Below, in pieces: positions 1 to 64,000 of a DNA stretch of 64,000 nt. The stretch covers positions 868,001-932,000 of the forward strand of contig NZ_PJCH01000005.1 of assembly GCF_002943565.1 (NCBI RefSeq). Direction: 5' to 3'. The DNA comes from Hyphococcus luteus. GTDB taxonomy: Bacteria; Pseudomonadota; Alphaproteobacteria; Caulobacterales; Parvularculaceae. Made by a program: the position numbers and the translations under genes. Each line of letters opens with the position of its first letter. The first letter of the stretch is position 1. The notes beneath the pieces are model-generated. The model worked only from the letters and a program-made list of their open reading frames with translations, searched no databases and was not told the DNA's origin.

Positions 1-1760
1 GGCTGTGCGATCCGACGGACCCGGTGAAGCTGACGGCGATGACCGATCATCCCCGCTTCGGCGGCGGGCTCGATGAAGCGGGCCGTCACAAGGCGGCGCG
101 GCGCATCGATCTCGGCCTGCGCGGGCTGCGCCCGCAAAACGGTTTCGACGGCGTCAGGGCGAAGCTCGAAGCGGAGAAGAAACTTTCCGAAGATGTTTCG
201 GCGATCATCGACCTCCTGGAGCGCGTCGCGGCGGACTGGCCCCCTGCGGAAGCGAGTTTCGCCGAGCGTTTTGAGGCGCATCTGAAAGCCGCGGAAGCGT
301 TAAGCGCCGGCGCTGAGGAGACCGGCGCCGAGCGGCTCTGGCGCGGTGAAGACGGCGAGGCGGGCGCCGCCCTGATGGCGCAATTGCGGACGGGGCTGCC
401 CCTCATCGTTCATGACGCCGCAAACGAATATGCCGACATTTTCGCGCGACTCATCGCCGGGGGCGCGGTGCGCCGCCGCGCCCCGGCCCATCCGCGCCTC
501 TCGGTTCTCGGGCCCCTCGAAGCGCGGCTTCAAAGCGCCGATCTCGTCATTCTCGGGGGGCTCAATGAAGGCGTCTGGCCGCGCGACGCCGCCATCGATC
601 CGTTTCTGTCGCGGCCCATGCGGAAAGACTTGGGCCTTCCCTCGCCGGAGCGGCGCATCGGCCTCGCCGCGCATGATTTCGCGCAGCTCGCCGCCGCGCC
701 GGAGGTGGTTTTAACGCGCGCGGGCCGCGCGGCGGGCAAACCCACCAAACCTTCGCGCTGGATCGTCCGCCTGAAGAACATCCTGAAAGGCGCCGATCTT
801 TTGAAGGATGTCGAGGAAACGCATGGCGCCTGCGCGCTCGCGGCGCTCCTGGACCGGCCGGAGACCATCACGCAGATCGGCGCGCCGCATCCCAAACCCC
901 CGGTCGCGGCGCGGCCGGCCTCGCTGTCGGTGACGCAGGTGGAAAAACTGCTGCGCGATCCCTATTCGATCTATGCGCAGAAAATACTGCGGATCAGAAA
1001 ACTCGACCCTCTGGGCGAGGATTTCGACCAGCGCCATCTCGGCAATCTCTTTCACAAAGTGCTGGAAGATTATGCGAAGGAAGCGCCGCCATCCTCGCGC
1101 GAGGCGGCGATTGCGCGTCTCGCCGCTTTGTATGAAGAACACGCGCCAGCGCATGGCCTCGACGCCAGCCACGAAGCCTTCTGGCGCGCCCGGGCGGCGG
1201 CGGCGTTCGATTTTCTCGCGGACTGGGACGCGGCCCGGCGGGCGCAAGGCGCGCCTGCGGTGACAGAGGACAAGGGGACAACGACAATCGATATCGCCGG
1301 CGCCGAATACGAGCTGACGGCGCGCGCCGACCGCATTGACCGTCTCGAAGACGGCTCGGCCTTCATTGTCGATTACAAGACCGGCGCCCCGCCGAGCCTT
1401 AAACAGGCGCAGGCCTTCAGCCCGCAATTGCCGCTGACCGGGATGATCGTCGAGGCGGGCGGCTTTGAGGCGCTGGGTCCGGCGCGGGTCGCGGGTTTTG
1501 AATATGTGCGCGTCGTCTCCCGCAAGGCGAATGAGAAATTCGCCGGCGCCGAAGGCGATGAGGCGGCGGATCACATCGCCGAGGCGCGGGACGGGCTCAT
1601 GAAACTCTTCGGCCATTTCGCCAACGCCGATCAGGCTTATCCCTCCCAGCCGCGCCCGCAATTCATGAACGAGTATGGCGATTACGATCACCTGGCGCGC
1701 CGGCGCGAACGCAGCGCGCAAGGCGAAAGCGGCCCAAATGGAAGCGGGGAGAGCGAATGA
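1..1760 (+). CDS. addB: Double-strand break repair protein AddB, C-terminal part (5' end outside window)
   Basis: The frame is open from the first codon of the window to the stop at 1758-1760, so this is the 3' part (about 585 codons) of a longer gene. AddB is the nuclease partner of AddA, and together they process double-strand ends for RecA-dependent repair. The visible part ends with a PD-(D/E)XK nuclease domain: an HLGNLFHKVLEDY-type helix near 1036-1075 and the IVDYKTG motif near 1365-1385. I see only one cysteine here, so there is no sign of the four-cysteine iron-sulfur cluster of Firmicutes AddB. The stop overlaps the addA start by four bases (ATGA), implying translational coupling. 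Confidence 0.93.
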   Translation, partial: LCDPTDPVKLTAMTDHPRFGGGLDEAGRHKAARRIDLGLRGLRPQNGFDGVRAKLEAEKKLSEDVSAIIDLLERVAADWPPAEASFAERFEAHLKAAEALSAGAEETGAERLWRGEDGEAGAALMAQLRTGLPLIVHDAANEYADIFARLIAGGAVRRRAPAHPRLSVLGPLEARLQSADLVILGGLNEGVWPRDAAIDPFLSRPMRKDLGLPSPERRIGLAAHDFAQLAAAPEVVLTRAGRAAGKPTKPSRWIVRLKNILKGADLLKDVEETHGACALAALLDRPETITQIGAPHPKPPVAARPASLSVTQVEKLLRDPYSIYAQKILRIRKLDPLGEDFDQRHLGNLFHKVLEDYAKEAPPSSREAAIARLAALYEEHAPAHGLDASHEAFWRARAAAAFDFLADWDAARRAQGAPAVTEDKGTTTIDIAGAEYELTARADRIDRLEDGSAFIVDYKTGAPPSLKQAQAFSPQLPLTGMIVEAGGFEALGPARVAGFEYVRVVSRKANEKFAGAEGDEAADHIAEARDGLMKLFGHFANADQAYPSQPRPQFMNEYGDYDHLARRRERSAQGESGPNGSGESE

Positions 1761-4700
1761 CCCCTCTTGAAGAAACCACCAACAACCAGCGCACAGCGGC
1801 GGATCCGGCCCGCTCCGTTTTCGTCATGGCCAATGCAGGCTCGGGCAAGACGCGCGTTCTGACCAACCGCGTGGCGCGGCTCCTCCTCGCCGGATCGCCG
1901 CCGGAAAAGATTCTGTGCATCACCTTCACCAAGGCTGCGGCGGCGGAAATGGCCGAGCGGCTTTTCGAGGTGCTCGGCGCATGGGCGCTCGCCAGCGACG
2001 AGGAGCTGGTTGAGGCGCTCAAAGAACTGGAAGGAAAAGAAGCGACGGAGAAATCCGCCGACGATCTCGCCCATGCGCGCCGGCTGTTCGCGCGCGCGCT
2101 GGAAACGCCGGGCGGGCTGAAGATCCAGACCATTCACTCTTTCTGCGAAAGCGTCTTGCGCCGTTTCCCGATCGAGGCGGGCGCGCCGCCGGGCTTTGTC
2201 GTCGCCGAGGACGCGCAGGCCATGGCGCTCCTGAATGACGCGCTCGACTGGCTCGCCGCGAAGGCGCGCGAGGACGCGGCGCTCGCCGCCGATTTCGATC
2301 TTCTGTCGCTTAAACGCAACGAGCAGGATCTGCGCGCGCTGCTGATCTCCGCCTCGAAGACGCCGGACGATCTGGAAGAGGCCGCGGCGATGCTGGCGAA
2401 GGCGCTCGCCGTCAATCCGAACGAGACGCCAGGGACCATCAAGCGCAAATTCTTGGGCGAGATTTCCGTCGACGATCTGCGCCGCGCCCATGACGGGCTC
2501 GCCGCGGAAGGCAAGCAGCCCCAGGCGGCGGCGAAACGCCTGTCGGCGTTTTTCACGGCGGCCAATGATGAGGAGCGCTGGGACGCGCTCGTCAAAACCT
2601 TTCTGGTGGCCGACCAGTCGAAGACCGTGGACCGCATCGCCTCGAAAGCGACGGACAAGCACGATCCCTGGGTCGGGCCTTATGTGAACACGCTGAAAGA
2701 GCTCGTTTTCGACGAGGTTCAGGCGCTTCGGGCCCAGGCGATTTACGAAGATACGCTGGCCTTGAACCGTCTCGCCGGCGCGTTGCGCGCCCGCTACGCC
2801 GAAACGAAAGCGGCGCGGGCGATGCTCGATTTCGACGATTTGATCGCCCGCGCGGACAGTCTTTTCCGGCGTGTCGAAGCGCAATGGATCATGTACAAGC
2901 TCGACTATGGCATCGATCACATATTGATCGACGAGGCGCAGGACACCTCGCCCGGCCAATGGGCGGTGGTTGAAAATCTGTTTACAGACTATTTCTCCGG
3001 CGCCGGCGCGCGCGACGATCTGCGCAGCTTTTTCGCCGTCGGCGACATGAAGCAGTCGATCTATTCCTTTCAGGGCGCCGATGTCAGCCTCTTCAAGGAA
3101 AAGGAGCACGATCTCGGCGAACGGCTGGCGAAAGTCACGGCCTACGCCAACATTCCGCTGACCCTTTCCTTCCGCACGACCGAGCCGGTGCTGTCCTTCG
3201 TGGATGCGGCCTTCGCCGACCGCGACGCGGCGGAGGGACTGGGCGAAGAGGGCGATCTTCTCCACGGCGTCTGCCGCGAAGGCGTCGCGGGGCTGGTCGA
3301 ACTCTGGCCGCTGACGCCGCGCCCGGACAAGCTGGCGGTCAACCCCTGGGACGCGCCGGTGGACGCGCCTGAAGCCGATCATCCGGTGCGGGTCCTGTGC
3401 GACCGCGTGGCGGCGACCGTCAAGGGCTGGCTCGACCGCAAGGAGCATCTGGAATCGCGCGAACGCCCGATCCGCCCCGGCGACGTCATGATCCTGGTGC
3501 AAAGCCGGGGCGCGCTTTTCCGCGACGTCATCCAGCGCCTCTCCGCGGCGGGCGTCCCCGTGGCGGGGCCCGACCGGCTGAAGCTCGCCGAGGACCCGGC
3601 GGTGGAGGATTTGCTCTCCTATGCGCGGTTCGCCCTGTCGCAGGATGACGATCTTTCGCTCGCGGAAATCCTCAAAAGCCCGCTTTTCGGTTTCGACGAC
3701 GACGCCGATCTCTTTCCACTCGGTTTTGAGCGCGGGAAAAATCAGTCCCTGTGGTCTTCCTTGCGCGAACGCGCCGGCGAAAGAAACCACTGGAAAAAAG
3801 CGGCGGATGAAATCGCCGAAGCGCGGGCCCTGGCGCGCGCGCAAGGGCCCTATGCGTTCTTCTCGCACATTCTCGAAACCGGTTCGCCTTCCGGACGCAA
3901 ACGGTTCTTCGCGCGGCTCGGCGAAGCCTCGTCGGACGCCATTGCCGAACTGTTGCGTCAGACGCTCGATTTCGAAAACGGCGCCCCGCGCAGTCTTCGC
4001 GAATTCGTCGCCTGGTTCGAAGCGGCCTCGGGCGACATCAAGCGCGAAATGGAGCGCGAAAACACATCCGTCCGTGTGATGACGGTGCACGGCGCCAAGG
4101 GGCTGGAGGCGGACATCGTGTTCCTGCTCGACGCCCATCGCGACGTGGATTTGAAAACCATCGGCCCGCTTTTGCCGCCGCCGCGCGAGGCGGGCCTGCC
4201 GGAAAACCTGTCGCTCCTCGCCTGGTCGAAAGCGGGCGACGCCATGCTCACCGAAACCGCGCGGGCGGAGAAAACGCGCCTTGCCTTCGAGGAATACCGG
4301 CGCCTATTTTACGTCGCCGCGACGCGCGCGCGCGATCGGCTATACATTTGCGGCGTCGAACAGGGCAACAAGAGCGATCCGCAGGCGAAAGCCACAGGCG
4401 TCAAGTCCTGGCATTCGCTGGCGATCGATGCGTTCGGGCGGCTGGGCGGCGTCGAGGCCGGCGAAGAGCCCTTCTGGAACGGCGGAACCGAGCCCGCCTT
4501 GCGGCTTTCCTGTCCCCAGACAGCGCCGGTTGAAAAAGAAGATCACGCTGCAGCGCCCGCCGCCGCCGGCGCGCCGCCATGGCTTTATAAAGAAGCGCCG
4601 AAGGAAGCGCCGCCCCTGCGCTTCGCGCCGTCGAAACTCGAAGGCGAGGAAGAAAACGAATGGCGCGGCGAAGCCCAAGGCGCGGCCTATTCGCCGGTTG

Positions 4701-5233
4701 CTGGCGGCGATAGATATTTCCGCGGGCGCACCTTGCACCGGCTTCTGGAGCTATTGCCCGATGTCGCGCCGGCGGCGCGCGAGGCGGCGGCGGACCGTCT
4801 GCTCGAAAGGCTCGCGCCGGAGATCGCCGAAGACGAACGCGCGCGCTGGCGCGAGGAAGTGATGCGTGTGCTGAGCGATCCGCAATTCGCGGACGTGTTC
4901 GCGCCGGGCTCCATGGCCGAAACGCCGATTGCGGGCCGGCCCAGCGGCGCGCCGGAAAGCTTTATGCTGAACGGGCAAATCGACCGGCTCGCGGTCAGCG
5001 ACGCGCGCGTTCTGGTTGTGGATTACAAAACCAATCGCCCGCCGCCGGCGCGCGCCGAAGACGCCGACCCCGCCTATATCGCTCAGCTTGCGGCCTATCG
5101 CGCGCTATTGCAGGAAATCTATCCGGGTCGTGAGATCGTCTGCGCCTTGCTCTGGACCTATGACGCAAGACTCATGGACATACCGGCCGAAATGCTCGAT
5201 CACGCTTTTGCGCGTTTAAAACTTGCGGGTTGA
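1757..5233 (+). CDS. addA: Double-strand break repair helicase-nuclease AddA
   Basis: 1158 residues, normal for alphaproteobacterial AddA. UvrD/Rep-type superfamily 1 helicase: Walker A ANAGSGKT at residues 25-32, Walker [14 protein letters not shown] near 390-402, and the late motif [17 protein letters not shown]-terminal RecB-type nuclease domain carries [11 protein letters not shown] near residue 1086. Together with AddB it unwinds and degrades double-strand ends to produce recombinogenic single strands. The ATG overlaps the addB stop. The gene runs directly toward trxA, with 53 bases between its stop and the trxA ATG, so all three may share a transcript. Large open frames on the opposite strand here are coding shadows. 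Confidence 0.97.
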
Positions 5234-5286
5234 AACAGGGCCCCCGCGCGCTATCTTCGGGGAAACAGCATTCAGGAGTATGCTTC

Positions 5287-5622
5287 ATGGCTACCAAAAC
5301 CGTCACCGACGCCAGCTTCGCCGCCGATGTTCTCGATAGCGGCGAGACCGTATTGATTGATTTCTGGGCGGAATGGTGCGGCCCCTGCAAGCAGATCGCG
5401 CCGGCGCTCGACGAGATCGCCCAGGAATATGAAGGCAAGCTCACCGTCGCCAAGGTCAATATCGACGAGAATCCGGAAACGCCGGGCAAATACGGCGTGC
5501 GCGGCATTCCGACCCTGATGATTTTCTCCGGCGGCGAACATGTCGCGACCCGCGTCGGCGCCGCGCCGAAAAGCCAGCTCGCGGCCTGGGTCGAGGAAGT
5601 GCTGAAAGAAGCCGCCGCCTAG
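5287..5622 (+). CDS. trxA: Thioredoxin
   Basis: 111 residues with the classical active site WCGPC at residues 30-34 and the cis-proline region GIPTLMIF, so this is a canonical cytoplasmic thioredoxin that reduces protein disulfides using thioredoxin reductase. I chose the ATG at 5287 because it is preceded by a CAGGAGT ribosome-binding site (5271-5279). The frame is open further upstream, into the end of addA, but the extra 19 residues do not look like thioredoxin. The order addB-addA-trxA is a common alphaproteobacterial arrangement. Confidence 0.97.
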
Positions 5623-5718
5623 AGCCTGATCGGAAACTCTTCAAGCTTCCCGGGATTTGAATAATCAGACGTTCCTGTCAGCGAATCGATGCGTTGGCGG
5701 CTCTAAAGTTCAAAAGAG

Positions 5719-5805
5719 AAGAGCCCGAGCCGCATCGTTTCCCGGCAAGCGGACGTCTGACCATCATACTTCTCGGTCTGTTCAAAATGTTTTGGTCGGG
5801 CTCTT
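5719..5805. repeat. 10-bp perfect inverted repeat between convergent trxA and folC
   Basis: AAGAGCCCGA at 5719-5728 is exactly complementary to TCGGGCTCTT at 5796-5805, with 67 bases between. The right arm overlaps the folC stop codon. No T-run follows on either strand, so it does not look like a simple intrinsic terminator. It could be a long-range stem ending both transcripts, or an edge of a dispersed intergenic repeat. Confidence 0.45.
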
Positions 5806-7105
5806 AACCGTTCTCGCTTAGGATCTCGCCCGCCAGATAGAGCGAGCCGCTGATGAGCAATCTCGGCGGCTCGTTTTGCGTTTCCGAGCAGGCCTTTTTC
5901 ATGGCCTCTTCAAGAGAGGCGCACGGCTCCACCGTCAGCCCGCCTTTCTTCGCCGCGGCGGCGACCTCTTTTGGCGCGAGGACGCCGTCATGATCGGCGG
6001 CGACGCAGAACACCTTGCGGGCGAGCCCGGCGAAGGGCGCGAAATAGCCCGCGGCGTCCTTGTTTGCCTGCATCCCGGAAATCATCACGAGCGGTTTCGG
6101 ACTGCGCGCCTCGAGATCGGCCATCAGCGCCGAAATGGCGCGGCCTGCATGAGGGTTGTGCCCGCCGTCGAGCCAGACTTCCGGCTCTTCGCCGAGCGCG
6201 CCGCGCGCCAGATCGATGAGCGGGCCCCTGGTCAGGCGCTGCATGCGCGCCGGCCAGCTTGCGTTCACGAGCCCTTTCGAAAGCGTTGCATTGTCGAGTT
6301 TCAGGTCCGCCGCGCGGATGGCGGCGACGGTCGTGCCGGCGTTTTCGATCTGGTGCGCGCCGGGCAGGCGGGGCGGGTCGAGATCGCACAGCCCGTCATC
6401 GTCCTGATAGATAAGCCGTCCGTGCTCGGAATGAACGCTCCATTGTTCGCCATAGGCGTGGATGTCGGCGCCGATTTTCTGTGCGTGCGATTGCAGCGCC
6501 GCCATGGCGTCCGGGCCTTGCGGGGAAATCACCGCCGGTGCGCCGCGGCGGAAAATGCCCGCTTTTTCGCCGGCGACTTCGAGCAGCGTGTCGCCCAGAA
6601 ACGCCTGATGATCGAGATCGACGGGCGTGACGATAGCGGCGAGTGGCGCTTCCATGACATTGGTGGCGTCGAGACGCCCGCCTAAGCCCACTTCGATGAC
6701 GGCGTAATCCGCTTTCGTTTCGGCGAAGGCGAGGAACGCCGCGCAGGTCGTCGTTTCGAAATAGGTGAGCATGTCCTCGCCCATGGCCGCGTCGACGCGT
6801 TTCAGCGCATCGATCAGCGCGTCGTCGGAGATTTCTTTTCCGGCGACGAGGATGCGCTCGTTGAACCTGACGAGATGCGGCGAGGTGTAGACGTGAACCG
6901 ACTTGCCGGCGGCGTCTAAAATTGCGCGCAGGAAAGCGACGGTCGAGCCTTTGCCGTTGGTGCCCGCCACATGGAAAAACGGCGGCAGTTTCTTTTGCGG
7001 ATCGCCGAGACGCGCGAGCGCCCGTTTGATGCGGTCGAGCGATAAATCGATAACAATCGGGCGGCGGTTCGCGATTTCCGCGAGCACGGTTTCAACGTCG
7101 CTCAC
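5804..7105 (-). CDS. folC: Bifunctional dihydrofolate synthase / folylpolyglutamate synthase
   Basis: 433 residues, Mur-ligase fold. The ATP-binding loop GTNGKGST is at residues 48-55, followed by a central domain with the DGGHNPHAGR motif. The enzyme joins glutamate to dihydropteroate and extends folate polyglutamate tails. The start is GTG at 7103-7105, with a GGAAG ribosome-binding site seven bases upstream. It follows accD on the same strand with a 39-base gap; accD-folC is conserved across alphaproteobacteria and indicates one operon with trpA upstream. Confidence 0.96.
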   Translation of the reverse strand: MSDVETVLAEIANRRPIVIDLSLDRIKRALARLGDPQKKLPPFFHVAGTNGKGSTVAFLRAILDAAGKSVHVYTSPHLVRFNERILVAGKEISDDALIDALKRVDAAMGEDMLTYFETTTCAAFLAFAETKADYAVIEVGLGGRLDATNVMEAPLAAIVTPVDLDHQAFLGDTLLEVAGEKAGIFRRGAPAVISPQGPDAMAALQSHAQKIGADIHAYGEQWSVHSEHGRLIYQDDDGLCDLDPPRLPGAHQIENAGTTVAAIRAADLKLDNATLSKGLVNASWPARMQRLTRGPLIDLARGALGEEPEVWLDGGHNPHAGRAISALMADLEARSPKPLVMISGMQANKDAAGYFAPFAGLARKVFCVAADHDGVLAPKEVAAAAKKGGLTVEPCASLEEAMKKACSETQNEPPRLLISGSLYLAGEILSENG

Positions 7106-7144
7106 GCGCGTCTTCCTTTGTCCAAGATGAGGGGAGTGTTGCGC

Positions 7145-8128
7145 CTATTCCGCGGCCTTGTCGAGCGGCGGCGCCTTCTTGGCGTCTTTGGTCTTCGCCG
7201 CCGGTTTCTTGTTTGCGTTCGGGGCGGCCTCGGGCTTATGCGTATCGGCGGCGGCGGGCAGCGCGGCGGCGGCCTGACGGCGCTCCTTGATCAGGAGGCG
7301 GATAAGCTTCGACAGGGTGGATTTCATGTCGGCGCGGCTGACCACCATGTCGACCATGCCTTTTTCCAGGAGGAATTCGGCGCGCTGGAAACCCTCAGGC
7401 AGTTTCTCGCGGATCGTCTGTTCGATGACGCGGGGGCCTGCAAAGCCGATCAGCGCGCCCGGTTCGGCGAGATTGACATCGCCCAGCATGGCGTAAGACG
7501 CGGTGACGCCGCCCGTCGTCGGATTGGTGAGAAAGACGATGTAAGGAAGGCCCGCCTCCTTCACCATCTGCACGGCGATGGTGGTGCGCGGCATTTGCAT
7601 CAGGGAGAGAATGCCTTCCTGCATGCGCGCGCCGCCGGAGGCGGCGAAGACGACCAGAGGCGCGCGTTTTTCGACCGCGACCTCGGCGGCTTTCAGCATC
7701 GCTTCGCCGAGCGCCATGCCCATGGAGCCGCCCATGAATTTGAAATTCTGGATCGCCGCCACGACGCCGACGCCGTCAACCGTTCCGTATGCGGCGCGCA
7801 TGGCGTCCTGCTGGCCGGTCTTGCGGCGGTTTTCTTTCAGCCGGTCCGCATATTTTTTCTCGTCGCGGAATTTTAAAGGGTCGGTGACCGGGTCGGGCAA
7901 CTCGATCTCTTCATAGGCGCCGTCATCGTAGAGGAGCGCCAGACGTTCCGACGGCGCGAGCGCGAGATGATGGTCGCAGGACGGGCAGACCTGATGCGCC
8001 GCATCGAGGTCGCGCTGGAATATCATCTCGCCGCAGCCCGGACATTTGCTCCACAGCGTATCGGAGCTGTCGTCCTTGGGTTTGAAGATGTTCTTTATGC
8101 CCGGAGGGATGTTGGAGAGCCAGCTCAT
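7145..8128 (-). CDS. accD: Acetyl-CoA carboxylase carboxyltransferase subunit beta
   Basis: 327 residues. The N-terminal zinc ribbon has cysteines 29, 32, 48 and 51 (CPxC...CPSC), followed by the carboxyltransferase core with [12 protein letters not shown] and the oxyanion-hole region [10 protein letters not shown]. It works with AccA to move carboxyl from carboxybiotin to acetyl-CoA, the first step of fatty acid synthesis. After residue ~285 there is a low-complexity tail rich in Ala, Lys and Pro, longer than the E. coli protein but common in alphaproteobacteria. It lies between trpA (58-base gap) and folC (39-base gap). Confidence 0.97.
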
Positions 8129-8186
8129 ATCCGACAGCGCTTTCTACTTGCCTGCTACAGTATCCGTGGTTCTGGACCGTCTACGC

Positions 8187-9011
8187 TTACACGCGCGCGG
8201 CGCGGATCGCCCCCGATATTTCCTGCGCCAGCCTCAAAACCGCGTTAACGGCATTATTAGACTCGCCGGGGTTTGCTTCAAGGGCTTTAGCAAATTCGTC
8301 CACAAGCGCGGAGCCAACCACTACGGCGTCCGCAAAAGCGGCGAATTCCCGCGCTTTCTCGCCTGTTTTGATGCCGAAACCGACCGCGGCTGGCAAGCCC
8401 GATGCGGTTCTGAGGCGCGCGAGGGCGCCTTTGACGGTCTCTGTCTGGCCCGCCGCCTTGCCGGTGATGCCGGCGACAGAGACGTAATAAACGAAACCGG
8501 AGGTGTTTCTGACGACCGCCGGCAGGCGCTCATCGTCCGTCGTCGGGGTCGCGAGGCGGATGAAATCGAGGCCGGCGGCGCGCGCGGGGAGGCACAGCTC
8601 GGCGTCCTCTTCCGGCGGCAAATCGACGATGATGAGGCCGTCGACCCCGGCTTCCTTGGCGTCGGCGACGAATTTCTCCGGCCCGTAGGAATAGAACGGG
8701 TTGTAATAGCCCATCAGGATGATCGGGGTCTCATCGTCTTCGGCCCGAAATGAGCGAACTATTTCAAGGGTTTTGCGCAAGGTTTGCCCGGATTTGAGGG
8801 CGCGCTGGCCCGCGGCGGCGATCGACGGGCCGTCCGCCATGGGGTCGGTGAAGGCGACCCCGAGCTCGATCAGATCCGCCCCGGCGCCGGGAAGTTTTTT
8901 GAGAAGCTCGAGCGAGAGGGCCCCGTCCGGATCCCCGGCCATGATGAAGGGGATGAAGGCGGCGCGGTTCTCGGCCTTCAGCTTGTCGAAACGGGCTTTG
9001 ATGCGGGACAT
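8187..9011 (-). CDS. trpA: Tryptophan synthase alpha chain
   Basis: 274 residues, TIM barrel. The catalytic glutamate and aspartate fall exactly at E49 and D60 (S. typhimurium numbering), within [14 protein letters not shown]. The C-terminal VVVGSALV phosphate-binding loop is present. It cleaves indole-3-glycerol phosphate to indole and glyceraldehyde 3-phosphate for TrpB. The first gene of a trpA-accD-folC run. Usually trpB lies immediately upstream in alphaproteobacteria; here the next gene is yidD in the opposite direction, so trpB must be elsewhere. Confidence 0.97.
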
Positions 9012-9144
9012 GGGAGCGCGCGCCTGACTGGGTTAAAAGACGGGGGCTAAACCTTGTGGAAATCGAAGCCGCCTGCCTAACGCGCTGGCGGCGGATTGCA
9101 AGGAAAAGCTTGAGGGCGGCGCGCCGTCCCGGCATTGAAAAGAC

Positions 9145-9507
9145 ATGAACAGCGCGAAATCAGGACTGGCGGGCCGGGCGGCTCTCGGCGCCATCTGGCT
9201 TTACCGGCGGAGCCTGTCGCCGTTTCTCTATGCGCTCGGCGTCCGCTGCCGGCATGCGCCGAGCTGTTCGCAATACGCCGCCGAAGCCTTTCGCAAACAT
9301 CGTTTCGGCCGCGCCTTCTGGCTCAGCCTGTCGCGGTTCAGCCGCTGCCATCCTTTCGGCTCCCACGGTTTCGATCCGGTTCCCGATGACGCGCCGCAGG
9401 TCGGCTGGCGTTTCTGGAGGCTCGGCGACTGGGCGTGGACGGAGAGGATGGGGCCGCAAAAGAAAACGGAGCAATGTTCGCACATTGCTCCGTCTACAGA
9501 AGATTAG
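9145..9507 (+). CDS. yidD: Membrane protein insertion efficiency factor YidD
   Basis: 120 residues with the family signature CRHAPSCSQYAAEA near residues 35-48 and a GSHGFDPVP stretch. YidD is a small amphipathic, inner-membrane-associated protein that assists Sec/YidC insertion. An N-terminal segment of about 25 residues (LGAIWLYRRSLSPFLYALG) is the amphipathic helix. The last ~15 residues (QCSHIAPSTED region) are encoded by the terminator hairpin of the convergent gene, so the C-terminal tail is probably incidental. Divergent from trpA, away from the rpmH-rnpA context seen in many bacteria. Confidence 0.93.
   Translation: MNSAKSGLAGRAALGAIWLYRRSLSPFLYALGVRCRHAPSCSQYAAEAFRKHRFGRAFWLSLSRFSRCHPFGSHGFDPVPDDAPQVGWRFWRLGDWAWTERMGPQKKTEQCSHIAPSTED
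9457..9492 (-). terminator. Intrinsic terminator of the 9512-10438 gene, inside the yidD 3' end
   Basis: CGGAGCAATGT (9467-9477) and ACATTGCTCCG (9482-9492) form a perfect 11-bp stem with a 4-base loop. Read on the minus strand, the stem is followed by GTTTTCTTTT, a typical U-tract. It lies within the coding end of yidD. Confidence 0.85.
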
Positions 9508-9511
9508 TCCG

Positions 9512-10438
9512 TTACTTGCGCAGATAGCGCATGGACGGATCGGGCCGGCCGACAAAGCAGGACTTCGTAAAGCCGTAATATTTGATCGCCTTGATGACCG
9601 TTTCGGCTTCTTCCTGGCTCGGCGCGGTGAAGGCGTAGTGATTGCCGTTCGAAACGATGGTGAAATGGCCGCCGGAATTTTTGACGGATAACCCGTTCGG
9701 GTTGATCGAAACGCAGTCCTCTCCGGCAAGACCGCCTGAAGGCGCAGCGTTGCCCGCAAGCCAGTATTCAAGCGAGGCGTCGGGACGGCCGACAAAGCAC
9801 TGCTTGTTCATTCCGTAATGCTGGACGATGGTCTTGGCGCGGTTCATTTCCGATTTCTTGGACCCTGCATCGAGCATCCACATGGAGCCCTGGACCAGTT
9901 TCCAGCTGCCGTTCTTTTTTGCAACGGAAACGGCGTCCGGGTTGAAGGAGATGCAGTCTTCCTTAAACGGCTTTAAGGGCCGGGCGATGATCGGCCCGCC
10001 GGGCAGAGGCCGCGCGATCAGCATTTTTTTCTTCAGCGAGACATGGGCGACATAATCGCTGCGCCCGCTATTATCGGTGAAATGCGTATAGATATGCGCG
10101 CGCAATGTGTTCCCGGCGCGCCCGTCGAGCACGATGGTTTTGGTCGCAAAGCTCTGATTGTAAACGGCGGTGATCGCCTCGGTGTTCGAGGCGGGATCGC
10201 CGCCCGCGCTGTCGGCGAAGGCGACAGCCGGCGCCGATCCCCAATCGCACGGGTTTGGCGTGCATTCGCCTTTGACGGAAATCTCTAAGGCTCCGCCATT
10301 ATTCGTAATCGACAGGCTGTGAAGCCCGTCGGTGTTTTTCTCGTAAGCGCCGGTCCACTGGTTCAGCGGCATGCCGGCATATGCGGATGTGATGGTGATG
10401 AAGGCTGCGGCGCCCGCAGCGAGTGCTTGTTTGATCAT
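9512..10438 (-). CDS. Exported protein of unknown function with two tandem C-terminal CFVGRPD repeats
   Basis: 308 residues from the ATG at 10438, chosen for the AGGGGG ribosome-binding site and the signal peptide that follows (residues 1-21, cleavage after AYA). Residues 25-140 form one domain with a CTPNPCDWG cysteine pair, a pattern I have seen in exported proteins with no assigned function. Residues 160-227 and 240-308 are two copies of a ~68-residue unit: an opening DCISFNP/DCVSINP, a helix with HYG/YYG, and a closing CFVGRPD..(M/L).Y. Each unit has two cysteines and probably a disulfide. I cannot assign a function; a periplasmic binding role is only a guess. Ends at a strong terminator. 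Confidence 0.85.
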   Translation of the reverse strand: MIKQALAAGAAAFITITSAYAGMPLNQWTGAYEKNTDGLHSLSITNNGGALEISVKGECTPNPCDWGSAPAVAFADSAGGDPASNTEAITAVYNQSFATKTIVLDGRAGNTLRAHIYTHFTDNSGRSDYVAHVSLKKKMLIARPLPGGPIIARPLKPFKEDCISFNPDAVSVAKKNGSWKLVQGSMWMLDAGSKKSEMNRAKTIVQHYGMNKQCFVGRPDASLEYWLAGNAAPSGGLAGEDCVSINPNGLSVKNSGGHFTIVSNGNHYAFTAPSQEEAETVIKAIKYYGFTKSCFVGRPDPSMRYLRK

Positions 10439-10605
10439 GGTGTTCCCCCTGTTGATCGAGAGCGGCGCTTTTCCTGTTCGCCGCTGACGAGATTGAATCT
10501 CGTCGCCAAAGGTGACGCAATTGGGGCTTTTAAAGGGAGATTTCCCGGCTCCCTGTGACGGGGAACACAAGCAGGGCCAGATGAAAAACAGGGCGTGGCG
10601 GTGCG

Positions 10606-11115
10606 TTATTTCTCCGCGCGCTCAAATGTTAGCGAGAAGCCGCCTTCTTCGCCGTCCTGCACGAGGACGATGTCCGCCTGCAGCGTGTCGGCGTCAGGCA
10701 TCCAGTAGCGGATGGATTTGACGCTCTCCGACGGCGGGTCGGCGCTGAAGGTTATGTCGTTTTCGCCGAGTTCGGTCAGCGCCATGACGATCGGGCCGTT
10801 TTCCTCCCAGGTCGAATAGTCGGCGCCGAAATGTTTGAAGCGATAGGCGACGCCGTCCGCTTCTTCGGAAATGACGATATATTCGAGGACGCGCAGGGCG
10901 CTGTCTTCGCCTGTGGAGACGCCGCGCGCCATGCCGGTCATGACGCCGCCTTCCGCGGCGGACCAGATTTCCTCGAAGACAAGCCCCTCTCGGCCGCCGC
11001 GCCAGTGGCCTTCGAGAAAGGCGAGATCGTCAAGGGAGGCCTCTTGCGCCGCTGCAGCGCTCATGCCCGCCAGGGCGCACAGCGCCGCCGCAAGACCTGT
11101 GATGCGTTTCGTCAT
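10606..11115 (-). CDS. Exported DUF6265-like protein
   Basis: 169 residues. The start at 11115 has a GGGAAGG ribosome-binding site and opens a signal peptide (residues 1-23, AAAAQ). The mature part begins LDDLAFLEGHWRGGREGLVFEEIWS and contains VMTGMARG and RYWMPDADTL. This resembles DUF6265, a lipocalin-like small beta-barrel domain found in exported proteins. Function is not known. Transcribed divergently from the ATP-grasp gene; the 81 bases between the two starts must hold both promoters. The DUF6265 assignment is from pattern memory only. Confidence 0.8.
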   Translation of the reverse strand: MTKRITGLAAALCALAGMSAAAAQEASLDDLAFLEGHWRGGREGLVFEEIWSAAEGGVMTGMARGVSTGEDSALRVLEYIVISEEADGVAYRFKHFGADYSTWEENGPIVMALTELGENDITFSADPPSESVKSIRYWMPDADTLQADIVLVQDGEEGGFSLTFERAEK

Positions 11116-11196
11116 GGGTTTTCCTTCCCTTTCAATCCGGCCTAAGAAGGGCGCGGTCCGCGCCGTCTCAATCACTCGAGCTTCAAACTACGTCAG

Positions 11197-12048
11197 ATGC
11201 AAATGATTGTCTTTGCAACCTGCGCCGCCGAACCGGCGCTTCAGGAAAGCGATCGGGTGCTCGCGGCGGCGCTCGGCGCGCGCGGCTTCGCGGTCGCCGC
11301 CGCGCCCTGGAACGGGCCGCAGGACGCGTTCGTGGCCGCCGACGCTGTCGTCATCCGCTCGACCTGGGACTATCAGAAGACGCCGGACGCCTTTGCGGAC
11401 TGGCTGGCGCGGCTGGAAGGCCGCCCCAATGTCTTCAACCCGCCGGCGATGATGCGCGCCAATATGTCGAAGCGCTACCTTCTGGACCTTGCCGGCAAAG
11501 GCGCGCCCCTGCCGCCGACCATGGCGGTCGAGCCCGACCCGGACGCCATCGCGGCGGCGATGGACGCGCTGGGGCTCGCGGAAGCGGTCGTGAAACCCGA
11601 GTTCGGCGCGACGGCAAGCGGGCTCTCCGTCGTCCGGCGAGAGGATGCGGCGGGTCTCGCCGCGGCGGCGGCGAAAATGGCCATGCCCGGCCTCGTTCAG
11701 GCCCTCGTCCCGGAAATCACGACCGCCGGGGAGACCTCTTTCATTTTTGCCGGGCGCGCGTTCACCCATGCGGTGACCAAGCGCCCGAAATCGGGCGATA
11801 TTCGCTGCCAGGCCGACCATGGCGGCGCGGCCGCCCTGGCCGATCCGCCGGATTGGGCTGTCGCAGAGGCGCATCGCCTTCTCGCCATGGTTTCCGGCGA
11901 TCCGCTCTATGCGCGCATCGACGCCGTGACGCTTGACGGGGAGATGCGGCTTATGGAAGTCGAACTCATTGAGCCGGAACTGTTTTTCACCTATTCCCCG
12001 GATGCGGCGGCGCGCCTTGCCGGCGCGCTCCTTGAACGCCTCAACTAA
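11197..12048 (+). CDS. ATP-grasp family ligase (DcsG/glutathione-synthetase-like)
   Basis: 283 residues. The N-terminal part has the signature VVIRSTWDYQ (residues 51-60), typical of the group containing D-cycloserine ligase DcsG and related proteins. The ATP-grasp core includes AVVKPEFGATASGLSVV and the metal-binding MEVELIEPELFF near the C-terminus. Such enzymes join a carboxylate to an amine via an acyl phosphate; the substrate cannot be read from the sequence. The thrS start lies only 15 bases after its stop, so the two are probably co-transcribed. No other cycloserine genes are nearby, so a cycloserine role is unlikely. Confidence 0.85.
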   Translation: MQMIVFATCAAEPALQESDRVLAAALGARGFAVAAAPWNGPQDAFVAADAVVIRSTWDYQKTPDAFADWLARLEGRPNVFNPPAMMRANMSKRYLLDLAGKGAPLPPTMAVEPDPDAIAAAMDALGLAEAVVKPEFGATASGLSVVRREDAAGLAAAAAKMAMPGLVQALVPEITTAGETSFIFAGRAFTHAVTKRPKSGDIRCQADHGGAAALADPPDWAVAEAHRLLAMVSGDPLYARIDAVTLDGEMRLMEVELIEPELFFTYSPDAAARLAGALLERLN

Positions 12049-12063
12049 CGAAGTCTGAAAGCC

Positions 12064-14028
12064 ATGGTCGCCATTACTCTTCCCGACGGGTCTGTCCGCC
12101 AGTTCGACGGACCGGTGACGGGAACCCTGATCGCCGAGAACATCTCGAAATCGCTCGCCAAAAAGGCGCTGGCGGCGAAGGTCGACGGCGTCGTCTCGGA
12201 CCTTTTCGGGACCATCGACCATGACGCGACAGTCGAGATCGTCACCCGCGATCATCCGGACGCGCTCGAGCTTGTGCGCCATGACGCCGCCCACCTGCTC
12301 GCCCAGGCCGTGCAGGAGCTTTATCCGGGCACGCAGGTCACCATCGGGCCGACCATCGAGGACGGGTTCTATTACGACTTCGCCCGCGACGAGCCGTTCT
12401 CCACCGACGATCTCGCCGCCATCGAAAAGCGCATGATGCAGATCGTCGACGAGGACCGGGCGACCCGCAAGGAAGTCTGGGACCGCGACGAGGCGATCAA
12501 ACATTTCAAAGAAATCGGCGAAAAATACAAAGCCGAGATCATCGCCGATCTGCCCCAGGACGAAGACGTCAAAATCTACTTCCACGGCGACTGGCACGAT
12601 CTCTGCCGCGGCCCGCATCTTCCCTCGACCCGCCATATCGGCAAGGCCTTCAAGCTGATGAAGGTCGCGGGCGCCTATTGGCGCGGCGATCACCGCAATC
12701 CCATGCTGCACCGGATTTACGGCACCGCATGGCTGAATGACAAAGAACTGAAGGCTTATCTCCACCGGCTCGAAGAGGCGGAAAAGCGCGACCACAGAAA
12801 GCTCGGGCGCGAAATGGACCTCTTCCATTTCCAGCAGGAGGCGCAAGGCTCCGTTTTCTGGCATCCCAAAGGCTATCTCGTCTGGCGCCAGCTCGAGGCG
12901 TATATCCGCCGCCAGCTCGACGCCGACGGTTATGACGAGGTGAAGACCCCGCAGATTCTCGACTCCGTTTTCTGGGAGCAGTCGGGCCACTGGGCGAAAT
13001 TCCGCGAGAACATGTTCGTGGTGCCGGACGAAATTCCGTCTACGGATGAAGAAGCGCCGGTGCTCTCCGGCAAAGCCGATCTCATGGCCTTGAAGCCCAT
13101 GAACTGTCCGGCGCATGTGCAGATCTTCAAGCAGGGCATCAAATCCTATCGCGACCTGCCGATCCGCATGGCGGAGTTCGGCTGCTGTCACCGCAACGAG
13201 GCGCATGGCGCGCTGCACGGGCTCATGCGCGTGCGCCAGATGACCCAGGACGACGCGCATATCTTCTGCCGTGAAGATCAGATCACCGACGAGACCCGGC
13301 GTTTTCTCGATCTCTTCTCCCGCGTCTATGAAGACATGGGGATGACCGACATCGCCTATAAGCTGGCGACCCGTCCGGAAATGCGCGCCGGCGACGACGC
13401 GACCTGGGACCGCGCGGAAAAAGCCCTCGCCGACGCGCTGACGGCCGCCGGGCTCGAGTTCGAATATGCCGAGGGCGAGGGCGCCTTTTACGGGCCGAAG
13501 CTCGAGTTTCACCTGACCGACGCCATCGGGCGCACCTGGCAGGCGGGCACCTTCCAGCTCGATTATGTGCTGCCCGAACGGCTCGATGCGACTTATGTGG
13601 ACGAGGCCGGCGCGCGCCAGCGCCCGGTGATGCTGCATCGCGCGGTCTTCGGCACGTTCGAGCGCTTTATCGGTCTCCTGATCGAACATTATGCGGGCCG
13701 CCTGCCGCTCTGGCTGTCGCCGGTGCAGGCGGTGGTGACCACCATCACCTCGGCGGCGGACGAGTATGCGAAAGAGGTTGCGGACGCCCTTTCCGCCGCG
13801 GGGCTGCGCGTCGATCTCGACATCCGGTCGGAGAAAATCAACTACAAGGTGCGCGAACATTCCCACGCGAAAATCCCGGTGATCGCAGTGGTCGGCGCCA
13901 AGGAGGCGGAAGAAAAGGCGGTGTCCCTGCGCCGCCTCGGCTCGAAGGATCAGGAAACGCTGTCTCTCGACGAGGCGGCGTCGAGGCTGGCGCGCGAGGC
14001 GCTGGCGCCGGACCTGAAACGCGCCTAG
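12064..14028 (+). CDS. thrS: Threonine--tRNA ligase
   Basis: 654 residues. Domains in order: N-terminal TGS (residues ~1-65), an editing domain with the [11 protein letters not shown] motif, and a class II catalytic core with [32 protein letters not shown] and [11 protein letters not shown]. The C-terminal anticodon-binding domain contains [17 protein letters not shown]. It charges tRNA-Thr and removes mis-attached serine. Start at ATG 12064. Downstream, an O-antigen-ligase-like gene begins nine bases after the stop, so transcription probably continues. An 892-codon open frame on the opposite strand is a shadow. Confidence 0.98.
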
Positions 14029-14037
14029 CCTTTTCAG

Positions 14038-15303
14038 ATGGCCTCAAGCTGGCGCGAGACACGGGACAAGGCGAGCCGGCGCTGGTTTTATGCGCTGTTT
14101 TTCCTCTTGCCGTTGACGGCGGTGTTCGGTCATCGCGGCGTCGCGCCTTGGCTGTTGCTCGCGAGCCTTCCCGCCTTCGCCCGGGGCGATTTCTGGCAAG
14201 GCGCCTTCGGCAAGCTTTTCGACAACCCGTCGCTTTCCGATCCGCGTTTCGCGAGTTTCGTCGCGCTGTTGTTTTTGTGTTTCTGGATTTTCCTCTCCGC
14301 GTTCTGGTCGCCGAAACATCAATACGATCTGTTTTTATACGTGCTGGCGCCGGCGCTGGTCGGCGGCAGCATTGTGTGGTTCTCGCTCAATCTGTCGCGC
14401 ATATGGGCGTGGCGCTTGGGCCGCGCCTTTTTGCTGGCGATCGCCGGGGGCATGATCATTCTCGCCTTTGAGGGCGTGACGGATGGGTTCCTGCGCCGCG
14501 CCTTGCCGCCTTATGAGAATAACAGCGGACGCGACATCATCGCGCTCGGGCGCGGCGTCACTGCGCTCGCCCCGTCGCTCTTTCCCGCGGCGGCCATTGC
14601 GGTGCGGCTGTGGTCGCGCAAAGCGGCGCTTTTCGTGCTGGCGCTCGGCGTCGCCGCGGCGGTGAGCAATGACGTTCTCGCCAATGTCGCGGCCTTGAGC
14701 GCCGGCTTCGTCGCCGTCGTCATCGCGCTTCCCGCCCCGCGCACGGCGTTGCGCCTGACCGGGTGGGGCGCGATCGCCCTGTTGCTGGCCGCGCCGTTCA
14801 TGGCGGCGATGATCCCCGTCGATGCGATTTACGCCCGCGCGCAAGCGTCGATGGCGCCGGACGCGCTGGCGGCGGCGTCCTCTTCCCTGCACCGGCTGGC
14901 GATCTGGCATGCGACGGGGCTCGAGTCGCTTTCCTGCCTGCCCGCCGGGTGCGGCGCCGATTATGCGCGGATATGGAATGACACAGCGCCTCTGGTCGAG
15001 GTGCCGGGCGCGGCGCCGGCGCTCTCCGTCATTCCCATTCACCCGCATAATGTTTTCCTGCAGATCTGGCTCGAACTCGGCCTGCCGGGCGTCGCGGCGA
15101 CGGCGCTGTTTCTTTATTTCTGTCTTGCGGCGCTGTTGCGCGCGCAATTGTCGAAGGCGGTGAGCGCGGCTGCGGCCGGCGCTTTTGTCGCCATCATCGT
15201 CTCGATCCTCGTTGAAGGCAGCCTGTGGCAGGTCTGGCGCCTCGCCGCGATGGCGCTTGCGGCGTCCGGGGTCGCGCTCGCTCATTCGCTGGAGAAACGA
15301 TGA
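14038..15303 (+). CDS. O-antigen ligase / polymerase family membrane protein (Wzy_C type)
   Basis: 421 residues, mostly hydrophobic, with about ten transmembrane segments. A periplasmic loop near residue 290 precedes the HPHNVFLQIWLELGLPG motif characteristic of WaaL/Wzy proteins. These enzymes join or polymerise undecaprenyl-linked glycans at the periplasmic face. It starts nine bases after thrS and its stop overlaps the next glycosyltransferase start (ATGA), so it forms a transcriptional pair with that gene. Whether it is ligase or polymerase cannot be decided from sequence. Confidence 0.87.
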   Translation: MASSWRETRDKASRRWFYALFFLLPLTAVFGHRGVAPWLLLASLPAFARGDFWQGAFGKLFDNPSLSDPRFASFVALLFLCFWIFLSAFWSPKHQYDLFLYVLAPALVGGSIVWFSLNLSRIWAWRLGRAFLLAIAGGMIILAFEGVTDGFLRRALPPYENNSGRDIIALGRGVTALAPSLFPAAAIAVRLWSRKAALFVLALGVAAAVSNDVLANVAALSAGFVAVVIALPAPRTALRLTGWGAIALLLAAPFMAAMIPVDAIYARAQASMAPDALAAASSSLHRLAIWHATGLESLSCLPAGCGADYARIWNDTAPLVEVPGAAPALSVIPIHPHNVFLQIWLELGLPGVAATALFLYFCLAALLRAQLSKAVSAAAAGAFVAIIVSILVEGSLWQVWRLAAMALAASGVALAHSLEKR

Positions 15304-16280
15304 ACGCGCGGGCAGGGTCCGACGCCGCGCAGACGCCTTGCGTCTCGGCGATTGTGGTCAGCTATTTCACCGGTCCGCTCCTGGCGCGCGCGGTCGCCTC
15401 CTTGCGCGCCCAGCCTGAGACGGCGGAGGTCATTCTCGTCGACAACGGCAACTTTCCCGGCGAAGTGGAAAAGGCGGTTGAAGGAGGAGGCGCGCCCGTC
15501 CGCGTCATTTCCGGCCATGGCAATGTCGGCTTCGCCGCCGGCTGCAATCTCGGCGCGAAGGCGGCAGGCGGCGACTATCTCCTGATTTTCAATCCCGACG
15601 CGGTGATGCCCGAAAACGGCTTAGGACAGTTGCTTGACGACGCCTCGACGCTCGAACGCCCCTGGCTCATGGGCGCCAAGCTTGTGGGGCCCGACGGGAT
15701 CGAACAGCAGGGCTCGCGCCGGCGCGTCCTGACGCCGTGGCGCGCTTTCGTCGAGGCGACGAAGCTTTACCGGCTCGCCCCGCAGCACCCTTATTTCCAA
15801 CGCTTTAATATGCATACGGACGAATGTCCGGAAAAAATGGGCGAGACGCCGACGCTGTCCGGCGCCGTGATGTTTCTGCCGCGCGGCGACTATGAGGCGG
15901 TCGGCGGCATGGACGAGCGCTATTTCCTGCATGTCGAAGACGTCGATTTCTGCCTGCGTTTCGCCAAGGCCGGCGGCAAGGTCTGGTTCAATCCGCATGT
16001 GGCGGTCACCCATTATAAAAGTTCCAGCCGGGCGAACCCTGTAAAGATCGAGGCGCGCAAGACCGCCGGGATCATCCGTTATTTCCACACGCATTTCGAG
16101 AACGCCTATCCGAAACCTTTCCTCTGGCTTGTGGACGGCGCGCTCTGGGCGATGTTCGGCGTTCTGTTCGTCAAGCGCGCCATCGCCAAGGCGCTGCGCA
16201 TGGCGCGGTTTTCCCTGAAAGCCGGACGGCGCGGGCTTTCCCGCGCGCTGGCGCTCGGCCGGCGCCGCTCGGAGCGCTAA
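15300..16280 (+). CDS. Glycosyltransferase family 2 (rhamnosyltransferase-like)
   Basis: 326 residues from the ATG at 15300, which overlaps the preceding stop; the longer in-frame extension lies inside the upstream gene. GT-A fold signatures: SAIVVSYFTG at the N-terminus, ILVDNG, the nucleotide-sugar and metal site LIFNPDAVMP, and the acceptor-side motif YFLHVEDVDFCLRFAKAG. The pattern matches the WbbL/rhamnosyltransferase-like group that adds sugars to lipid-linked glycans in the cytoplasm. The C-terminus has one hydrophobic segment (FLWLVDGALWAMFGVLFV). Ends convergently with the next gene, overlapping by four bases. Confidence 0.9.
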   Translation: MNARAGSDAAQTPCVSAIVVSYFTGPLLARAVASLRAQPETAEVILVDNGNFPGEVEKAVEGGGAPVRVISGHGNVGFAAGCNLGAKAAGGDYLLIFNPDAVMPENGLGQLLDDASTLERPWLMGAKLVGPDGIEQQGSRRRVLTPWRAFVEATKLYRLAPQHPYFQRFNMHTDECPEKMGETPTLSGAVMFLPRGDYEAVGGMDERYFLHVEDVDFCLRFAKAGGKVWFNPHVAVTHYKSSSRANPVKIEARKTAGIIRYFHTHFENAYPKPFLWLVDGALWAMFGVLFVKRAIAKALRMARFSLKAGRRGLSRALALGRRRSER

Positions 16281-17749
16281 TTCGCGGCTTTATCCGCGCC
16301 CGGTCCGAAATAGCCGGAGAGTTCATAAACCGCATAGCGCCGTTTTTCATTGCCGGTCCCGTCATCGACGGTTCCGAGGCGTTTGATGTCGTGAAAGCGG
16401 TAATTCACATGCGCATCGTCATTCCGGGTCGTCACGAAAAGAACGCGCTTCATGCGCTGCGGGTCGAAAGGCATGGTGATTTCATAATAAGTGTCGATGG
16501 CCGGCGTCGGGCTTAAGGCGGCGAAGGCGATCGGACTCTTCGGCTGGTGATAGAGCATCTCGCCCATGAGATAGCGGTCGTCGATGACGACGGCGTCATA
16601 ACCCGGGGCATAGGCCATGACGGCGTCGGTCTGCGCCTCCCAGCCGCGCAGGTCCTTGACCGCGCGGGAAAGCCCCAGCCCGTCGATCAGGCCGGGCGCC
16701 ATGACGGCGGCGGTGAAACCGGCGAACAAAGCCGCATGGAGCGCCGCGTTCGCTTTCACCCAGACGTCTTGCTTGCGCTCCAGCAGAAATTCCGTGACGA
16801 GAAGCGTCGCGGCCGGATAGGCGGTCGCCGCCCAGTTGGCGTGGGCGCGCGAGAGAAAAGCCTGCCCGGCGACGATGATGAGCGGCGTCAGCGTCACGAT
16901 GAGCAGCATGATTTGCCGTTCGTTGAGGCGGCGCCATCGTGTGCAGATATAGAGGAACGCAGCGAAGAAAATAACGCCGAAAACCGCGAACTGCCCGCCG
17001 AGAAATTCCAGCAGGGAAAGCGGCTTGAAAAGCTCGTCGTCCCAATCGGCGTTGGCGGCGGTGTGCGAGACGGTCTGAAAATCGTTCGCCGCATTCCAGA
17101 CGAGGTTCGGCAGGAAAAGCGCGGCGGCGATAAGGGCGGTCAGAACAAGATGCGGCTTTAAAAGGCGGCGGCGAACACCCGGCAGGGCGAGCATCAGAAC
17201 CAGCGCGACGGGAAAATAGATCATGGCATATTTCGACATCATGCCGAGGCCGATCATCGCGCCGAGCCCGGCGAAATCGGGCGCGCTCGTTTTCTCGGCC
17301 TGTGTAATCCGCACGAGAAAGAAAAGCGCCGCCGACCAGAAAAAGAGGAGCGGCGCATCCGTCGCGATGATGAAAGAAGAAAGGATGACGCCAGGCATCA
17401 AAAGCCAGCCGAGGCCCGCCCAGAAGGCCGCCCGCTCGCCGAACAATCGTTTCGCCGTCAGGAATAAAAACGCCGCTGAGCCGACATGAAACAACGGCGC
17501 CGACAGTCTCGCCGCCCAGTCGGCGTTGCCGAAAAGGCCGGTGGTGAGCGCGATGGCCCAGGCGATGGCCGGCGGTTTGGAAAAATAGCCGAAGTCGAAA
17601 TTGCGCGACCAGACCCAGTATTGCGTCTCGTCGGGACCCAGCCCTAACGGCGTGACGATCAGCGTCACAATGCGCAGCGCCAGAATCGCGGCGGCGGCGA
17701 TCCAGAACGTTTTCGTCCACTGGAACCGGGTTTGTCCGTCAGTCGTCAT
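16277..17749 (-). CDS. Glycosyltransferase family 39 membrane protein (ArnT/PMT-like)
   Basis: 490 residues, about eleven membrane segments. The catalytic first-loop motif GLGPDETQYWVWSRNFDFGY carries the D-E pair of GT39 enzymes, followed by FSKPPAIAW. These transferases use polyprenyl-phosphate sugars on the periplasmic side. A C-terminal soluble region (from ~residue 370) includes VVIDDRYLMGEMLYH. Its start overlaps the stop of the upstream GT39 gene (ATGA), so the two are an operon. The acceptor (lipid A, protein or other glycan) is unknown. Confidence 0.9.
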   Translation of the reverse strand: MTTDGQTRFQWTKTFWIAAAAILALRIVTLIVTPLGLGPDETQYWVWSRNFDFGYFSKPPAIAWAIALTTGLFGNADWAARLSAPLFHVGSAAFLFLTAKRLFGERAAFWAGLGWLLMPGVILSSFIIATDAPLLFFWSAALFFLVRITQAEKTSAPDFAGLGAMIGLGMMSKYAMIYFPVALVLMLALPGVRRRLLKPHLVLTALIAAALFLPNLVWNAANDFQTVSHTAANADWDDELFKPLSLLEFLGGQFAVFGVIFFAAFLYICTRWRRLNERQIMLLIVTLTPLIIVAGQAFLSRAHANWAATAYPAATLLVTEFLLERKQDVWVKANAALHAALFAGFTAAVMAPGLIDGLGLSRAVKDLRGWEAQTDAVMAYAPGYDAVVIDDRYLMGEMLYHQPKSPIAFAALSPTPAIDTYYEITMPFDPQRMKRVLFVTTRNDDAHVNYRFHDIKRLGTVDDGTGNEKRRYAVYELSGYFGPGADKAAN

Positions 17750-19413
17750 GAGTCTCCGGACATCTTTGCGGGCGCGAGCGCGTAGATGGTTAGGGTCGCT
17801 TGATCGCCGTTGGAGTAGTTGAGCCCGTCTATGACCGCAAGCGCCGTCACGGGCGCGCCGTCAAGCGCTGCTTTGAAGGCCGCGTCTTCGCGCGCTTCGA
17901 CGACCGCCGCGCTCGCCGCGCCGGAAAGGAGGCGCCTGGCGGCGTCTTGCGGGTCCGTAAGCGCCGTTTGCGTGCCGAGAAGGAACACGGCGGAGGGTTC
18001 GGCATAGCCGGTGATGGCGACGGGCGCGCGGCCGTCATGGATCGGATGCCTGTCGGCGAGCTCGAGCGCCGCCGACAGGCGCGGGGCGATGGTGAGTTGC
18101 GTCAGCCCGGGCAGGACGGCGCCGAGCAGCGTCCAGGCGTAAAGCGAAGCAAGCAGAGAGGCGGCGACGGCGCCTTTGACGGCGCGCCCGCGCCAGAACA
18201 GGACGGCGATGAGAAGGGCGGCGATGGCGGTTATGGCGGCGGCGGCGAAATACAGCGCCGCCGGGCCTGCGCCGCTAAAAGCGAGCGGCGGGAGCGCAAT
18301 CAGCGCCGCCGCCGCAAGTCCGACGCCGGCGTAAAGGAGCGCGCTCGCCTTGCGAACCCAGCCATCGGGAACGCCCGACACCGCCGCCCGCGCCGCCATG
18401 ATCGCAAGCGCCGGATAAAGCGGCATCACGTAATGCGGTAATTTCGTTGCGGCGATCTCGAAAACGATCCAGGCGGGAATCGCCCAGGCGAGCAGGAAAC
18501 ATTGGCGCCAGTCCGTCCGCGCGCGCCAGCTCTGCAAGAGGCCGGGCAGGATCAGCGCCGCCGCGGGCCAGAACAAAGGCCAGATAAGAAGCGTGTGATA
18601 GCCCGGCGGGCCATTATGGCCTTCCTGCGCGTCGCCGATCTTGCCCAGCATGTCGCCGCCGACGGCTTGCGTAAAGAACCGGCCGTCCGTCGCCTGCCAG
18701 ATGGCGAGGCCCCAGGGCAGGACCATCAGTATAAAGAGGAGAAAGCCGGAAACGGGCCGCATGGCGGCGAGCCAGTTGAACCGCCATTTGCCGCCGGCGA
18801 CGCCGAGCCCCGTGACGAGGGAGATCATTGGCGCGATCGGGCCTTTGACGAGCGCGGCGGCGCCCTGCGCGGTCCAGAAAAGGAGCGCTGCAGGCCAGCC
18901 CGGCTTTCGTCCTTCCTGAACCGCGCCGAAAATCGTGAGAAAAGCGTATTGGGCCATGGCGACAAGCCCTAAAAGCACGCCGTCGGTCTTGGCGATGGTG
19001 GCTTCCGCCGCCACGACGGGCGCGCTGGCGAGGAGCAGTCCGGCGAGAAGCCCCGTGCGCGCGTCAAAGGCGCGCGCGCCGGCGAGGAAGGTGAAGATCG
19101 CGGCGATGACGACCCCGATCATCGACGGGATGCGATAAGCCCAGATCTCGCGGGCCTCGACGTTCGAAAACGCCTTGACGCTCGCCGCCTGCAGCCAGTA
19201 GACGCCGGCCGGCTTTTTGTTTCGCTCCCGGCCCTGAAAGCGGATCGCGACATAGTCGCCGCTCTCGATCATCTGCGCCGTCGCCTGCGCGAAGCGCGCT
19301 TCGTCGCGGTCGAGCGGCGGCAGGGCGAAGAGCCCCGCAAAAGCGGTGAAGGCGGCGAAGGCCGCGACGCACAGCAGGCAAAAGCGCCATGTCAAAGGCG
19401 CGCCCGCCGTCAT
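17746..19413 (-). CDS. Glycosyltransferase family 39 membrane protein (ArnT-like)
   Basis: 555 residues, about twelve membrane segments. The first periplasmic loop has LPPLDRDEARFAQATAQM and RNKKPAGVYWLQ, the layout of ArnT-type enzymes. Distinct from the next gene in sequence but of the same family, so the cell has two adjacent polyprenyl-sugar-dependent transferases. First gene of the two-gene minus-strand operon. It diverges from the DPM-like GT2 at 19550, which could make the sugar donor; this link is inferred from position. Confidence 0.9.
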   Translation of the reverse strand: MTAGAPLTWRFCLLCVAAFAAFTAFAGLFALPPLDRDEARFAQATAQMIESGDYVAIRFQGRERNKKPAGVYWLQAASVKAFSNVEAREIWAYRIPSMIGVVIAAIFTFLAGARAFDARTGLLAGLLLASAPVVAAEATIAKTDGVLLGLVAMAQYAFLTIFGAVQEGRKPGWPAALLFWTAQGAAALVKGPIAPMISLVTGLGVAGGKWRFNWLAAMRPVSGFLLFILMVLPWGLAIWQATDGRFFTQAVGGDMLGKIGDAQEGHNGPPGYHTLLIWPLFWPAAALILPGLLQSWRARTDWRQCFLLAWAIPAWIVFEIAATKLPHYVMPLYPALAIMAARAAVSGVPDGWVRKASALLYAGVGLAAAALIALPPLAFSGAGPAALYFAAAAITAIAALLIAVLFWRGRAVKGAVAASLLASLYAWTLLGAVLPGLTQLTIAPRLSAALELADRHPIHDGRAPVAITGYAEPSAVFLLGTQTALTDPQDAARRLLSGAASAAVVEAREDAAFKAALDGAPVTALAVIDGLNYSNGDQATLTIYALAPAKMSGDS

Positions 19414-19549
19414 GCGAGCCCCCGGCGTCGCGCCGGATGGTGTGAAAGACCCCTCATGGCGGCGGAGCGTAACGCCATCCGCGAGTCTTGTCTCGTCTGT
19501 GCGGAAGCAGTGGTGACCCTCGCGGCGCTATCGTTTATGAGCGTTGGTC

Positions 19550-20290
19550 ATGAGCGATGCGCCCTCTCTCACGCCCTCGATCAGCGTCGTCGCGCCCATG
19601 CATAATGAGGCGGGCGGGGCGGGCGCGCTTGCGGCCGAAATCGCCGCCGCGCTGGCGGATGTCGATCACGAGATCATCCTCGTCGACGACGCCTCGAGCG
19701 ATGACACGCTGAAAGTCTTGAAAGCCGCGCGCGCCGGCCTGCCGCAATTGCGCATCTTGCGCCACGAAAAAAACGCCGGGCAGAGCCGCGCCGTCAGGAC
19801 CGGGGTCCTCGCCGCGAGGGGCGCCGTCATCGCCATGCTCGACGGCGACGGCCAGAACGATCCGGCGGATATTCCCGCGCTTTACCGCCAGCTCATGGAA
19901 TCGAACGGCGGTCTCGCCATGGTCGCCGGGGAAAGGCGGGGGCGCCAGGACTCGGCGGCGAAGAAGGCCGCCTCGCGCGCCGCCAATGCGATCCGCAAAA
20001 AGCTGTTGAACGACGGCTCGGCGGATACGGGCTGCGGCCTCAAGGTTTTCCGGCGGGATGCGTTTTTGCGCCTTCCCTATTTCGACCACATGCACCGCTA
20101 CCTGCCTGCGCTGATGGCGCGCGAGGGCTTCGGCGTCGCCTTCGCGCCGGTCTCTCACCGGGCCCGGGCGCATGGGCGATCAAAATACACCAATTTCGGC
20201 CGGGCGCTGGTCGCCGTGCGCGATCTGATGGGCGTGATGTGGTTAAGGGCGCGGGCGAAGCCGCCGGGGGAAATCACCGAAGAGGCGTAA
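19550..20290 (+). CDS. Glycosyltransferase family 2, polyprenol-phosphate-sugar synthase-like
   Basis: 246 residues from ATG 19550; an in-frame TTG two codons earlier is a weaker choice. GT-A fold: ISVVAPMHNEAGG, EIILVDDASSDDT, the DxD site AMLDGDGQNDP, and SADTGCGLKVFRRD. Spacing matches DPM1/ArnC-type synthases without C-terminal membrane helices, so the product is probably a polyprenyl-phosphate sugar made at the cytoplasmic face. That would suit the divergent GT39 pair, which needs such donors. No clear ribosome-binding site precedes it. Confidence 0.88.
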   Translation: MSDAPSLTPSISVVAPMHNEAGGAGALAAEIAAALADVDHEIILVDDASSDDTLKVLKAARAGLPQLRILRHEKNAGQSRAVRTGVLAARGAVIAMLDGDGQNDPADIPALYRQLMESNGGLAMVAGERRGRQDSAAKKAASRAANAIRKKLLNDGSADTGCGLKVFRRDAFLRLPYFDHMHRYLPALMAREGFGVAFAPVSHRARAHGRSKYTNFGRALVAVRDLMGVMWLRARAKPPGEITEEA

Positions 20291-20415
20291 GGAATGCGCT
20301 TGAAATCGGGGCCGGATTTCCGTTTTGGCGCGAGCGCGCGCCCGTGTTAAGCTTACCCGAAATTGGGGCCGCCGGGCCGATCCGGCCATGGGGGGCGGCG
20401 TGAGGAAGGAACACA

Positions 20416-20835
20416 ATGTCCATGTATCAGATGTTTCCATTGCTGGCGATTAGCCTGGTTGTTTATGCGGTCCTGGCGCTGACCGGCGCGGCGGGCGCGC
20501 TCTGGTATGACTCGACCATTCTTGAGCTGACCATGGTGTCCGGCGAGGTATGGATCGTGAGCGCCGGCGATATTTTCCTGCTGGTCAGCATGGGGCTTTT
20601 GTTCGTTGAGCTTTTGCGCTCGACCAAGACCGGATCGGAATCGATCATGAACCACGCGCTGTCCGTGGTCGTGTTCATCGCCTCGCTGCTGCTCTTCATC
20701 ATCGTGAAAGGCTTCGGCAATTCGGTGTTTTTCCTGTTCATGACCATGACGTTCCTCGACTTCATGGCGGGCTTCATCGTCACCACGGTGACGGCGCGGC
20801 GCGACCTCGCCGTGGGCGGCGGTCTTTCCGGTTAG
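20416..20835 (+). CDS. Small four-helix inner-membrane protein of unknown function
   Basis: 139 residues from ATG 20416, with AGGAAGGA five bases upstream. Four hydrophobic stretches are visible, near residues 5-28, 46-66, 80-97 and 101-125. Between the first two lies an acidic loop (WYDSTILELTMVSGEVW); between the second and third, LRSTKTGSESIMNHALS. I do not recognise the family. It follows the DPM-like gene on the same strand after 125 bases. It ends shortly before a ~400-base gene-poor stretch. Confidence 0.8.
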   Translation: MSMYQMFPLLAISLVVYAVLALTGAAGALWYDSTILELTMVSGEVWIVSAGDIFLLVSMGLLFVELLRSTKTGSESIMNHALSVVVFIASLLLFIIVKGFGNSVFFLFMTMTFLDFMAGFIVTTVTARRDLAVGGGLSG

Positions 20836-20893
20836 CTGGCGTCACGCCTCGATTGAGGTGAAGAGGCCCGGCTGAAGCGTCCGCGCCAGCTCT

Positions 20894-21190
20894 TTAAAGA
20901 TAAATATCGAGCGCTTGCGGTCCGGTCTGGGCCGCAAGCGCTTTCGTCTGGCCGTAAGCTCTGCGCGCGTCGGCAAAGGCCGGATTTGAGGGCTGCGGGG
21001 ATGTCCGGCGGGCTTTAATCGCGGGTTCGAGGCGGCGCGCCTGTTCCGTCGGGACCGGCGCGTGAAAGGGCGGTCTGGCGGCGTCTGCGCGGGCCGGAAG
21101 GTTAAGAATTCGTTTCACGGCCCTGAAAGGGGCAAGTTCCGCGCCAGAATCCTCCTTTGCATGCCAGTATTTATGCGCTTCACGCTTCAA
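20894..21190 (-). CDS. Doubtful small ORF in a gene-poor stretch (20836-21245)
   Basis: A 98-codon open frame with a TTG start and no visible ribosome-binding site, so I hold it only as possible. The product would be basic and Pro/Ala-rich, with no domain I recognise. Its 3' end runs through a strong inverted repeat, AGCGCTTGCGG (20910-20920) with CCGCAAGCGCT (20932-20942), 11 of 11 paired with an 11-base loop. That hairpin could instead end the plus-strand gene at 20835, though no T-run follows. The rest of the stretch holds only the divergent promoter region of the 21246 gene. Confidence 0.25.
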   Translation of the reverse strand: MKREAHKYWHAKEDSGAELAPFRAVKRILNLPARADAARPPFHAPVPTEQARRLEPAIKARRTSPQPSNPAFADARRAYGQTKALAAQTGPQALDIYL

Positions 21191-21245
21191 ATTTTATTTA
21201 CGGCTTTGCGGCTAATGTCGTGACCTAAACATGTGAGTGGGTTTG

Positions 21246-23021
21246 ATGGCTGACAGCGCGAAGGCGTTCTCCTTGAAACACGGGCGGGAAACCGTAACCG
21301 GCGAGACCGGCGCCGCCGGCGTTTCGGCGCGCGGCGTTTCCACAATCGCCGAGGCGGGCGACAACGCCGGCGGCCTTCAGACCATGTTCGAATTCGATCC
21401 GGAGGCGGGCGGCCTCAAATGGTCCGACGAAGAAGCGGCCGCGCGCATTTTCGGCGTCGCCCCCGGCGAGGTTGCGGCGAGCGTCGACGCTTTCTCCGCC
21501 TGCATCGAAGGGGAAGAGGACGAAGCCCGCGCCGCCGCCTTCGCCGGCGCCCGCGCCAGCTATTCCTGCGAATACCGTTTAAAGCGCGCCGACGGCGCCG
21601 GCCATTGGGTCGAGGAACGCGGCGGCTGGATCGGCTACGGTCCGGGCCGGCGCCTCATCAGCATCATCCGCTCCATTGAAAGCCGCAAGCGCCGCGAAGA
21701 GCAGCTTTCCTGGCTCGCCGTCAATGACGAGCTGACCGGTCATCTCAACCGCGCGCATCTCAGGAAAGCGCTTGAAGAAACCATCGCCGATCTCGTCTCC
21801 AAAGACGGGACCGGGGCTTACCTGATGGTGGGCATCGACGATCTCGGCGCCGTCAACGCCGATTTCGGTTTCGAAGCCGCCGACAAGGTGATCGCCGAAG
21901 TCGGCGCGCGGCTTGCGAGCGTGCTCGGCCCCGAGGACAGGATCGGCCGCGTCGCCGGCACCAAATTCGGCATCATCATCGCGGAAAGCGACGCCGACTA
22001 TATGCGCCAGATCTGCGTGCGGCTCTTGAACGTCGTGCGCGAGAGCGTCATCGAAACCAAGGGCGGCGCCGTCGCCGCGTCCGTATGTCTCGGCGCGGTC
22101 AGCCTGCCCGAGCAGGCGGACGCGTCCAACATCGCCATGACCCGGGCGGAGGCCGCGCTCGATGCGGCCAAGCGCATCGGCAAGTCGAGCTGGGCGGCCT
22201 TCACCGACAAGACCGACGTCATTTCCCAGCGTCGCCGCAACACGCATATGTCGGACGTCATCCTGACCGCGCTCAACGAGCGCCGGGTGCGGCTCGCTTT
22301 CCAGCCGATCGTCGCCGATCTCGACGAGGCGCCGAAAAAATTCGAATGCCTCATCCGCATGCGCGGCGATGACGGCCAGAACATCCCGGCGCCGGAATTC
22401 ATTCCGGCTGCGGAGCGTCTCGGCCTCGTTCATCTTCTCGACCGGCGCGTGCTTGAGTTGGCGCTTAACACGCTCGCCATCTGCCCGAACATCCATCTCA
22501 ATGTGAACATCTCCATGGAGACGGTGAAGGATTTCGTCTGGGCGGAAGGCTATATCGCGCTTTTGCGCTCCAATCAGGAGCTCGCGCGGCGCATTACGGT
22601 GGAACTCACCGAAACCCAGGTAATCGACGCCATCGACGCCTCGATTGAGTTCGTTTCCGAGATCAAAAAGCTTGGCTGCTCCTTCGGCATCGACGATTTC
22701 GGCGCCGGTTACACGTCCTTCCGCAACTTGAAAGCGATGGACATCGACATTTTGAAGATCGACGGGTCTTTCGTCACGGGCGTTTCCTCATCCCGCGAAA
22801 ACCAGCTTTTCGTCAGGACGCTTCTCGATCTCGCCCGCAATTTCGGCATGCAGACCGTGGCGGAATGGGTCGACAACGAAGCCGACGCCATGCTTCTGAA
22901 AGGGCTCGGCGTCGATTACCTGCAAGGGTTTTTGCTCGGCAAGCCGGAAACCAATCCGGACTGGCTGCCCGACGGCGCGCCGAACGATCCGCCTCAGCGG
23001 ACCGAACGCGGCCAGTCGTAA
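21246..23021 (+). CDS. PAS-GGDEF-EAL protein, probable c-di-GMP phosphodiesterase with a degenerate GGDEF
   Basis: 591 residues from ATG 21246. Order: a PAS-like sensor (about residues 40-145), a GGDEF-fold domain (about 160-310) and an EAL domain (about 335-575). The GGDEF signature is replaced by VAGTKFGII, so cyclase activity is unlikely; such domains often bind GTP or regulate. The EAL catalytic set looks intact: ECLIRMR (the EAL position), HLNVNIS, VELTETQ, FGIDDFGAGYTS, ILKIDGS, VAEWV and YLQGFLLGKP. No membrane helix is visible, so the protein is cytosolic. I infer net breakdown of c-di-GMP under PAS control. It stands alone, convergent with phaR. Confidence 0.93.
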   Translation: MADSAKAFSLKHGRETVTGETGAAGVSARGVSTIAEAGDNAGGLQTMFEFDPEAGGLKWSDEEAAARIFGVAPGEVAASVDAFSACIEGEEDEARAAAFAGARASYSCEYRLKRADGAGHWVEERGGWIGYGPGRRLISIIRSIESRKRREEQLSWLAVNDELTGHLNRAHLRKALEETIADLVSKDGTGAYLMVGIDDLGAVNADFGFEAADKVIAEVGARLASVLGPEDRIGRVAGTKFGIIIAESDADYMRQICVRLLNVVRESVIETKGGAVAASVCLGAVSLPEQADASNIAMTRAEAALDAAKRIGKSSWAAFTDKTDVISQRRRNTHMSDVILTALNERRVRLAFQPIVADLDEAPKKFECLIRMRGDDGQNIPAPEFIPAAERLGLVHLLDRRVLELALNTLAICPNIHLNVNISMETVKDFVWAEGYIALLRSNQELARRITVELTETQVIDAIDASIEFVSEIKKLGCSFGIDDFGAGYTSFRNLKAMDIDILKIDGSFVTGVSSSRENQLFVRTLLDLARNFGMQTVAEWVDNEADAMLLKGLGVDYLQGFLLGKPETNPDWLPDGAPNDPPQRTERGQS

Positions 23022-23028
23022 AAATCCG

Positions 23029-23042
23029 GAAGCCGCGGCTTC
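23029..23042 (-). terminator. Possible short terminator of phaR
   Basis: GAAGCCGCGGCTTC is a perfect 14-base palindrome in the 25 bases between the convergent 23021 and 23047 gene ends. On the minus strand it is followed by CGGATTTTTA. The stem is short, so this is tentative. Confidence 0.35.
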
Positions 23043-23046
23043 GCCG

Positions 23047-23661
23047 TTACTCGTTTCCGCCTTCGAGCTTGTCGAGCTTGCGCTGCAGCGCTTCGACCTG
23101 CGACTTCAACGCATCGATATTGGGGTCTTCTTTCGCCTCGTCGCCGGGCTTTGGCGCCGGCGTCGTGCGCTGCGGCGAATAAGACGGCCCGAGCGGCGAG
23201 AACATTTTCATCGCCTGCTCGTAAAGCTCCATGTTCTTCCGGACGCTTTCTTCGAACATCGCATAGCCCGGCGCGCCGCCGAAGGCGTCGCGCATGCGCG
23301 AGCGCATTTCTTCCTGATTGCGCGAAAACGCATCCATGCTCATTTCGAGATAGGACGGCACGAATGTCTGTAAGCTATCGCCGTAAAATTTGATCAGCTG
23401 ACGGAGGAACTGGATTGGCAAAAGATTTTGCCCCTTGCTCTCTTCCTCGAAAATGATCTGGGTGAGGACGGACCGCGTAATGTCGTCGCCGGACTTGGCG
23501 TCAAAGACGACGAAGTCCTCGCCCTGTTTCACCATGTCGGCGAGAAAATCGAGCGTCACATAGGACGAGGTTGCGGTGTTGTAGAGACGCCGGTTCGCGT
23601 ATTTCTTGATGACGACGGCGTCGCCGTCGGTCTTGGAGCGGCCCTTGGTCTTTTCAGTCAT
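23047..23661 (-). CDS. phaR: Polyhydroxyalkanoate synthesis regulator PhaR
   Basis: 204 residues. The N-terminal PHB-accumulation DNA-binding domain has VIKKYANRRLYNTATSSYVTL and FVVFDAKSGDDITRSVLTQII; a PHB/granule-associated second domain follows, with a C-terminal coiled coil (KSQVEALQRKLDKLEGG). PhaR represses phasin and its own gene until it is titrated by nascent PHB granules. It is divergent from phaA, and a CTGC-N3-GCAG site lies about 50 bases upstream of its start, consistent with self-repression. The PHA synthase gene is not in the window. Confidence 0.96.
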   Translation of the reverse strand: MTEKTKGRSKTDGDAVVIKKYANRRLYNTATSSYVTLDFLADMVKQGEDFVVFDAKSGDDITRSVLTQIIFEEESKGQNLLPIQFLRQLIKFYGDSLQTFVPSYLEMSMDAFSRNQEEMRSRMRDAFGGAPGYAMFEESVRKNMELYEQAMKMFSPLGPSYSPQRTTPAPKPGDEAKEDPNIDALKSQVEALQRKLDKLEGGNE

Positions 23662-23710
23662 ATAGCTCTTCCCTCCCGCGCCTTTGCGGCGCCGCCGAAG
23701 AACTGCGGCG

Positions 23711-23721
23711 CTGCAGCGCAG
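23711..23721. promoter_or_regulatory. Candidate PhaR operator (CTGC-N3-GCAG)
   Basis: CTGC AGC GCAG at 23711-23721, 50 bases upstream of the phaR start, between phaR and phaA. From memory, CTGC-N3-GCAG is the site described for PhaR in Rhodobacter sphaeroides. A further CTGC at 23703 overlaps with a longer spacing. Position and form fit autoregulation; binding is inferred. Confidence 0.5.
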
Positions 23722-23855
23722 ATTTTGTGCGCTTGCTAATCCTGCTATACCATGAAATGAAGATTTTCATACGCGTTAAGGATAAGTTTTCCACGCGGTA
23801 AGTCTTTGAGATTGTTTACCCTTCGCGCCCGGGAAGACGCTGCGACGCAGATTGA

Positions 23856-25070
<1,215 letters not shown>

Positions 25071-25117
25071 CGCGCTTCAGGCGAAGGACGCGGTGAAAAA
25101 CAAGAGGGAGAAACAAA

Positions 25118-25843
25118 ATGGCAAGGACGGCGATCGTTACCGGCGGCACGCGCGGCATCGGCCATGCGATTTGCATCGCGCTGAAGGACAAGGGCTGCAA
25201 GGTCGCCGCGACGTATGCGGGCAATGACGAAGCAGCCGCGAAGTTCAAGGAAGAGACCGGCATCCACGTCTTTAAATGGGATGTGGGCGATTACGACGCC
25301 TGCAAGAGCGGCGTGGCGGAAATCGAGGCCGAACTCGGGCCCATCGACATTCTCGTCAACAACGCCGGCGTCACCCGGGACGCCATGTTCCACAAGATGA
25401 CGCCGGATCAGTGGTCGCAGGTGATGCGCGCCGATCTCGATAGCGTTTTCAACATGGCCCACCAGGTGTTTCCGGGGATGCGCGAACGCGGTTTCGGCCG
25501 GATCATCAACATCTCTTCGATCAACGGTCAGAAAGGCCAGATGGGCCAGGCCAATTACTCCGCGGCGAAAGCCGGCATGATCGGCTTCACCCGGGCGCTG
25601 GCCCAGGAAGGCGCGCGCAAGGGCGTCACGGTGAATGCGGTCGCGCCGGGCTATATTGCGACGGACATGGTGGCGGCCATGGACGAGAAAGTCCTGCAGT
25701 CGATTGTCGCGCAAGTGCCGGTGGGCCGCCTCGGCAAGCCGGAGGAAATCGGCCATTGCGTCGCCTTCCTCGCCGACGATCAGTCGGGTTTCATCACCGG
25801 CGCGGTGCTGACCGCCAATGGCGGCCAGTATATCGCCGCCTGA
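25118..25843 (+). CDS. phaB: Acetoacetyl-CoA reductase
   Basis: 241 residues, short-chain dehydrogenase fold. The N-terminal cofactor loop is TGGTRGIGHAI. NNAGVTRD follows, then the catalytic Ser-Tyr-Lys set in ISSINGQKGQMGQANYSAAK. PGYIATDMV and a C-terminal TGAVLTANGGQYI complete the PhaB-type pattern. It reduces acetoacetyl-CoA to (R)-3-hydroxybutyryl-CoA with NADPH, supplying the PHA synthase. Start supported by a GAGGGAG site. Directly follows phaA and ends at an intrinsic terminator. Confidence 0.97.
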   Translation: MARTAIVTGGTRGIGHAICIALKDKGCKVAATYAGNDEAAAKFKEETGIHVFKWDVGDYDACKSGVAEIEAELGPIDILVNNAGVTRDAMFHKMTPDQWSQVMRADLDSVFNMAHQVFPGMRERGFGRIINISSINGQKGQMGQANYSAAKAGMIGFTRALAQEGARKGVTVNAVAPGYIATDMVAAMDEKVLQSIVAQVPVGRLGKPEEIGHCVAFLADDQSGFITGAVLTANGGQYIAA

Positions 25844-25864
25844 TTGGGCGGACGCCTGAAATCA

Positions 25865-25907
25865 AAAGGGCTCCGGCGCGGGAAAACCCGTTCCGGGGCC
25901 CTTTTTT
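25865..25907 (+). terminator. Intrinsic terminator of phaAB
   Basis: AAAGGGCTCCGGCGCGGG pairs with CCCGTTCCGGGGCCCTTT across an AAAA loop with minor bulges, followed by TTTTTT. Lies 22 bases after the phaB stop. Confidence 0.88.
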
Positions 25908-25939
25908 CACCAAAATCGCTCTATAGGATGCGCAGGATT

Positions 25940-26830
25940 ATGTTTCGGGAGCGTCCTTTGATCCGTTCCTTCCGGGGACGGCTTGCAGTCTTTGCGCTCG
26001 CTGCGCTGGCGGCGGGCGGCTTTGCGCACGCTCAAGAAAAGGGGACGGAACAGCCGTCGCGTCTTTCCCTTGCTCAGACCTCTGACAATCCGTTTTCCGC
26101 GCTTGTGGGCAAGCGCCGCGCGCGCAGTCTTGAGGATCAGGCGGGGCATGGGGTGGAGCGCTATGTGCTGACCAGCGACGATCGCGCCTTTCTGTTCGAA
26201 GAGCGCGGGCGCACGGCCAGGGTGCGTTTTCTGTGTTCGCCGGAAGACGCGCGCATCGACTGCGCGCTCGACGGCTCGGCGCCGTCGCCGGAAATTCACC
26301 TGCTGACAGCGACAAGAGGCCCGCGCGGCGACGTCATCTACAAAACCCAAGAGGGCGAGACCCTGCTGCGGATCGCGGCCTATGGCGGCGCCACCGTGTT
26401 CTGGCCGGGCGAGGCCCAAGGCATCGCCGCGTCCAAATCCTTCGGCGACGACGAGCCGTTGACGCTGGCGCCCCAAAACTACGATGCGGCGATGCGCCGG
26501 GCGCAGAGCGCGTCGGCGCAGGTGAGCGCGATTGTCGGCGCGGCGATCCATTTCGATGTGGGCGCGGGCCGGCGCGCCGCCGATCCGAATGCGGCGGTGC
26601 TCGCCGATGCGGTGCTGACCGCCGCGAAGGGCCTCGCCGAAGTGGCGGACGATCCCATCGGCGCGCGCATCATCGCCGAGCGGATCAAGCGCGTCGCCTT
26701 CCTGCCGGGGGCGGCGCCCGGCGTGGCGCTTAACGGCTCGGTGCTGGAAATCCTCTATGTCCCGACTCTGGACATCAAGGGGCGCCCTTCATCGGCCAAG
26801 GTGGCCCACTATCTTGAGCAGACGCTCTGA
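25940..26830 (+). CDS. Exported DUF4908-like protein
   Basis: About 296 residues. The start is uncertain: ATG at 25928 or 25940, or TTG at 25958 with GGGAG upstream. All give a signal peptide (RLAVFALAALAAGGFAHAQ). The mature part has FLFEERGRTARVRFLCSPEDARIDC, a cysteine pair, then a helical region ending in VAHYLEQTL. The order and length resemble DUF4908, a family I recall from Caulobacterales and relatives; its function is unknown. It begins just after the phaAB terminator, so it needs its own promoter. Confidence 0.75.
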   Translation: MFRERPLIRSFRGRLAVFALAALAAGGFAHAQEKGTEQPSRLSLAQTSDNPFSALVGKRRARSLEDQAGHGVERYVLTSDDRAFLFEERGRTARVRFLCSPEDARIDCALDGSAPSPEIHLLTATRGPRGDVIYKTQEGETLLRIAAYGGATVFWPGEAQGIAASKSFGDDEPLTLAPQNYDAAMRRAQSASAQVSAIVGAAIHFDVGAGRRAADPNAAVLADAVLTAAKGLAEVADDPIGARIIAERIKRVAFLPGAAPGVALNGSVLEILYVPTLDIKGRPSSAKVAHYLEQTL

Positions 26831-26918
26831 CCCGGTCCTTGCGTCTTTTGGCCGGTTGTTATGAATTTCGCAGAGTTTCGGTCTTAAAACAGCCGCATTG
26901 AAGGTGAAGATTGACCGG

Positions 26919-27320
26919 ATGATGAGACCCGCGCCCAACCCGAAGCTCGCCGCCGCGAGGGCGGTTTGCGTCTTTGCCGCGGGCGCCATGCTCGCCGGCG
27001 CGGCGAGCCCCGCGTTGACCGCCCAGTCGTTGAAACAGATCCGGGCGCAACAGGCCGAAGAGCGCATGCTTGAAGACCAGGCGGGCTACACCCAACAGCT
27101 CTGCGGCATCCGGTTCAGCGTCTCGATTGACTGGTCGAGCTTCGACCATTGGCCGGAAGGCGCCGGCGTGGCGCGCGCCTGCGACCGCGGGCTTTCCGAA
27201 ATCGAAACCCAATGCCGCAACGGCGAAGCCCCGCGCGTGACGCGCTTTGTGTGCACGGGCGACGGCTCCGGCTCTTACAAGAGCGGCGGCACGGTGGAAT
27301 ACGGGGCGAGCCCGCGCTGA
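26919..27320 (+). CDS. Small exported cysteine-containing protein, unknown function
   Basis: 133 residues from ATG 26919; in-frame TTG at 26898 is an alternative. A signal peptide (VCVFAAGAMLAGAASPALTAQ) is followed by a helical stretch (QIRAQQAEERMLEDQAGY) and a compact domain with four cysteines (LCGIRF, ARACDRG, TQCRNG, FVCTGDG). The even cysteine count in an exported protein suggests two disulfides. I do not recognise the family. It follows the DUF4908-like gene after 88 bases on the same strand and ends three bases before the convergent marC stop. Confidence 0.78.
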   Translation: MMRPAPNPKLAAARAVCVFAAGAMLAGAASPALTAQSLKQIRAQQAEERMLEDQAGYTQQLCGIRFSVSIDWSSFDHWPEGAGVARACDRGLSEIETQCRNGEAPRVTRFVCTGDGSGSYKSGGTVEYGASPR

Positions 27321-27323
27321 CGC

Positions 27324-27971
27324 TTAGCCGGCGGCCGCCGCCTGTTCCAGGATGCCGACCCGCACGCCGTCGAACACATATTGCGTCGACAGCGCCATCA
27401 GCAACATGCCGAGAATGCGGGTGATGGCGTTCATGCCGGTGCGCCCCAGAACGTCGCCGATGCGGCTGGCGAAGCCCATGGTGACGACCGCAATGATCAG
27501 CACAAGGATCATGGCGACAAGCGCCGCCAGCTTGTGATCGAGCGTCGCGCCGGGGCCCATCAGGAGCATGACCGTGGCGATGGCGCCGGGGCCGGCGAGC
27601 ATCGGGATCGACAAGGGGAAGAAAGCGATGCTGTCGCGCGCGGAGGCCCTCGGACCCGGCGTTTTCGCTTCCGTTTCGCCGTCCGGATCGAAGAACATCC
27701 GGAAGCCCATGATGAACAGGATAATGCCCATGGCGGCGCGGAAGGCGGCGAAGCTGACGCCCAGATGGTGCAGGAGCGCGTTGCCGGCGAGACCGAAGAA
27801 CAAAAGGATGGCGACGGAATAAAGCGCGGCCATGACCGCGATGCGCAAGCGCTCGCGCGGCAACTCGCCCTTCGTCAGCGACGCGAAAATCGGCGTCACC
27901 AGGATCGGATCGATGACGATGAACAGCGTCACGAACGCGGTCGTGAAGGCGGGCAAGATGCTGGCGAGCAT
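27324..27971 (-). CDS. MarC family integral membrane protein
   Basis: 215 residues from ATG 27971, which has GAGGAG six bases upstream; the longer frame adds an implausible hydrophilic leader. Six membrane helices; family features include LFIVIDPILVTPIF near the N-terminus, IILFIMGFRMFF, and IPMLAGPGAIATVMLLM in the second half. MarC/UPF0056 proteins are inner-membrane proteins whose transport role is unproven; the former link with multiple antibiotic resistance was withdrawn. It lies alone, its promoter beside the groEL terminator. Confidence 0.92.
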   Translation of the reverse strand: MLASILPAFTTAFVTLFIVIDPILVTPIFASLTKGELPRERLRIAVMAALYSVAILLFFGLAGNALLHHLGVSFAAFRAAMGIILFIMGFRMFFDPDGETEAKTPGPRASARDSIAFFPLSIPMLAGPGAIATVMLLMGPGATLDHKLAALVAMILVLIIAVVTMGFASRIGDVLGRTGMNAITRILGMLLMALSTQYVFDGVRVGILEQAAAAG

Positions 27972-28048
27972 GGAGGGCTCCTCTTCCCGCCTTTTGCCTA
28001 AGTCCTGAGGCGGACGCAAGCCGGGCCGGACAAAGCTGCGCAAAAGAA

Positions 28049-28080
28049 AAAGGGCGGCTCGACAGAGCCGCCCTTTCTTT
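28049..28080. terminator. Strong bidirectional terminator downstream of groEL
   Basis: AAAGGGCGGCTC (28049-28060) and GAGCCGCCCTTT (28065-28076) form a perfect 12-bp stem with a GACA loop. T-rich tracts follow on both strands (CTTT on plus, CTTTTTCTTTT on minus). It ends groESL 30 bases after the groEL stop. Confidence 0.92.
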
Positions 28081-28106
28081 AGGCTGATAGGCTTTGGGAG
28101 CCGGGC

Positions 28107-29774
<1,668 letters not shown>

Positions 29775-29799
29775 TTAAAAATACTTGTGCTGATGGGGG

Positions 29800-30087
29800 C
29801 TAGTCGATGATCCCGAGGATGTCCGACTCTTTCATGATCAGGAGATCCTCGCCGTCGATCTTCACTTCCGAGCCCGACCATTTGCCGAACAGGATTTTGT
29901 CGCCGGTCTTGACGTCGAGCGGGATCAGTTCGTTGTCGTCGCCGCGCGCGCCGGCGCCGACGGCGACCACTTCGCCTTGCTGGGGTTTTTCCTTGGCGGT
30001 GTCGGGAATGATGATGCCGCCGGAGGTTTTCTGGTCTTCTTCGATGCGGCGGACCAGCACGCGGTCATGGAGAGGCCGAAAAGCCAT
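29800..30087 (-). CDS. groS: Co-chaperonin GroES
   Basis: 95 residues: [19 protein letters not shown] at the N-terminus, the mobile loop [20 protein letters not shown], and a C-terminal [13 protein letters not shown]. It caps the GroEL ring. First gene of the groESL operon; the start lies 76 bases downstream of the CIRCE element. Confidence 0.99.
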
Positions 30088-30163
30088 GGTCTACGTCTCC
30101 CTGGGTCGTGTTTTTGAACAAAAACAACGGGTTAATCTGAAAAAAGCAGGCTTGGAGCGCCTG

Positions 30164-30190
30164 CTGGCACTCACATGAAGAGAGTGCTAG
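30164..30190 (-). promoter_or_regulatory. CIRCE element (HrcA operator) of groESL
   Basis: CTGGCACTC - 9 bases - GAGTGCTAG. This matches the CIRCE consensus TTAGCACTC-N9-GAGTGCTAA at 16 of 18 arm positions; the changes are at the outer ends. It sits between the groESL promoter and the groES start, the usual place for HrcA repression. hrcA itself is not in the window. Confidence 0.95.
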
Positions 30191-30194
30191 CGGC

Positions 30195-30223
30195 GATTTA
30201 GGAGCGGAGAGGCGAAGCGTCAA
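30195..30223 (-). promoter_or_regulatory. Predicted sigma-70-type promoter of groESL
   Basis: On the minus strand TTGACG (30223-30218), 17 bases, then TAAATC (30200-30195). The CIRCE element begins five bases downstream, so HrcA would cover the transcription start. An RpoH-type signal was not apparent. Confidence 0.65.
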
Positions 30224-30434
30224 GAGGGAGAGGCCATGCGGCTTCCGGCGTTGGCGCTGACGCGGTTGTGACCGGCGGGCGGGACCGGTGTGAAACTTCC
30301 GCCGCAATTACATGTTTTTAATGCTTCGGCGCCTTCAATCGGCCCATATTCACGCCGAAAGAAGCCGCTTTCCGGGGGGAGCGCTCCTGCCGGACCGGAC
30401 AATGACATTGCAACGCCTGAAAGGAGCTTCAGCA

Positions 30435-31103
30435 ATGCGGAAAATGCTTATCCTTGCGGCGGCCGCCATTTTTGCGGTCGGCTGCACCACCAATCCTTAC
30501 ACCGGCGAGAAACGCGCGAGCCGCACGGTGACCTCGGGCGCCGCGGGCGCGGGCGCGGGCGCGGCGGCGGGCGCGGTTATCGGCGCCATCGCCGGGGACG
30601 CCAAGAAAGGCGCGATCATTGGCGCCGGCGTCGGCGCGGCCACGGGCGTCGGCATCGGCGTCTATCAGGACCGCCAGCAGGCCAAGCTGCGCGAACGGCT
30701 CGCCGCGAGCGGCGTTTCCGTAACGCGCCAGGGCGACAACATCATTCTCAACATGCCTTCCGACATCACCTTTCCGGTGAACCAGTCGGACATCAATCCC
30801 GGCTTTTACGAAACCCTCAATTCCGTGGCGATCGTGCTGAAAGAGTTCGACAAGACGACGGTCAGCGTTTACGGCCACGCCGACTCCACCGGTTCGGAAG
30901 CTTACAATATGGAGCTTTCCAAGAAACGGGCGTCGTCCGTTGCGACTTATCTCGCCGGCCAGGGCGTCGCCCCGGCGCGGCTGCAGGCGGTCGGCTATGG
31001 CGAAATGCATCCGATTGCAGACAATTCGACGGAAGCCGGCCGCGCCGCCAACCGTCGCGTCGAGATCGTCATCGATCCGGTGGACAGCGCGTTCAATAGC
31101 TAA
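30435..31103 (+). CDS. OmpA-family lipoprotein with glycine-zipper segment
   Basis: 222 residues from ATG 30435 (AAAGGAG upstream; the longer frame has no sensible leader). Lipoprotein signal with the lipobox cysteine at residue 17 (AAIFAVGC). Residues ~38-75 are a Gly/Ala-rich glycine zipper (GAGAGAAAGAVIGAIAGDA). From ~105 an OmpA C-terminal peptidoglycan-binding domain with VSVYGHADSTGSEAYNMELSKKRA and NRRVEIVIDP. The domain order resembles YiaD-type outer-membrane lipoproteins that tether to peptidoglycan. Monocistronic, with its own terminator. Confidence 0.93.
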   Translation: MRKMLILAAAAIFAVGCTTNPYTGEKRASRTVTSGAAGAGAGAAAGAVIGAIAGDAKKGAIIGAGVGAATGVGIGVYQDRQQAKLRERLAASGVSVTRQGDNIILNMPSDITFPVNQSDINPGFYETLNSVAIVLKEFDKTTVSVYGHADSTGSEAYNMELSKKRASSVATYLAGQGVAPARLQAVGYGEMHPIADNSTEAGRAANRRVEIVIDPVDSAFNS

Positions 31104-31127
31104 AACCGGCCTTAATTCCGGTCATCG

Positions 31128-31158
31128 AACCGCCGGGCGGAAACGCCCGGCGGTTTTT
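31128..31158 (+). terminator. Intrinsic terminator of the OmpA-like lipoprotein gene
   Basis: AACCGCCGGGCG (31128-31139) and CGCCCGGCGGTT (31144-31155), a perfect 12-bp stem with a GAAA loop, followed by TTTT. Lies 25 bases after the stop. Confidence 0.93.
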
Positions 31159-31300
31159 TCATGTCCCGTTTTGGAACGTGGTCCGTTCTGGACGATGCCA
31201 ACAAAGTTAAGTGCTTTTTTAGAGTGTTTTCCTAAAACTGTTGATGTCAGGCGCGCGACGGAAAAGCGGCGCAGCACAGAAGGAAAGACGGGGCGCGTCC

Positions 31301-32404
31301 ATGAATTTACGCCAGAAAAGTTCGCGATATTGCGCGGCGGTCCTGTTCTGCGCCGGCATTGCGGGCGCGTTTCTTGTGCTGGCGACCATCAGGTCCGGCT
31401 TTCGTCCCGATTTTGAAATCTGGCTCGCCGCCGCGCTTGTCGTATCGCTGATTTTGCATGCGCGCGCCGGCTTCGCGCTATCAAACGCTCAGCAGGAACT
31501 CGAACTGTTGCGCGGGCTTGTCAAAAAATTCAGCCCGTCTCACGCCAAGGCGCCGCCGTCGCTCAAATTCGAGCCGGTTGAAAATGTCGGCAAGGACGAC
31601 GCCGTCATTCTCGATGAGGTCAAGGACGCCATCGAAAACGACCGCATCGATCTTTATCTGCAGCCGATTGTCAGTCTGCCCCAGCGCAAGACCCGCTGCT
31701 TTGAAGCGTTTTCCCGTCTGCGCCGCGCTGACGGCGGGGTTTTAAGGCCTTCCGATTATATTGACGCCGCCGAACGCGCGAACCGCATCGGCGTCGTCGA
31801 CAATATGATCTTGTTGCGCGCGGTGCAGTCCCTGCGCCAGCTCGGGCCGGAAAGCGCCCAGTATCGCATGTTCTGCAACATTTCTCCGGCGACGATTTTC
31901 GACCAGGATTTCTTTACGCGGTTCACGGACTACCTTGACGCCAATCACGACCTCGCCCAGCGGCTGGTGTTCGAATTCACCTATCCGGCGGTCGAAATGA
32001 TGCATGATCGGGTGAAAAAGAATATGAAAGCGGTCGCCGATCGCGGCTTTGCGTTTTCCGTCGATCATATCCGCCGTTTCGATCTCAACTGGGCGGCGCT
32101 TCGCGAGCGCAATTTCCGCTTCGTGAAGGCGCCGGGCTCGCTTCTCCTGGCCGAAAGCGCCAAGGGCGATGTGGGCCGCGCCCGGATCAAGGCGTTCAAA
32201 ACGGCGCTCAGAGAGAACGACATCGACCTCATTGTCGAAAAAGTCGAATATGAAACCCAGATGCCGGAAATCCTGAGCCTGGGGATCGACTACGGTCAGG
32301 GCGCGTTGTTCGGCGCGCCGCGTTTTGCGGCGGACTATGTCGGCTCGGCCGATCCCGGAAAGGAACCGGAGCCGGCGCTGCCGAGCTTTGCCGCGGCCTC
32401 CTGA
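31301..32404 (+). CDS. Membrane-anchored degenerate EAL-domain protein, TipF-like
   Basis: 367 residues from ATG 31301; an upstream in-frame start near 31241 would add an Arg-rich leader. Two N-terminal membrane helices (residues ~10-33 and ~40-58), a short coiled-coil (NAQQELELLRGLVKKF), then an EAL domain from ~95. The active-site set is eroded: CFEAFSRLR keeps the glutamate, but the DDFG motif is VDHIRRFD, losing the second aspartate. I therefore predict c-di-GMP binding without hydrolysis. Two membrane helices, coiled coil and inert EAL are the layout of TipF, the flagellar-assembly receptor of Caulobacter. No flagellar genes are nearby, so the assignment is tentative. Confidence 0.82.
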   Translation: MNLRQKSSRYCAAVLFCAGIAGAFLVLATIRSGFRPDFEIWLAAALVVSLILHARAGFALSNAQQELELLRGLVKKFSPSHAKAPPSLKFEPVENVGKDDAVILDEVKDAIENDRIDLYLQPIVSLPQRKTRCFEAFSRLRRADGGVLRPSDYIDAAERANRIGVVDNMILLRAVQSLRQLGPESAQYRMFCNISPATIFDQDFFTRFTDYLDANHDLAQRLVFEFTYPAVEMMHDRVKKNMKAVADRGFAFSVDHIRRFDLNWAALRERNFRFVKAPGSLLLAESAKGDVGRARIKAFKTALRENDIDLIVEKVEYETQMPEILSLGIDYGQGALFGAPRFAADYVGSADPGKEPEPALPSFAAAS

Positions 32405-32464
32405 TATAGCGGCGAGGCGGCGGCGCCTCTCGCTTGACCGCCAGACCCATCGGCCTTATCGGCC

Positions 32465-33322
32465 ATGGGCCTTATGAGCGATGTTCCGGTCATTCAATCC
32501 TTGAGCGAGATCGCAGAGCGCTATGACGCGCTTTTGTGCGATGCGTGGGGCGTCATTCATGACGGCGTCAATCTGTTTCCGGGCGCCGGCGAGGCGATGA
32601 CCCGGTTTCGCGAAACGAGGGGCCCTGTGGTGATCCTCACCAACGCGCCGCGCCCGTCTTCGATCATCCCGGCCCAGCTTGACCGGCTCGGCCTGCCGCG
32701 CGGCGCTTATGACGCGGTCGTGACGTCGGGGGATGCGACCCGCGCCGCCATCAAGGCGCATCTGCCCGAGCCGGCTTTGCGCATCGGCCCGGCCATGGAC
32801 GATCCCCTCTATGAGGGGCTTGAGATCGATTTCCGGCCGCTCGAAGAGGCCGCCTTCATCATCTGCACCGGCCTTAACGACGAAGAGAACGAAGAGCCGG
32901 AGGCCTATCGCGATCTCTTAGGCCGTGCGGCGGAACGGCGCCTGCCCATGGTCTGCGCCAATCCGGACATTATCGTGAACTGGGGCGGGCGGATGATGTG
33001 GTGCGCCGGCGCCATTGGCGAGCTTTATAAGGATATGGGCGGCGAGGTGATCTATGGCGGCAAGCCGCACTGGCCGGTTTACGACTTGGCGTTGAAAGAG
33101 ATCGAGACGAAGCGGGGACCGACGCCGCGCGCGCGCATTCTCGCCGTGGGCGACGGCCTCAAGACCGACATTCTGGGCGCCAATAATCACGGCTTCGACG
33201 CGCTCCTGATCGCCGGGGAGGGCGGCGTTCACGAAGGCGACAAGGACGCGGCGGCGGTCTCGGCGCAATTGGCGAAGGCGGGGCTGAAAGCGGCGGCTGT
33301 CGCGGGAGCGCTGCAATGGTGA
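32465..33322 (+). CDS. HAD-superfamily hydrolase, TIGR01459 type (NagD-like)
   Basis: 285 residues; ATG 32474 is an equally likely start. HAD motif I is LLCDAWGVIHDG, motif II LTNAPRP, and the late motif is AVGDGLKTDILGANNHGFDALLI. This is the TIGR01459/class IIA group next to ribF in many alphaproteobacteria. The substrate is unknown; a phosphate ester or FMN-related phosphatase would fit the neighbour. The ribF start lies inside its last codons (seven-base overlap), so translation is coupled. Confidence 0.9.
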   Translation: MGLMSDVPVIQSLSEIAERYDALLCDAWGVIHDGVNLFPGAGEAMTRFRETRGPVVILTNAPRPSSIIPAQLDRLGLPRGAYDAVVTSGDATRAAIKAHLPEPALRIGPAMDDPLYEGLEIDFRPLEEAAFIICTGLNDEENEEPEAYRDLLGRAAERRLPMVCANPDIIVNWGGRMMWCAGAIGELYKDMGGEVIYGGKPHWPVYDLALKEIETKRGPTPRARILAVGDGLKTDILGANNHGFDALLIAGEGGVHEGDKDAAAVSAQLAKAGLKAAAVAGALQW

Positions 33323-34227
33323 GCGCATCGAACGTCATTGCTGCCCCAGTCATTGCCGCCATGGGCAATTTCGACGGGGTCCATCTCGGCCACCAATATT
33401 TGTTGAAAGAAACGGCGGCGTTTGCGCGCGCCCATGGCGCGGCGCCGGGCGTCGTTTTGTTCGAGCCGCATCCGCGGCGCTTTTTCCGGCCCGGCGACCC
33501 GCCTTTTCTCCTGACCGCGCCGTCGCAGCGGGACAGGCTTTTGCGCGAGGCCGGGGCCGAGGCGATTTATTCGGTGACTTTCGACCGGACGCTGGCCTCC
33601 ATGTCGCCGGCGGAATTCGTCAAGGACGTGTTGAAAGACCGGCTCGGCCTGAAAGGCGTCGTCGCCGGCGCCGATTTCCGCTTCGGCAAGGACCGGGCTG
33701 GCGACGGCGCGGCGCTGAAGCGCTTGAGCGAAGCGGCGGGCCTTGAGGCGAGGCTTATCGATGTCCTTAAAGAGAGTCCGCAGACGGAGAAATTCGGCTC
33801 CAGCGCCGTGCGCGCGGCGCTTCAAAGCGGCGAGGTGGAAAAGGCCGCAACCATGCTCGGCCGACCCTGGTCGGTCGTCGGCGCAGTGGCCGAAGGCGCC
33901 AAGGTCGGGCGCACCATCGGCTTTCCGACGGCGAACATGACGCTGGGCGAGTTGATCGAACCGCGCAAGGGCGTTTACGCCGTGCGCGCGAGCGTCGACG
34001 GCGAAACTTATAATGCGGTCGCCAATTTCGGCCGCCGGCCCACCGTCGGCTCGGAGGCGCCCTTGCTTGAAACCTATCTCTTCGATTTCGACGGCGATCT
34101 TTACGGCAAGGAGATGGAAGTCGCCTTCATCGCCTTCCTGCGCGACGAACAGAAATTCGACGGGCTCGACGCCTTGAAGGCCCAGATCGCCGAGGACTGC
34201 GTCCGCGCGAAGTCGTTATTAGGTTAA
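33316..34227 (+). CDS. ribF: Bifunctional riboflavin kinase / FAD synthetase
   Basis: 303 residues. The N-terminal FMN adenylyltransferase domain has AMGNFDGVHLGHQYLL and EPHPRRFF. The C-terminal flavokinase domain has GRTIGFPTANM, PRKGVYAVRA, VANFGRRPTVG and ETYLFDFDGDLYG. It converts riboflavin to FMN and then FAD. It overlaps the upstream HAD gene. ribF just before ileS and lspA is a common alphaproteobacterial order, here interrupted by a surface-protein gene and a repeat. Confidence 0.97.
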   Translation: MVSASNVIAAPVIAAMGNFDGVHLGHQYLLKETAAFARAHGAAPGVVLFEPHPRRFFRPGDPPFLLTAPSQRDRLLREAGAEAIYSVTFDRTLASMSPAEFVKDVLKDRLGLKGVVAGADFRFGKDRAGDGAALKRLSEAAGLEARLIDVLKESPQTEKFGSSAVRAALQSGEVEKAATMLGRPWSVVGAVAEGAKVGRTIGFPTANMTLGELIEPRKGVYAVRASVDGETYNAVANFGRRPTVGSEAPLLETYLFDFDGDLYGKEMEVAFIAFLRDEQKFDGLDALKAQIAEDCVRAKSLLG

Positions 34228-34362
34228 TTTCCCTCGCGAAATCGTGCCGCCGGGAAGGGCGGGACCGCCTCATTCTCGACACAATAGGCTCGAAAAATGC
34301 ATGCTGGATCAGTTCCCCCGGGCCGGGCCAAAGGCGCGGGGGCCCCGTGTTGGAGGCGTTCC

Positions 34363-35118
34363 ATGGCCAGGCTCTCTTTGGTGAAAAAACTCAGCCTTTG
34401 TGCGGCGGCGTCCGCCATGGCGATGGGCGTGACGGCCCCGGCTTTCGCCGGCGGCGGCCATTACGGGCATGGCTATTACAAGCGCCATCACGGCCACCAT
34501 TACAACTATCGCCGCCATCATCACCGGGGCGGCGGCGGCAAGGCGGCGGCCATCGCGCTCGGCGTCGTCGGCGGCGCCATCATTTTGAATGAACTTGCCG
34601 AGGCGAACGCCCGCGACCGCTATTACGAAGACCGCTACTACCGCGACCGCTATTACGACAGCCAGGCCCGCGCCCGCGCCTATGACCGGGGTTACGCCGC
34701 CGGCCGTTATGACGGGAGCCGGTACGAGTCTTACGAAGACGACGCCTATTACGGCGAGGAGCCTTATGCGGACGAGCCTTACGAAGACGAGGCTTATGAC
34801 GACAGCGGCCTCGCCGGCGGCGAACCGGCGGCGCGCGGCCCGGTTTATCGGACCCCGGGCTCGGGCGCTTATGACCGCGCGCCGCGCGCGATCTCGGCGA
34901 GCGCGGCCTATCGGACCTGTCTCGATCACGCCCGCCGGGCGCTGGGCGAGCGCGGCTTTGTGGTGACCGCCCCTTACCGGCCCGAGACCGTGGAGGATCG
35001 CGGCGGCGCCCTGATGATGACGGCGACGGTCACCGCCCAGCGCGGCCGGGACCAGTGGGCCCGGGCCATGTCCTGCGAGGCCAGCGAAAGCCGCGTCTAC
35101 AGGATGGAGCTGATTTAA
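34363..35118 (+). CDS. Exported His/Tyr-rich protein of unknown function
   Basis: 251 residues from ATG 34363, which has TTGGAGG upstream. Signal peptide (residues 1-29, TAPAFAGG), then a His/Tyr/Arg-rich stretch (HYGHGYYKRHHGHHYNYR), a short hydrophobic Gly-rich segment (AAAIALGVVGGAIILNELAE), and repeats based on RYYEDRYYRDRYYDS. An acidic Tyr-rich part follows (YEDDAYYGEEPYADEPYED). The last ~75 residues are more regular, with two cysteines (TCLDHARRALGERGF, MSCEASESR). The His/Tyr-rich part may bind metal or cell wall; that is a guess. Family unknown; the overall plan is common in alphaproteobacterial envelopes. Confidence 0.82.
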   Translation: MARLSLVKKLSLCAAASAMAMGVTAPAFAGGGHYGHGYYKRHHGHHYNYRRHHHRGGGGKAAAIALGVVGGAIILNELAEANARDRYYEDRYYRDRYYDSQARARAYDRGYAAGRYDGSRYESYEDDAYYGEEPYADEPYEDEAYDDSGLAGGEPAARGPVYRTPGSGAYDRAPRAISASAAYRTCLDHARRALGERGFVVTAPYRPETVEDRGGALMMTATVTAQRGRDQWARAMSCEASESRVYRMELI

Positions 35119-35120
35119 CT

Positions 35121-35260
35121 GCGGGGCTCCCCCCACCCAAAACCGCCAAGCGGTTTTGACCTCCCCTCCAGGGGGAGGTGATCTCGTCGCAAGCTCAATG
35201 CCCTACCCCCCCCTTGAGGGGAGGTCGAAAGTGCGCCAGCGCTTTCGGGAGGGGGGTGAA
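35121..35260. repeat. GC-rich intergenic repeat made of several hairpins
   Basis: A 140-base non-coding block after the 35118 stop. Hairpins in order: AAAACCGC/GCGGTTTT (35139-35157), ACCTCCCC/GGGGAGGT (35159-35179), a CCCC-TTGA-GGGG unit (35209-35221) and CGAAAG...CTTTCG (35226-35247). The block is flanked by C-runs on the left and G-runs on the right. This looks like a dispersed intergenic element of the kind seen in alphaproteobacterial genomes. Only one copy is in the window, so repetition is inferred. Confidence 0.55.
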
Positions 35261-35286
35261 CCCGCTTATTCGGTATATGCGTCGAC

Positions 35287-35510
35287 AAGGGCCTGAACGG
35301 CCCTTTTCCCCGTGACGGGGCCGCATCCCCCTGATAAGAGGGCGGCCATGCCCAAGAGCATCCTCATTATCGCGGCGCGGCGCGCGCCAGCTCCCGAACC
35401 GGCTCCTCTCGGCTGAGACGCCGCCTCACGCCTTTCAAGGCTTGACAAAGGCGCCCGGGACCGGGCCTTCCTGAACCCTCGACGACCAGTTTTTGAAGAG
35501 AGATTTGACG
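35287..35510 (+). promoter_or_regulatory. ileS 5' leader with a possible Ile-containing leader peptide and alternative hairpins
   Basis: The leader contains a hairpin AAGGGCC/GGCCCTT (35287-35305), then a 22-codon ORF (35348-35416) with GAGGG upstream, encoding MPKSILIIAARR... with three Ile near its start. Downstream, CGCCTTT/AAAGGCG (35429-35453) could form, but its right arm also pairs with CCGGGCCTT (35461-35469). A CAGTTTTT tract follows at 35488. The arrangement is that of a transcription attenuator responding to Ile-tRNA. I infer this from layout only; the peptide may be chance. Confidence 0.25.
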
Positions 35511-38498
35511 ATGCCAGATGCATCGAAAAACGGCGCATCGAAAGGCGCCGCTTCTGAGGGGCGCGACTACAAGGACACGCTGTTCCTCCCCGAAACCGAA
35601 TTTCCCATGCGCGCGGGGCTGCCGAAGCGCGAACCGCAATGGCTCGAGCGCTGGGCGAAGCTCGGCATGTATGAGCGCTTGCGTGCGGACGCGAAGGGCC
35701 GCGAGAAATTCATTCTCCATGACGGCCCGCCCTACGCCAACGGCCATATCCATATGGGCACGGCGCTCACCAAGGTCCTGAAAGACCTCATCGTGCGCTC
35801 GAAACAGATGGCCGGCTACGACGCCAATTTCGTGCCCGGCTGGGATTGTCACGGCCTGCCCATCGAATGGCAGGTGGAGCGCGAATTCGCCGAAAAGGGC
35901 CGCAAGAAACGCGACGTGCCCACGGCGGAATTCCGCAAGGCTTGCCGCGACTACGCCCAGAAATGGCTCGATATCCAGCGCGAGGAATTCAAGCGCCTCG
36001 GCCCCGAAGGCGACTGGGACAATCCGTACACCACGATGGCTTTCGCTTCGGAGGCGAAGATCGCCGGCGAGCTTTTAAAGTTCGCCGAACTCGGGCTTCT
36101 CTATCGCGGCTCGAAACCGGTGATGTGGTCGCCGGTGGAACAGACCGCGCTCGCCGAAGCCGAGATCGAATATCACGACCACCAGTCGACGACGATCTGG
36201 GTGAAGTTTCCGGTGAACTCCGTAATTCTTCGGGAAGGAGACGAACCAACAAATTGGGATCTGGTAAGCAACCCAGATGATCCACTCAATGTGGTAATCT
36301 GGACAACAACCCCTTGGACTATTCCTGGCAATAGAGCGATCTGTTTTGGCCCTAAGCTGAGCTATAGCGTTTATAAAGTCGTCGAGATGCAAGCTGATCT
36401 CGATTTCGAACCTTGGGCTAAGCCAGGTGAGCGGTTTGTTGTTGCAGATGCTTTGGCCGAGAGTGTTCGAGAAGCGGGCCTTATTGCTAAGTGGGAACGT
36501 GTTGCAGAATTGTCAGCACAGCAACTGCGTTCGATGCACTGCGACCACCCTTTGAAAGGCTTTTCCGGCGGCTACGAGTTCGACGTGCCGCTCCTCGCGG
36601 GCGATCACGTCACCGACGAGGCGGGGACGGGCTTCGTTCACACCGCGCCCGGCCACGGTCAGGAAGACTATATCGCCTGGGTTTCCGCTTTCGGGACGCA
36701 AAAGGAAATTCCGCATACGGTGGATGAGTTCGGCGCCTTCACCGAAGAAGCGCCCGGCTTCACCGGCGAGCAGGTGCTCGTGATCGAGGGCAAGAAAAAG
36801 GGCAAGGACGGCGGCGCCAACAAGGCGGTGATCGACCAGCTCATCGCGCACGGCAAACTCCTGGCGCGCGGGCGGCTGACCCACTCCTATCCCCATTCAT
36901 GGCGCTCGAAAGCGCCGGTGATCTTCCGCAACACGCCGCAATGGTTCATCGCGCTCGACAAACCGACGGCGAACGGGAAAACCTTGCGCGAAAACGCGCT
37001 CGCCGCCATCGACGCGACCGGCTTCACGCCCGCGGCGGGACGCAACCGCATCCGCTCCATGGTGGAAGGCCGGCCCGACTGGCTGATCTCGCGCCAGCGC
37101 GCCTGGGGCGTGCCGATCACCATCTTCGTCCATAAGGAGACGGGCGAGGTGCTGGTCGACGAGGCGGTCAACAAGCGCATCACCGACGCCATCACCACAG
37201 GCGGCGCCGACGCCTGGTTCGAAACCGACAGCCAGGACTTCCTCGGCGCCGACTACAAGGCCGGCGATTATGAGAAGGTCGAGGATATTCTCGACGTCTG
37301 GTTCGATTCCGGCTCCACCCACGCTTTCTGCCTCGAAGAGCGCGAAGACCTCAAATGGCCGGCGGACGTTTATTGCGAAGGCTCGGACCAGCATCGCGGC
37401 TGGTTCCAGTCTTCGCTCCTCGAGGCCTGCGGCACGCGCGGGCGCGCGCCTTACGATCATGTCGTCACCAACGGTTTCGTGGTCGACGGCGAGGGCCGCA
37501 AGATGTCGAAGTCGCTGGGCAATGTCATGGCGCCCGACGAGGTCATCAAGCAATATGGCGCGGAGATCATCCGCATCTGGGTGGCGAGCTCCGATTACAC
37601 GGACGATTTGCGCATCTCCAAAGAGATCATCGGCTCGGCTGTCGATTCCTACCGGCGCTTGCGCAACACGCTGCGTTATCTCCTCGGCGCCCTCAACGGT
37701 TTTGAAGACGCCGAACGGCTCGACGCGGCTGAGATGCCGGAGCTTGAGCGCTACATCCTTCATCGCCTCGCGGTTCTTGATGAGGAAGTGCGCGAGGGCT
37801 ACGACAAGTTCGACTTCAAGGGCGTCTGGCGCAAAATTTTCGACTTCGCTTCGCTGGAGCTGTCGGCCTTCTATCTCGATGTGAGGAAGGACTCGCTTTA
37901 CTGCGACGCGCCCGGCGACAAGCGCCGCCGCGCCGCGCGCACGGTGATGGCCGAAGTCTTCGACCGGCTCGTCCTCTGGCTCAGCCCCATCTGCGTTTTC
38001 ACTGCGGAAGAGGCGTGGCTGACGCGCTATCCATCCGAAGACGGATCGGTGCATCTGGCGCTGTTCCCGGAAACGCCCAAGGGCTGGCGCGACGACGCGC
38101 TCGGCGCCAAATGGAAAAAGATCCGCGAGGTGCGCCGCGTGGTGACGGGCGCGCTTGAAGTGGAGCGCCGGGAAAAACGCATCGGCGCCAGCCTCGAGGC
38201 CGCGCCCATCGTGCATGTCGCCGACGCCGATTTGCTGAAGGCCTATCACGGCCTCGACGCGGCGGAGCTCTTCATCACCTCCGGCGCGAGCCTTACCGGC
38301 GACCCGGCCCCGGAAACCGCGTTCCGCCTCGAAGGCGAAAGCGGCGCCGTTGCGGTGGAGCCCGTCGAAGCCGAAGGCGAGAAATGCGCGCGCTGCTGGC
38401 GCATCCTGCCGGAAGTGGGCGTCCATGAGTCTCATCCGGATCTGTGCGAACGCTGCATCGATGCGGTGGAGGCGGTTGATGCAAAGGCCGGCGCATGA
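35511..38498 (+). CDS. ileS: Isoleucine--tRNA ligase, with a mosaic low-GC segment
   Basis: 995 residues from ATG 35511 (GAAGAGAG upstream). Class I synthetase: HIHMG at residues 79-83, KMSKS near 664-668, a CP1 editing domain with TTTPWTIPGNRA (the threonine-rich site) near 265-276, GHGQEDY, and a C-terminal zinc site (CARC...CERC). Residues 244-344 (36240-36542) are encoded by DNA of about 49% GC and 43% GC3, against ~63% GC just outside, with no break in frame. The protein looks functional throughout. The lspA start overlaps its stop by four bases. Confidence 0.98.
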   Translation: MPDASKNGASKGAASEGRDYKDTLFLPETEFPMRAGLPKREPQWLERWAKLGMYERLRADAKGREKFILHDGPPYANGHIHMGTALTKVLKDLIVRSKQMAGYDANFVPGWDCHGLPIEWQVEREFAEKGRKKRDVPTAEFRKACRDYAQKWLDIQREEFKRLGPEGDWDNPYTTMAFASEAKIAGELLKFAELGLLYRGSKPVMWSPVEQTALAEAEIEYHDHQSTTIWVKFPVNSVILREGDEPTNWDLVSNPDDPLNVVIWTTTPWTIPGNRAICFGPKLSYSVYKVVEMQADLDFEPWAKPGERFVVADALAESVREAGLIAKWERVAELSAQQLRSMHCDHPLKGFSGGYEFDVPLLAGDHVTDEAGTGFVHTAPGHGQEDYIAWVSAFGTQKEIPHTVDEFGAFTEEAPGFTGEQVLVIEGKKKGKDGGANKAVIDQLIAHGKLLARGRLTHSYPHSWRSKAPVIFRNTPQWFIALDKPTANGKTLRENALAAIDATGFTPAAGRNRIRSMVEGRPDWLISRQRAWGVPITIFVHKETGEVLVDEAVNKRITDAITTGGADAWFETDSQDFLGADYKAGDYEKVEDILDVWFDSGSTHAFCLEEREDLKWPADVYCEGSDQHRGWFQSSLLEACGTRGRAPYDHVVTNGFVVDGEGRKMSKSLGNVMAPDEVIKQYGAEIIRIWVASSDYTDDLRISKEIIGSAVDSYRRLRNTLRYLLGALNGFEDAERLDAAEMPELERYILHRLAVLDEEVREGYDKFDFKGVWRKIFDFASLELSAFYLDVRKDSLYCDAPGDKRRRAARTVMAEVFDRLVLWLSPICVFTAEEAWLTRYPSEDGSVHLALFPETPKGWRDDALGAKWKKIREVRRVVTGALEVERREKRIGASLEAAPIVHVADADLLKAYHGLDAAELFITSGASLTGDPAPETAFRLEGESGAVAVEPVEAEGEKCARCWRILPEVGVHESHPDLCERCIDAVEAVDAKAGA

Positions 38499-39022
38499 AA
38501 CCGGCCGATGTCGTCGCGCTGATGAAGAACTGGTGGTCTGAGGCCCGCGCCAACAAGCTGTTCTGGTACGGGCTTGCGGGCGCGGCGCTGGTCATCGCGC
38601 TTGATCAGGCGACAAAGTTCTGGATTCTTCACGGGGTGAATCTGCCCGACCTCGGCAAGATCGAGATTTCCGGCATTTTCGATCTCACCTATGTCGAGAA
38701 CCGCGGGGCGAGCTTCGGCATGCTGCACGGCGCGCGCTGGCCGCTCGCGATCATCGCCATCGGCGTCTCTTTAGGGCTCGGCTGGTGGCTGGGGCGGATC
38801 CGGCGGCCTTTTGCGGCGGTTGCGGTCGCTTTCATCATCGGCGGGGCGCTGGGCAATCTCTATGACCGGCTCGCTTACGGCTATGTGGTCGATTTTCTCG
38901 ATTTTTCGGGGCTTTACTTCCCGTGGGTCTTCAATGTGGCCGATGCGGCGATCAATGTGGGGATCGCCTTTCTCCTCTATGACGCCTGGCGGTCGGGCCG
39001 TGAGGAGAAGCAGACGGGCTGA
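38495..39022 (+). CDS. lspA: Lipoprotein signal peptidase (signal peptidase II)
   Basis: 175 residues, four membrane helices. The catalytic aspartates lie in GNLYDRLAYGYVVDFLDF and FNVADAAINVGI; VENRGASFGML is the other conserved loop. It cleaves prolipoproteins before the lipid-modified cysteine, for example in the OmpA-like and DUF3035 lipoproteins of this window. It overlaps ileS (ATGA), the usual ileS-lspA pairing. An N-terminal extension of ~20 residues precedes the first helix. Confidence 0.97.
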   Translation: MKPADVVALMKNWWSEARANKLFWYGLAGAALVIALDQATKFWILHGVNLPDLGKIEISGIFDLTYVENRGASFGMLHGARWPLAIIAIGVSLGLGWWLGRIRRPFAAVAVAFIIGGALGNLYDRLAYGYVVDFLDFSGLYFPWVFNVADAAINVGIAFLLYDAWRSGREEKQTG

Positions 39023-39114
39023 CGGGTTTTGCGCCTTTGCGCGAGGCGTCGCCCATGTCTATAGTGCGCGCCAATCTACCGGGTGGGCGCCAAAAGAGGT
39101 CTGGAGTTTACGGC

Positions 39115-39675
39115 ATGAATAAAGGTTCTGCGTTGCGCTTTGTCTGCGCCATGGCCCTGATGGGGCTCGCGACAAGCGGCTGCGGCATCGGCAAGGCGCT
39201 GGGCGGCGGCAAGAACGCCCCCGACGAATTCGCGATTACGACGAAGGCGCCGCTGGTGGTGCCGCCCGATTACGGCCTCCGCCCGCCGCGCCCCGGCGAG
39301 ACCCGGCCGCAGGAATTATCGCCCTCGGAGCGCGCGCAGCAGGTCTTGCTCGGCGACGCTTCCGCCGCGCCGCCGTCGCAAGGCGAGCAGCTGCTCCTCA
39401 GAAAGGCGAACGCCCTCGGCGCCGATCCGTCGATCCGCCAGCTTCTCGATGCGGAAAATGGCGGGCGCGGCGACAAGGACCGCAGCCTCGCCAACCAGAT
39501 CCTGTTCTGGAAATTCATCGACGGCAAAGTCGACGATTCCGCCGCGCCCTTGCGCGTCGACAATCCCGACGAGTGGATGGCCGCCCGCGAAAAATCCATC
39601 AAGGCGGTGATCGGCGAGGAAGGCCATGTCAAAATCGAGCAGTCGAAATCGCTCGGCCTGCCTGGCGTCTTCTGA
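39115..39675 (+). CDS. DUF3035 lipoprotein
   Basis: 186 residues from ATG 39115 (TCTGGAG upstream; the longer frame adds a leader with no signal). The lipobox is LATSGC. The mature part has DEFAITTKAPLVVPPDYGLRPPRPGE, the hallmark of DUF3035, whose conserved place after lspA is well known in alphaproteobacteria. Later features include QILFWKF and VKIEQSKSLGLPGVF. Its envelope function is unknown. Two M16 metallopeptidase genes often follow in related genomes; here they are absent. A terminator lies 22 bases downstream. Confidence 0.92.
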   Translation: MNKGSALRFVCAMALMGLATSGCGIGKALGGGKNAPDEFAITTKAPLVVPPDYGLRPPRPGETRPQELSPSERAQQVLLGDASAAPPSQGEQLLLRKANALGADPSIRQLLDAENGGRGDKDRSLANQILFWKFIDGKVDDSAAPLRVDNPDEWMAAREKSIKAVIGEEGHVKIEQSKSLGLPGVF

Positions 39676-39697
39676 TTGCAGTTCGAAATTCCGGCGT

Positions 39698-39730
39698 AAA
39701 AAACGCGGCTCTTTCAGGGGCCGCGTTTTT
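39698..39730 (+). terminator. Intrinsic terminator of the lspA-DUF3035 operon
   Basis: ACGCGGC (39703-39709) and GCCGCGT (39720-39726), preceded by a run of A and followed by TTTT. Standard stem plus U-tract 22 bases after the stop. Confidence 0.9.
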
Positions 39731-39744
39731 CTTTGAAGGGGCCT

Positions 39745-39789
39745 AGATCATCGGGCGATAAGTAAGGATCGCCGATGATCTCGTTTTTT
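39745..39789 (+). terminator. Second hairpin with T-tract (tandem terminator)
   Basis: AGATCATCG (39745-39753) pairs with CGATGATCT (39773-39781). The stem is extended by GCGAT/ATCGC with one bulge, and TTTTTT follows at 39784-39789. It may be a back-up terminator, or part of the repeat that follows. Confidence 0.6.
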
Positions 39790-39796
39790 AGCGGTC

Positions 39797-39841
39797 GCGC
39801 CGGATGAGCGAAAAACCGGATTCCACTTTTTCGCCCGGCGC
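39797..39841. repeat. Imperfect palindromic intergenic repeat, copy A
   Basis: GCGCCGG (39797-39803) with CCGGCGC (39835-39841), and inside it GCGAAAAA (39808-39815) with TTTTTCGC (39827-39834). The loop holds CCGGATTCCAC. A related copy with the same GGAAAACCGG-N5-CCAC core lies at 58002-58047. I recall this core as frequent between genes in alphaproteobacteria; function unknown. Confidence 0.6.
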
Positions 39842-39845
39842 TCTA

Positions 39846-39877
39846 AAACGAGAAACGCGGCCTCCGAAGAGGCCGCG
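39846..39877 (-). terminator. Intrinsic terminator of the 39938-40333 gene
   Basis: CGCGGCCTC (39856-39864) and GAGGCCGCG (39869-39877), a perfect 9-bp stem with a 4-base loop. On the minus strand it is followed by TTTCTCGTTTT. Confidence 0.75.
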
Positions 39878-39937
39878 CTCCCTCGTAAGACATCGATGCT
39901 TCCCGGGACGGGGGAGAAAGAAAATTCCCGTTAAGCG

Positions 39938-40333
39938 TCAGTTTGCCTTATCGAAGTCTTTGAGAACGGTTTCGTCGCCCAGCGTTTTGGCGAGGTCGCG
40001 AAAGGCGGAATAAAGGATCGCGTCGCTGCGGCTCATCTCCTCGACCGGTCTGTCGAGGTCCGGCGCGTCCCAGCGCCAGAAGGCGAGCTTGTAGAGAAGG
40101 TCGCGCTTGCAGCGCGCGTGAATAACGGCGGCCGTGCGGATGACGACGGTCTGCGCCTCGATCAGGCCGGCGGCCTTCGCATCGCCTTCCTCGCCGGCGC
40201 AATCGGCGAGAACCGCGTCGATCTGGCGAAACAGGTTGAAGAGCTTTTCGAGATGGTCTTCCTGGGCGTCAGGCCGTTGAGCGGCTTTCGCCTCAATCTC
40301 TGAAACAGCCCGCTGCAAGCTTGCGACAGGCAT
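39938..40333 (-). CDS. Small helical cytoplasmic protein of unknown function
   Basis: 131 residues; the start has GGAAGGGAGA upstream. No signal peptide or membrane helix. The sequence is strongly helical with a heptad-like acidic N-terminal part (AVSEIEAKAAQ...HLEKLFNLFRQIDAVLADC), then KRDLLYKLAFWRW and a C-terminal SDAILYSAFRDLAKTLGD. I do not recognise the family. A good promoter lies ~100 bases upstream and a terminator downstream, so it is an independent unit, next to two LuxR genes. Confidence 0.8.
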   Translation of the reverse strand: MPVASLQRAVSEIEAKAAQRPDAQEDHLEKLFNLFRQIDAVLADCAGEEGDAKAAGLIEAQTVVIRTAAVIHARCKRDLLYKLAFWRWDAPDLDRPVEEMSRSDAILYSAFRDLAKTLGDETVLKDFDKAN

Positions 40334-40439
40334 CGCGTGTTCTCCCTTCCACGATTTTCCAAGCTGAGCGCGTGGTCATAGGCTGGGGCCCCGGTCCTGT
40401 CTGTCACGTGGATGACCGACATTTTTAGGACGCATGACC

Positions 40440-40467
40440 TATATAGTAACGGAAAATGATAGTGCAA
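40440..40467 (-). promoter_or_regulatory. Predicted promoter of the 39938-40333 gene
   Basis: On the minus strand TTGCAC (40467-40462), 16 bases, TATATA (40445-40440). The surrounding ~100 bases are AT-rich relative to the window. It implies a leader of about 100 bases before the ATG. Confidence 0.5.
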
Positions 40468-40543
40468 TGCAGCATAAATGCGCAAAATGACGCATCTCGC
40501 CCGTCATTATCTCAGCCTATTGGCGAATAATTAGCGGAAATGG

Positions 40544-41272
40544 TCAGGCGACCATGGAAAAGCCGGCGCGGGCCGCGGCGATTGCGGCTTCCGTTCGGTT
40601 GTGCGCGCCGAGTTTTTCGTAGCAGCGATGGACCAGCGTGTTCACCGTGCTCAGCGAAATTCCGAGCTCCCGGGCGATTTCCTTGTTGCCGGCGCCCGCG
40701 GCGAGATAGCCAAGGACGTCCTGCTCTTTCGGCGACAGCGCGCGGCCAGGCTCGTCGTCGAGGAGCGCGCCCGCCTGGCGCATGAACATTTCGAGGAGCG
40801 CGCGCAGCCGCCGCCCTTCGAACTCCGAGACGTCACCCAGAAGCCGGTCATAGGCGAGAGCGATGTAAACCAGCCGTCCCGGCCGGTCGCAGACATGCAT
40901 GCCCAGCATGTCCTCGATCCCATATTGCCTGAAAAGAGCGTGCAGCCCCTGTCTCGCCGGGGATATCTCGAAGCCGTCGACGATGTCCGAGAGGCGCACG
41001 GGCGCGTAGGAGCCGAACGCCGCCCGGGCCAGATTGTCGTCCATGACATAGCGGCTTTTGCGGTAATAGTCGGTGATTTCGGCCGGGAAGCTCACATAGA
41101 GCGGCGTCCACTCGTCCGCGGCGGACTGAAGGCCGCGGTCGAAACGGTAAACCATGGCGTATTTCGCGCCGCAGTCCGCAAGCAATTCGCCGAGAAGGGC
41201 GATAACGCTATCACGATCAGCGCATTCGGCGGCCGCCGCGGCGAGGGCGGACATAGACAGAGTGCCAAGCAT
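40544..41272 (-). CDS. LuxR-family transcriptional regulator 1 (autoinducer-domain type, no luxI partner)
   Basis: 242 residues. The N-terminal half has the autoinducer-binding-domain pattern (KYAMVYRFDRG, DYYRKSRYVMDDN, GMHVCDRPGRLVYIAL). Several tryptophans that contact acyl-homoserine lactone in LuxR/TraR appear replaced. The C-terminal GerE/LuxR helix-turn-helix is ALSPKEQDVLGYLAAGAGNKEIARELGIS then STVNTLVHRCYEKLGAHNR. No luxI-type synthase is in the window, so it would be a LuxR solo. It lies 110 bases downstream of a close homologue on the same strand, with a 20-base palindrome between them. Confidence 0.92.
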   Translation of the reverse strand: MLGTLSMSALAAAAAECADRDSVIALLGELLADCGAKYAMVYRFDRGLQSAADEWTPLYVSFPAEITDYYRKSRYVMDDNLARAAFGSYAPVRLSDIVDGFEISPARQGLHALFRQYGIEDMLGMHVCDRPGRLVYIALAYDRLLGDVSEFEGRRLRALLEMFMRQAGALLDDEPGRALSPKEQDVLGYLAAGAGNKEIARELGISLSTVNTLVHRCYEKLGAHNRTEAAIAAARAGFSMVA

Positions 41273-41345
41273 GGTTGGATCCTGGTCGAAAAACTATGAT
41301 TTTCGAGAATGTCTCGGGCCAATAGATGAATATTTTTTCTATGTC

Positions 41346-41365
41346 TGTCCCGCGATCGCGGGACA
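41346..41365. promoter_or_regulatory. Perfect 20-base palindrome between the two luxR genes
   Basis: TGTCCCGCGATCGCGGGACA, 20 bases and fully symmetric. It lies 74 bases upstream of the regulator-1 start and 18 bases past the end of regulator 2. On the minus strand it is followed by A-runs, not T-runs, so it is not a terminator. Length and symmetry equal those of a lux box, though the sequence is not a typical one. I infer an operator for one of the two regulators. Confidence 0.5.
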
Positions 41366-41382
41366 ACCCCCATTTTCTTAAA

Positions 41383-42102
41383 TTATGGCAGGATAAGGCC
41401 CATGGCGACGGCGGCGAGCGCCGCCTCGACCCGGGAGGAAACCCCGAGTTTCTCGAAACAGCGCCGCACGAGGGTGTCGATGGTGTTGGGGGAGACCCCC
41501 AGCGCCTTGCCCATCAAGGCGTTGGATTTGCCTTGGGCGATGAGCTCCAGGACCTGGGTTTCGCGTTTTGAGAGCTTCGGCGTTTGCGCACGCTCCGTCA
41601 GTTCGTTGTACCGCAGATGCATCTGCTGGCAGATCGCCTGTAGCTCGAGCATCTCCGCCTTGGAAAAATCCGGATCCGTCGCGGTCGAGCCGAGGCCGAA
41701 ATAGGCGATGTCGCCGGGGCGGGCGAAAACCGGAATCGCGACGCCGTCGCGAACGCCGAATCGTCGTCCGGCCGCGAAGAACTCTCTTTCTTTCTCCGAA
41801 AGCTCGGGACTCGCCTCGACCTCGCTCCAGAAAAACGGAACGCCGCGCTTGCGCGCTTCCTCCATCAAGGGATCGAAGTCGAAGCTGTTCGTAGAAAGAT
41901 AATGGCTGATATAGCCTTCCGGAAATCGCGAAATGCGAAAGCCTTTTTCGCGCGAGACCCGTTTGAAGCCTTCCGCGAGATAATGATAGGCGACCAGGTC
42001 GAAACCGAAGGGGGCGACGAAATCGACAAAATACCGCGTCAGCGCGCCCGTATCGTTAATAGCGAGCGTGTCGCGAATGAAGGCGTCTATATGGTCGCGC
42101 AA
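41383..42102 (-). CDS. LuxR-family transcriptional regulator 2 (autoinducer-domain type)
   Basis: 239 residues from TTG 42102, chosen because AGGGGG lies about eight bases upstream and the length then matches regulator 1. The frame remains open to ATG 42306 or 42324, which would add a basic, unstructured 74-residue leader overlapping the mutL start. Autoinducer-domain pattern: FGFDLVAYHYLAEG, FDFDPLMEEARKRGVPFFWSEVE and GVAIPVFARPGDIAYFGLG. The WSEVE region keeps a tryptophan that regulator 1 lacks. HTH: KLSKRETQVLELIAQGKSNALMGKALGVS. Divergent from mutL. Confidence 0.88.
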   Translation of the reverse strand: MRDHIDAFIRDTLAINDTGALTRYFVDFVAPFGFDLVAYHYLAEGFKRVSREKGFRISRFPEGYISHYLSTNSFDFDPLMEEARKRGVPFFWSEVEASPELSEKEREFFAAGRRFGVRDGVAIPVFARPGDIAYFGLGSTATDPDFSKAEMLELQAICQQMHLRYNELTERAQTPKLSKRETQVLELIAQGKSNALMGKALGVSPNTIDTLVRRCFEKLGVSSRVEAALAAVAMGLILP

Positions 42103-42322
42103 GGCCTGATCCCCCTGAATATGTTCAGTTTGGCTCTGCAGCGCCCCCCTTTCGATTACTCCCGTCTCTACTGATTTTGGCCGCTCCTGATCATGCGGCG
42201 GCGGGCCAGCTAATTTACCGGGGGAAAAGCCGCCTGCGCAACGAAAATCGGTGTCACGATCCTGTGCAAAACCGGTTTTTCGGCGCGGTTTGCGGCGGCT
42301 TTGCATCTTGCCATAATCGGGC

Positions 42323-44215
42323 ATGGCGAATCGCGCGCATCAGGCCTCGGCCGAAACCACTCACATTCAACGCCTGCCCCCCGGGGCGGTGAACCGCATT
42401 GCGGCGGGCGAGGTGATCGAACGCCCGGCGGCGGTCGTCAAAGAAATCGTTGAAAACGCAATCGACGCCGGCGCGACGCGCATCGACATCGAGATCGAGC
42501 ATGGCGGCAAGTCGCGCATCTGCGTCACCGACGACGGCTGCGGCATGGGGCCGGAAGACCTGGCGCTTGCGGTGGAGCGTCATGCGACCTCGAAACTCGC
42601 GCCTGGCGCCGACGGCGATTACGACCTCATGAACATTGCGACCATGGGGTTTCGCGGCGAGGCGCTGCCGTCGATCGGCGCCGTTGCGCGGCTGTCGATT
42701 ACGTCGCGCCCAAAAACAGAGAAGGGCGGCGCCGACGCCTGGACGCTGTCGGTTGAAGGCGGCGCCTTGTCCGGACCGGCGCCGGCCGCCTTCGGCGGCC
42801 ATGGAACCCGCATCGAAGTGCGCGATCTTTTTTACGCGACGCCGGCGCGCTTGAAATTCCTGAAATCCGATCAGGCGGAGACGACGGCGATCGGCGAGAC
42901 CGTGCGCCGGCTCGCCATGGCGCGCCACGACGTTGCGTTCACGCTTGTCTCGGGCGGGCGCAAAATGCTGAATCTCGCCGCCGAAGCGCCGGGCGAAGAC
43001 GGGCGCCTGAAAAGGCTGGCGGCGATCATGGGCCGCGAATTCGGCGACAATGCGCTCGCCATCAACGCCGAGCGCGACGAGGCCAGGGTGTCGGGCTTCG
43101 CTGGCCTCCCGACCTACAATCGCGGCCTGCCCGACAAGCAGTTTTTGTTCGTGAACGGACGGCCGGTGCGCGACAAGCTGATCGTCGGGGCGGTGCGCGG
43201 CGCCTATGCCGACTTTCTCGCCCGCGACCGTCATCCGGCGGTGGCGCTATTTCTCGACCTTCCCGCCGAAATGGTCGACGTCAATGTGCATCCCGCCAAG
43301 ACCGAAGTCAGGTTTCGCGACGCCGGCGGCGTGCGCGGGCTTTTGGTGGGCGCGCTGCGCCATGCGCTCGCCGAGGCGGGCCATCGCGCTTCGACCACGG
43401 TGAGTTCCTACGCGCTCGGCAAGATGACGCCGCAATCTTCCGGGCCGGTGACGCCCATGCGGTCGGGCTACCGTCCGCAGGCTCCGGCGAACCCTTACCG
43501 GCCTGACCCGTCTGCGCTCGCTGACGCCGCGGAAGGTCTCTATGACCGCGTGCGCGATTTTGACGGCGGTTTTGACGATGTAGGCGCGCCGAGCGCGCGC
43601 ATGGAAACCGGAAGGTCCGAAGCGCCGCAGCAAAGCCATCCTTTAGGCGCGGCGCGCGCGCAGCTTCACGAAACCTATGTGGTCGCGCAGACGGAGGATG
43701 GGCTCGTCATTGTCGATCAGCACGCCGCCCATGAGCGCCTCGTTTATGAAAAGATGAAAGCCGCATTGGACGGCGGCAAGGTTGCGAGCCAGGGGCTGCT
43801 GCTGCCGGAAGTCGTCGATCTGACTACGGACGAAGTAGACCGGCTGGCGCCGCGTCTGGAAGAGTTCGCATCGCTCGGCCTCGTCATGGAGCGCTTCGGC
43901 GAGGATGCGGTGATGGTGCGCGAAACTCCCGCCATGCTCGGCGAGGTTGACATCAAGGGGCTCGTCCAGTCGCTCGCCGACGATCTTTCTTCGCTCGGCG
44001 AAAGCCTCGCTCTGAAAGAACGCCTTGAAGAAGTCTGCTCCTCCATGGCCTGTCATGGTTCGATCCGCTCCGGGCGGCGCATGACAGGCGAGGAGATGAA
44101 CGCGCTCCTGCGCCAGATGGAGGCGACGCCCCATTCCGGCCAGTGCAATCACGGCCGGCCCACCTATGTGGAACTGAAGCTCGCGGATATCGAGCGCTTA
44201 TTCGGGCGGCGCTAG
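42323..44215 (+). CDS. mutL: DNA mismatch repair endonuclease MutL
   Basis: 630 residues. The N-terminal GHKL ATPase has [31 protein letters not shown] and [12 protein letters not shown] linker (~residues 340-440) leads to the C-terminal dimer domain. That domain has [12 protein letters not shown], which fits the DQHA(X)2E(X)4E metal motif of the endonuclease-type MutL, and GQCNHGRPT. The protein therefore nicks DNA itself, as expected where MutH is absent. It ends four bases inside the convergent HCCA-isomerase-like gene. Confidence 0.97.
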
Positions 44216-44829
44216 CAGGCCTGTTCGTCAAGCGCCCATTCCAGCGCATCGTCGATCCGGTCTTCGCCCCAGAACAATTCCTCCCCGACGGTGAAGCTCG
44301 GCGCGCCGAAAATCCCGAGTTCCTTCGCGGCTTCCACTTGCGCGCGCAGGCGGGCCTTGTTGTCCGGCGTTGTCGCCTTGTCCGCGAGATCGGCCGGCAG
44401 GCCGGCGCCGCGGGCGATGGCGCTTAAGACCGCCGGGTCCGAGATATCCCGCCCCTCTTCGAATTCGGCGAAGAAGACGCGCCGGCAGAACTCTTTGCCG
44501 TAGGGGCCGTCAAGCGCGATCAGCGCCATGCGTGCGGCGAGCACCGTGTGCTGCGGAAACTCGCGGGGGTCGTTTGCATCGGGCCGCCGGAACGGGCGGC
44601 CCAGCTTCGCGGCGCGGCGTTCGACATCGCGCCACATATAACGGCCCTTGAGGGGATAGACGACGAAAGGCGAGGTGTCCCAGCCATGCAAAGCGAAGAT
44701 CGGCCCCAACAGGATCGGGCGCCAGCGCGTCTCGATCCCGCGCGCAGCAGCGGCCTCTTCCAGATGCGCGGCGGCGAGATACGCGTAAGTCGAGGCGAAA
44801 TCGAACCAGAAATCGACGGGTTTGGGCAT
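44212..44829 (-). CDS. 2-hydroxychromene-2-carboxylate isomerase-like DsbA-family protein
   Basis: 205 residues, thioredoxin fold of the kappa-GST/HCCA isomerase group. The N-terminal active site has [14 protein letters not shown], with the catalytic serine in place of the DsbA Cxx[24 protein letters not shown] is the conserved cis-Pro and C-terminal region. In naphthalene degraders the enzyme isomerises 2-hydroxychromene-2-carboxylate using glutathione; here there are no aromatic-degradation genes, so a general glutathione-dependent role is more likely. Convergent overlap with mutL. Confidence 0.9.
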
Positions 44830-44850
44830 TCAGGGGCTCGCGGGGTTTCA

Positions 44851-44878
44851 TTGCGCGGGGCGCGTCAGCGTCTATAGT
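44851..44878 (+). promoter_or_regulatory. Predicted promoter of the 44904 small ORF and nitroreductase
   Basis: TTGCGC (44851-44856), 16 bases, TATAGT (44873-44878). Lies 25 bases upstream of the ATG of the small ORF, which also has an ideal ribosome-binding site. Confidence 0.5.
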
Positions 44879-44903
44879 TTCGGCAATGTTCAAGGGAGGA
44901 GCA

Positions 44904-44990
44904 ATGATGAAGCACAGCCTTATTGCAACGGCGGTCTTCGCCGTTCTGATGCTTGGCGGACGCGGTTTTCGGCAAACGCGCGGATGTTAA
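44904..44990 (+). pseudogene. Remnant of a small exported protein, apparently frameshifted
   Basis: A 28-codon ORF (MMKHSLIATAVFAVLMLGG...) begins with a signal-peptide-like sequence and a perfect GGGAGGA site (44894-44900), then stops at 44988. Moving one base into the next frame after LMLG gives [20 protein letters not shown], ending with a TGA (45022-45024) that overlaps the nitroreductase ATG. The corrected product would be a ~40-residue secreted peptide, translationally coupled to the nitroreductase. I infer a single-base indel, or a sequencing error. The function of the intact peptide is unknown. Confidence 0.45.
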
Positions 44991-45023
44991 AGACGCTCAT
45001 GACCGATATTCAGACGAGGATTG

Positions 45024-45707
45024 ATGGCTGAAACAAAATTCACCGCCCTCTCCGCGCTCGGCGATCATATCGAACGCTCGGACGATGAAATGCGCGAACG
45101 CGCCGCGGCGTTTTTCGAAGACATGAAACGTCGCCATACGGTGCGCGCGTTTTCAGACCGCCCCGTGCCGCGCGCGGTGATGGAGGCCTGTATCGCAACG
45201 GCGGGGCGCGCGCCGTCCGGCGCCAATCACCAGCCCTGGTTCTTCGGTCTTGTGGGCGATCCTGCGTTAAAGCGCGACATTCGTCTCGCCGCGGAAGAAG
45301 AAGAGCGCGCCTTTTATGCGGGCCGCGCCGGGGAGGAATGGCTCGAAGCGCTCGAACCTATCGGCACCGACGCCGAGAAGCCGTTTTTGGAAACCGCGCC
45401 CTGGCTCATCGCCGTCTTCGCCCAGCGCCGCGGCGGCGTCGAAGCCGGCATGGACAAGAAAAACTATTATATCCATGAGAGCGTCGGCATCGCCTGCGGT
45501 TTTCTCATCGCCGCGCTTCATCATGCGGGGCTGGCGGTCTTAACCCACACGCCAAACCCCATGAGTTTCCTGAATGAAAAGCTCGGTCGTCCGGCTACGG
45601 AGAAACCTTATCTTCTGATCGTCGCGGGCCATCCGGCGCCCGATGCGCAAGTGCCCGATCATGCGCTGATCAAGAAGCCTTTGTCGGACATCATGAAGGT
45701 CTACTGA
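45024..45707 (+). CDS. Nitroreductase family protein
   Basis: 227 residues from ATG 45024 with GAGG five bases upstream. Family motifs: the FMN site at [17 protein letters not shown] (residues ~36-52), [17 protein letters not shown], and a C-terminal [22 protein letters not shown]. These FMN enzymes reduce nitro compounds, enones or iodotyrosine-type substrates with NAD(P)H. The RRHTVRxFSDRPVP pattern resembles the iodotyrosine-deiodinase-like subgroup; substrate is not predictable. Preceded by the broken small ORF sharing its promoter. Confidence 0.9.
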
Positions 45708-45866
45708 CGCGCGCCAAGCTTTCCCCAGCCGCTGTGCGCGGGCTTTTCCACTTTGCCCGGACCCGCAAATCAGACTAAGCATCCGAAATGCATGATTCGG
45801 CGCGGGGGGAAAACGCGCCGGGCGCGGCCCGGAACAAGCGGAGCGCCCGTCAGGAGGGAGGCTTCT

Positions 45867-46274
45867 ATGGGCATGATCAAGGAATTTCAGGAGTTCGCGG
45901 TCAAGGGCAATGTCGTCGACATGGCCGTCGGCATCATCATTGGCGGGGCTTTCGGCACCATCGTCAAATCGCTCGTCAACGACGTCGTCATGCCGCCCAT
46001 CGGGCTCCTCCTTGGCGGCATCGATTTTTCCAGCATCGTCATCACGCTGAAAGAAGCGACGGCGGATGCGGAAGCCGTGACCATGAATATCGGTCTTTTC
46101 ATCAACAATGTGATTTCCTTCCTGATTGTCGCCTGGGCCGTTTTTCTCTTGGTCAAAGGCATGAACAGCCTCAAGAAGAAAGCCGAAGAAGACCCCGCCG
46201 CCGCGCCGGTCGCGCCCCCGAAGGAGCAGGTGCTGCTCGAGGAAATTCGCGATTTGTTAAAGGCGCGCGCTTAA
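45867..46274 (+). CDS. mscL: Large-conductance mechanosensitive channel MscL
   Basis: 135 residues from ATG 45867 (AGGAGGGA upstream; the longer frame is not MscL-like). The sequence begins [22 protein letters not shown] then [24 protein letters not shown], the first helix with the channel gate. A second helix ([21 protein letters not shown]) and an acidic C-terminal helix follow. It opens under membrane tension to release solutes during osmotic downshock. Terminator immediately downstream. Confidence 0.97.
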
Positions 46275-46303
46275 AACGACACCGAACTACCCCACCCAGT
46301 GAG

Positions 46304-46344
46304 AAGAGGCCCGGCCCCGAGCAATCGGCGGCCGGGTCTTTTTT
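46304..46344 (+). terminator. Intrinsic terminator of mscL
   Basis: AGGCCCGGCC (46307-46316) pairs with GGCCGGGTCT with one mismatch, followed by TTTTTT. Lies 30 bases after the mscL stop. Confidence 0.8.
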
Positions 46345-46472
46345 GAGGCCCGCCTTCCCCGCGTCCAGTGCGCCCCGCCCATTGTCCCTGGGCCATTGTC
46401 GCCGGGGCTGGGGCCGTCTATATGCCTCGCTCGTTTGCCCGTTTCCTGTAGCCGCCATTCCCCTCAAGCCCC

Positions 46473-48272
46473 ATGACCCCGCTCAAAAACATCCGCAATT
46501 TCTCCATCGTCGCCCATATCGACCATGGCAAGTCGACGCTGGCCGACCGCCTGATCCAGGTGACCGGCGGGCTGACCGTGCGCGAGATGAAAGAGCAGGT
46601 GCTCGATTCCATGGAGCTGGAGCGTGAGCGCGGGATCACCATCAAGGCCCAGACCGTGCGGCTGAAATACGAGGCCAAGGACGGCGAGACCTATATCCTC
46701 AATCTCATCGACACGCCGGGCCATGTGGATTTCACCTATGAGGTCTCGCGCTCGCTCTACGCCTGCGAGGGCGCGCTCCTCGTGGTGGATGCAAGCCAGG
46801 GCGTCGAGGCCCAGACGCTCGCCAATGTCTATCAGGCGATCGACGTCGATCTCGAAATCGTGCCGGTCTTGAACAAGATCGACCTGCCCGCCGCCGATCC
46901 GGACCGGGTGAAGGCGCAGATCGAGGACGTGATTGGCATTGACGCCTCGGACGCGATCGAAATCTCCGCCAAGACCGGCATGGGCGTGCCGGACGTCCTC
47001 GAAGCGATCATTGCGCGCCTGCCCGCCCCGAAGGGCGACGAGACGGCGCCGTTGAAGGCGCTGCTCGTCGACAGCTGGTACGATCCTTATCTCGGCGTCG
47101 TCGTTCTCGTGCGCATCTATGACGGCGTCATGAAAAAGGGCATGCGCATCCGCATGATGGGCGCGAAGGCGACTTACACGCTGGAACAGGTGGGCGTGTC
47201 GACGCCGAAGAAAACCCCCGTCGACGAACTCGGCCCCGGCGAGATCGGCTATTTCACCGCCTCCATCAAGGAAGTCGCCGAAACGGCGGTGGGCGACACC
47301 ATCACCGAGGAAAAGCGGCCCTGCGAGAAGGCCCTGCCGGGCTTCAAACCTTCCGTGCCCGTTGTTTTCTGCGGCATCTTTCCAGTCGATGCGGCGGATT
47401 TCGAAGATCTGCGCGAGGCCATGGGCAGGTTGCGCTTGAACGATTCAAGCTTTGAATATGAGATGGAGACTTCCGCCGCGCTCGGTTTCGGCTTCCGCTG
47501 CGGTTTTCTGGGGCTCTTGCATCTCGAAATCATCCGCGAGCGCCTTGAGCGCGAATTCAATCTTGACCTCATCACCACGGCGCCGAGCGTCGTCTACGAT
47601 ATCTTCCTCACGGACGGCGAGAAGATCGAGCTTCACAACCCGGCGGACATGCCGGACCCGGTCCGGATCGACCATATCGAGGAGCCGTGGATCAAGGCGA
47701 CGATCATGGCGCCGGACGAATATCTCGGCGGCATCCTGAAGCTCTGCGAGGAGCGCCGGGGCGTCCAGAAAGACCTCACCTATGCGGGCAGCCGCGCCAT
47801 GGTGGTTTATGAGCTGCCTTTGAACGAGGTTGTGTTCGACTTCTATGATCGCCTGAAATCGATCTCGAAAGGTTATGCGAGCTTCGATTATCAGCTGATC
47901 GATCATCGCGCCGAAAGCCTCGTGAAGATGCAGATCCTCGTCAATGAAGAACCGGTGGACGCGCTTTCGATCATCGTTCACCGCGACAAGGCCGAAGCGC
48001 GCGGGCGCGCCATGTGCGAAAAGCTGAAAGATTTGATCCCCCGCCACCAGTTCAAAATTCCGGTGCAGGCGGCGATCGGCGGGCGCGTCATCGCGCGCGA
48101 AACCATCGCGGCCTTGAGGAAGGACGTCACCGCGAAATGCTATGGCGGCGACGCGACGCGCAAACGCAAACTTCTGGAAAAGCAAAAAGAGGGAAAGAAA
48201 AAGATGCGCCAGTTCGGCCGCGTCGAAATCCCTCAGGAAGCGTTTATTAAAGCGTTGAAAATCGACAGTTGA
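46473..48272 (+). CDS. lepA: Elongation factor 4 (LepA), back-translocating GTPase
   Basis: 599 residues. G1 [14 protein letters not shown], a [11 protein letters not shown] switch [17 protein letters not shown] and NKIDLP. The LepA-specific C-terminal domain includes [24 protein letters not shown]. It binds ribosomes and is thought to act in back-translocation or initiation/assembly under stress. Start at ATG 46473. Convergent with the small gene at 48291; no terminator stands out in the 18 bases between. Confidence 0.98.
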
Positions 48273-48290
48273 TCGGCATTTTCATGTGGA

Positions 48291-48539
48291 TCAGCCCTGA
48301 TAGGGACGGTTTCGCTTGCGCGCGTTTTGGCTCGCCTTGTATTCGTCAAGGCGGTCGACGACATCGCGCCACTCGCCTGCTTGCGCGCGAAGGCGAATAT
48401 AGTCCTGCACGTCGATTTTAGCGGCCTCCATGGCCGCTTCGAAAGAGCCAAGCTTTTCGGCCAGGGTCCGCAATTCTTTCAGGCTTGCAACGCCTTTTCC
48501 GTTCCTCGGAGGCTCTGAAAATTTACGCCGTCCAAACAT
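48291..48539 (-). CDS. Small hypothetical protein, second gene of a lower-GC islet
   Basis: 82 residues; ATG 48539 has GGAAGGACTC upstream. No signal peptide or membrane segment. The sequence is basic at both ends, with a helical centre (LKELRTLAEKLGSFEAAMEAAKIDVQDYIRLRAQAGEWRDVVDRLDEY). I do not recognise it. It starts 15 bases after the 384-residue membrane protein gene, so the two are co-transcribed and may act together. Confidence 0.75.
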   Translation of the reverse strand: MFGRRKFSEPPRNGKGVASLKELRTLAEKLGSFEAAMEAAKIDVQDYIRLRAQAGEWRDVVDRLDEYKASQNARKRNRPYQG

Positions 48540-48554
48540 GATGAGTCCTTCCTA

Positions 48555-49709
48555 TCAGGCCTGCGACAAGCTAAGCGAGGCGAGAGATCCATGCAGCTTG
48601 GGGACGTACGCCTTAGTCGAACCGTCTTCCAAGCGTAAGATAATATAGTTGTCGCGTTCTGTAAGCGCTGCTTCCATGTTTTCCAGCCACTCCCGGCTTT
48701 CGAGACGCCCGACATCTGGACTGACCGCATCCAGAAGGCGCATGGCGATGTGCGAGCGTCCTTTCAGGATTTCGCGAAAGATACTGCTGACATCGTCATT
48801 TTTTGGCAGCGCGCGATAAGCCTGCATAATCCATGCGGCGCCGAAGTTATAAAATACATCCGTCACATGATCCGGGCCCAATTTTTCGGCTGTTCCGGAT
48901 GTCGGAACATACTGCTTCCTTTGCAGCATCATGCCAATATAGTCGCTGCTTCTATACGTGTCAGGCATCAATGTTAGCGCCTCAATTGCATCAATTGCGG
49001 TTATGTCGGACGCCCAAGCGCTCAATAAGTGGCCGATCTGATACAGATCCGGCTCGAGCAGGCCTTTTTCGACGCCATGGTTCTGAGGCAGGTTTTTGCG
49101 GATATAGGTGAGGCCGGTCTCGTCATTATTCGACCGTTTAAGGCTTTGTTGCAAAATGATTGGCGCATAGAGATCTTTCTTGGACTGGCCGATGGCTGCT
49201 TGAAGCTTTTCCAATTCGTCGCAAAGCGATTCTCTGGGTTTGCTGAACTGCTCCTCAGTTAATTCAATTAAGCCGTCGAGATCGAAATTGCCATCTTCGT
49301 CTTCAATCTGGTGTATCTTGGAAGAAACCAAAGAGTAGATAACATCGCTGACAACGTTGCCGGTCAGAAAAGTCGCATGCAATGTATTTAAGATGCGCAG
49401 GAAGACTTCGAGTGCTCCCTCGACCTTTTCTTCTGCGAAGCGGAGCGTGTCGATATCGCCCTGCCTTTCCGTAATCTCGCCGCCGATGACCGCTGCGGCT
49501 AACGCGACGATCACAGATAGGGGCACTCCGATAAGGAAACTGTAGAATACGCCGGCATCGCCCGCCAATTGCAGGAAGGTCTCGTCATTATTTTGGATTT
49601 TCTCCCGCAAAAGCGGCACCAGTTCGAAAAGGCCGACATAGCCGCATACAAATAGAAGGATGACCGAAATGGCCAAAATACTCAGAAAAATTTTTCTTTG
49701 AAATGACAT
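48555..49709 (-). CDS. Membrane-anchored protein of unknown function in a low-GC islet
   Basis: 384 residues from ATG 49709; a TTG at 49748 would add 13 residues. Two membrane helices (residues ~7-28 and ~53-78, separated by an acidic 25-residue loop), then a ~300-residue cytoplasmic part rich in helices with no motif I know. GC is about 47-52% in the three 60-base stretches I counted, well below the ~64% around it, and codon use is relaxed. This points to horizontal acquisition. A TTGACA (49789-49784 on minus) with a weak -10 lies upstream. Function open. Confidence 0.8.
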   Translation of the reverse strand: MSFQRKIFLSILAISVILLFVCGYVGLFELVPLLREKIQNNDETFLQLAGDAGVFYSFLIGVPLSVIVALAAAVIGGEITERQGDIDTLRFAEEKVEGALEVFLRILNTLHATFLTGNVVSDVIYSLVSSKIHQIEDEDGNFDLDGLIELTEEQFSKPRESLCDELEKLQAAIGQSKKDLYAPIILQQSLKRSNNDETGLTYIRKNLPQNHGVEKGLLEPDLYQIGHLLSAWASDITAIDAIEALTLMPDTYRSSDYIGMMLQRKQYVPTSGTAEKLGPDHVTDVFYNFGAAWIMQAYRALPKNDDVSSIFREILKGRSHIAMRLLDAVSPDVGRLESREWLENMEAALTERDNYIILRLEDGSTKAYVPKLHGSLASLSLSQA

Positions 49710-49856
49710 GCCCCACACGCCCCCGCGCTGTTGTTCTTTGACGAACAAGTTTGATGGTAAAACAAAGCGTGGGCTTAAAGGTCTGTCAAGCGACAGAAAT
49801 ATTTAGGTCGCCGTGTTCGATTGCAGTCGCATTGGAACTCAAACAGCTGCAGTGTC

Positions 49857-50528
49857 CTAAAACCGCACCGTAAATCCAAGACTTAAGATCGGATGGAACG
49901 GGAAATCGTCGAGGTCGTCGGCGAGCCTTTGCTCTTCTTTATCGAGATCGGCCTGAAAGGTCGGATCGCTGGCGAGGAGCCCGCCGGTTGCTTCGAGCGT
50001 CACGTCCGGATCGCCGATATAGGCGGCGCCGAGCATCGCCTGAAAGCCGAAGCGCTTGACGGCGTTAAGCCCGTTATTGAAGCCGAGCCCGAGAAACGGC
50101 GCGGCGTTGTTCCAGTCCGAAGAGCCCGTCAGAACGCCGACTTCCGCCGGCGTATAAGTCCGGTCGCCGATCTCGACAGGCCGCGCAGGCGTCGCGCCAA
50201 GATCCACATTGCGGCCGGAGAAATAAGCGCCGCCCGAAACCCGGAATCCATTCGCAAACGGATGAATGTCGAGCGCCGCCAGCCCGCCCGTAAAACCGAA
50301 ATCGAGATCGTAACGCACATCGTCGATGGTTTTGGAAATCGAGATATCGGCGTAGCGGAAGCCGGCCCGCGCGGCGACGAACGGGCTGATCTTGTAAAAT
50401 GCGTCCGCGCCGATCCCATCGGTGCCGGCGGAGGGGCCGACGGATATGCCCGTCGTTTGCGCCATGGCGGCGCCCGGCGCGGCGATGGCCGCCAGCGCCG
50501 CCGCGAAAAGTTGCAGATGTTTTTGCAT
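49857..50528 (-). CDS. Outer-membrane beta-barrel-like protein
   Basis: 223 residues from ATG 50528. Signal peptide (residues 1-23, GAAMAQ). The rest shows alternating hydrophobic and polar residues with Gly and aromatic residues, DLDFGFTGGLAALDIHPF, GLGFNNGLNAVKRFGFQAMLGAAY, ending in phenylalanine (LSLGFTVRF), the usual end of outer-membrane barrels. Length and pattern suggest an eight-strand OmpA/OmpW-like barrel. Ligand unknown. Divergent from the esterase gene. Confidence 0.83.
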   Translation of the reverse strand: MQKHLQLFAAALAAIAAPGAAMAQTTGISVGPSAGTDGIGADAFYKISPFVAARAGFRYADISISKTIDDVRYDLDFGFTGGLAALDIHPFANGFRVSGGAYFSGRNVDLGATPARPVEIGDRTYTPAEVGVLTGSSDWNNAAPFLGLGFNNGLNAVKRFGFQAMLGAAYIGDPDVTLEATGGLLASDPTFQADLDKEEQRLADDLDDFPFHPILSLGFTVRF

Positions 50529-50686
50529 GAGGACCCTCGCCAATCCGCTTCTGGTCGGGCGCGGATGGTATCGGCGCAGCGGTAAAAGAGAGGACAAGCC
50601 AGTCGCTAAAGTTCTAAACGGCCCGTGGCGGTTTATCCTGTTTTGCGAATCTGCTACATATGTAGCGTATTTGCCAGGAGTAGCTT

Positions 50687-51565
50687 ATGCGTCTGTTTTT
50701 ATTGATCTTTCTTCTTGGGTTCGCCGCCGCGCCGTCGGCATTGGCGGAAGTCCAGGTCGGCCGGCCTTATGTGCTGCCGCATTCGCAGGTCATTCCATTC
50801 ACCGCGAAAACAAACGGCGTCGATTACGAGCTCTATGTCAGCCTTCCGAAAGGCTATCCGTCATCGGATAAACCCTATCCGCTGCTCGTCACGCTCGATG
50901 CCGATTACCAGTTCGCCATCGCCTCGAACCAGATCGCGCGGCTCGCCAGCCACAACGGACAGGCGCCGGAGATGATCGTCGTCTCCATCGGCTACGCCTA
51001 TGACCCGGACGACAAGCACGCCTATCGTCTGAACCGGACGCGGGACTACACGCCGGCGCATGCGGACAAGGGCGGATACGGCCCGGCCTATCAAAAATTC
51101 TCCGGCGGCGGGCCGGCTTTTGCGGCGGTCATTGAAAAAGAAATTCTTCCGTTGCTTGGCGCGCGCTATCGCATTGACGAGGAGGAACGCGTTTTCATCG
51201 GCCATTCCTATGGCGGGCTTTTCGGCGCGTATCTGCTTTTGGAAAAGCCGGCGCTTTTCAAGCGCTATATCCTGGTCAGCCCGTCGCTCTGGTATAATGA
51301 GAAAATGATGATCAAGGCGGCGGAAAAGGCCCGCCCGTTCAAGCGCAAAACATATGTCTATATGGGCGTCGGCGCCTGGGAGAACCAGGCGGGGCTATAC
51401 ATGATGGTCGATGATTTGAACGCTTTCGCCGCGGCGCTCAAAGCCCGCGACGATCCCAATCTCGTCATGGAAACGCGCGTCTTCGAAGACGAGACCCACG
51501 CCAGCATCTATCCGGCGGTTCTCTCCACAGGGATGCGCCATCTTTATCGCGAGATGAACGACTAG
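50687..51565 (+). CDS. Exported esterase, alpha/beta-hydrolase (esterase D type)
   Basis: 292 residues with a signal peptide (residues 1-20, PSALAE) and a CAGGAGT site before ATG 50687. The nucleophile elbow is VFIGHSYGGLFG; the central part has LPKGYPSSDKPYPLLVTLDADYQFA, and a C-terminal ETHASIYPAVLSTG supplies the catalytic histidine. The layout matches the putative esterase family that includes IroE/Fes-like trilactone hydrolases and S-formylglutathione hydrolase. The signal peptide favours a periplasmic substrate such as a siderophore ester; there are no siderophore genes nearby. Confidence 0.88.
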   Translation: MRLFLLIFLLGFAAAPSALAEVQVGRPYVLPHSQVIPFTAKTNGVDYELYVSLPKGYPSSDKPYPLLVTLDADYQFAIASNQIARLASHNGQAPEMIVVSIGYAYDPDDKHAYRLNRTRDYTPAHADKGGYGPAYQKFSGGGPAFAAVIEKEILPLLGARYRIDEEERVFIGHSYGGLFGAYLLLEKPALFKRYILVSPSLWYNEKMMIKAAEKARPFKRKTYVYMGVGAWENQAGLYMMVDDLNAFAAALKARDDPNLVMETRVFEDETHASIYPAVLSTGMRHLYREMND

Positions 51566-52425
51566 AGAGCTTTGTCCGCCGCGGCGTCTTTCGCCGCCGG
51601 CATGTCGGGGGCGGGCGGGCGCGGGACGCCCGCGCCTTTGGGCTTTCTGAAAGGATCGAAGACCAGATTGCCGAAGGTGTCGGCCTTCATCGCTTCCGGC
51701 CCCTCGACCCCGAAGCGCTCGTCCTCGCGCAGATTTTCCGGCCCGGAAAACGTGCCGAACATCTGGTCCCAGATCGTAAAGGCCGTGCCGAAATTCGAAC
51801 ATTGCCTGGAAAGGTCTGTGGAATGGTGCTGGCGATGCACGGCCGGCGTCGTGATGATCCGTGACAGGATGATATCGGCTTTGCGCGGCAGCGCGACATT
51901 GGCGTGGGTGAAGGCGTTCGCAATGACGTGGATGAGATAGATCAGCAAGATGCCTTCCGGCGGGACGCCGAGCGCGAAAACGACGGCGACTTCGATCATC
52001 GCCCGGAACAGCGTCTCAAAGGGGTGAAAGCGCAGGGAAGTGCTGACATCGATATTAATATCGGTGTGATGGGCCCGGTGCGTACGCCACAGGACATACC
52101 ATTGATGCAGCATGCGGTGCTGTCCGTAGGCCATTAGGTCGAGCGCGAGGACCGAAATGATGAGCCTGGCGGAAAACGGAAGCCCGAGCTGGTTCATCAG
52201 TCCGACGCCGTTCGCCTCCGCCGCCGTTGCAGCGCCAAAGGCGGCGATCGCGGGGATGGCGCTCAAAAGGATCGTCCCATAGACCGTCATGGAGGCGTTG
52301 CGCAGCCAGCGCGCCAGATTGATCTTGAGGCCCTTGCGCCATGGCAGCGCGCACTCGATCGCGACCGCCGCTGCAAGGACGATAAGGAGGTAGTAAACGC
52401 CGCCGAGCCCCTTGACGAATTCCAT
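51562..52425 (-). CDS. Sterol desaturase / fatty acid hydroxylase family membrane protein
   Basis: 287 residues from ATG 52425 (AGAGGA upstream). About four membrane helices. The di-iron histidine clusters are GQHRMLHQWY, WRTHRAHHTD and VHRQHHSTDL. The family hydroxylates or desaturates sterols, carotenoids or fatty acyl chains. A Pro/Ala-rich tail (APDMPAAKDAAADKAL) closes the protein. Convergent four-base overlap with the esterase. Substrate unknown; no sterol or hopanoid genes nearby. Confidence 0.9.
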   Translation of the reverse strand: MEFVKGLGGVYYLLIVLAAAVAIECALPWRKGLKINLARWLRNASMTVYGTILLSAIPAIAAFGAATAAEANGVGLMNQLGLPFSARLIISVLALDLMAYGQHRMLHQWYVLWRTHRAHHTDINIDVSTSLRFHPFETLFRAMIEVAVVFALGVPPEGILLIYLIHVIANAFTHANVALPRKADIILSRIITTPAVHRQHHSTDLSRQCSNFGTAFTIWDQMFGTFSGPENLREDERFGVEGPEAMKADTFGNLVFDPFRKPKGAGVPRPPAPDMPAAKDAAADKAL

Positions 52426-52621
52426 GGTTTTTTCCTCTTGAGGGAGTTTCGGGAATTGCGCGCCTCCATGCAAGCCGTCCGCCAGCGCGAGGAATCCCGG
52501 GCGCTTATGCGCGCAGGGCGTGCGGTGCGCTGCAGCGGCGCAGCCTGCGGCTGCACGCTCTTGTGTAAGGTTACGGTCCGATTTACCCTTTCCTGTCTAC
52601 GGGACGAAGGGAGAGCGGACG

Positions 52622-52786
52622 ATGAGACTTACTGCATTGGTCGGGGGCATGATCCTCTTGGCGCAACCGGCGCTGGCGACATCGCCGAATTCCGTGCCGG
52701 AAATGGATGTCGGCGCCGGGTTCGCCGCCATCGCGCTTCTTGCAGGCGCTGCTGCGCTCATTCGCGAACGCAGCCGCCGGAAGTAA
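52622..52786 (+). CDS. VPEMD-CTERM micro-precursor 1 (exosortase E substrate)
   Basis: 54 residues with GGGAGAG before ATG 52622. Signal peptide to about residue 19 (QPALA), then five residues (TSPNS), the motif VPEMD at 25-29, one membrane segment (GAGFAAIALLAGAAALI) and the basic tail RERSRRK. This is the tripartite PEP-CTERM-type sorting signal, in its VPEID form, with almost no passenger. First of three tandem paralogues; a GC-rich inverted-repeat region lies upstream (52525-52560). Residues 30-54 are 89% identical in DNA to copy 2. Confidence 0.88.
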   Translation: MRLTALVGGMILLAQPALATSPNSVPEMDVGAGFAAIALLAGAAALIRERSRRK

Positions 52787-52826
52787 CTGTCCGCATATTT
52801 TTGCTGCTGAAGAGAGGGCGATTGCT

Positions 52827-52991
52827 ATGAAACGTATTGTGATGACTGCAATGTTTGCGTTGACCGCATCTCCGGTGCTTGCGGCCGAACCGTTGCGTGT
52901 TCCTGAGATGGATATCGGCGCCGGGTTCGCCGCCATTGCGCTTCTTGCGGGCGCCGCCGCGCTCATTCGCGAACGCGGCCGCCGTAAATAA
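52827..52991 (+). CDS. VPEMD-CTERM micro-precursor 2
   Basis: 54 residues. Signal peptide (MKRIVMTAMFALTASPVLA), about five residues (AEPLR), VPEMD at residues 25-29, the same membrane segment as copy 1 and the tail RERGRRK. Lies 40 bases after copy 1, with GAGAGGG before the ATG. The C-terminal half differs from copy 1 in only two residues, while the pentapeptide before the motif is entirely different. This contrast suggests the short stretch is the functional, variable part. Confidence 0.88.
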   Translation: MKRIVMTAMFALTASPVLAAEPLRVPEMDIGAGFAAIALLAGAAALIRERGRRK

Positions 52992-53029
52992 CCGATCGAT
53001 CTTTGTAACTGAAAGAGGGGGTAATACCT

Positions 53030-53191
53030 ATGAAACATGCACTTTTGACCGCCGCCGTAACCTTGATGGCGACGCCGGCTTTCGCGGGCAGCAACTACGC
53101 TGTTCCTGAAATGGACGCCGGCGCAGGCGTTGCGGCAATTGCACTGCTCGTGGGGATCGGCGCGATCCTTCGCGAGAAGATGAAAAAATAA
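53030..53191 (+). CDS. VPEMD-CTERM micro-precursor 3
   Basis: 53 residues, short enough to be missed by automatic calling. GAGGGGG lies just upstream of ATG 53030. Signal peptide (MKHALLTAAVTLMATPAFA), GSNYA, VPEMD at residues 25-29, membrane segment GAGVAAIALLVGIGAIL and tail REKMKK. More diverged than copies 1 and 2 but with identical spacing of every element. Ends 20 bases before a terminator. Confidence 0.87.
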   Translation: MKHALLTAAVTLMATPAFAGSNYAVPEMDAGAGVAAIALLVGIGAILREKMKK

Positions 53192-53210
53192 CCGGCCTTT
53201 TCGCCGGAAG

Positions 53211-53239
53211 GAAAAGCCGGCCTTCGGGGCCGGTTTTTT
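53211..53239 (+). terminator. Intrinsic terminator after the three VPEMD genes
   Basis: CCGGCC (53217-53222) and GGCCGG (53228-53233) with a TTCGG loop, preceded by AAAAG and followed by TTTTTT. It separates the substrate genes from xrtE, so the protease is expressed from its own promoter or by read-through. Confidence 0.88.
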
Positions 53240-53333
53240 CATGCCTGGAATTCAGAGGCACGCGGCGCAAAGCTTGCTTGCCATTGACCCTGGCCGCCGG
53301 TGGAGGAACCTTAAGGCCGGGGCGAGGAGAGGC

Positions 53334-54986
53334 ATGAAGCAGACGCCGGCAGCAGAAAACGAGAGTCCGGGTGCGGGACGGAGGCCAGGGCCGCTTGTCT
53401 GGCGCGCGGGTTTTCTTGGCTGTCTCGCCGTTCTCGAGCTCCCCTTCGTCGCTTTTCTTTACAATCCGACGGCGATCAGCGCGGCGCCGGCCTGGCGCGA
53501 GGCGCATATGGTGATGCGCGAAGCGGTGCCGTTCACGCTGTTCTTCCTGGCTGCGCTGGCGCTTTTGTTTACGCCGCAGCGCCTTGAGGCCTGGCGCGAA
53601 TGGGCGGCCTCGGCCGGGACGCATTCATGGCGTCTGCCGCTTATCGTTAACCTTGCCCTGATTACGGGGCTCGCCGCGGCGACGCTTGTCTTCAATCGTT
53701 ATGACGGCGATGCGAACGGCCCGCCATGGGGGCTTTTTGCTTTGTGGAGCGCCGCCGCGGTCGCCGCCTATGGCGCGCTGGCGCTCGCCGCCGCGCCGCT
53801 TTCTTTCTGGCGCGGTTTCCTCGACCGCGAACGCGCGCGCCTCGCGCTCGCCGGTTTCGCCGCGATGATGATCGAGGCGGCGGCGGTTCTGTCGCGCCAG
53901 TCCTGGAGCCTTTTGTCCGACGCAACCTTTCATTTTTCCGCGGCGATCCTGCGGCTTTATGAAAGCGATGTCGCGACGGTTCCCGAGAGCCGCGTCATCG
54001 GCGTGAGCGGCTTTAAGGTCAATATCGCATCGGCCTGTTCCGGCTATGAAGGCATCGGCCTCGTCGTCACGTTTTTGATGATTTACTTCTGGGTGTTCCG
54101 GCGCTCATTGAAGTTTCCCAATGTATTCCTCGTGCTGCCTATTGGCGTCGCGGCGATCTGGGTTTTGAACTGCGTGCGGATCGCCATGCTGGTCAGCCTC
54201 GGCGCCCATGTCTCGCCGGAAATTGCGATCACCGGATTTCACAGCCAGGCCGGCTGGATGATGTTCCTTGTGGTGACGATTGCGATCATGGCGGCGACGC
54301 ACCGGCTTTCCTTTTTCCACCGGCTGGATGGGCGAGAGGAGGCGAGCGTTTCGCCCGCCGTGAAACTGGCGGCGGCCCTGCTCGCGCCGTTTCTCGCCAT
54401 GACCGCGGCGACAATCCTCGGTTCGGCCTTTTCCGCCGAAGGCCATTACTGGGTCTATGGCATGCGCGTCGCGGCGCTGCTGCTTGCGCTCTTTGCGTTC
54501 TGGCGCGTCTATAAGGCGATGGACTGGCGCGTCGGCGTTGAGCCTGTCCTATGGGGAGTGGTTGTGGGCGCCTTATGGATCGCAACCGATCCGGGCCTCA
54601 AGGAGGAAAGCGCGCTGGGGCTGTGGCTCGCCGGGTTGCCGCCGGCGGCGCTCGTCCTGTGGCTCGCCATGCGGCTTCTCGGGACGGTGCTGCTTGTGCC
54701 GCTGGCCGAAGAGCTCGCCTTTCGCGGCTATGTGCACCGCAAGCTGATCGCCGAGAAATTCGAAACCGTCGCGGAAAACGCTTTTGCGTGGAAGGCCTTT
54801 CTCATCAGCTCAGGCCTGTTCGCGCTTCTCCATGAGCGCTGGCTCGCCGGCGCATTCGCGGGCGCGGTTTTCGCCGTCGCCATGTATCGCTCCGGCAAGC
54901 TTGCGGGCGCCGTCGCCGCGCATATGGCGGCGAACGCCGTCATCGCGGCGTGGGCGATCGTCTTCAAACAGTGGACGTTGTTGTAA
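53334..54986 (+). CDS. xrtE: Exosortase E fused to a CAAX-type (CPBP) protease, VPEID-CTERM system
   Basis: 550 residues from ATG 53334 (GAGGAGA upstream). About fifteen membrane helices in two modules. Module 1 (to ~residue 330) is the exosortase: catalytic Cys235 in ASACSGYEGIGL, Arg282 in NCVRIAML and His303 in GFHSQAGW. Module 2 (~380-550) is a CPBP intramembrane protease: E459 E460 and R464 in AEELAFRGY, H500 in FALLHERW, H530 and N534 in HMAANAV. All catalytic residues of both are present. This fusion is the described exosortase E/protease family (TIGR04162). The likely substrates are the three adjacent VPEMD precursors. Ends convergently with efp. Confidence 0.93.
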   Translation: MKQTPAAENESPGAGRRPGPLVWRAGFLGCLAVLELPFVAFLYNPTAISAAPAWREAHMVMREAVPFTLFFLAALALLFTPQRLEAWREWAASAGTHSWRLPLIVNLALITGLAAATLVFNRYDGDANGPPWGLFALWSAAAVAAYGALALAAAPLSFWRGFLDRERARLALAGFAAMMIEAAAVLSRQSWSLLSDATFHFSAAILRLYESDVATVPESRVIGVSGFKVNIASACSGYEGIGLVVTFLMIYFWVFRRSLKFPNVFLVLPIGVAAIWVLNCVRIAMLVSLGAHVSPEIAITGFHSQAGWMMFLVVTIAIMAATHRLSFFHRLDGREEASVSPAVKLAAALLAPFLAMTAATILGSAFSAEGHYWVYGMRVAALLLALFAFWRVYKAMDWRVGVEPVLWGVVVGALWIATDPGLKEESALGLWLAGLPPAALVLWLAMRLLGTVLLVPLAEELAFRGYVHRKLIAEKFETVAENAFAWKAFLISSGLFALLHERWLAGAFAGAVFAVAMYRSGKLAGAVAAHMAANAVIAAWAIVFKQWTLL

Positions 54987-54996
54987 CAGGCGAGCG

Positions 54997-55560
54997 CTAG
55001 TCGGCGCGCTTCACATATTCCATCGTTTCGGTGTTGACGACGATCTTCTCGCCGACAGTCATGTAAGGCGGGATCATGATCCTCAGCCCATTGTCGGCGA
55101 TGGCGGGCTTGTAGGAGGACGACGCGGTCTGACCTTTCACCGTCGGTTCGGTTTCCACCACCTCCAGCGTCACCTGTTCGGGAAGCTGCACGCCGATGGG
55201 GCGGCCTTCATGGCTTTCGACAACCACGGCCATGCCGTCCTGAAGGAACGCCACGCGCTCGCCGATCATGTCTTTGGGGATCGAGATCTGCTCATAGCTT
55301 TCAGAATCCATGAACACCAGCATGTCGCCTTCGGCGTAAAGATAGGTGTGGTCTTTCTGCTCAAGGCGCACGCGCTCGATCGTCTCGGCGGCGCGGAAGC
55401 GTTCGTTCAGCTTGCGTCCGTCTTCGAGGTTTTTGAGTTCGACCTGGGCATAGGCAGGGCCCTTGCCGGGCTTCACCGCGTTCACCTTGACCGCGGCCCA
55501 CAGGCCCCCCTGATGTTCGATGACATTGCCGGGACGGATTTCGTTGCCGTTGATTTTCAT
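54997..55560 (-). CDS. efp: Elongation factor P
   Basis: 187 residues, three OB-like beta-barrel domains as usual. The modification loop is [10 protein letters not shown] with the candidate modified lysine at residue 33; the C-terminal part has [28 protein letters not shown]. It relieves ribosome stalling at polyproline. The lysine implies an EpmA-type system, which is not in the window. Proline-rich proteins here (DUF3035, the VPEMD leaders) would not obviously need it. Confidence 0.98.
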
Positions 55561-55666
55561 GGGGTCGCCTTGCCTTCGGTCTTGTTTTTCGGGCCTTGGT
55601 TGTCAGGGAAGGCGCGCCTTTACCAGCCGCGAGCCGGACTGGCAAGGACGGCAAAGAAGCCCGGGG

Positions 55667-57880
55667 CTACATCCGGAAGGTGTGGCCGAGCCGCAGAGCG
55701 AGGCTGGAGCGCCGGGAGGTGAAATCGCGCGGGAAATCCGTGCGCTCGATCAGCGCCGTATGGCCGATGGACAGGAAGATTTCCCGCTCCGGCATCGGCT
55801 CCCAGCTGAAGCGGGAGAAAAAGGTGAAGGCCTCGGAAATATTGTCGTACTGGATTTCCGTCTTGATGGTCATGTCGGGGGTGAACGCGATGGTCGAATT
55901 GACCGAGGCGATATGAACGCCGATCTCGCCCGAGGGCAGGTCGAAATCGGAATATTCATATCCCGCCGCAAGTTCGAAATACCGGCTCGGGCGCAGGCTG
56001 AGTTCGCTGCGGATGTTCAGATAATCGCCGTCATAGATGCCGCCCCAGCGCGCCTCGACTTCCGCCCCGACCATGCGGGCGTTGGTGGCCGAGGCCTCGA
56101 CCTCGTACTGGCTCCAGCGATAGTCGCCCGGCGCAACCGGAACCTCGCCCGCAATGGAAAACGGGTCGACGATGTCGACGAAGCCATTTTCGTAGCGCAG
56201 CCAGAGCTCGTCCCCGGGATTGTTGGAGCCGCCCATCCAGGCGCCAAAAAACCGGTCGAGCGTGCGCCCGTTGCGGTCGGTGATGATGTTTGCAAAGCCG
56301 CCGGTCTCGGCTTCGCGAATGAAGCCGCCCGAAGGCCGGTATTTTCGCCAGCCATTGGCGTTGTACCGTCGGATGTCGGTGCGGTTCACGAAGCCGAGCT
56401 TCGGCGCGTAATCCGCGCCGATGTCGCGGAAGCGGAAGGTTCCGTTCCAGGTCTGGCTGCGATAGGCGGTTTCATGGGCGAGCATGTGGTCGCTCTCGCC
56501 GCCGGTGAAGCTGTGCGTGTAGGCGGTGTCGGCGAAAAGGGTCCCGTCGCCGAAGAGATTGAGTTTTTTGAACTGGAAGTCGGCGCCGGCGACGGTGCTC
56601 TCGTCTTCGCCGGTGGGATCGCCATGGGTGAAAACGAGCCCGAGTTTCGAGGCGGAAAGAACGGGCACGGACAAACGCGCCGACGACAGGAACTGGCCGT
56701 CGACGCCGATCGCCTCCGACGCGCTCGTGCGCGCCGAAATCGCGCCGATATTGGCGGGGCCGAGCTTGCCGCTTAGTTTCGCGCCGGCGAGGAGGTCGAC
56801 GGGCTGGCCGTCGACAATGCCGATATTGCGGGAGAAGAACGGCATGCCGTTGACGAGATCCTGGAATATCCGCCCGCCGAATTCGAAAACCTGCGCGTCC
56901 TGCAAGAAGAAATCGCGGGTCTCGGGAAAGAACAGCGAAAAGCGTCCCGTATTGACCTGGCGGTCGTCGAGTTGGGTGTCGGAAAAATCCGTATTGACGG
57001 TGAGCGAGCCGGTCAGCGACGGCGTAATCTTGTAAAAGGCGTTGCCGCTCGGATTGAAATCGTAATCCTTATCGGCGGTTCGCCAGTCATAGGCGGCGGC
57101 CCCGGTCACATAAGCCTGGAGTTCAAGGCCGATCCCGCTTTCGACGTCGCGCACGCCGGCGAGGCGGCCCGGATTGGTCATGTCGATGCGTCCGCGACTG
57201 CGGTCGATATTCGACCAGCGGATTTCCTCGTTCTTGCGCCGGATATTGCGGACGATCTGCATGTTCCATTCTTCGAGGTTAGGGTCGAAGGAAATGGACT
57301 GAAAAGGAATGACGATTTCCGTCATCCAGCCGTCGTCGGCGAGACGGGATTCGGCGCGCCAGATCGTGTTCCACTGATTTTGATAGTTGCTGTTGTTTTC
57401 GATCAGCGCGTCGGCGCGCGCGCCATTGGCGTTGACGCCGAAGAAATAGGCGTCGCGAAAGGAGCCGAAAGTGTCGAGATAGACGCGCACGGCGTCGTCG
57501 TCGCGCAGGATGAAATCGCGCTGCATTTGCGAGCGGCGGATCAGCTCCGGCTCGCTGTCGTAATTATAGATGCCGATATAAAGGTTGCGCTCGTCAAAAA
57601 GAACATAGGCCTTGGTGGGCTCCGTCGGCGCGGCGCCCTCCACCGGGTCGACCTGGTAAAATTCCGTAATCGGCTGCGCCCGGCGCCAGACCGGGTCGGA
57701 CAAATCGCCGTCGATGACGGGCGCGTCTTCATGGGCGATGCGCACGGCCTGAACGCATGGCGTGAAATTCGCGAAATTGCGGTCCGAAGACCGCCGAACG
57801 CTTGTGTCCTGTGCAGCGCCTGCCGGCCCGTTGGCGCAAAGCGCGGCAAAGGCGGTGAGCCAAAATATCTGTCGGCGCAT
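55667..57880 (-). CDS. Exported DUF5916-type protein with an N-terminal CBM9-like domain
   Basis: 737 residues. Signal peptide (residues 1-23, GPAGAAQ). The N-terminal ~200 residues follow the CBM9-like plan (DAPVIDGDLSDPVWRRAQPITEF, KAYVLFDERNLYIGIYNYD, DDDAVRVYLDTFGSFRDAYFFGVNANGA). The C-terminal ~500 residues alternate in beta pattern (FSLFFPETRDFFLQDAQVFEFG, DFSDTQLDDRQVNTGRF, LALRLGHTFRM) and end like an outer-membrane barrel. This matches DUF5916, thought to be an outer-membrane carbohydrate-related protein. Monocistronic. Substrate unknown. Confidence 0.88.
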   Translation of the reverse strand: MRRQIFWLTAFAALCANGPAGAAQDTSVRRSSDRNFANFTPCVQAVRIAHEDAPVIDGDLSDPVWRRAQPITEFYQVDPVEGAAPTEPTKAYVLFDERNLYIGIYNYDSEPELIRRSQMQRDFILRDDDAVRVYLDTFGSFRDAYFFGVNANGARADALIENNSNYQNQWNTIWRAESRLADDGWMTEIVIPFQSISFDPNLEEWNMQIVRNIRRKNEEIRWSNIDRSRGRIDMTNPGRLAGVRDVESGIGLELQAYVTGAAAYDWRTADKDYDFNPSGNAFYKITPSLTGSLTVNTDFSDTQLDDRQVNTGRFSLFFPETRDFFLQDAQVFEFGGRIFQDLVNGMPFFSRNIGIVDGQPVDLLAGAKLSGKLGPANIGAISARTSASEAIGVDGQFLSSARLSVPVLSASKLGLVFTHGDPTGEDESTVAGADFQFKKLNLFGDGTLFADTAYTHSFTGGESDHMLAHETAYRSQTWNGTFRFRDIGADYAPKLGFVNRTDIRRYNANGWRKYRPSGGFIREAETGGFANIITDRNGRTLDRFFGAWMGGSNNPGDELWLRYENGFVDIVDPFSIAGEVPVAPGDYRWSQYEVEASATNARMVGAEVEARWGGIYDGDYLNIRSELSLRPSRYFELAAGYEYSDFDLPSGEIGVHIASVNSTIAFTPDMTIKTEIQYDNISEAFTFFSRFSWEPMPEREIFLSIGHTALIERTDFPRDFTSRRSSLALRLGHTFRM

Positions 57881-58001
57881 ACTGTCCCCTGAATTCGCCG
57901 CTGATGCGTGGACGGCGCAATGACGCGACGCAGCTTTCGAAAGTCTTCGAGCATCCTAATGTTCATGCGAGTCATCAGGATTCTCTAGATTCTTTATTTA
58001 C

Positions 58002-58047
58002 GCGTTTTGAGACGGAAAACCGGTGAACCACTTTTCCTTCAAAACGC
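58002..58047. repeat. Imperfect palindromic intergenic repeat, copy B, in the 57881-58191 gap
   Basis: GCGTTTTGA (58002-58010) with TCAAAACGC (58039-58047), and inside it GGAAAA (58014-58019) with TTTTCC (58032-58037). The loop CCGGTGAACCAC shares the CCGG-N5-CCAC pattern with copy A at 39797-39841. The rest of this 311-base gap is AT-richer and holds no gene I can support. Confidence 0.6.
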
Positions 58048-58191
58048 TTTAGAACCAAAGCTCGCGGCGGCTATCAAGAGGCGGATTTTATTTGGCGGTA
58101 TCTGCCACGGCCGTCGAACATATCGCGCGGGGCGCGCGATATTTGCCTGAGAGGGGCGGGACGTTTCGCCTTGATCCGGCGGATGGCGGCG

Positions 58192-58938
58192 TCAGCTCGC
58201 CAGCCGCTCCATCTCCTCATCGGAGATCTCGAAATTGGCGTAGACGTTCTGGACGTCGTCATTGTCTTCCAGCGCGTCGATCAGCTTCATCAGGGTCGCC
58301 GCCTTGTCGCCTTCGATGTCGATGGTGTTCTGCGGGCGCCAGAAGGGTTTGGCGGATGTCGCCTCCCCGAACTTTTCTTCGAGCGCCGCGCTCACTTCGG
58401 CGAGCTGGTCGAAGGCGCAATAGATTTCGTGGCTTTCTTCCGAAGACTGAACGTCCTCGGCGCCGGCTTCGATGGCCGCTTCCAGCATTTCCTCTTCCGA
58501 GGCCTTGGCCGCCGGGTATTCAATATAGCCGACGAGATCGAACATGAAGGAGACCGAGCCCGTCTCGCCCATATTGCCGCCATTCTTGGAAAAGATCGCG
58601 CGGATGTCGCTCGCGGCGCGGTTGCGGTTGTCGGTCAGCGCCTCGACGATGACGCCGACGCCGGCGGGCCCGAAACCTTCGTAACGGATTTCCTCGAAAT
58701 TGGCTTCGTCGGCGCTGGTCGATTTCTTGATCGCCCGGTCGATATTGTCCTTGGGCATGGACTGGGCTTTCGCCGCCTGGATGGCGAGGCGAAGGCGCGG
58801 GTTAAATTCGGGGTCGGGCGCGCCCATTTTCGCGGCGACGGTGATCTCTTTCGATAGTTTGGAGAACATTTTCGACCGCTTGGCGTCCTGGCGGCCTTTG
58901 CGGTGCTGAATGTTCGCCCATTTGCTGTGCCCGGCCAT
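58192..58938 (-). CDS. YebC/PmpR-family protein (TACO1-like)
   Basis: 248 residues from ATG 58938 (GAGGA upstream); the frame extends further upstream, but [21 protein letters not shown] is the invariant family N-terminus. Later features: [34 protein letters not shown], and [28 protein letters not shown]. The family includes transcriptional regulators and, more recently, factors helping ribosomes through polyproline. The nearby efp may be coincidental. Divergent from the SDR gene. Confidence 0.97.
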
Positions 58939-59019
58939 GGGGGTCCTCATTGGCTGAAAAGGGGTTGATTTTCCGCCCGTTATGGCGCGGGCTCGCAAAA
59001 ATTCAAGTGTGGAGGATTT

Positions 59020-59775
59020 ATGGGCGGCCCAACCGGGAATCTGGACGGAAAAACAGTGCTGGTGACGGGGGCCTCGCGGGGGATCGGCGCGGCGGCGGCG
59101 AAGGCCGCCGGCGAGGCGGGGGCGAAAGTCCTCCTTCACGCCTCGGGGCCGAGCGAGGCCGCGGAAAAGGCCAAGGCCGCGGCCGGCGGCGAGATGCTGT
59201 TCGAGGATTTGTCGGCCCCCGGCGCGGGCGCGCGGCTCATGGCCCAGGCCATCGCGGCGGCGGGCCGGCTCGACGCGGTGGTCAATAATGCGGGGATTTT
59301 CATCCCTTCGCCCATCGACGGCAGCGATGAGGGCTGGGCCGAAGGCTGGGCGCAGACCATGGCCGTCAACGTTCAGGCGCCGGCGGACATCTGCCGCGCC
59401 GCCATTCATCATTTCCGGGAGAAGGGCGGCGGGATCGTCGTTAATGTGGCGAGCCGCGCCGGCCATCGCGGCGACGGGCCGGACCATGCGGCCTATGCGG
59501 CGTCGAAGGGGGCTGTCCTCGCTATGACCAAGACCTTTGCGCGCGCCTTTTCCGGGGAGAACATGCTGTTCTACGCCATTGCGCCCGGCTGGGTCGAAAC
59601 GCGCATGGCGCCGCAGGACATCGAAAACCGCAAGAATGCGGTGAAGGATATTCCGCTGGGCCGCGTCGCTTCGCCGGAAGAAGTCGCGGCGATGATCGTC
59701 TTCTGCGCGTCGGGAGCGTGCCCGTCGGCGACCGGCGCCACGTTCGACATTAACGGCGCCAGTTACGTGCGATGA
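59020..59775 (+). CDS. Short-chain dehydrogenase/reductase, FabG-like
   Basis: 251 residues; GGAGGATTT precedes ATG 59020. Cofactor loop [25 protein letters not shown], and the catalytic set [33 protein letters not shown] and a C-terminal [17 protein letters not shown] complete the fold. NAD(P)-dependent oxidoreductase of unknown substrate; the ASR at the cofactor loop favours NADP. Stands alone on the plus strand. Confidence 0.92.
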
Positions 59776-59854
59776 AACGGCGCCGCCTTTAGACGAATTT
59801 TAAACCCTCGCGGCTTATGGTGAATGAAAATCAACCAAAGCCGTTGGGGTCTCC

Positions 59855-60355
59855 ATGCAGGTCACGAATGTCTCTTCCTATGCCGGCGTCGCTGCGCTTC
59901 AATCAAAACAGAACACGGACGGAACGAACGGCGCGGACTTTTTTCTGGAGATGGAAGAGGAAGCCGATCCCATCGCCGCGGTGATGGCGACTTACGATCT
60001 CACAAACATCACGCCCGCCGAGATCGACCAGCTTGTGGACGAGCTGAAAGCGGCGGGCCACCCCTTCGATGAAAATCTTTTGATGCTGTCCTCGCGCGGC
60101 GCCGGCTTTCGGTCGCATCTCGCCGGTTTGGCCGGCGGCGACTACGATCCGCATCAGCGCGTCAATCTTGTGGATCTGACGCAGGACCAGCTTGCCATGG
60201 CGCGCCGCTTCGAAGATCCGACAGAATCGATCGAACGGTTTCTCGAATTTTTGAAAGTCCATGACAAAGGCGAGGCGCTGAACGCCGACGCCATGCAGCA
60301 GCGGCTTATGCATGAAAGCATGATGCGCCAGATGATTGGCGCAAGGGCCGGTTAG
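59855..60355 (+). CDS. Hypothetical acidic cytoplasmic protein
   Basis: 166 residues, no signal or membrane segment. It begins with a Ser/Thr/Gln-rich part (MQVTNVSSYAGVAALQSKQN), then an acidic helical part (DPIAAVMATYDLTNITPAEIDQLVDELKAAG), then LLMLSSRGAGFRSHLAGL, and a Met/Gln-rich end (MQQRLMHESMMRQMIGA). The plan resembles small flagellar or regulatory proteins of alphaproteobacteria, but I cannot name it. Its own promoter region follows the SDR gene (79 bases). Confidence 0.75.
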   Translation: MQVTNVSSYAGVAALQSKQNTDGTNGADFFLEMEEEADPIAAVMATYDLTNITPAEIDQLVDELKAAGHPFDENLLMLSSRGAGFRSHLAGLAGGDYDPHQRVNLVDLTQDQLAMARRFEDPTESIERFLEFLKVHDKGEALNADAMQQRLMHESMMRQMIGARAG

Positions 60356-60473
60356 CGGCGGTCTGTAAATAGAATGCGGGGGGCGCAAAAAAGCCGGCGC
60401 GAAGCCAGTTTTCTGTGTGTGCGCAAGATTGAGGGCCGGTCAAACCGCTTAAAGCGCTTGGCGCCGCTAAAGA

Positions 60474-60683
60474 TTATTCGCCGGATGAGGAATGCCGGTC
60501 GCGCCACTTCTTGAAGTGCGCCGCCGCCGCCGCATCGTTTTCAATGCGCAGCTTGCGTAATTTTCTGGTTCGTTCGCGTTTGCGTTCGGCTTGTGCGTCA
60601 AACTCGCCAAGCGCCTCAGCTTGCGCCCGCTCTTGCCTGGCGCGCCGGAAAGCAACCGATTGACTTGTCAGGGGCTTGGCCAT
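60474..60683 (-). CDS. Small highly basic protein, unknown function
   Basis: 69 residues from ATG 60683; an ATG at 60716 would add 11 basic residues. Very rich in Arg, Lys, Ala and Glu (RRARQERAQAEALGEFDAQAER, KRERTRKLRKLRIEN), likely one long helix. No recognised domain. Such proteins often bind nucleic acid or sit beside cold-shock genes; the cspA-like gene ends just upstream (67 bases between). The coding call rests mainly on the clean frame. Confidence 0.5.
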   Translation of the reverse strand: MAKPLTSQSVAFRRARQERAQAEALGEFDAQAERKRERTRKLRKLRIENDAAAAAHFKKWRDRHSSSGE

Positions 60684-60749
60684 GAGACGTCTTTTTTTCC
60701 GGGGTTGAGGAGGCATAGAGCGCTGAATGCGCTCTATGCCGGGTAGGGG

Positions 60750-60956
60750 TTAGCTTTTGACGCTAAGCTGGCCTGCGGAGATTTTGCCGCGCTCAGTTTG
60801 CGTTTCGAAGCTGACTTTCTGGCCGTCATCCAGACCGCGGATGCCGGCGGCCTCAAGGGCGGTCGCATGGACGAACACGTCCTTGCCGCCATCATCAGGC
60901 TCGATAAAGCCGAAACCTTTTTGGGAGTTGTACCATTTCACTGTTCCAGTCGCCAT
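60750..60956 (-). CDS. cspA: Cold-shock domain protein (CspA family)
   Basis: 68 residues, a single cold-shock domain with RNP1 [11 protein letters not shown] and RNP2 DVFVHATAL. It binds single-stranded RNA/DNA and melts secondary structure. The start has AAAGGA upstream. The 379 bases beyond the start (60957-61335) contain no gene and probably include a long 5' leader, as is common for cold-shock genes; I could not identify a specific thermosensor. Confidence 0.95.
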
Positions 60957-61193
60957 GTCGTTATTCCTTTCAAACAGGCTGAAGCGCCCGGAAATGTTCC
61001 GAGCGCGGATTGGCTGCCGATGTTTGGAGGAGAATAAGAAGCTTGCTTCCGCGGCCTAATAGACGGCCTTCAATCATGGCATATCCACCATATGCGCTTT
61101 AAAGGCCGGGAATGCAAGGTTTTCCGCGTGCAATGAACGCCGGCCAGGGAAAACCGGGGCTGCGCGCCGCTCCGGGGGGCGTTCTTTCGTATG

Positions 61194-61289
61194 AAAAAAG
61201 GGCCGGCTCCCCCCGCCGGCCCAACAGGCTGCGCAACTCTACTGACGGTCAAACGGCTTAGTTAATGCGCGGATGACGCTTCATCCGCG
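61194..61289 (-). terminator. Terminator region of the PhoX-like gene, in the 60957-61335 gap
   Basis: GGGCCGGC (61200-61207) and GCCGGCCC (61215-61222) form an 8-bp stem; on the minus strand CTTTTTT follows. A second hairpin, CGCGGATGA/TCATCCGCG (61268-61289) with a 4-base loop, lies closer to the stop. Both are oriented to end the gene at 61336. The rest of the gap shows nothing else. Confidence 0.8.
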
Positions 61290-61335
61290 TTTGCCGGCGC
61301 CGCATGGACCGGAAACGATCCATGCAGCGCGGGGG

Positions 61336-62844
61336 TTAGAGCGCGCCTTTGCGCCAGGGCCCGCGAATGGCGAAGGTGACGCCCGGCGACTGGACGTTGG
61401 CGAACAGCCAGTCGTCATGGAAGGTCGCGCCGCACCATTCCCGGCTGGAGTAGTTGCCGACCGGATTGTCCCAGAAGTTGGCTTTGGCGCCCGGGAAGAA
61501 GGCGTCGATCTTGTCGATGTCGCCGTCTTTCAGGTCGATGATGTTTTCCGCGAACGGGAAGATGTCGCCTTCGGTGGTCAGCCCGATGAGACGCTTCGGA
61601 TTGGAGCCGCCGTCCTCGCACAGAACGATGCCGCCGCGCGGGGAGATGGCGATGTTGTCCGGACCGTCGACGTCTTCGCGGTCAGCCGATTCATAAACGA
61701 GGCTGACCGTTTCCTGGCGCGGATCATAGACCCACACCTGGCCGAGGCCGGCGGCGCCGCCGCTGGTCGAGACAAAATAGATCTTGCCGCCGTCTTCCCA
61801 GCAGCCTTCGCCGCGGGCGATGATCGCCGCATCCGGCGCAGAGTCGAAAGCCCGGCCTTCCTTGCCTTCCGGGTCTTCGACTTTCTGCCAGCTCACCTTG
61901 AACGTATCGCCCGGCTGATAGCCGAGGCGAAGGTCCTTGCGGGGCTCGCCCTCGATGACCATGGCGAAAAGCTCGCCGCCGTCGCGCAAGGGGCCGCGCT
62001 GGCGCCATCCGCCCCAGCCGCCCCAGCCGAAATGACCGCGGCCATGACCGTGACCATAGCCGCGGCCCCAGCCGCAGGACGCGTCATGGGCGCCCGGCTG
62101 CACATATTTGTAGAACGCGGACGTGCCGGCGTCTTCGGTCTCGTAGACGACGCCCGTCCACGGATCGACGGCGACGGCTTCGTGCGAGAAGCGGCCGGCG
62201 GCCTTGATCGGCTGGCCGTTGGAGGTTCCGAAAGCCGGCACGTCGAAGATGTAGCCATGGTTGAAACCGTCCGCGCGGTCGTTCCAGCTATGGAAGGTTT
62301 CTTCGCAGGAGAGCCAGGAGTTCCACGGCGTGCGCCCGCCCGCGCAATTGCGGATGGTGCCGCCGAGGCTGGTGTAATGGCGCACGAAACGGCCGCGGCG
62401 AAGATCGAAGACGAGGTTCGTCGTGCCGCCATATTCGTTCGGGTTGTAAACGCCGCCGGGAACCTGGCACGGCGTGCTTTCGCCGGTCGACAGTTCATGG
62501 TTGCGCACAAGCGCGATGTGATGGCCGAATTTCGCGCAGACCGCCATGCCGTCATGATCGGTCGGCGTCGGACGGCCGTCATCCATGACCTGGCCGGTCC
62601 AGCCGAAGGACATGTATTCAAAGCCTTCCGGCAGGGCGAGCAGTTTAAGACCGGTGACGAGGTCTTCTTTCGGCGAAACCGGGCCGTAGTCCGGCGAGAA
62701 GTCCCAGCGGCGGCCTCTGCGGCGGCCATGGGCGTCGGCGGACGACAGCGCCGAAAAGGCGAGACCGGCGGCGCCAACGGCCGACGCGCCTTTTAAAAGA
62801 TTGCGGCGGTCGAGGGACGGCGATTCACTGTTTGATTGCGACAT
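61336..62844 (-). CDS. PhoX/DUF839-family Tat-exported protein
   Basis: 502 residues. Twin-arginine leader (DRRNLLKGASAVGAAGLAFS, residues 12-31), so it is folded in the cytoplasm and exported by Tat. The DUF839/PhoX beta-propeller pattern: LVRNHELSTGES, GGTTNLVFDLRRGRFV, NCAGGRTPWNSWLSCEET, VDPWTGVVYETEDAGTSAFYK and DGPDNIAISPRGGIVLCEDGG. PhoX enzymes are calcium/iron alkaline phosphatases. A Gly/His/Trp-rich loop (CGWGRGYGHGHGRGHF, ~residues 259-274) is inserted in the propeller and is not typical. Phosphatase activity is likely but not certain. Confidence 0.88.
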   Translation of the reverse strand: MSQSNSESPSLDRRNLLKGASAVGAAGLAFSALSSADAHGRRRGRRWDFSPDYGPVSPKEDLVTGLKLLALPEGFEYMSFGWTGQVMDDGRPTPTDHDGMAVCAKFGHHIALVRNHELSTGESTPCQVPGGVYNPNEYGGTTNLVFDLRRGRFVRHYTSLGGTIRNCAGGRTPWNSWLSCEETFHSWNDRADGFNHGYIFDVPAFGTSNGQPIKAAGRFSHEAVAVDPWTGVVYETEDAGTSAFYKYVQPGAHDASCGWGRGYGHGHGRGHFGWGGWGGWRQRGPLRDGGELFAMVIEGEPRKDLRLGYQPGDTFKVSWQKVEDPEGKEGRAFDSAPDAAIIARGEGCWEDGGKIYFVSTSGGAAGLGQVWVYDPRQETVSLVYESADREDVDGPDNIAISPRGGIVLCEDGGSNPKRLIGLTTEGDIFPFAENIIDLKDGDIDKIDAFFPGAKANFWDNPVGNYSSREWCGATFHDDWLFANVQSPGVTFAIRGPWRKGAL

Positions 62845-63333
62845 CAGCAGATTTCCTCAGCTTTCAAAATGAAAGGGGCCGCCGCGCATGCGGACGCCAT
62901 GACGAACGCCGCGTCAGCGTTCGCATCCACACCGTCCTCACGCGTCGCCCCTTGGGTCAGGACGAATGGAGAACCGCTCTCCCTTGCCGGGGCGAGCGGT
63001 GTGCTTATGCGCGGACATTCGAATGAAGCGGCCGCGCGAAGATCATCCTTGTCCGGATGATGCGGCGGACCCTAGGGCGATTTCCTGACACGAATGTCTC
63101 AGAACGATTACGGCTTGATGACAATCCTTCCTCGCGATCTTGAGGGCTTGTCACGAGGGATGCGGCGCACTAAATAGACGGCTTGGAGAAATTATGTCCG
63201 AGCTTGTCACCCGCTAAACCGTTTTAACGGCGTTTATGAAACGAAGCCGACGCACAAAGTGCAGAGGCTGACGCATATTGTGCGGCTTTCTTTCATTGCG
63301 CCCGGTTTAGCCTGTTATTCGGACTCTCTATCC
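62845..63333. other. 489-base intergenic region, no gene supported
   Basis: Between the divergent PhoX-like and yjhX genes. Short open frames near 62836-63060 have no ribosome-binding site or recognisable product. A weak dyad CATCC...GGATG lies at 63045-63061. TGTCA-type elements (CTTGTCAC near 63148 and 63206) could be read as Pho-box halves, but I see no 11-base repeat, so I do not call a PhoB site. Nothing else is evident. Confidence 0.5.
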
Positions 63334-63594
63334 ATGAACATTTCAAAAGCGGAGCAACGCACGTTGCATGTGTTGGCGCGTGGCGGCGCCATTCTGTTTG
63401 ACAAAGACGACAGAGGAAAAATCGTCGAGATCAATTGCGCCAGTCCCGAAGGCTGGACGCTGGCGGACTGCACGCTCGACGTCTTCAAAAAGCTGAAACG
63501 GCGCCGGCTCATCGCCTCTTCCAATGGCGGTCCTTACCGGATCACCGGGCTCGGGCGGCGGTCGGTGCGCGCGCAGCTGGATAATCGGGCGTAA
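63334..63594 (+). CDS. yjhX: YjhX-family protein (UPF0386, putative toxin)
   Basis: 86 residues from ATG 63334; the longer frame adds 25 residues not seen in the family. The sequence [58 protein letters not shown] and RAQLDN closely follows UPF0386/YjhX over its whole length. In E. coli YjhX is reported as a toxin paired with the acetyltransferase YjhQ. No YjhQ-like gene is adjacent, so the role here may differ, for example as a winged-helix regulator. Confidence 0.93.
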
Positions 63595-63659
63595 ATCCCC
63601 GCGTCCGGTTTGGGAAACGCGCATTCTCTGTTAGAGTTTTCCTCTAAGGGAGAAAAAGA

Positions 63660-64000
63660 ATGCGCCTTTCCTTGGTTGTCGCGTTTGTCATCGCCGTCTT
63701 CGCCGGAGCGGCGTCCGCGCAGGTTCCGTCGCCGGACGCCGCGCCCTCGACCCCGGTCGCCACGGTCGAGCTCGATCCTTTCGAGCCGACCCGCGAGGAG
63801 GCGGTGCTTGAATCTTATGTGGACGGCGTCGTCGCGGCCCACCGGCGCGAGCACGACGCGCCGGCTGTCGCCGTGAGCGTCGTCCGGGACGGGCGCATTC
63901 TGTTCGCCAAGGCCTATGGAGACGCCGATGTGGAAACGGGCGCGCCCGCAAGCGGAACACGCTCGCTCTTCCGCATCGGGTCGGTCTCCAAGACGTTCAC
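63660..64000 (+). CDS. Serine hydrolase of the beta-lactamase/AmpC fold, 5' part
   Basis: The gene begins at ATG 63660 (AAGGGAG upstream) and runs off the window after 113 codons. Signal peptide (residues 1-20, GAASAQ), then FEPTREEAVLESYVDGVVAAHRRE, VSVVRDGRILFAKAYGDAD and the SxxK motif in FRIGSVSKTF near the right edge. This is the N-terminal part of the class C beta-lactamase/penicillin-binding-like esterase family. Whether it is an esterase, a peptidase or a lactamase cannot be judged from this part. Confidence 0.88.
   Translation, partial: MRLSLVVAFVIAVFAGAASAQVPSPDAAPSTPVATVELDPFEPTREEAVLESYVDGVVAAHRREHDAPAVAVSVVRDGRILFAKAYGDADVETGAPASGTRSLFRIGSVSKTF

Follow-up and report, generated by a model that had tools for sequence, protein, structure and literature searches.

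What becomes of three precursors of only 53 or 54 residues that are encoded beside an exosortase, and to what molecule might the enzyme join them? To our knowledge, the acceptor to which bacterial exosortases join their substrates is not settled. The question is raised by a locus in the window, that is, the whole stretch of 64,000 nucleotides that was analysed, which belongs to a host genome of 4.92 Mb (16 contigs, 99.2% complete). Between positions 51562 and 54986 the window presents a gene of the FA_hydroxylase family on the minus strand, a gap of 196 bp, three micro-ORFs, a terminator and xrtE, in that order:

51562..52425, minus strand: membrane protein of the FA_hydroxylase family, 287 aa counted from the ATG at 52425, a start picked by eye; assigned on the basis of PF04116, His boxes, linkage and co-occurrence
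52426..52621, no strand: divergent intergenic region of 196 bp, presumed to hold promoters for both sides
52622..52786, plus strand: micro-substrate P1, 54 aa, core TSPNS, flanked by the signal peptide and VPEMD
52827..52991, plus strand: micro-substrate P2, 54 aa, core AEPLR
53030..53191, plus strand: micro-substrate P3, 53 aa, core GSNYA
53210..53240, plus strand: intrinsic terminator in the gap between the micro-genes and xrtE, assigned from the folding z-score and the kept hairpin and T-run
53334..54986, plus strand: xrtE, 550 aa, exosortase domain (approximately aa 39-323) fused to a CPBP/Rce1-like glutamic protease (approximately aa 443-536)

The coordinates and lengths originally given for P1, P2, P3 and xrtE were reproduced on recomputation. 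The divergent FA_hydroxylase-family gene at 51562-52425 had been omitted from the original prediction. No sigma-70 consensus site was found in the region 51500-55700.

XrtE matched TIGR04162 (exosortase E/protease) at 271.2 bits (E 2e-80) against a curated cutoff of 150, which bears out the exosortase E identity proposed for it before any database search. PF09721 and PF02517 were both matched, as was TIGR04178, the model of the exosortase/archaeosortase superfamily. All nine residues that had been named as catalytic (C235, R282, H303, E459, E460, R464, H500, H530 and N534) were found at those numbers, and a single chain holds both the exosortase Cys/Arg/His and the CPBP motifs EExxxR, H and HxxxN, the combination expected of a member of this family. 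The nearest relative of the enzyme, at locus L007, is 82% identical. The nearest one that carries a public title, at 82% identity, lies in a MAG titled Alphaproteobacteria bacterium Co_bin.76; the other ten loci recovered by the same search are mostly titled Marinicaulis sp. In the relative at L008, XrtE is without H530 and the hydroxylase is without one box His. The predicted structure of XrtE (pLDDT 59.9, pTM 0.47) was too poor for use, and a sequence search of the PDB with XrtE returned no match.

The three tandem precursors were confirmed as described, each carrying a signal peptide, a five-residue core, VPEMD, a helix and a basic tail. A scan of the 64 kb for ORFs of this architecture (PE motif, helix, basic tail and possible start) returned P1, P2 and P3 only, which argues that they are more than chance occurrences. 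The ATG of each is preceded by a purine-rich, Shine-Dalgarno-like stretch. Scored against TIGR04161 (VPEID-CTERM, curated cutoff 33), P1 reached 34.0 bits, P2 27.0 bits and P3 20.4 bits; the expected membership was thus upheld for P1, whereas P2 and P3 fell below the cutoff even though TIGR04161 was the best family for both. Since full-length alignment to P1 gives 65% identity for P2 and 49% for P3, both look like homologues lying beyond the reach of the model.

Comparison with L007 points to purifying selection on the protein. In the C-terminal codons pN was 0.02 for both P1 and P3, far below a pS of 0.28 for P1 (30 codons) and 0.46 for P3 (29 codons); P2 has no counterpart in L007. For the cores of P1 and P3, pN was 0.24 and 0.51 and pS 0.54 and 0.90, over five codons each. 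The five-residue cores appear to be poorly held, and counts from five codons are too small to say more. Among all 38 micro-substrates from 12 loci of the family, mean pairwise identity was higher in the C-terminal signal (77%) than in the signal peptide (45%), and 36 different cores were present with a median length of 6 aa. Two cores were identical between close relatives, so not every core drifts. A micro-substrate type with a core of 25-27 residues and two cysteines is shared by L008, L010, L011 and L014.

A terminator had also been proposed ahead of xrtE. The hairpin at 53210-53240 is followed by a run of six U, and folding of 53185-53245 gives -31.2 kcal/mol (z -3.5); this, together with the repeated placement of the hairpin in relatives, substantiates the proposal. 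At ten of 11 loci, the window included, the last micro-gene is followed by a strong hairpin and then by four or more T, and the eleventh (L008) has a similar stem followed by three T. The stems vary in sequence among loci. Judged from sequence, a terminator at this position would fit an abundant substrate and a scarce enzyme.

Whether the enzyme and the micro-proteins serve one another exclusively was assessed at two scales. Within the 99.2%-complete genome, searches for further substrates with a P1-P3 profile and with TIGR04161 gave nothing above noise (next E-values 1.1 and 0.83), nor did any larger substrate elsewhere in the genome rise above it. Across 62 genomes of the Parvularculaceae, clear micro-gene matches were found in 11, every one of which carries xrtE, and the 50 genomes lacking xrtE yielded one borderline match (G549, E 7e-4, within a 518-aa frame). 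Because the micro-gene profile was built from xrtE-carrying genomes of the family, only the absence of micro-genes from genomes lacking xrtE constitutes a test. Within this family, and with the one borderline exception, VPEID-CTERM is restricted to carriers of exosortase E. That the locus encodes a dedicated enzyme-substrate system is close to certain. The original prediction of a self-contained unit stands insofar as the unit is dedicated to its own substrates, but it does not consist of enzyme and substrates alone, since in this lineage the hydroxylase gene appears to belong to it too.

The smallness of the substrates and their clustering with the enzyme had been singled out as special, a view that did not survive a wider survey. 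TIGR04162 was matched in 4 of 385 genomes sampled from the class and in 12 of the 62 in the family. For the order the figure was 17 of 299, with 16 of these over the cutoff, and for the order of G331 it was 31 of 292; each count takes in the query genome. Using an automated filter, a short substrate adjoining xrtE was detected at 51 of 58 loci (window's family 12/12, f175 3/5, f55 1/1, f3 0/1, f25 29/31, named plasmids 6/8); the same adjacent micro-genes do therefore occur in other xrtE genomes. The filter misses L047, where a 98-aa ORF with APEID adjoins xrtE, and L207, at a contig end, where a substrate match was found by another search; the figure of 51 is given as the filter returned it. 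The 58 loci include L116 and L203, which are near-copies. In CP049031 (Rhodobacterales) the 57-aa neighbour of xrtE is already annotated as 'VPEID-CTERM sorting domain-containing protein'. The 51 loci and this public annotation indicate that exosortase E, as a rule, has short substrates of its own encoded next to it.

Matches to TIGR04161 (E up to 0.01) were present in 43 of 50 xrtE genomes. Those without a match were G579, G678, G406, G497, G651, G052 and G949, among which G579 and G052 carry micro-genes by other tests. Exactly one match was found in 29 of the 31 f25 genomes, with a second, weak one in G880 and none in G949; in G939, also of f25, the match and xrtE lie on different contigs. 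The tandem array is a trait of the window's family, with two to four micro-genes per locus, and G638 holds eight micro-genes and two copies of xrtE. The kind of system and its small adjacent substrates are already known; what is particular here is the tandem array, the matching position of the terminator in relatives and the link to a hydroxylase.

The product of the divergent gene scored 97.1 bits against PF04116 (gathering cutoff 31), and its alignment contains the His boxes HxxxH, HxxHH and HxxHH that mark FA_hydroxylase proteins. OlsE is its best named relative in NCBIfam, but a score of 94.3 bits against the cutoff of 475 for the OlsE model (NF052566) means that the linked hydroxylase is not OlsE. 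The predicted structure had a pLDDT of 69.8. Foldseek comparison of the model with the PDB gave no match at E up to 0.001, and a PDB sequence search with the hydroxylase returned only SCS7, at E-values of 0.3 and 0.6.

A close form of the hydroxylase (at least 262 bits) was present in 11 of the 12 xrtE-carrying genomes of the family. In G678 xrtE is present, running off the contig start, and neither the close hydroxylase nor micro-genes were found. The best hydroxylase score among the 50 family genomes lacking xrtE was at most 151 bits, two of these genomes being without any match. Synteny alone as the source of the link was marked down, since the family genomes without xrtE do not have the close form.

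Wherever a family locus has intact flanks (12 loci), the hydroxylase adjoins the micro-genes. At L009 each of two successive hydroxylase genes is followed by two micro-genes, and xrtE closes the row; these hydroxylases are sisters in the tree (100/99), having been duplicated together with micro-genes. At L016 an additional micro-gene flanks the hydroxylase on its opposite side, and in G559 a second hydroxylase is paired with a micro-gene close to the end of a different contig. In the distant family f55, represented by one genome (G052) in its order sample and one locus (L055), a micro-gene is directly followed by a hydroxylase and two more micro-genes precede a second hydroxylase. The cassette hydroxylases of f55 and of the window's family group against 18 sampled paralogues (97/92) in a tree in which f55 branches long and the paralogues come from the window's family only. 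In a quick tree, in which f55 is again a long branch, its xrtE does not group with the family xrtE. No hydroxylase was found within approximately 6 kb of xrtE at the f25, f175, f3 or plasmid loci, and the hydroxylase therefore cannot be a general requirement of exosortase E.

From the genes present, their conserved motifs, the signs of selection, the exclusivity of the pairing and the linkage we infer that XrtE cuts the micropeptides after export and passes them to an acceptor in the envelope, probably a hydroxylase-modified lipid, a reading to which we assign a probability of roughly 0.4 as a whole. The micro-proteins would be exported by Sec and would then lose the signal peptide, with VPEMD, helix and basic tail holding them in the inner membrane. 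The exosortase domain (Cys235/Arg282/His303) would cut at or near VPE by way of an acyl-enzyme intermediate; that XrtE cleaves the three micro-proteins is very probable. The outside peptide, in this genome five residues plus the motif, would be transferred to an envelope molecule, where an amine or another nucleophile would receive it, and the fused CPBP domain may clear the hydrophobic remnant. In this lineage the acceptor would probably be a membrane lipid modified by the adjoining hydroxylase, giving a small peptide-capped lipid.

A lipid acceptor connected with the hydroxylase is put forward tentatively. It is suggested by the linked gene and by two precedents: artA adjoins a lipid-synthesis gene in Methanosarcina, and homologous genes were shown in Haloferax to take part in ArtA-dependent maturation (PMC7157517); and glycerophosphoethanolamine was found attached to a substrate of rhombosortase (PMC6219818). 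OlsE is reported to modify the ornithine head group (PMC3972451). PF13444, the ornithine-lipid acyltransferase domain, was found in six of 12 xrtE-carrying genomes and ten of 50 genomes lacking xrtE, and is borderline in the present genome (22.6 bits, cutoff 22.4). Ornithine lipid is unlikely as a general acceptor, the domain having gone undetected in half of the xrtE carriers. This distribution and the weak OlsE score make phosphatidylethanolamine or another aminolipid the likelier candidate carrier.

Other explanations of the locus were weighed. The peptides might anchor or organise extracellular polysaccharide, a role that has been proposed for ordinary PEP-CTERM proteins; XrtE would then join them to a sugar or to a polymer of the surface, and some other job would fall to the hydroxylase. 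Genes for glycosyltransferases, sugar transferases or polysaccharide lie within 6 kb of xrtE at five of the eight plasmid loci viewed, a sixth has a glycosyltransferase near the edge, and the cores of f25 are rich in Gly, Ser and Trp; stabilisation of EPS has moreover been reported for PEP-CTERM proteins (PMC12188702). No such gene is listed, however, at two of the eight plasmid loci (in a plasmid gene table that is incomplete), polysaccharide proteins were found among none of six scanned neighbours in the window and none of five scanned in L008, L016 and L017, and a core of five residues is small for a polymer linker, all of which leaves this explanation unlikely.

In agr-like logic a pheromone-processing protease releases a signal peptide, and XrtE could be akin to such a protease, its clipped peptides being released as signals. 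The exported peptides are short and variable, as signals might be, and the reading was considered on account of two f175 loci, L047 and L049, in which xrtE is preceded on its own strand by histidine kinase and response regulator genes (the pair was confirmed by scan at L047 and assigned by likeness at L049); at L047 the substrate ORF sits between the two-component genes and xrtE. The L047 regulator is, however, nearest to KdpE (216.7 bits, below the cutoff of 325), and the other three f175 loci, inspected by eye, have no two-component pair directly upstream of xrtE. Nor does the window's family possess a constant receptor: a kinase of family 2 lies downstream of xrtE at eight of 11 loci (the L008 member was scanned) and is not at the window, L007 or L017. 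Selection, too, is tighter on the tail than on the core, and release as signals is improbable. That same pattern, with helix and tail the most conserved parts and not the exported core, would suit micro-proteins that are never cut and act as intact membrane peptides or as regulators of XrtE, the hydroxylase being a passenger of synteny. Against this stand the defined exosortase motif and an intact enzyme closely associated with it in most genomes. Passive synteny would predict neither the duplication of the hydroxylase with the micro-genes nor its recurrence in distant f55, and we regard uncut peptides as highly improbable.

If XrtE does clip the micropeptides and transfer them to a hydroxylase-modified lipid, the product could be an undescribed surface molecule in which the head of the lipid is capped by exosortase E with a peptide of 4 to 27 residues, the tandem micro-genes would encode alternative caps whose sequence changes, and the hydroxylase would point to the acceptor of a bacterial exosortase; this fuller picture is speculative and, taken whole, rather doubtful. 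The three very short peptides are the only detected substrates and make the system a convenient one for the exosortase acceptor question, and they are so short that mass spectrometry should be able to read the mature product. A lineage-specific gene of a lipid-hydroxylase family, tied to the peptides by co-occurrence and co-duplication, renders that question testable. Neither an experimental account of VPEID-CTERM or XrtE nor work tying exosortases to such a hydroxylase was found in the open-access literature, a body from which subscription papers are largely absent.

Several known systems bear comparison with the locus. Exosortase E/VPEID-CTERM (TIGR04162 with TIGR04161) has the same enzyme fusion and a similar short substrate adjoining it. 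The present locus differs in having three tandem substrate copies (two to four in relatives) with VPEM and not VPEI, two of the three copies under the TIGR04161 cutoff, a terminator before the enzyme and a linked hydroxylase, which was not found near the f25 or plasmid xrtE loci. OlsE (PMC3972451) is the best named relative of that hydroxylase, and PF13444 is not constant in the present genomes. MrtJ/JDVT-CTERM (PMC11980579) is a CPBP protease with a single neighbouring target of its own and shares its CPBP chemistry with XrtE; MrtJ is without an exosortase domain, whereas XrtE unites both activities and has several targets here. Archaeosortase A with PssA/PssD (PMC7157517) belongs to the same superfamily (TIGR04178) and likewise has a linked lipid-biosynthesis gene, one that is involved in substrate maturation. 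That system is archaeal, its substrate is the S-layer and its lipid genes make a head group, whereas the linked gene of the present locus encodes a predicted hydroxylase-family enzyme.

A distinct type of micro-substrate, the short precursor encoded beside the exosortase E gene (xrtE), was found at four loci of the window's own family:

L008, 5594-5830, two-cysteine micro-substrate
L010, 5184-5414, two-cysteine micro-substrate
L011, 5508-5732, two-cysteine micro-substrate
L014, 5577-5810, two-cysteine micro-substrate

The core of this type is longer and carries two cysteines approximately 20 residues apart, a spacing which suggests a disulphide loop. Two further families, f175 (L048, L050 and L051) and f25 (L053, L054 and L179-L206), possess substrates with glycine-rich, cysteine-bearing or tryptophan-rich runs in the core, which lies between the signal peptide and the PEID motif. 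Many of the f25 loci place the substrate gene not upstream of xrtE but in convergent orientation to it.

Contig C20 of genome G939 (L199) encodes xrtE with no adjoining substrate; the sole TIGR04161 match in that genome is located on contig C42. On contig C4 of genome G587 (L033, L035 and L051), xrtE is carried jointly by two overlapping reading frames.

The xrtE of genome G406 (L018/L046; approximately 7129-8625 in L046) has tyrosine in place of the exosortase cysteine and of the CPBP histidine, and alanine in place of the asparagine of HxxxN. A short reading frame 5' of this gene, inspected by eye, has a C-terminal helix and basic residues but neither a VPE motif nor a clear signal peptide; the two look like a decayed or repurposed pair. 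Separately, the L008 enzyme (5998-7656) has leucine at the position of H530, and in the hydroxylase of that locus (4037-4870) proline replaces one third-box histidine; each may be a real change or an assembly error.

Two other genes of the window were considered:

48555-49748, minus strand, 397-aa protein
55667-57880, minus strand, 737-aa protein matching CBM9_1 and DUF5916

Family-model scans gave no convincing match for the former, and a different ORF occupies its position in the locus of the nearest enzyme relative (L007). Both domain matches of the latter, whose gene adjoins that of elongation factor P, scored barely above the cutoffs in the domain-model scan.

At two of the five f175 loci, a two-component pair lies directly 5' of the substrate region and xrtE:

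L047, 9050-11256, histidine kinase and response regulator genes
L049, 3968-6132, histidine kinase and response regulator genes

The L047 pair is closest to KdpDE.
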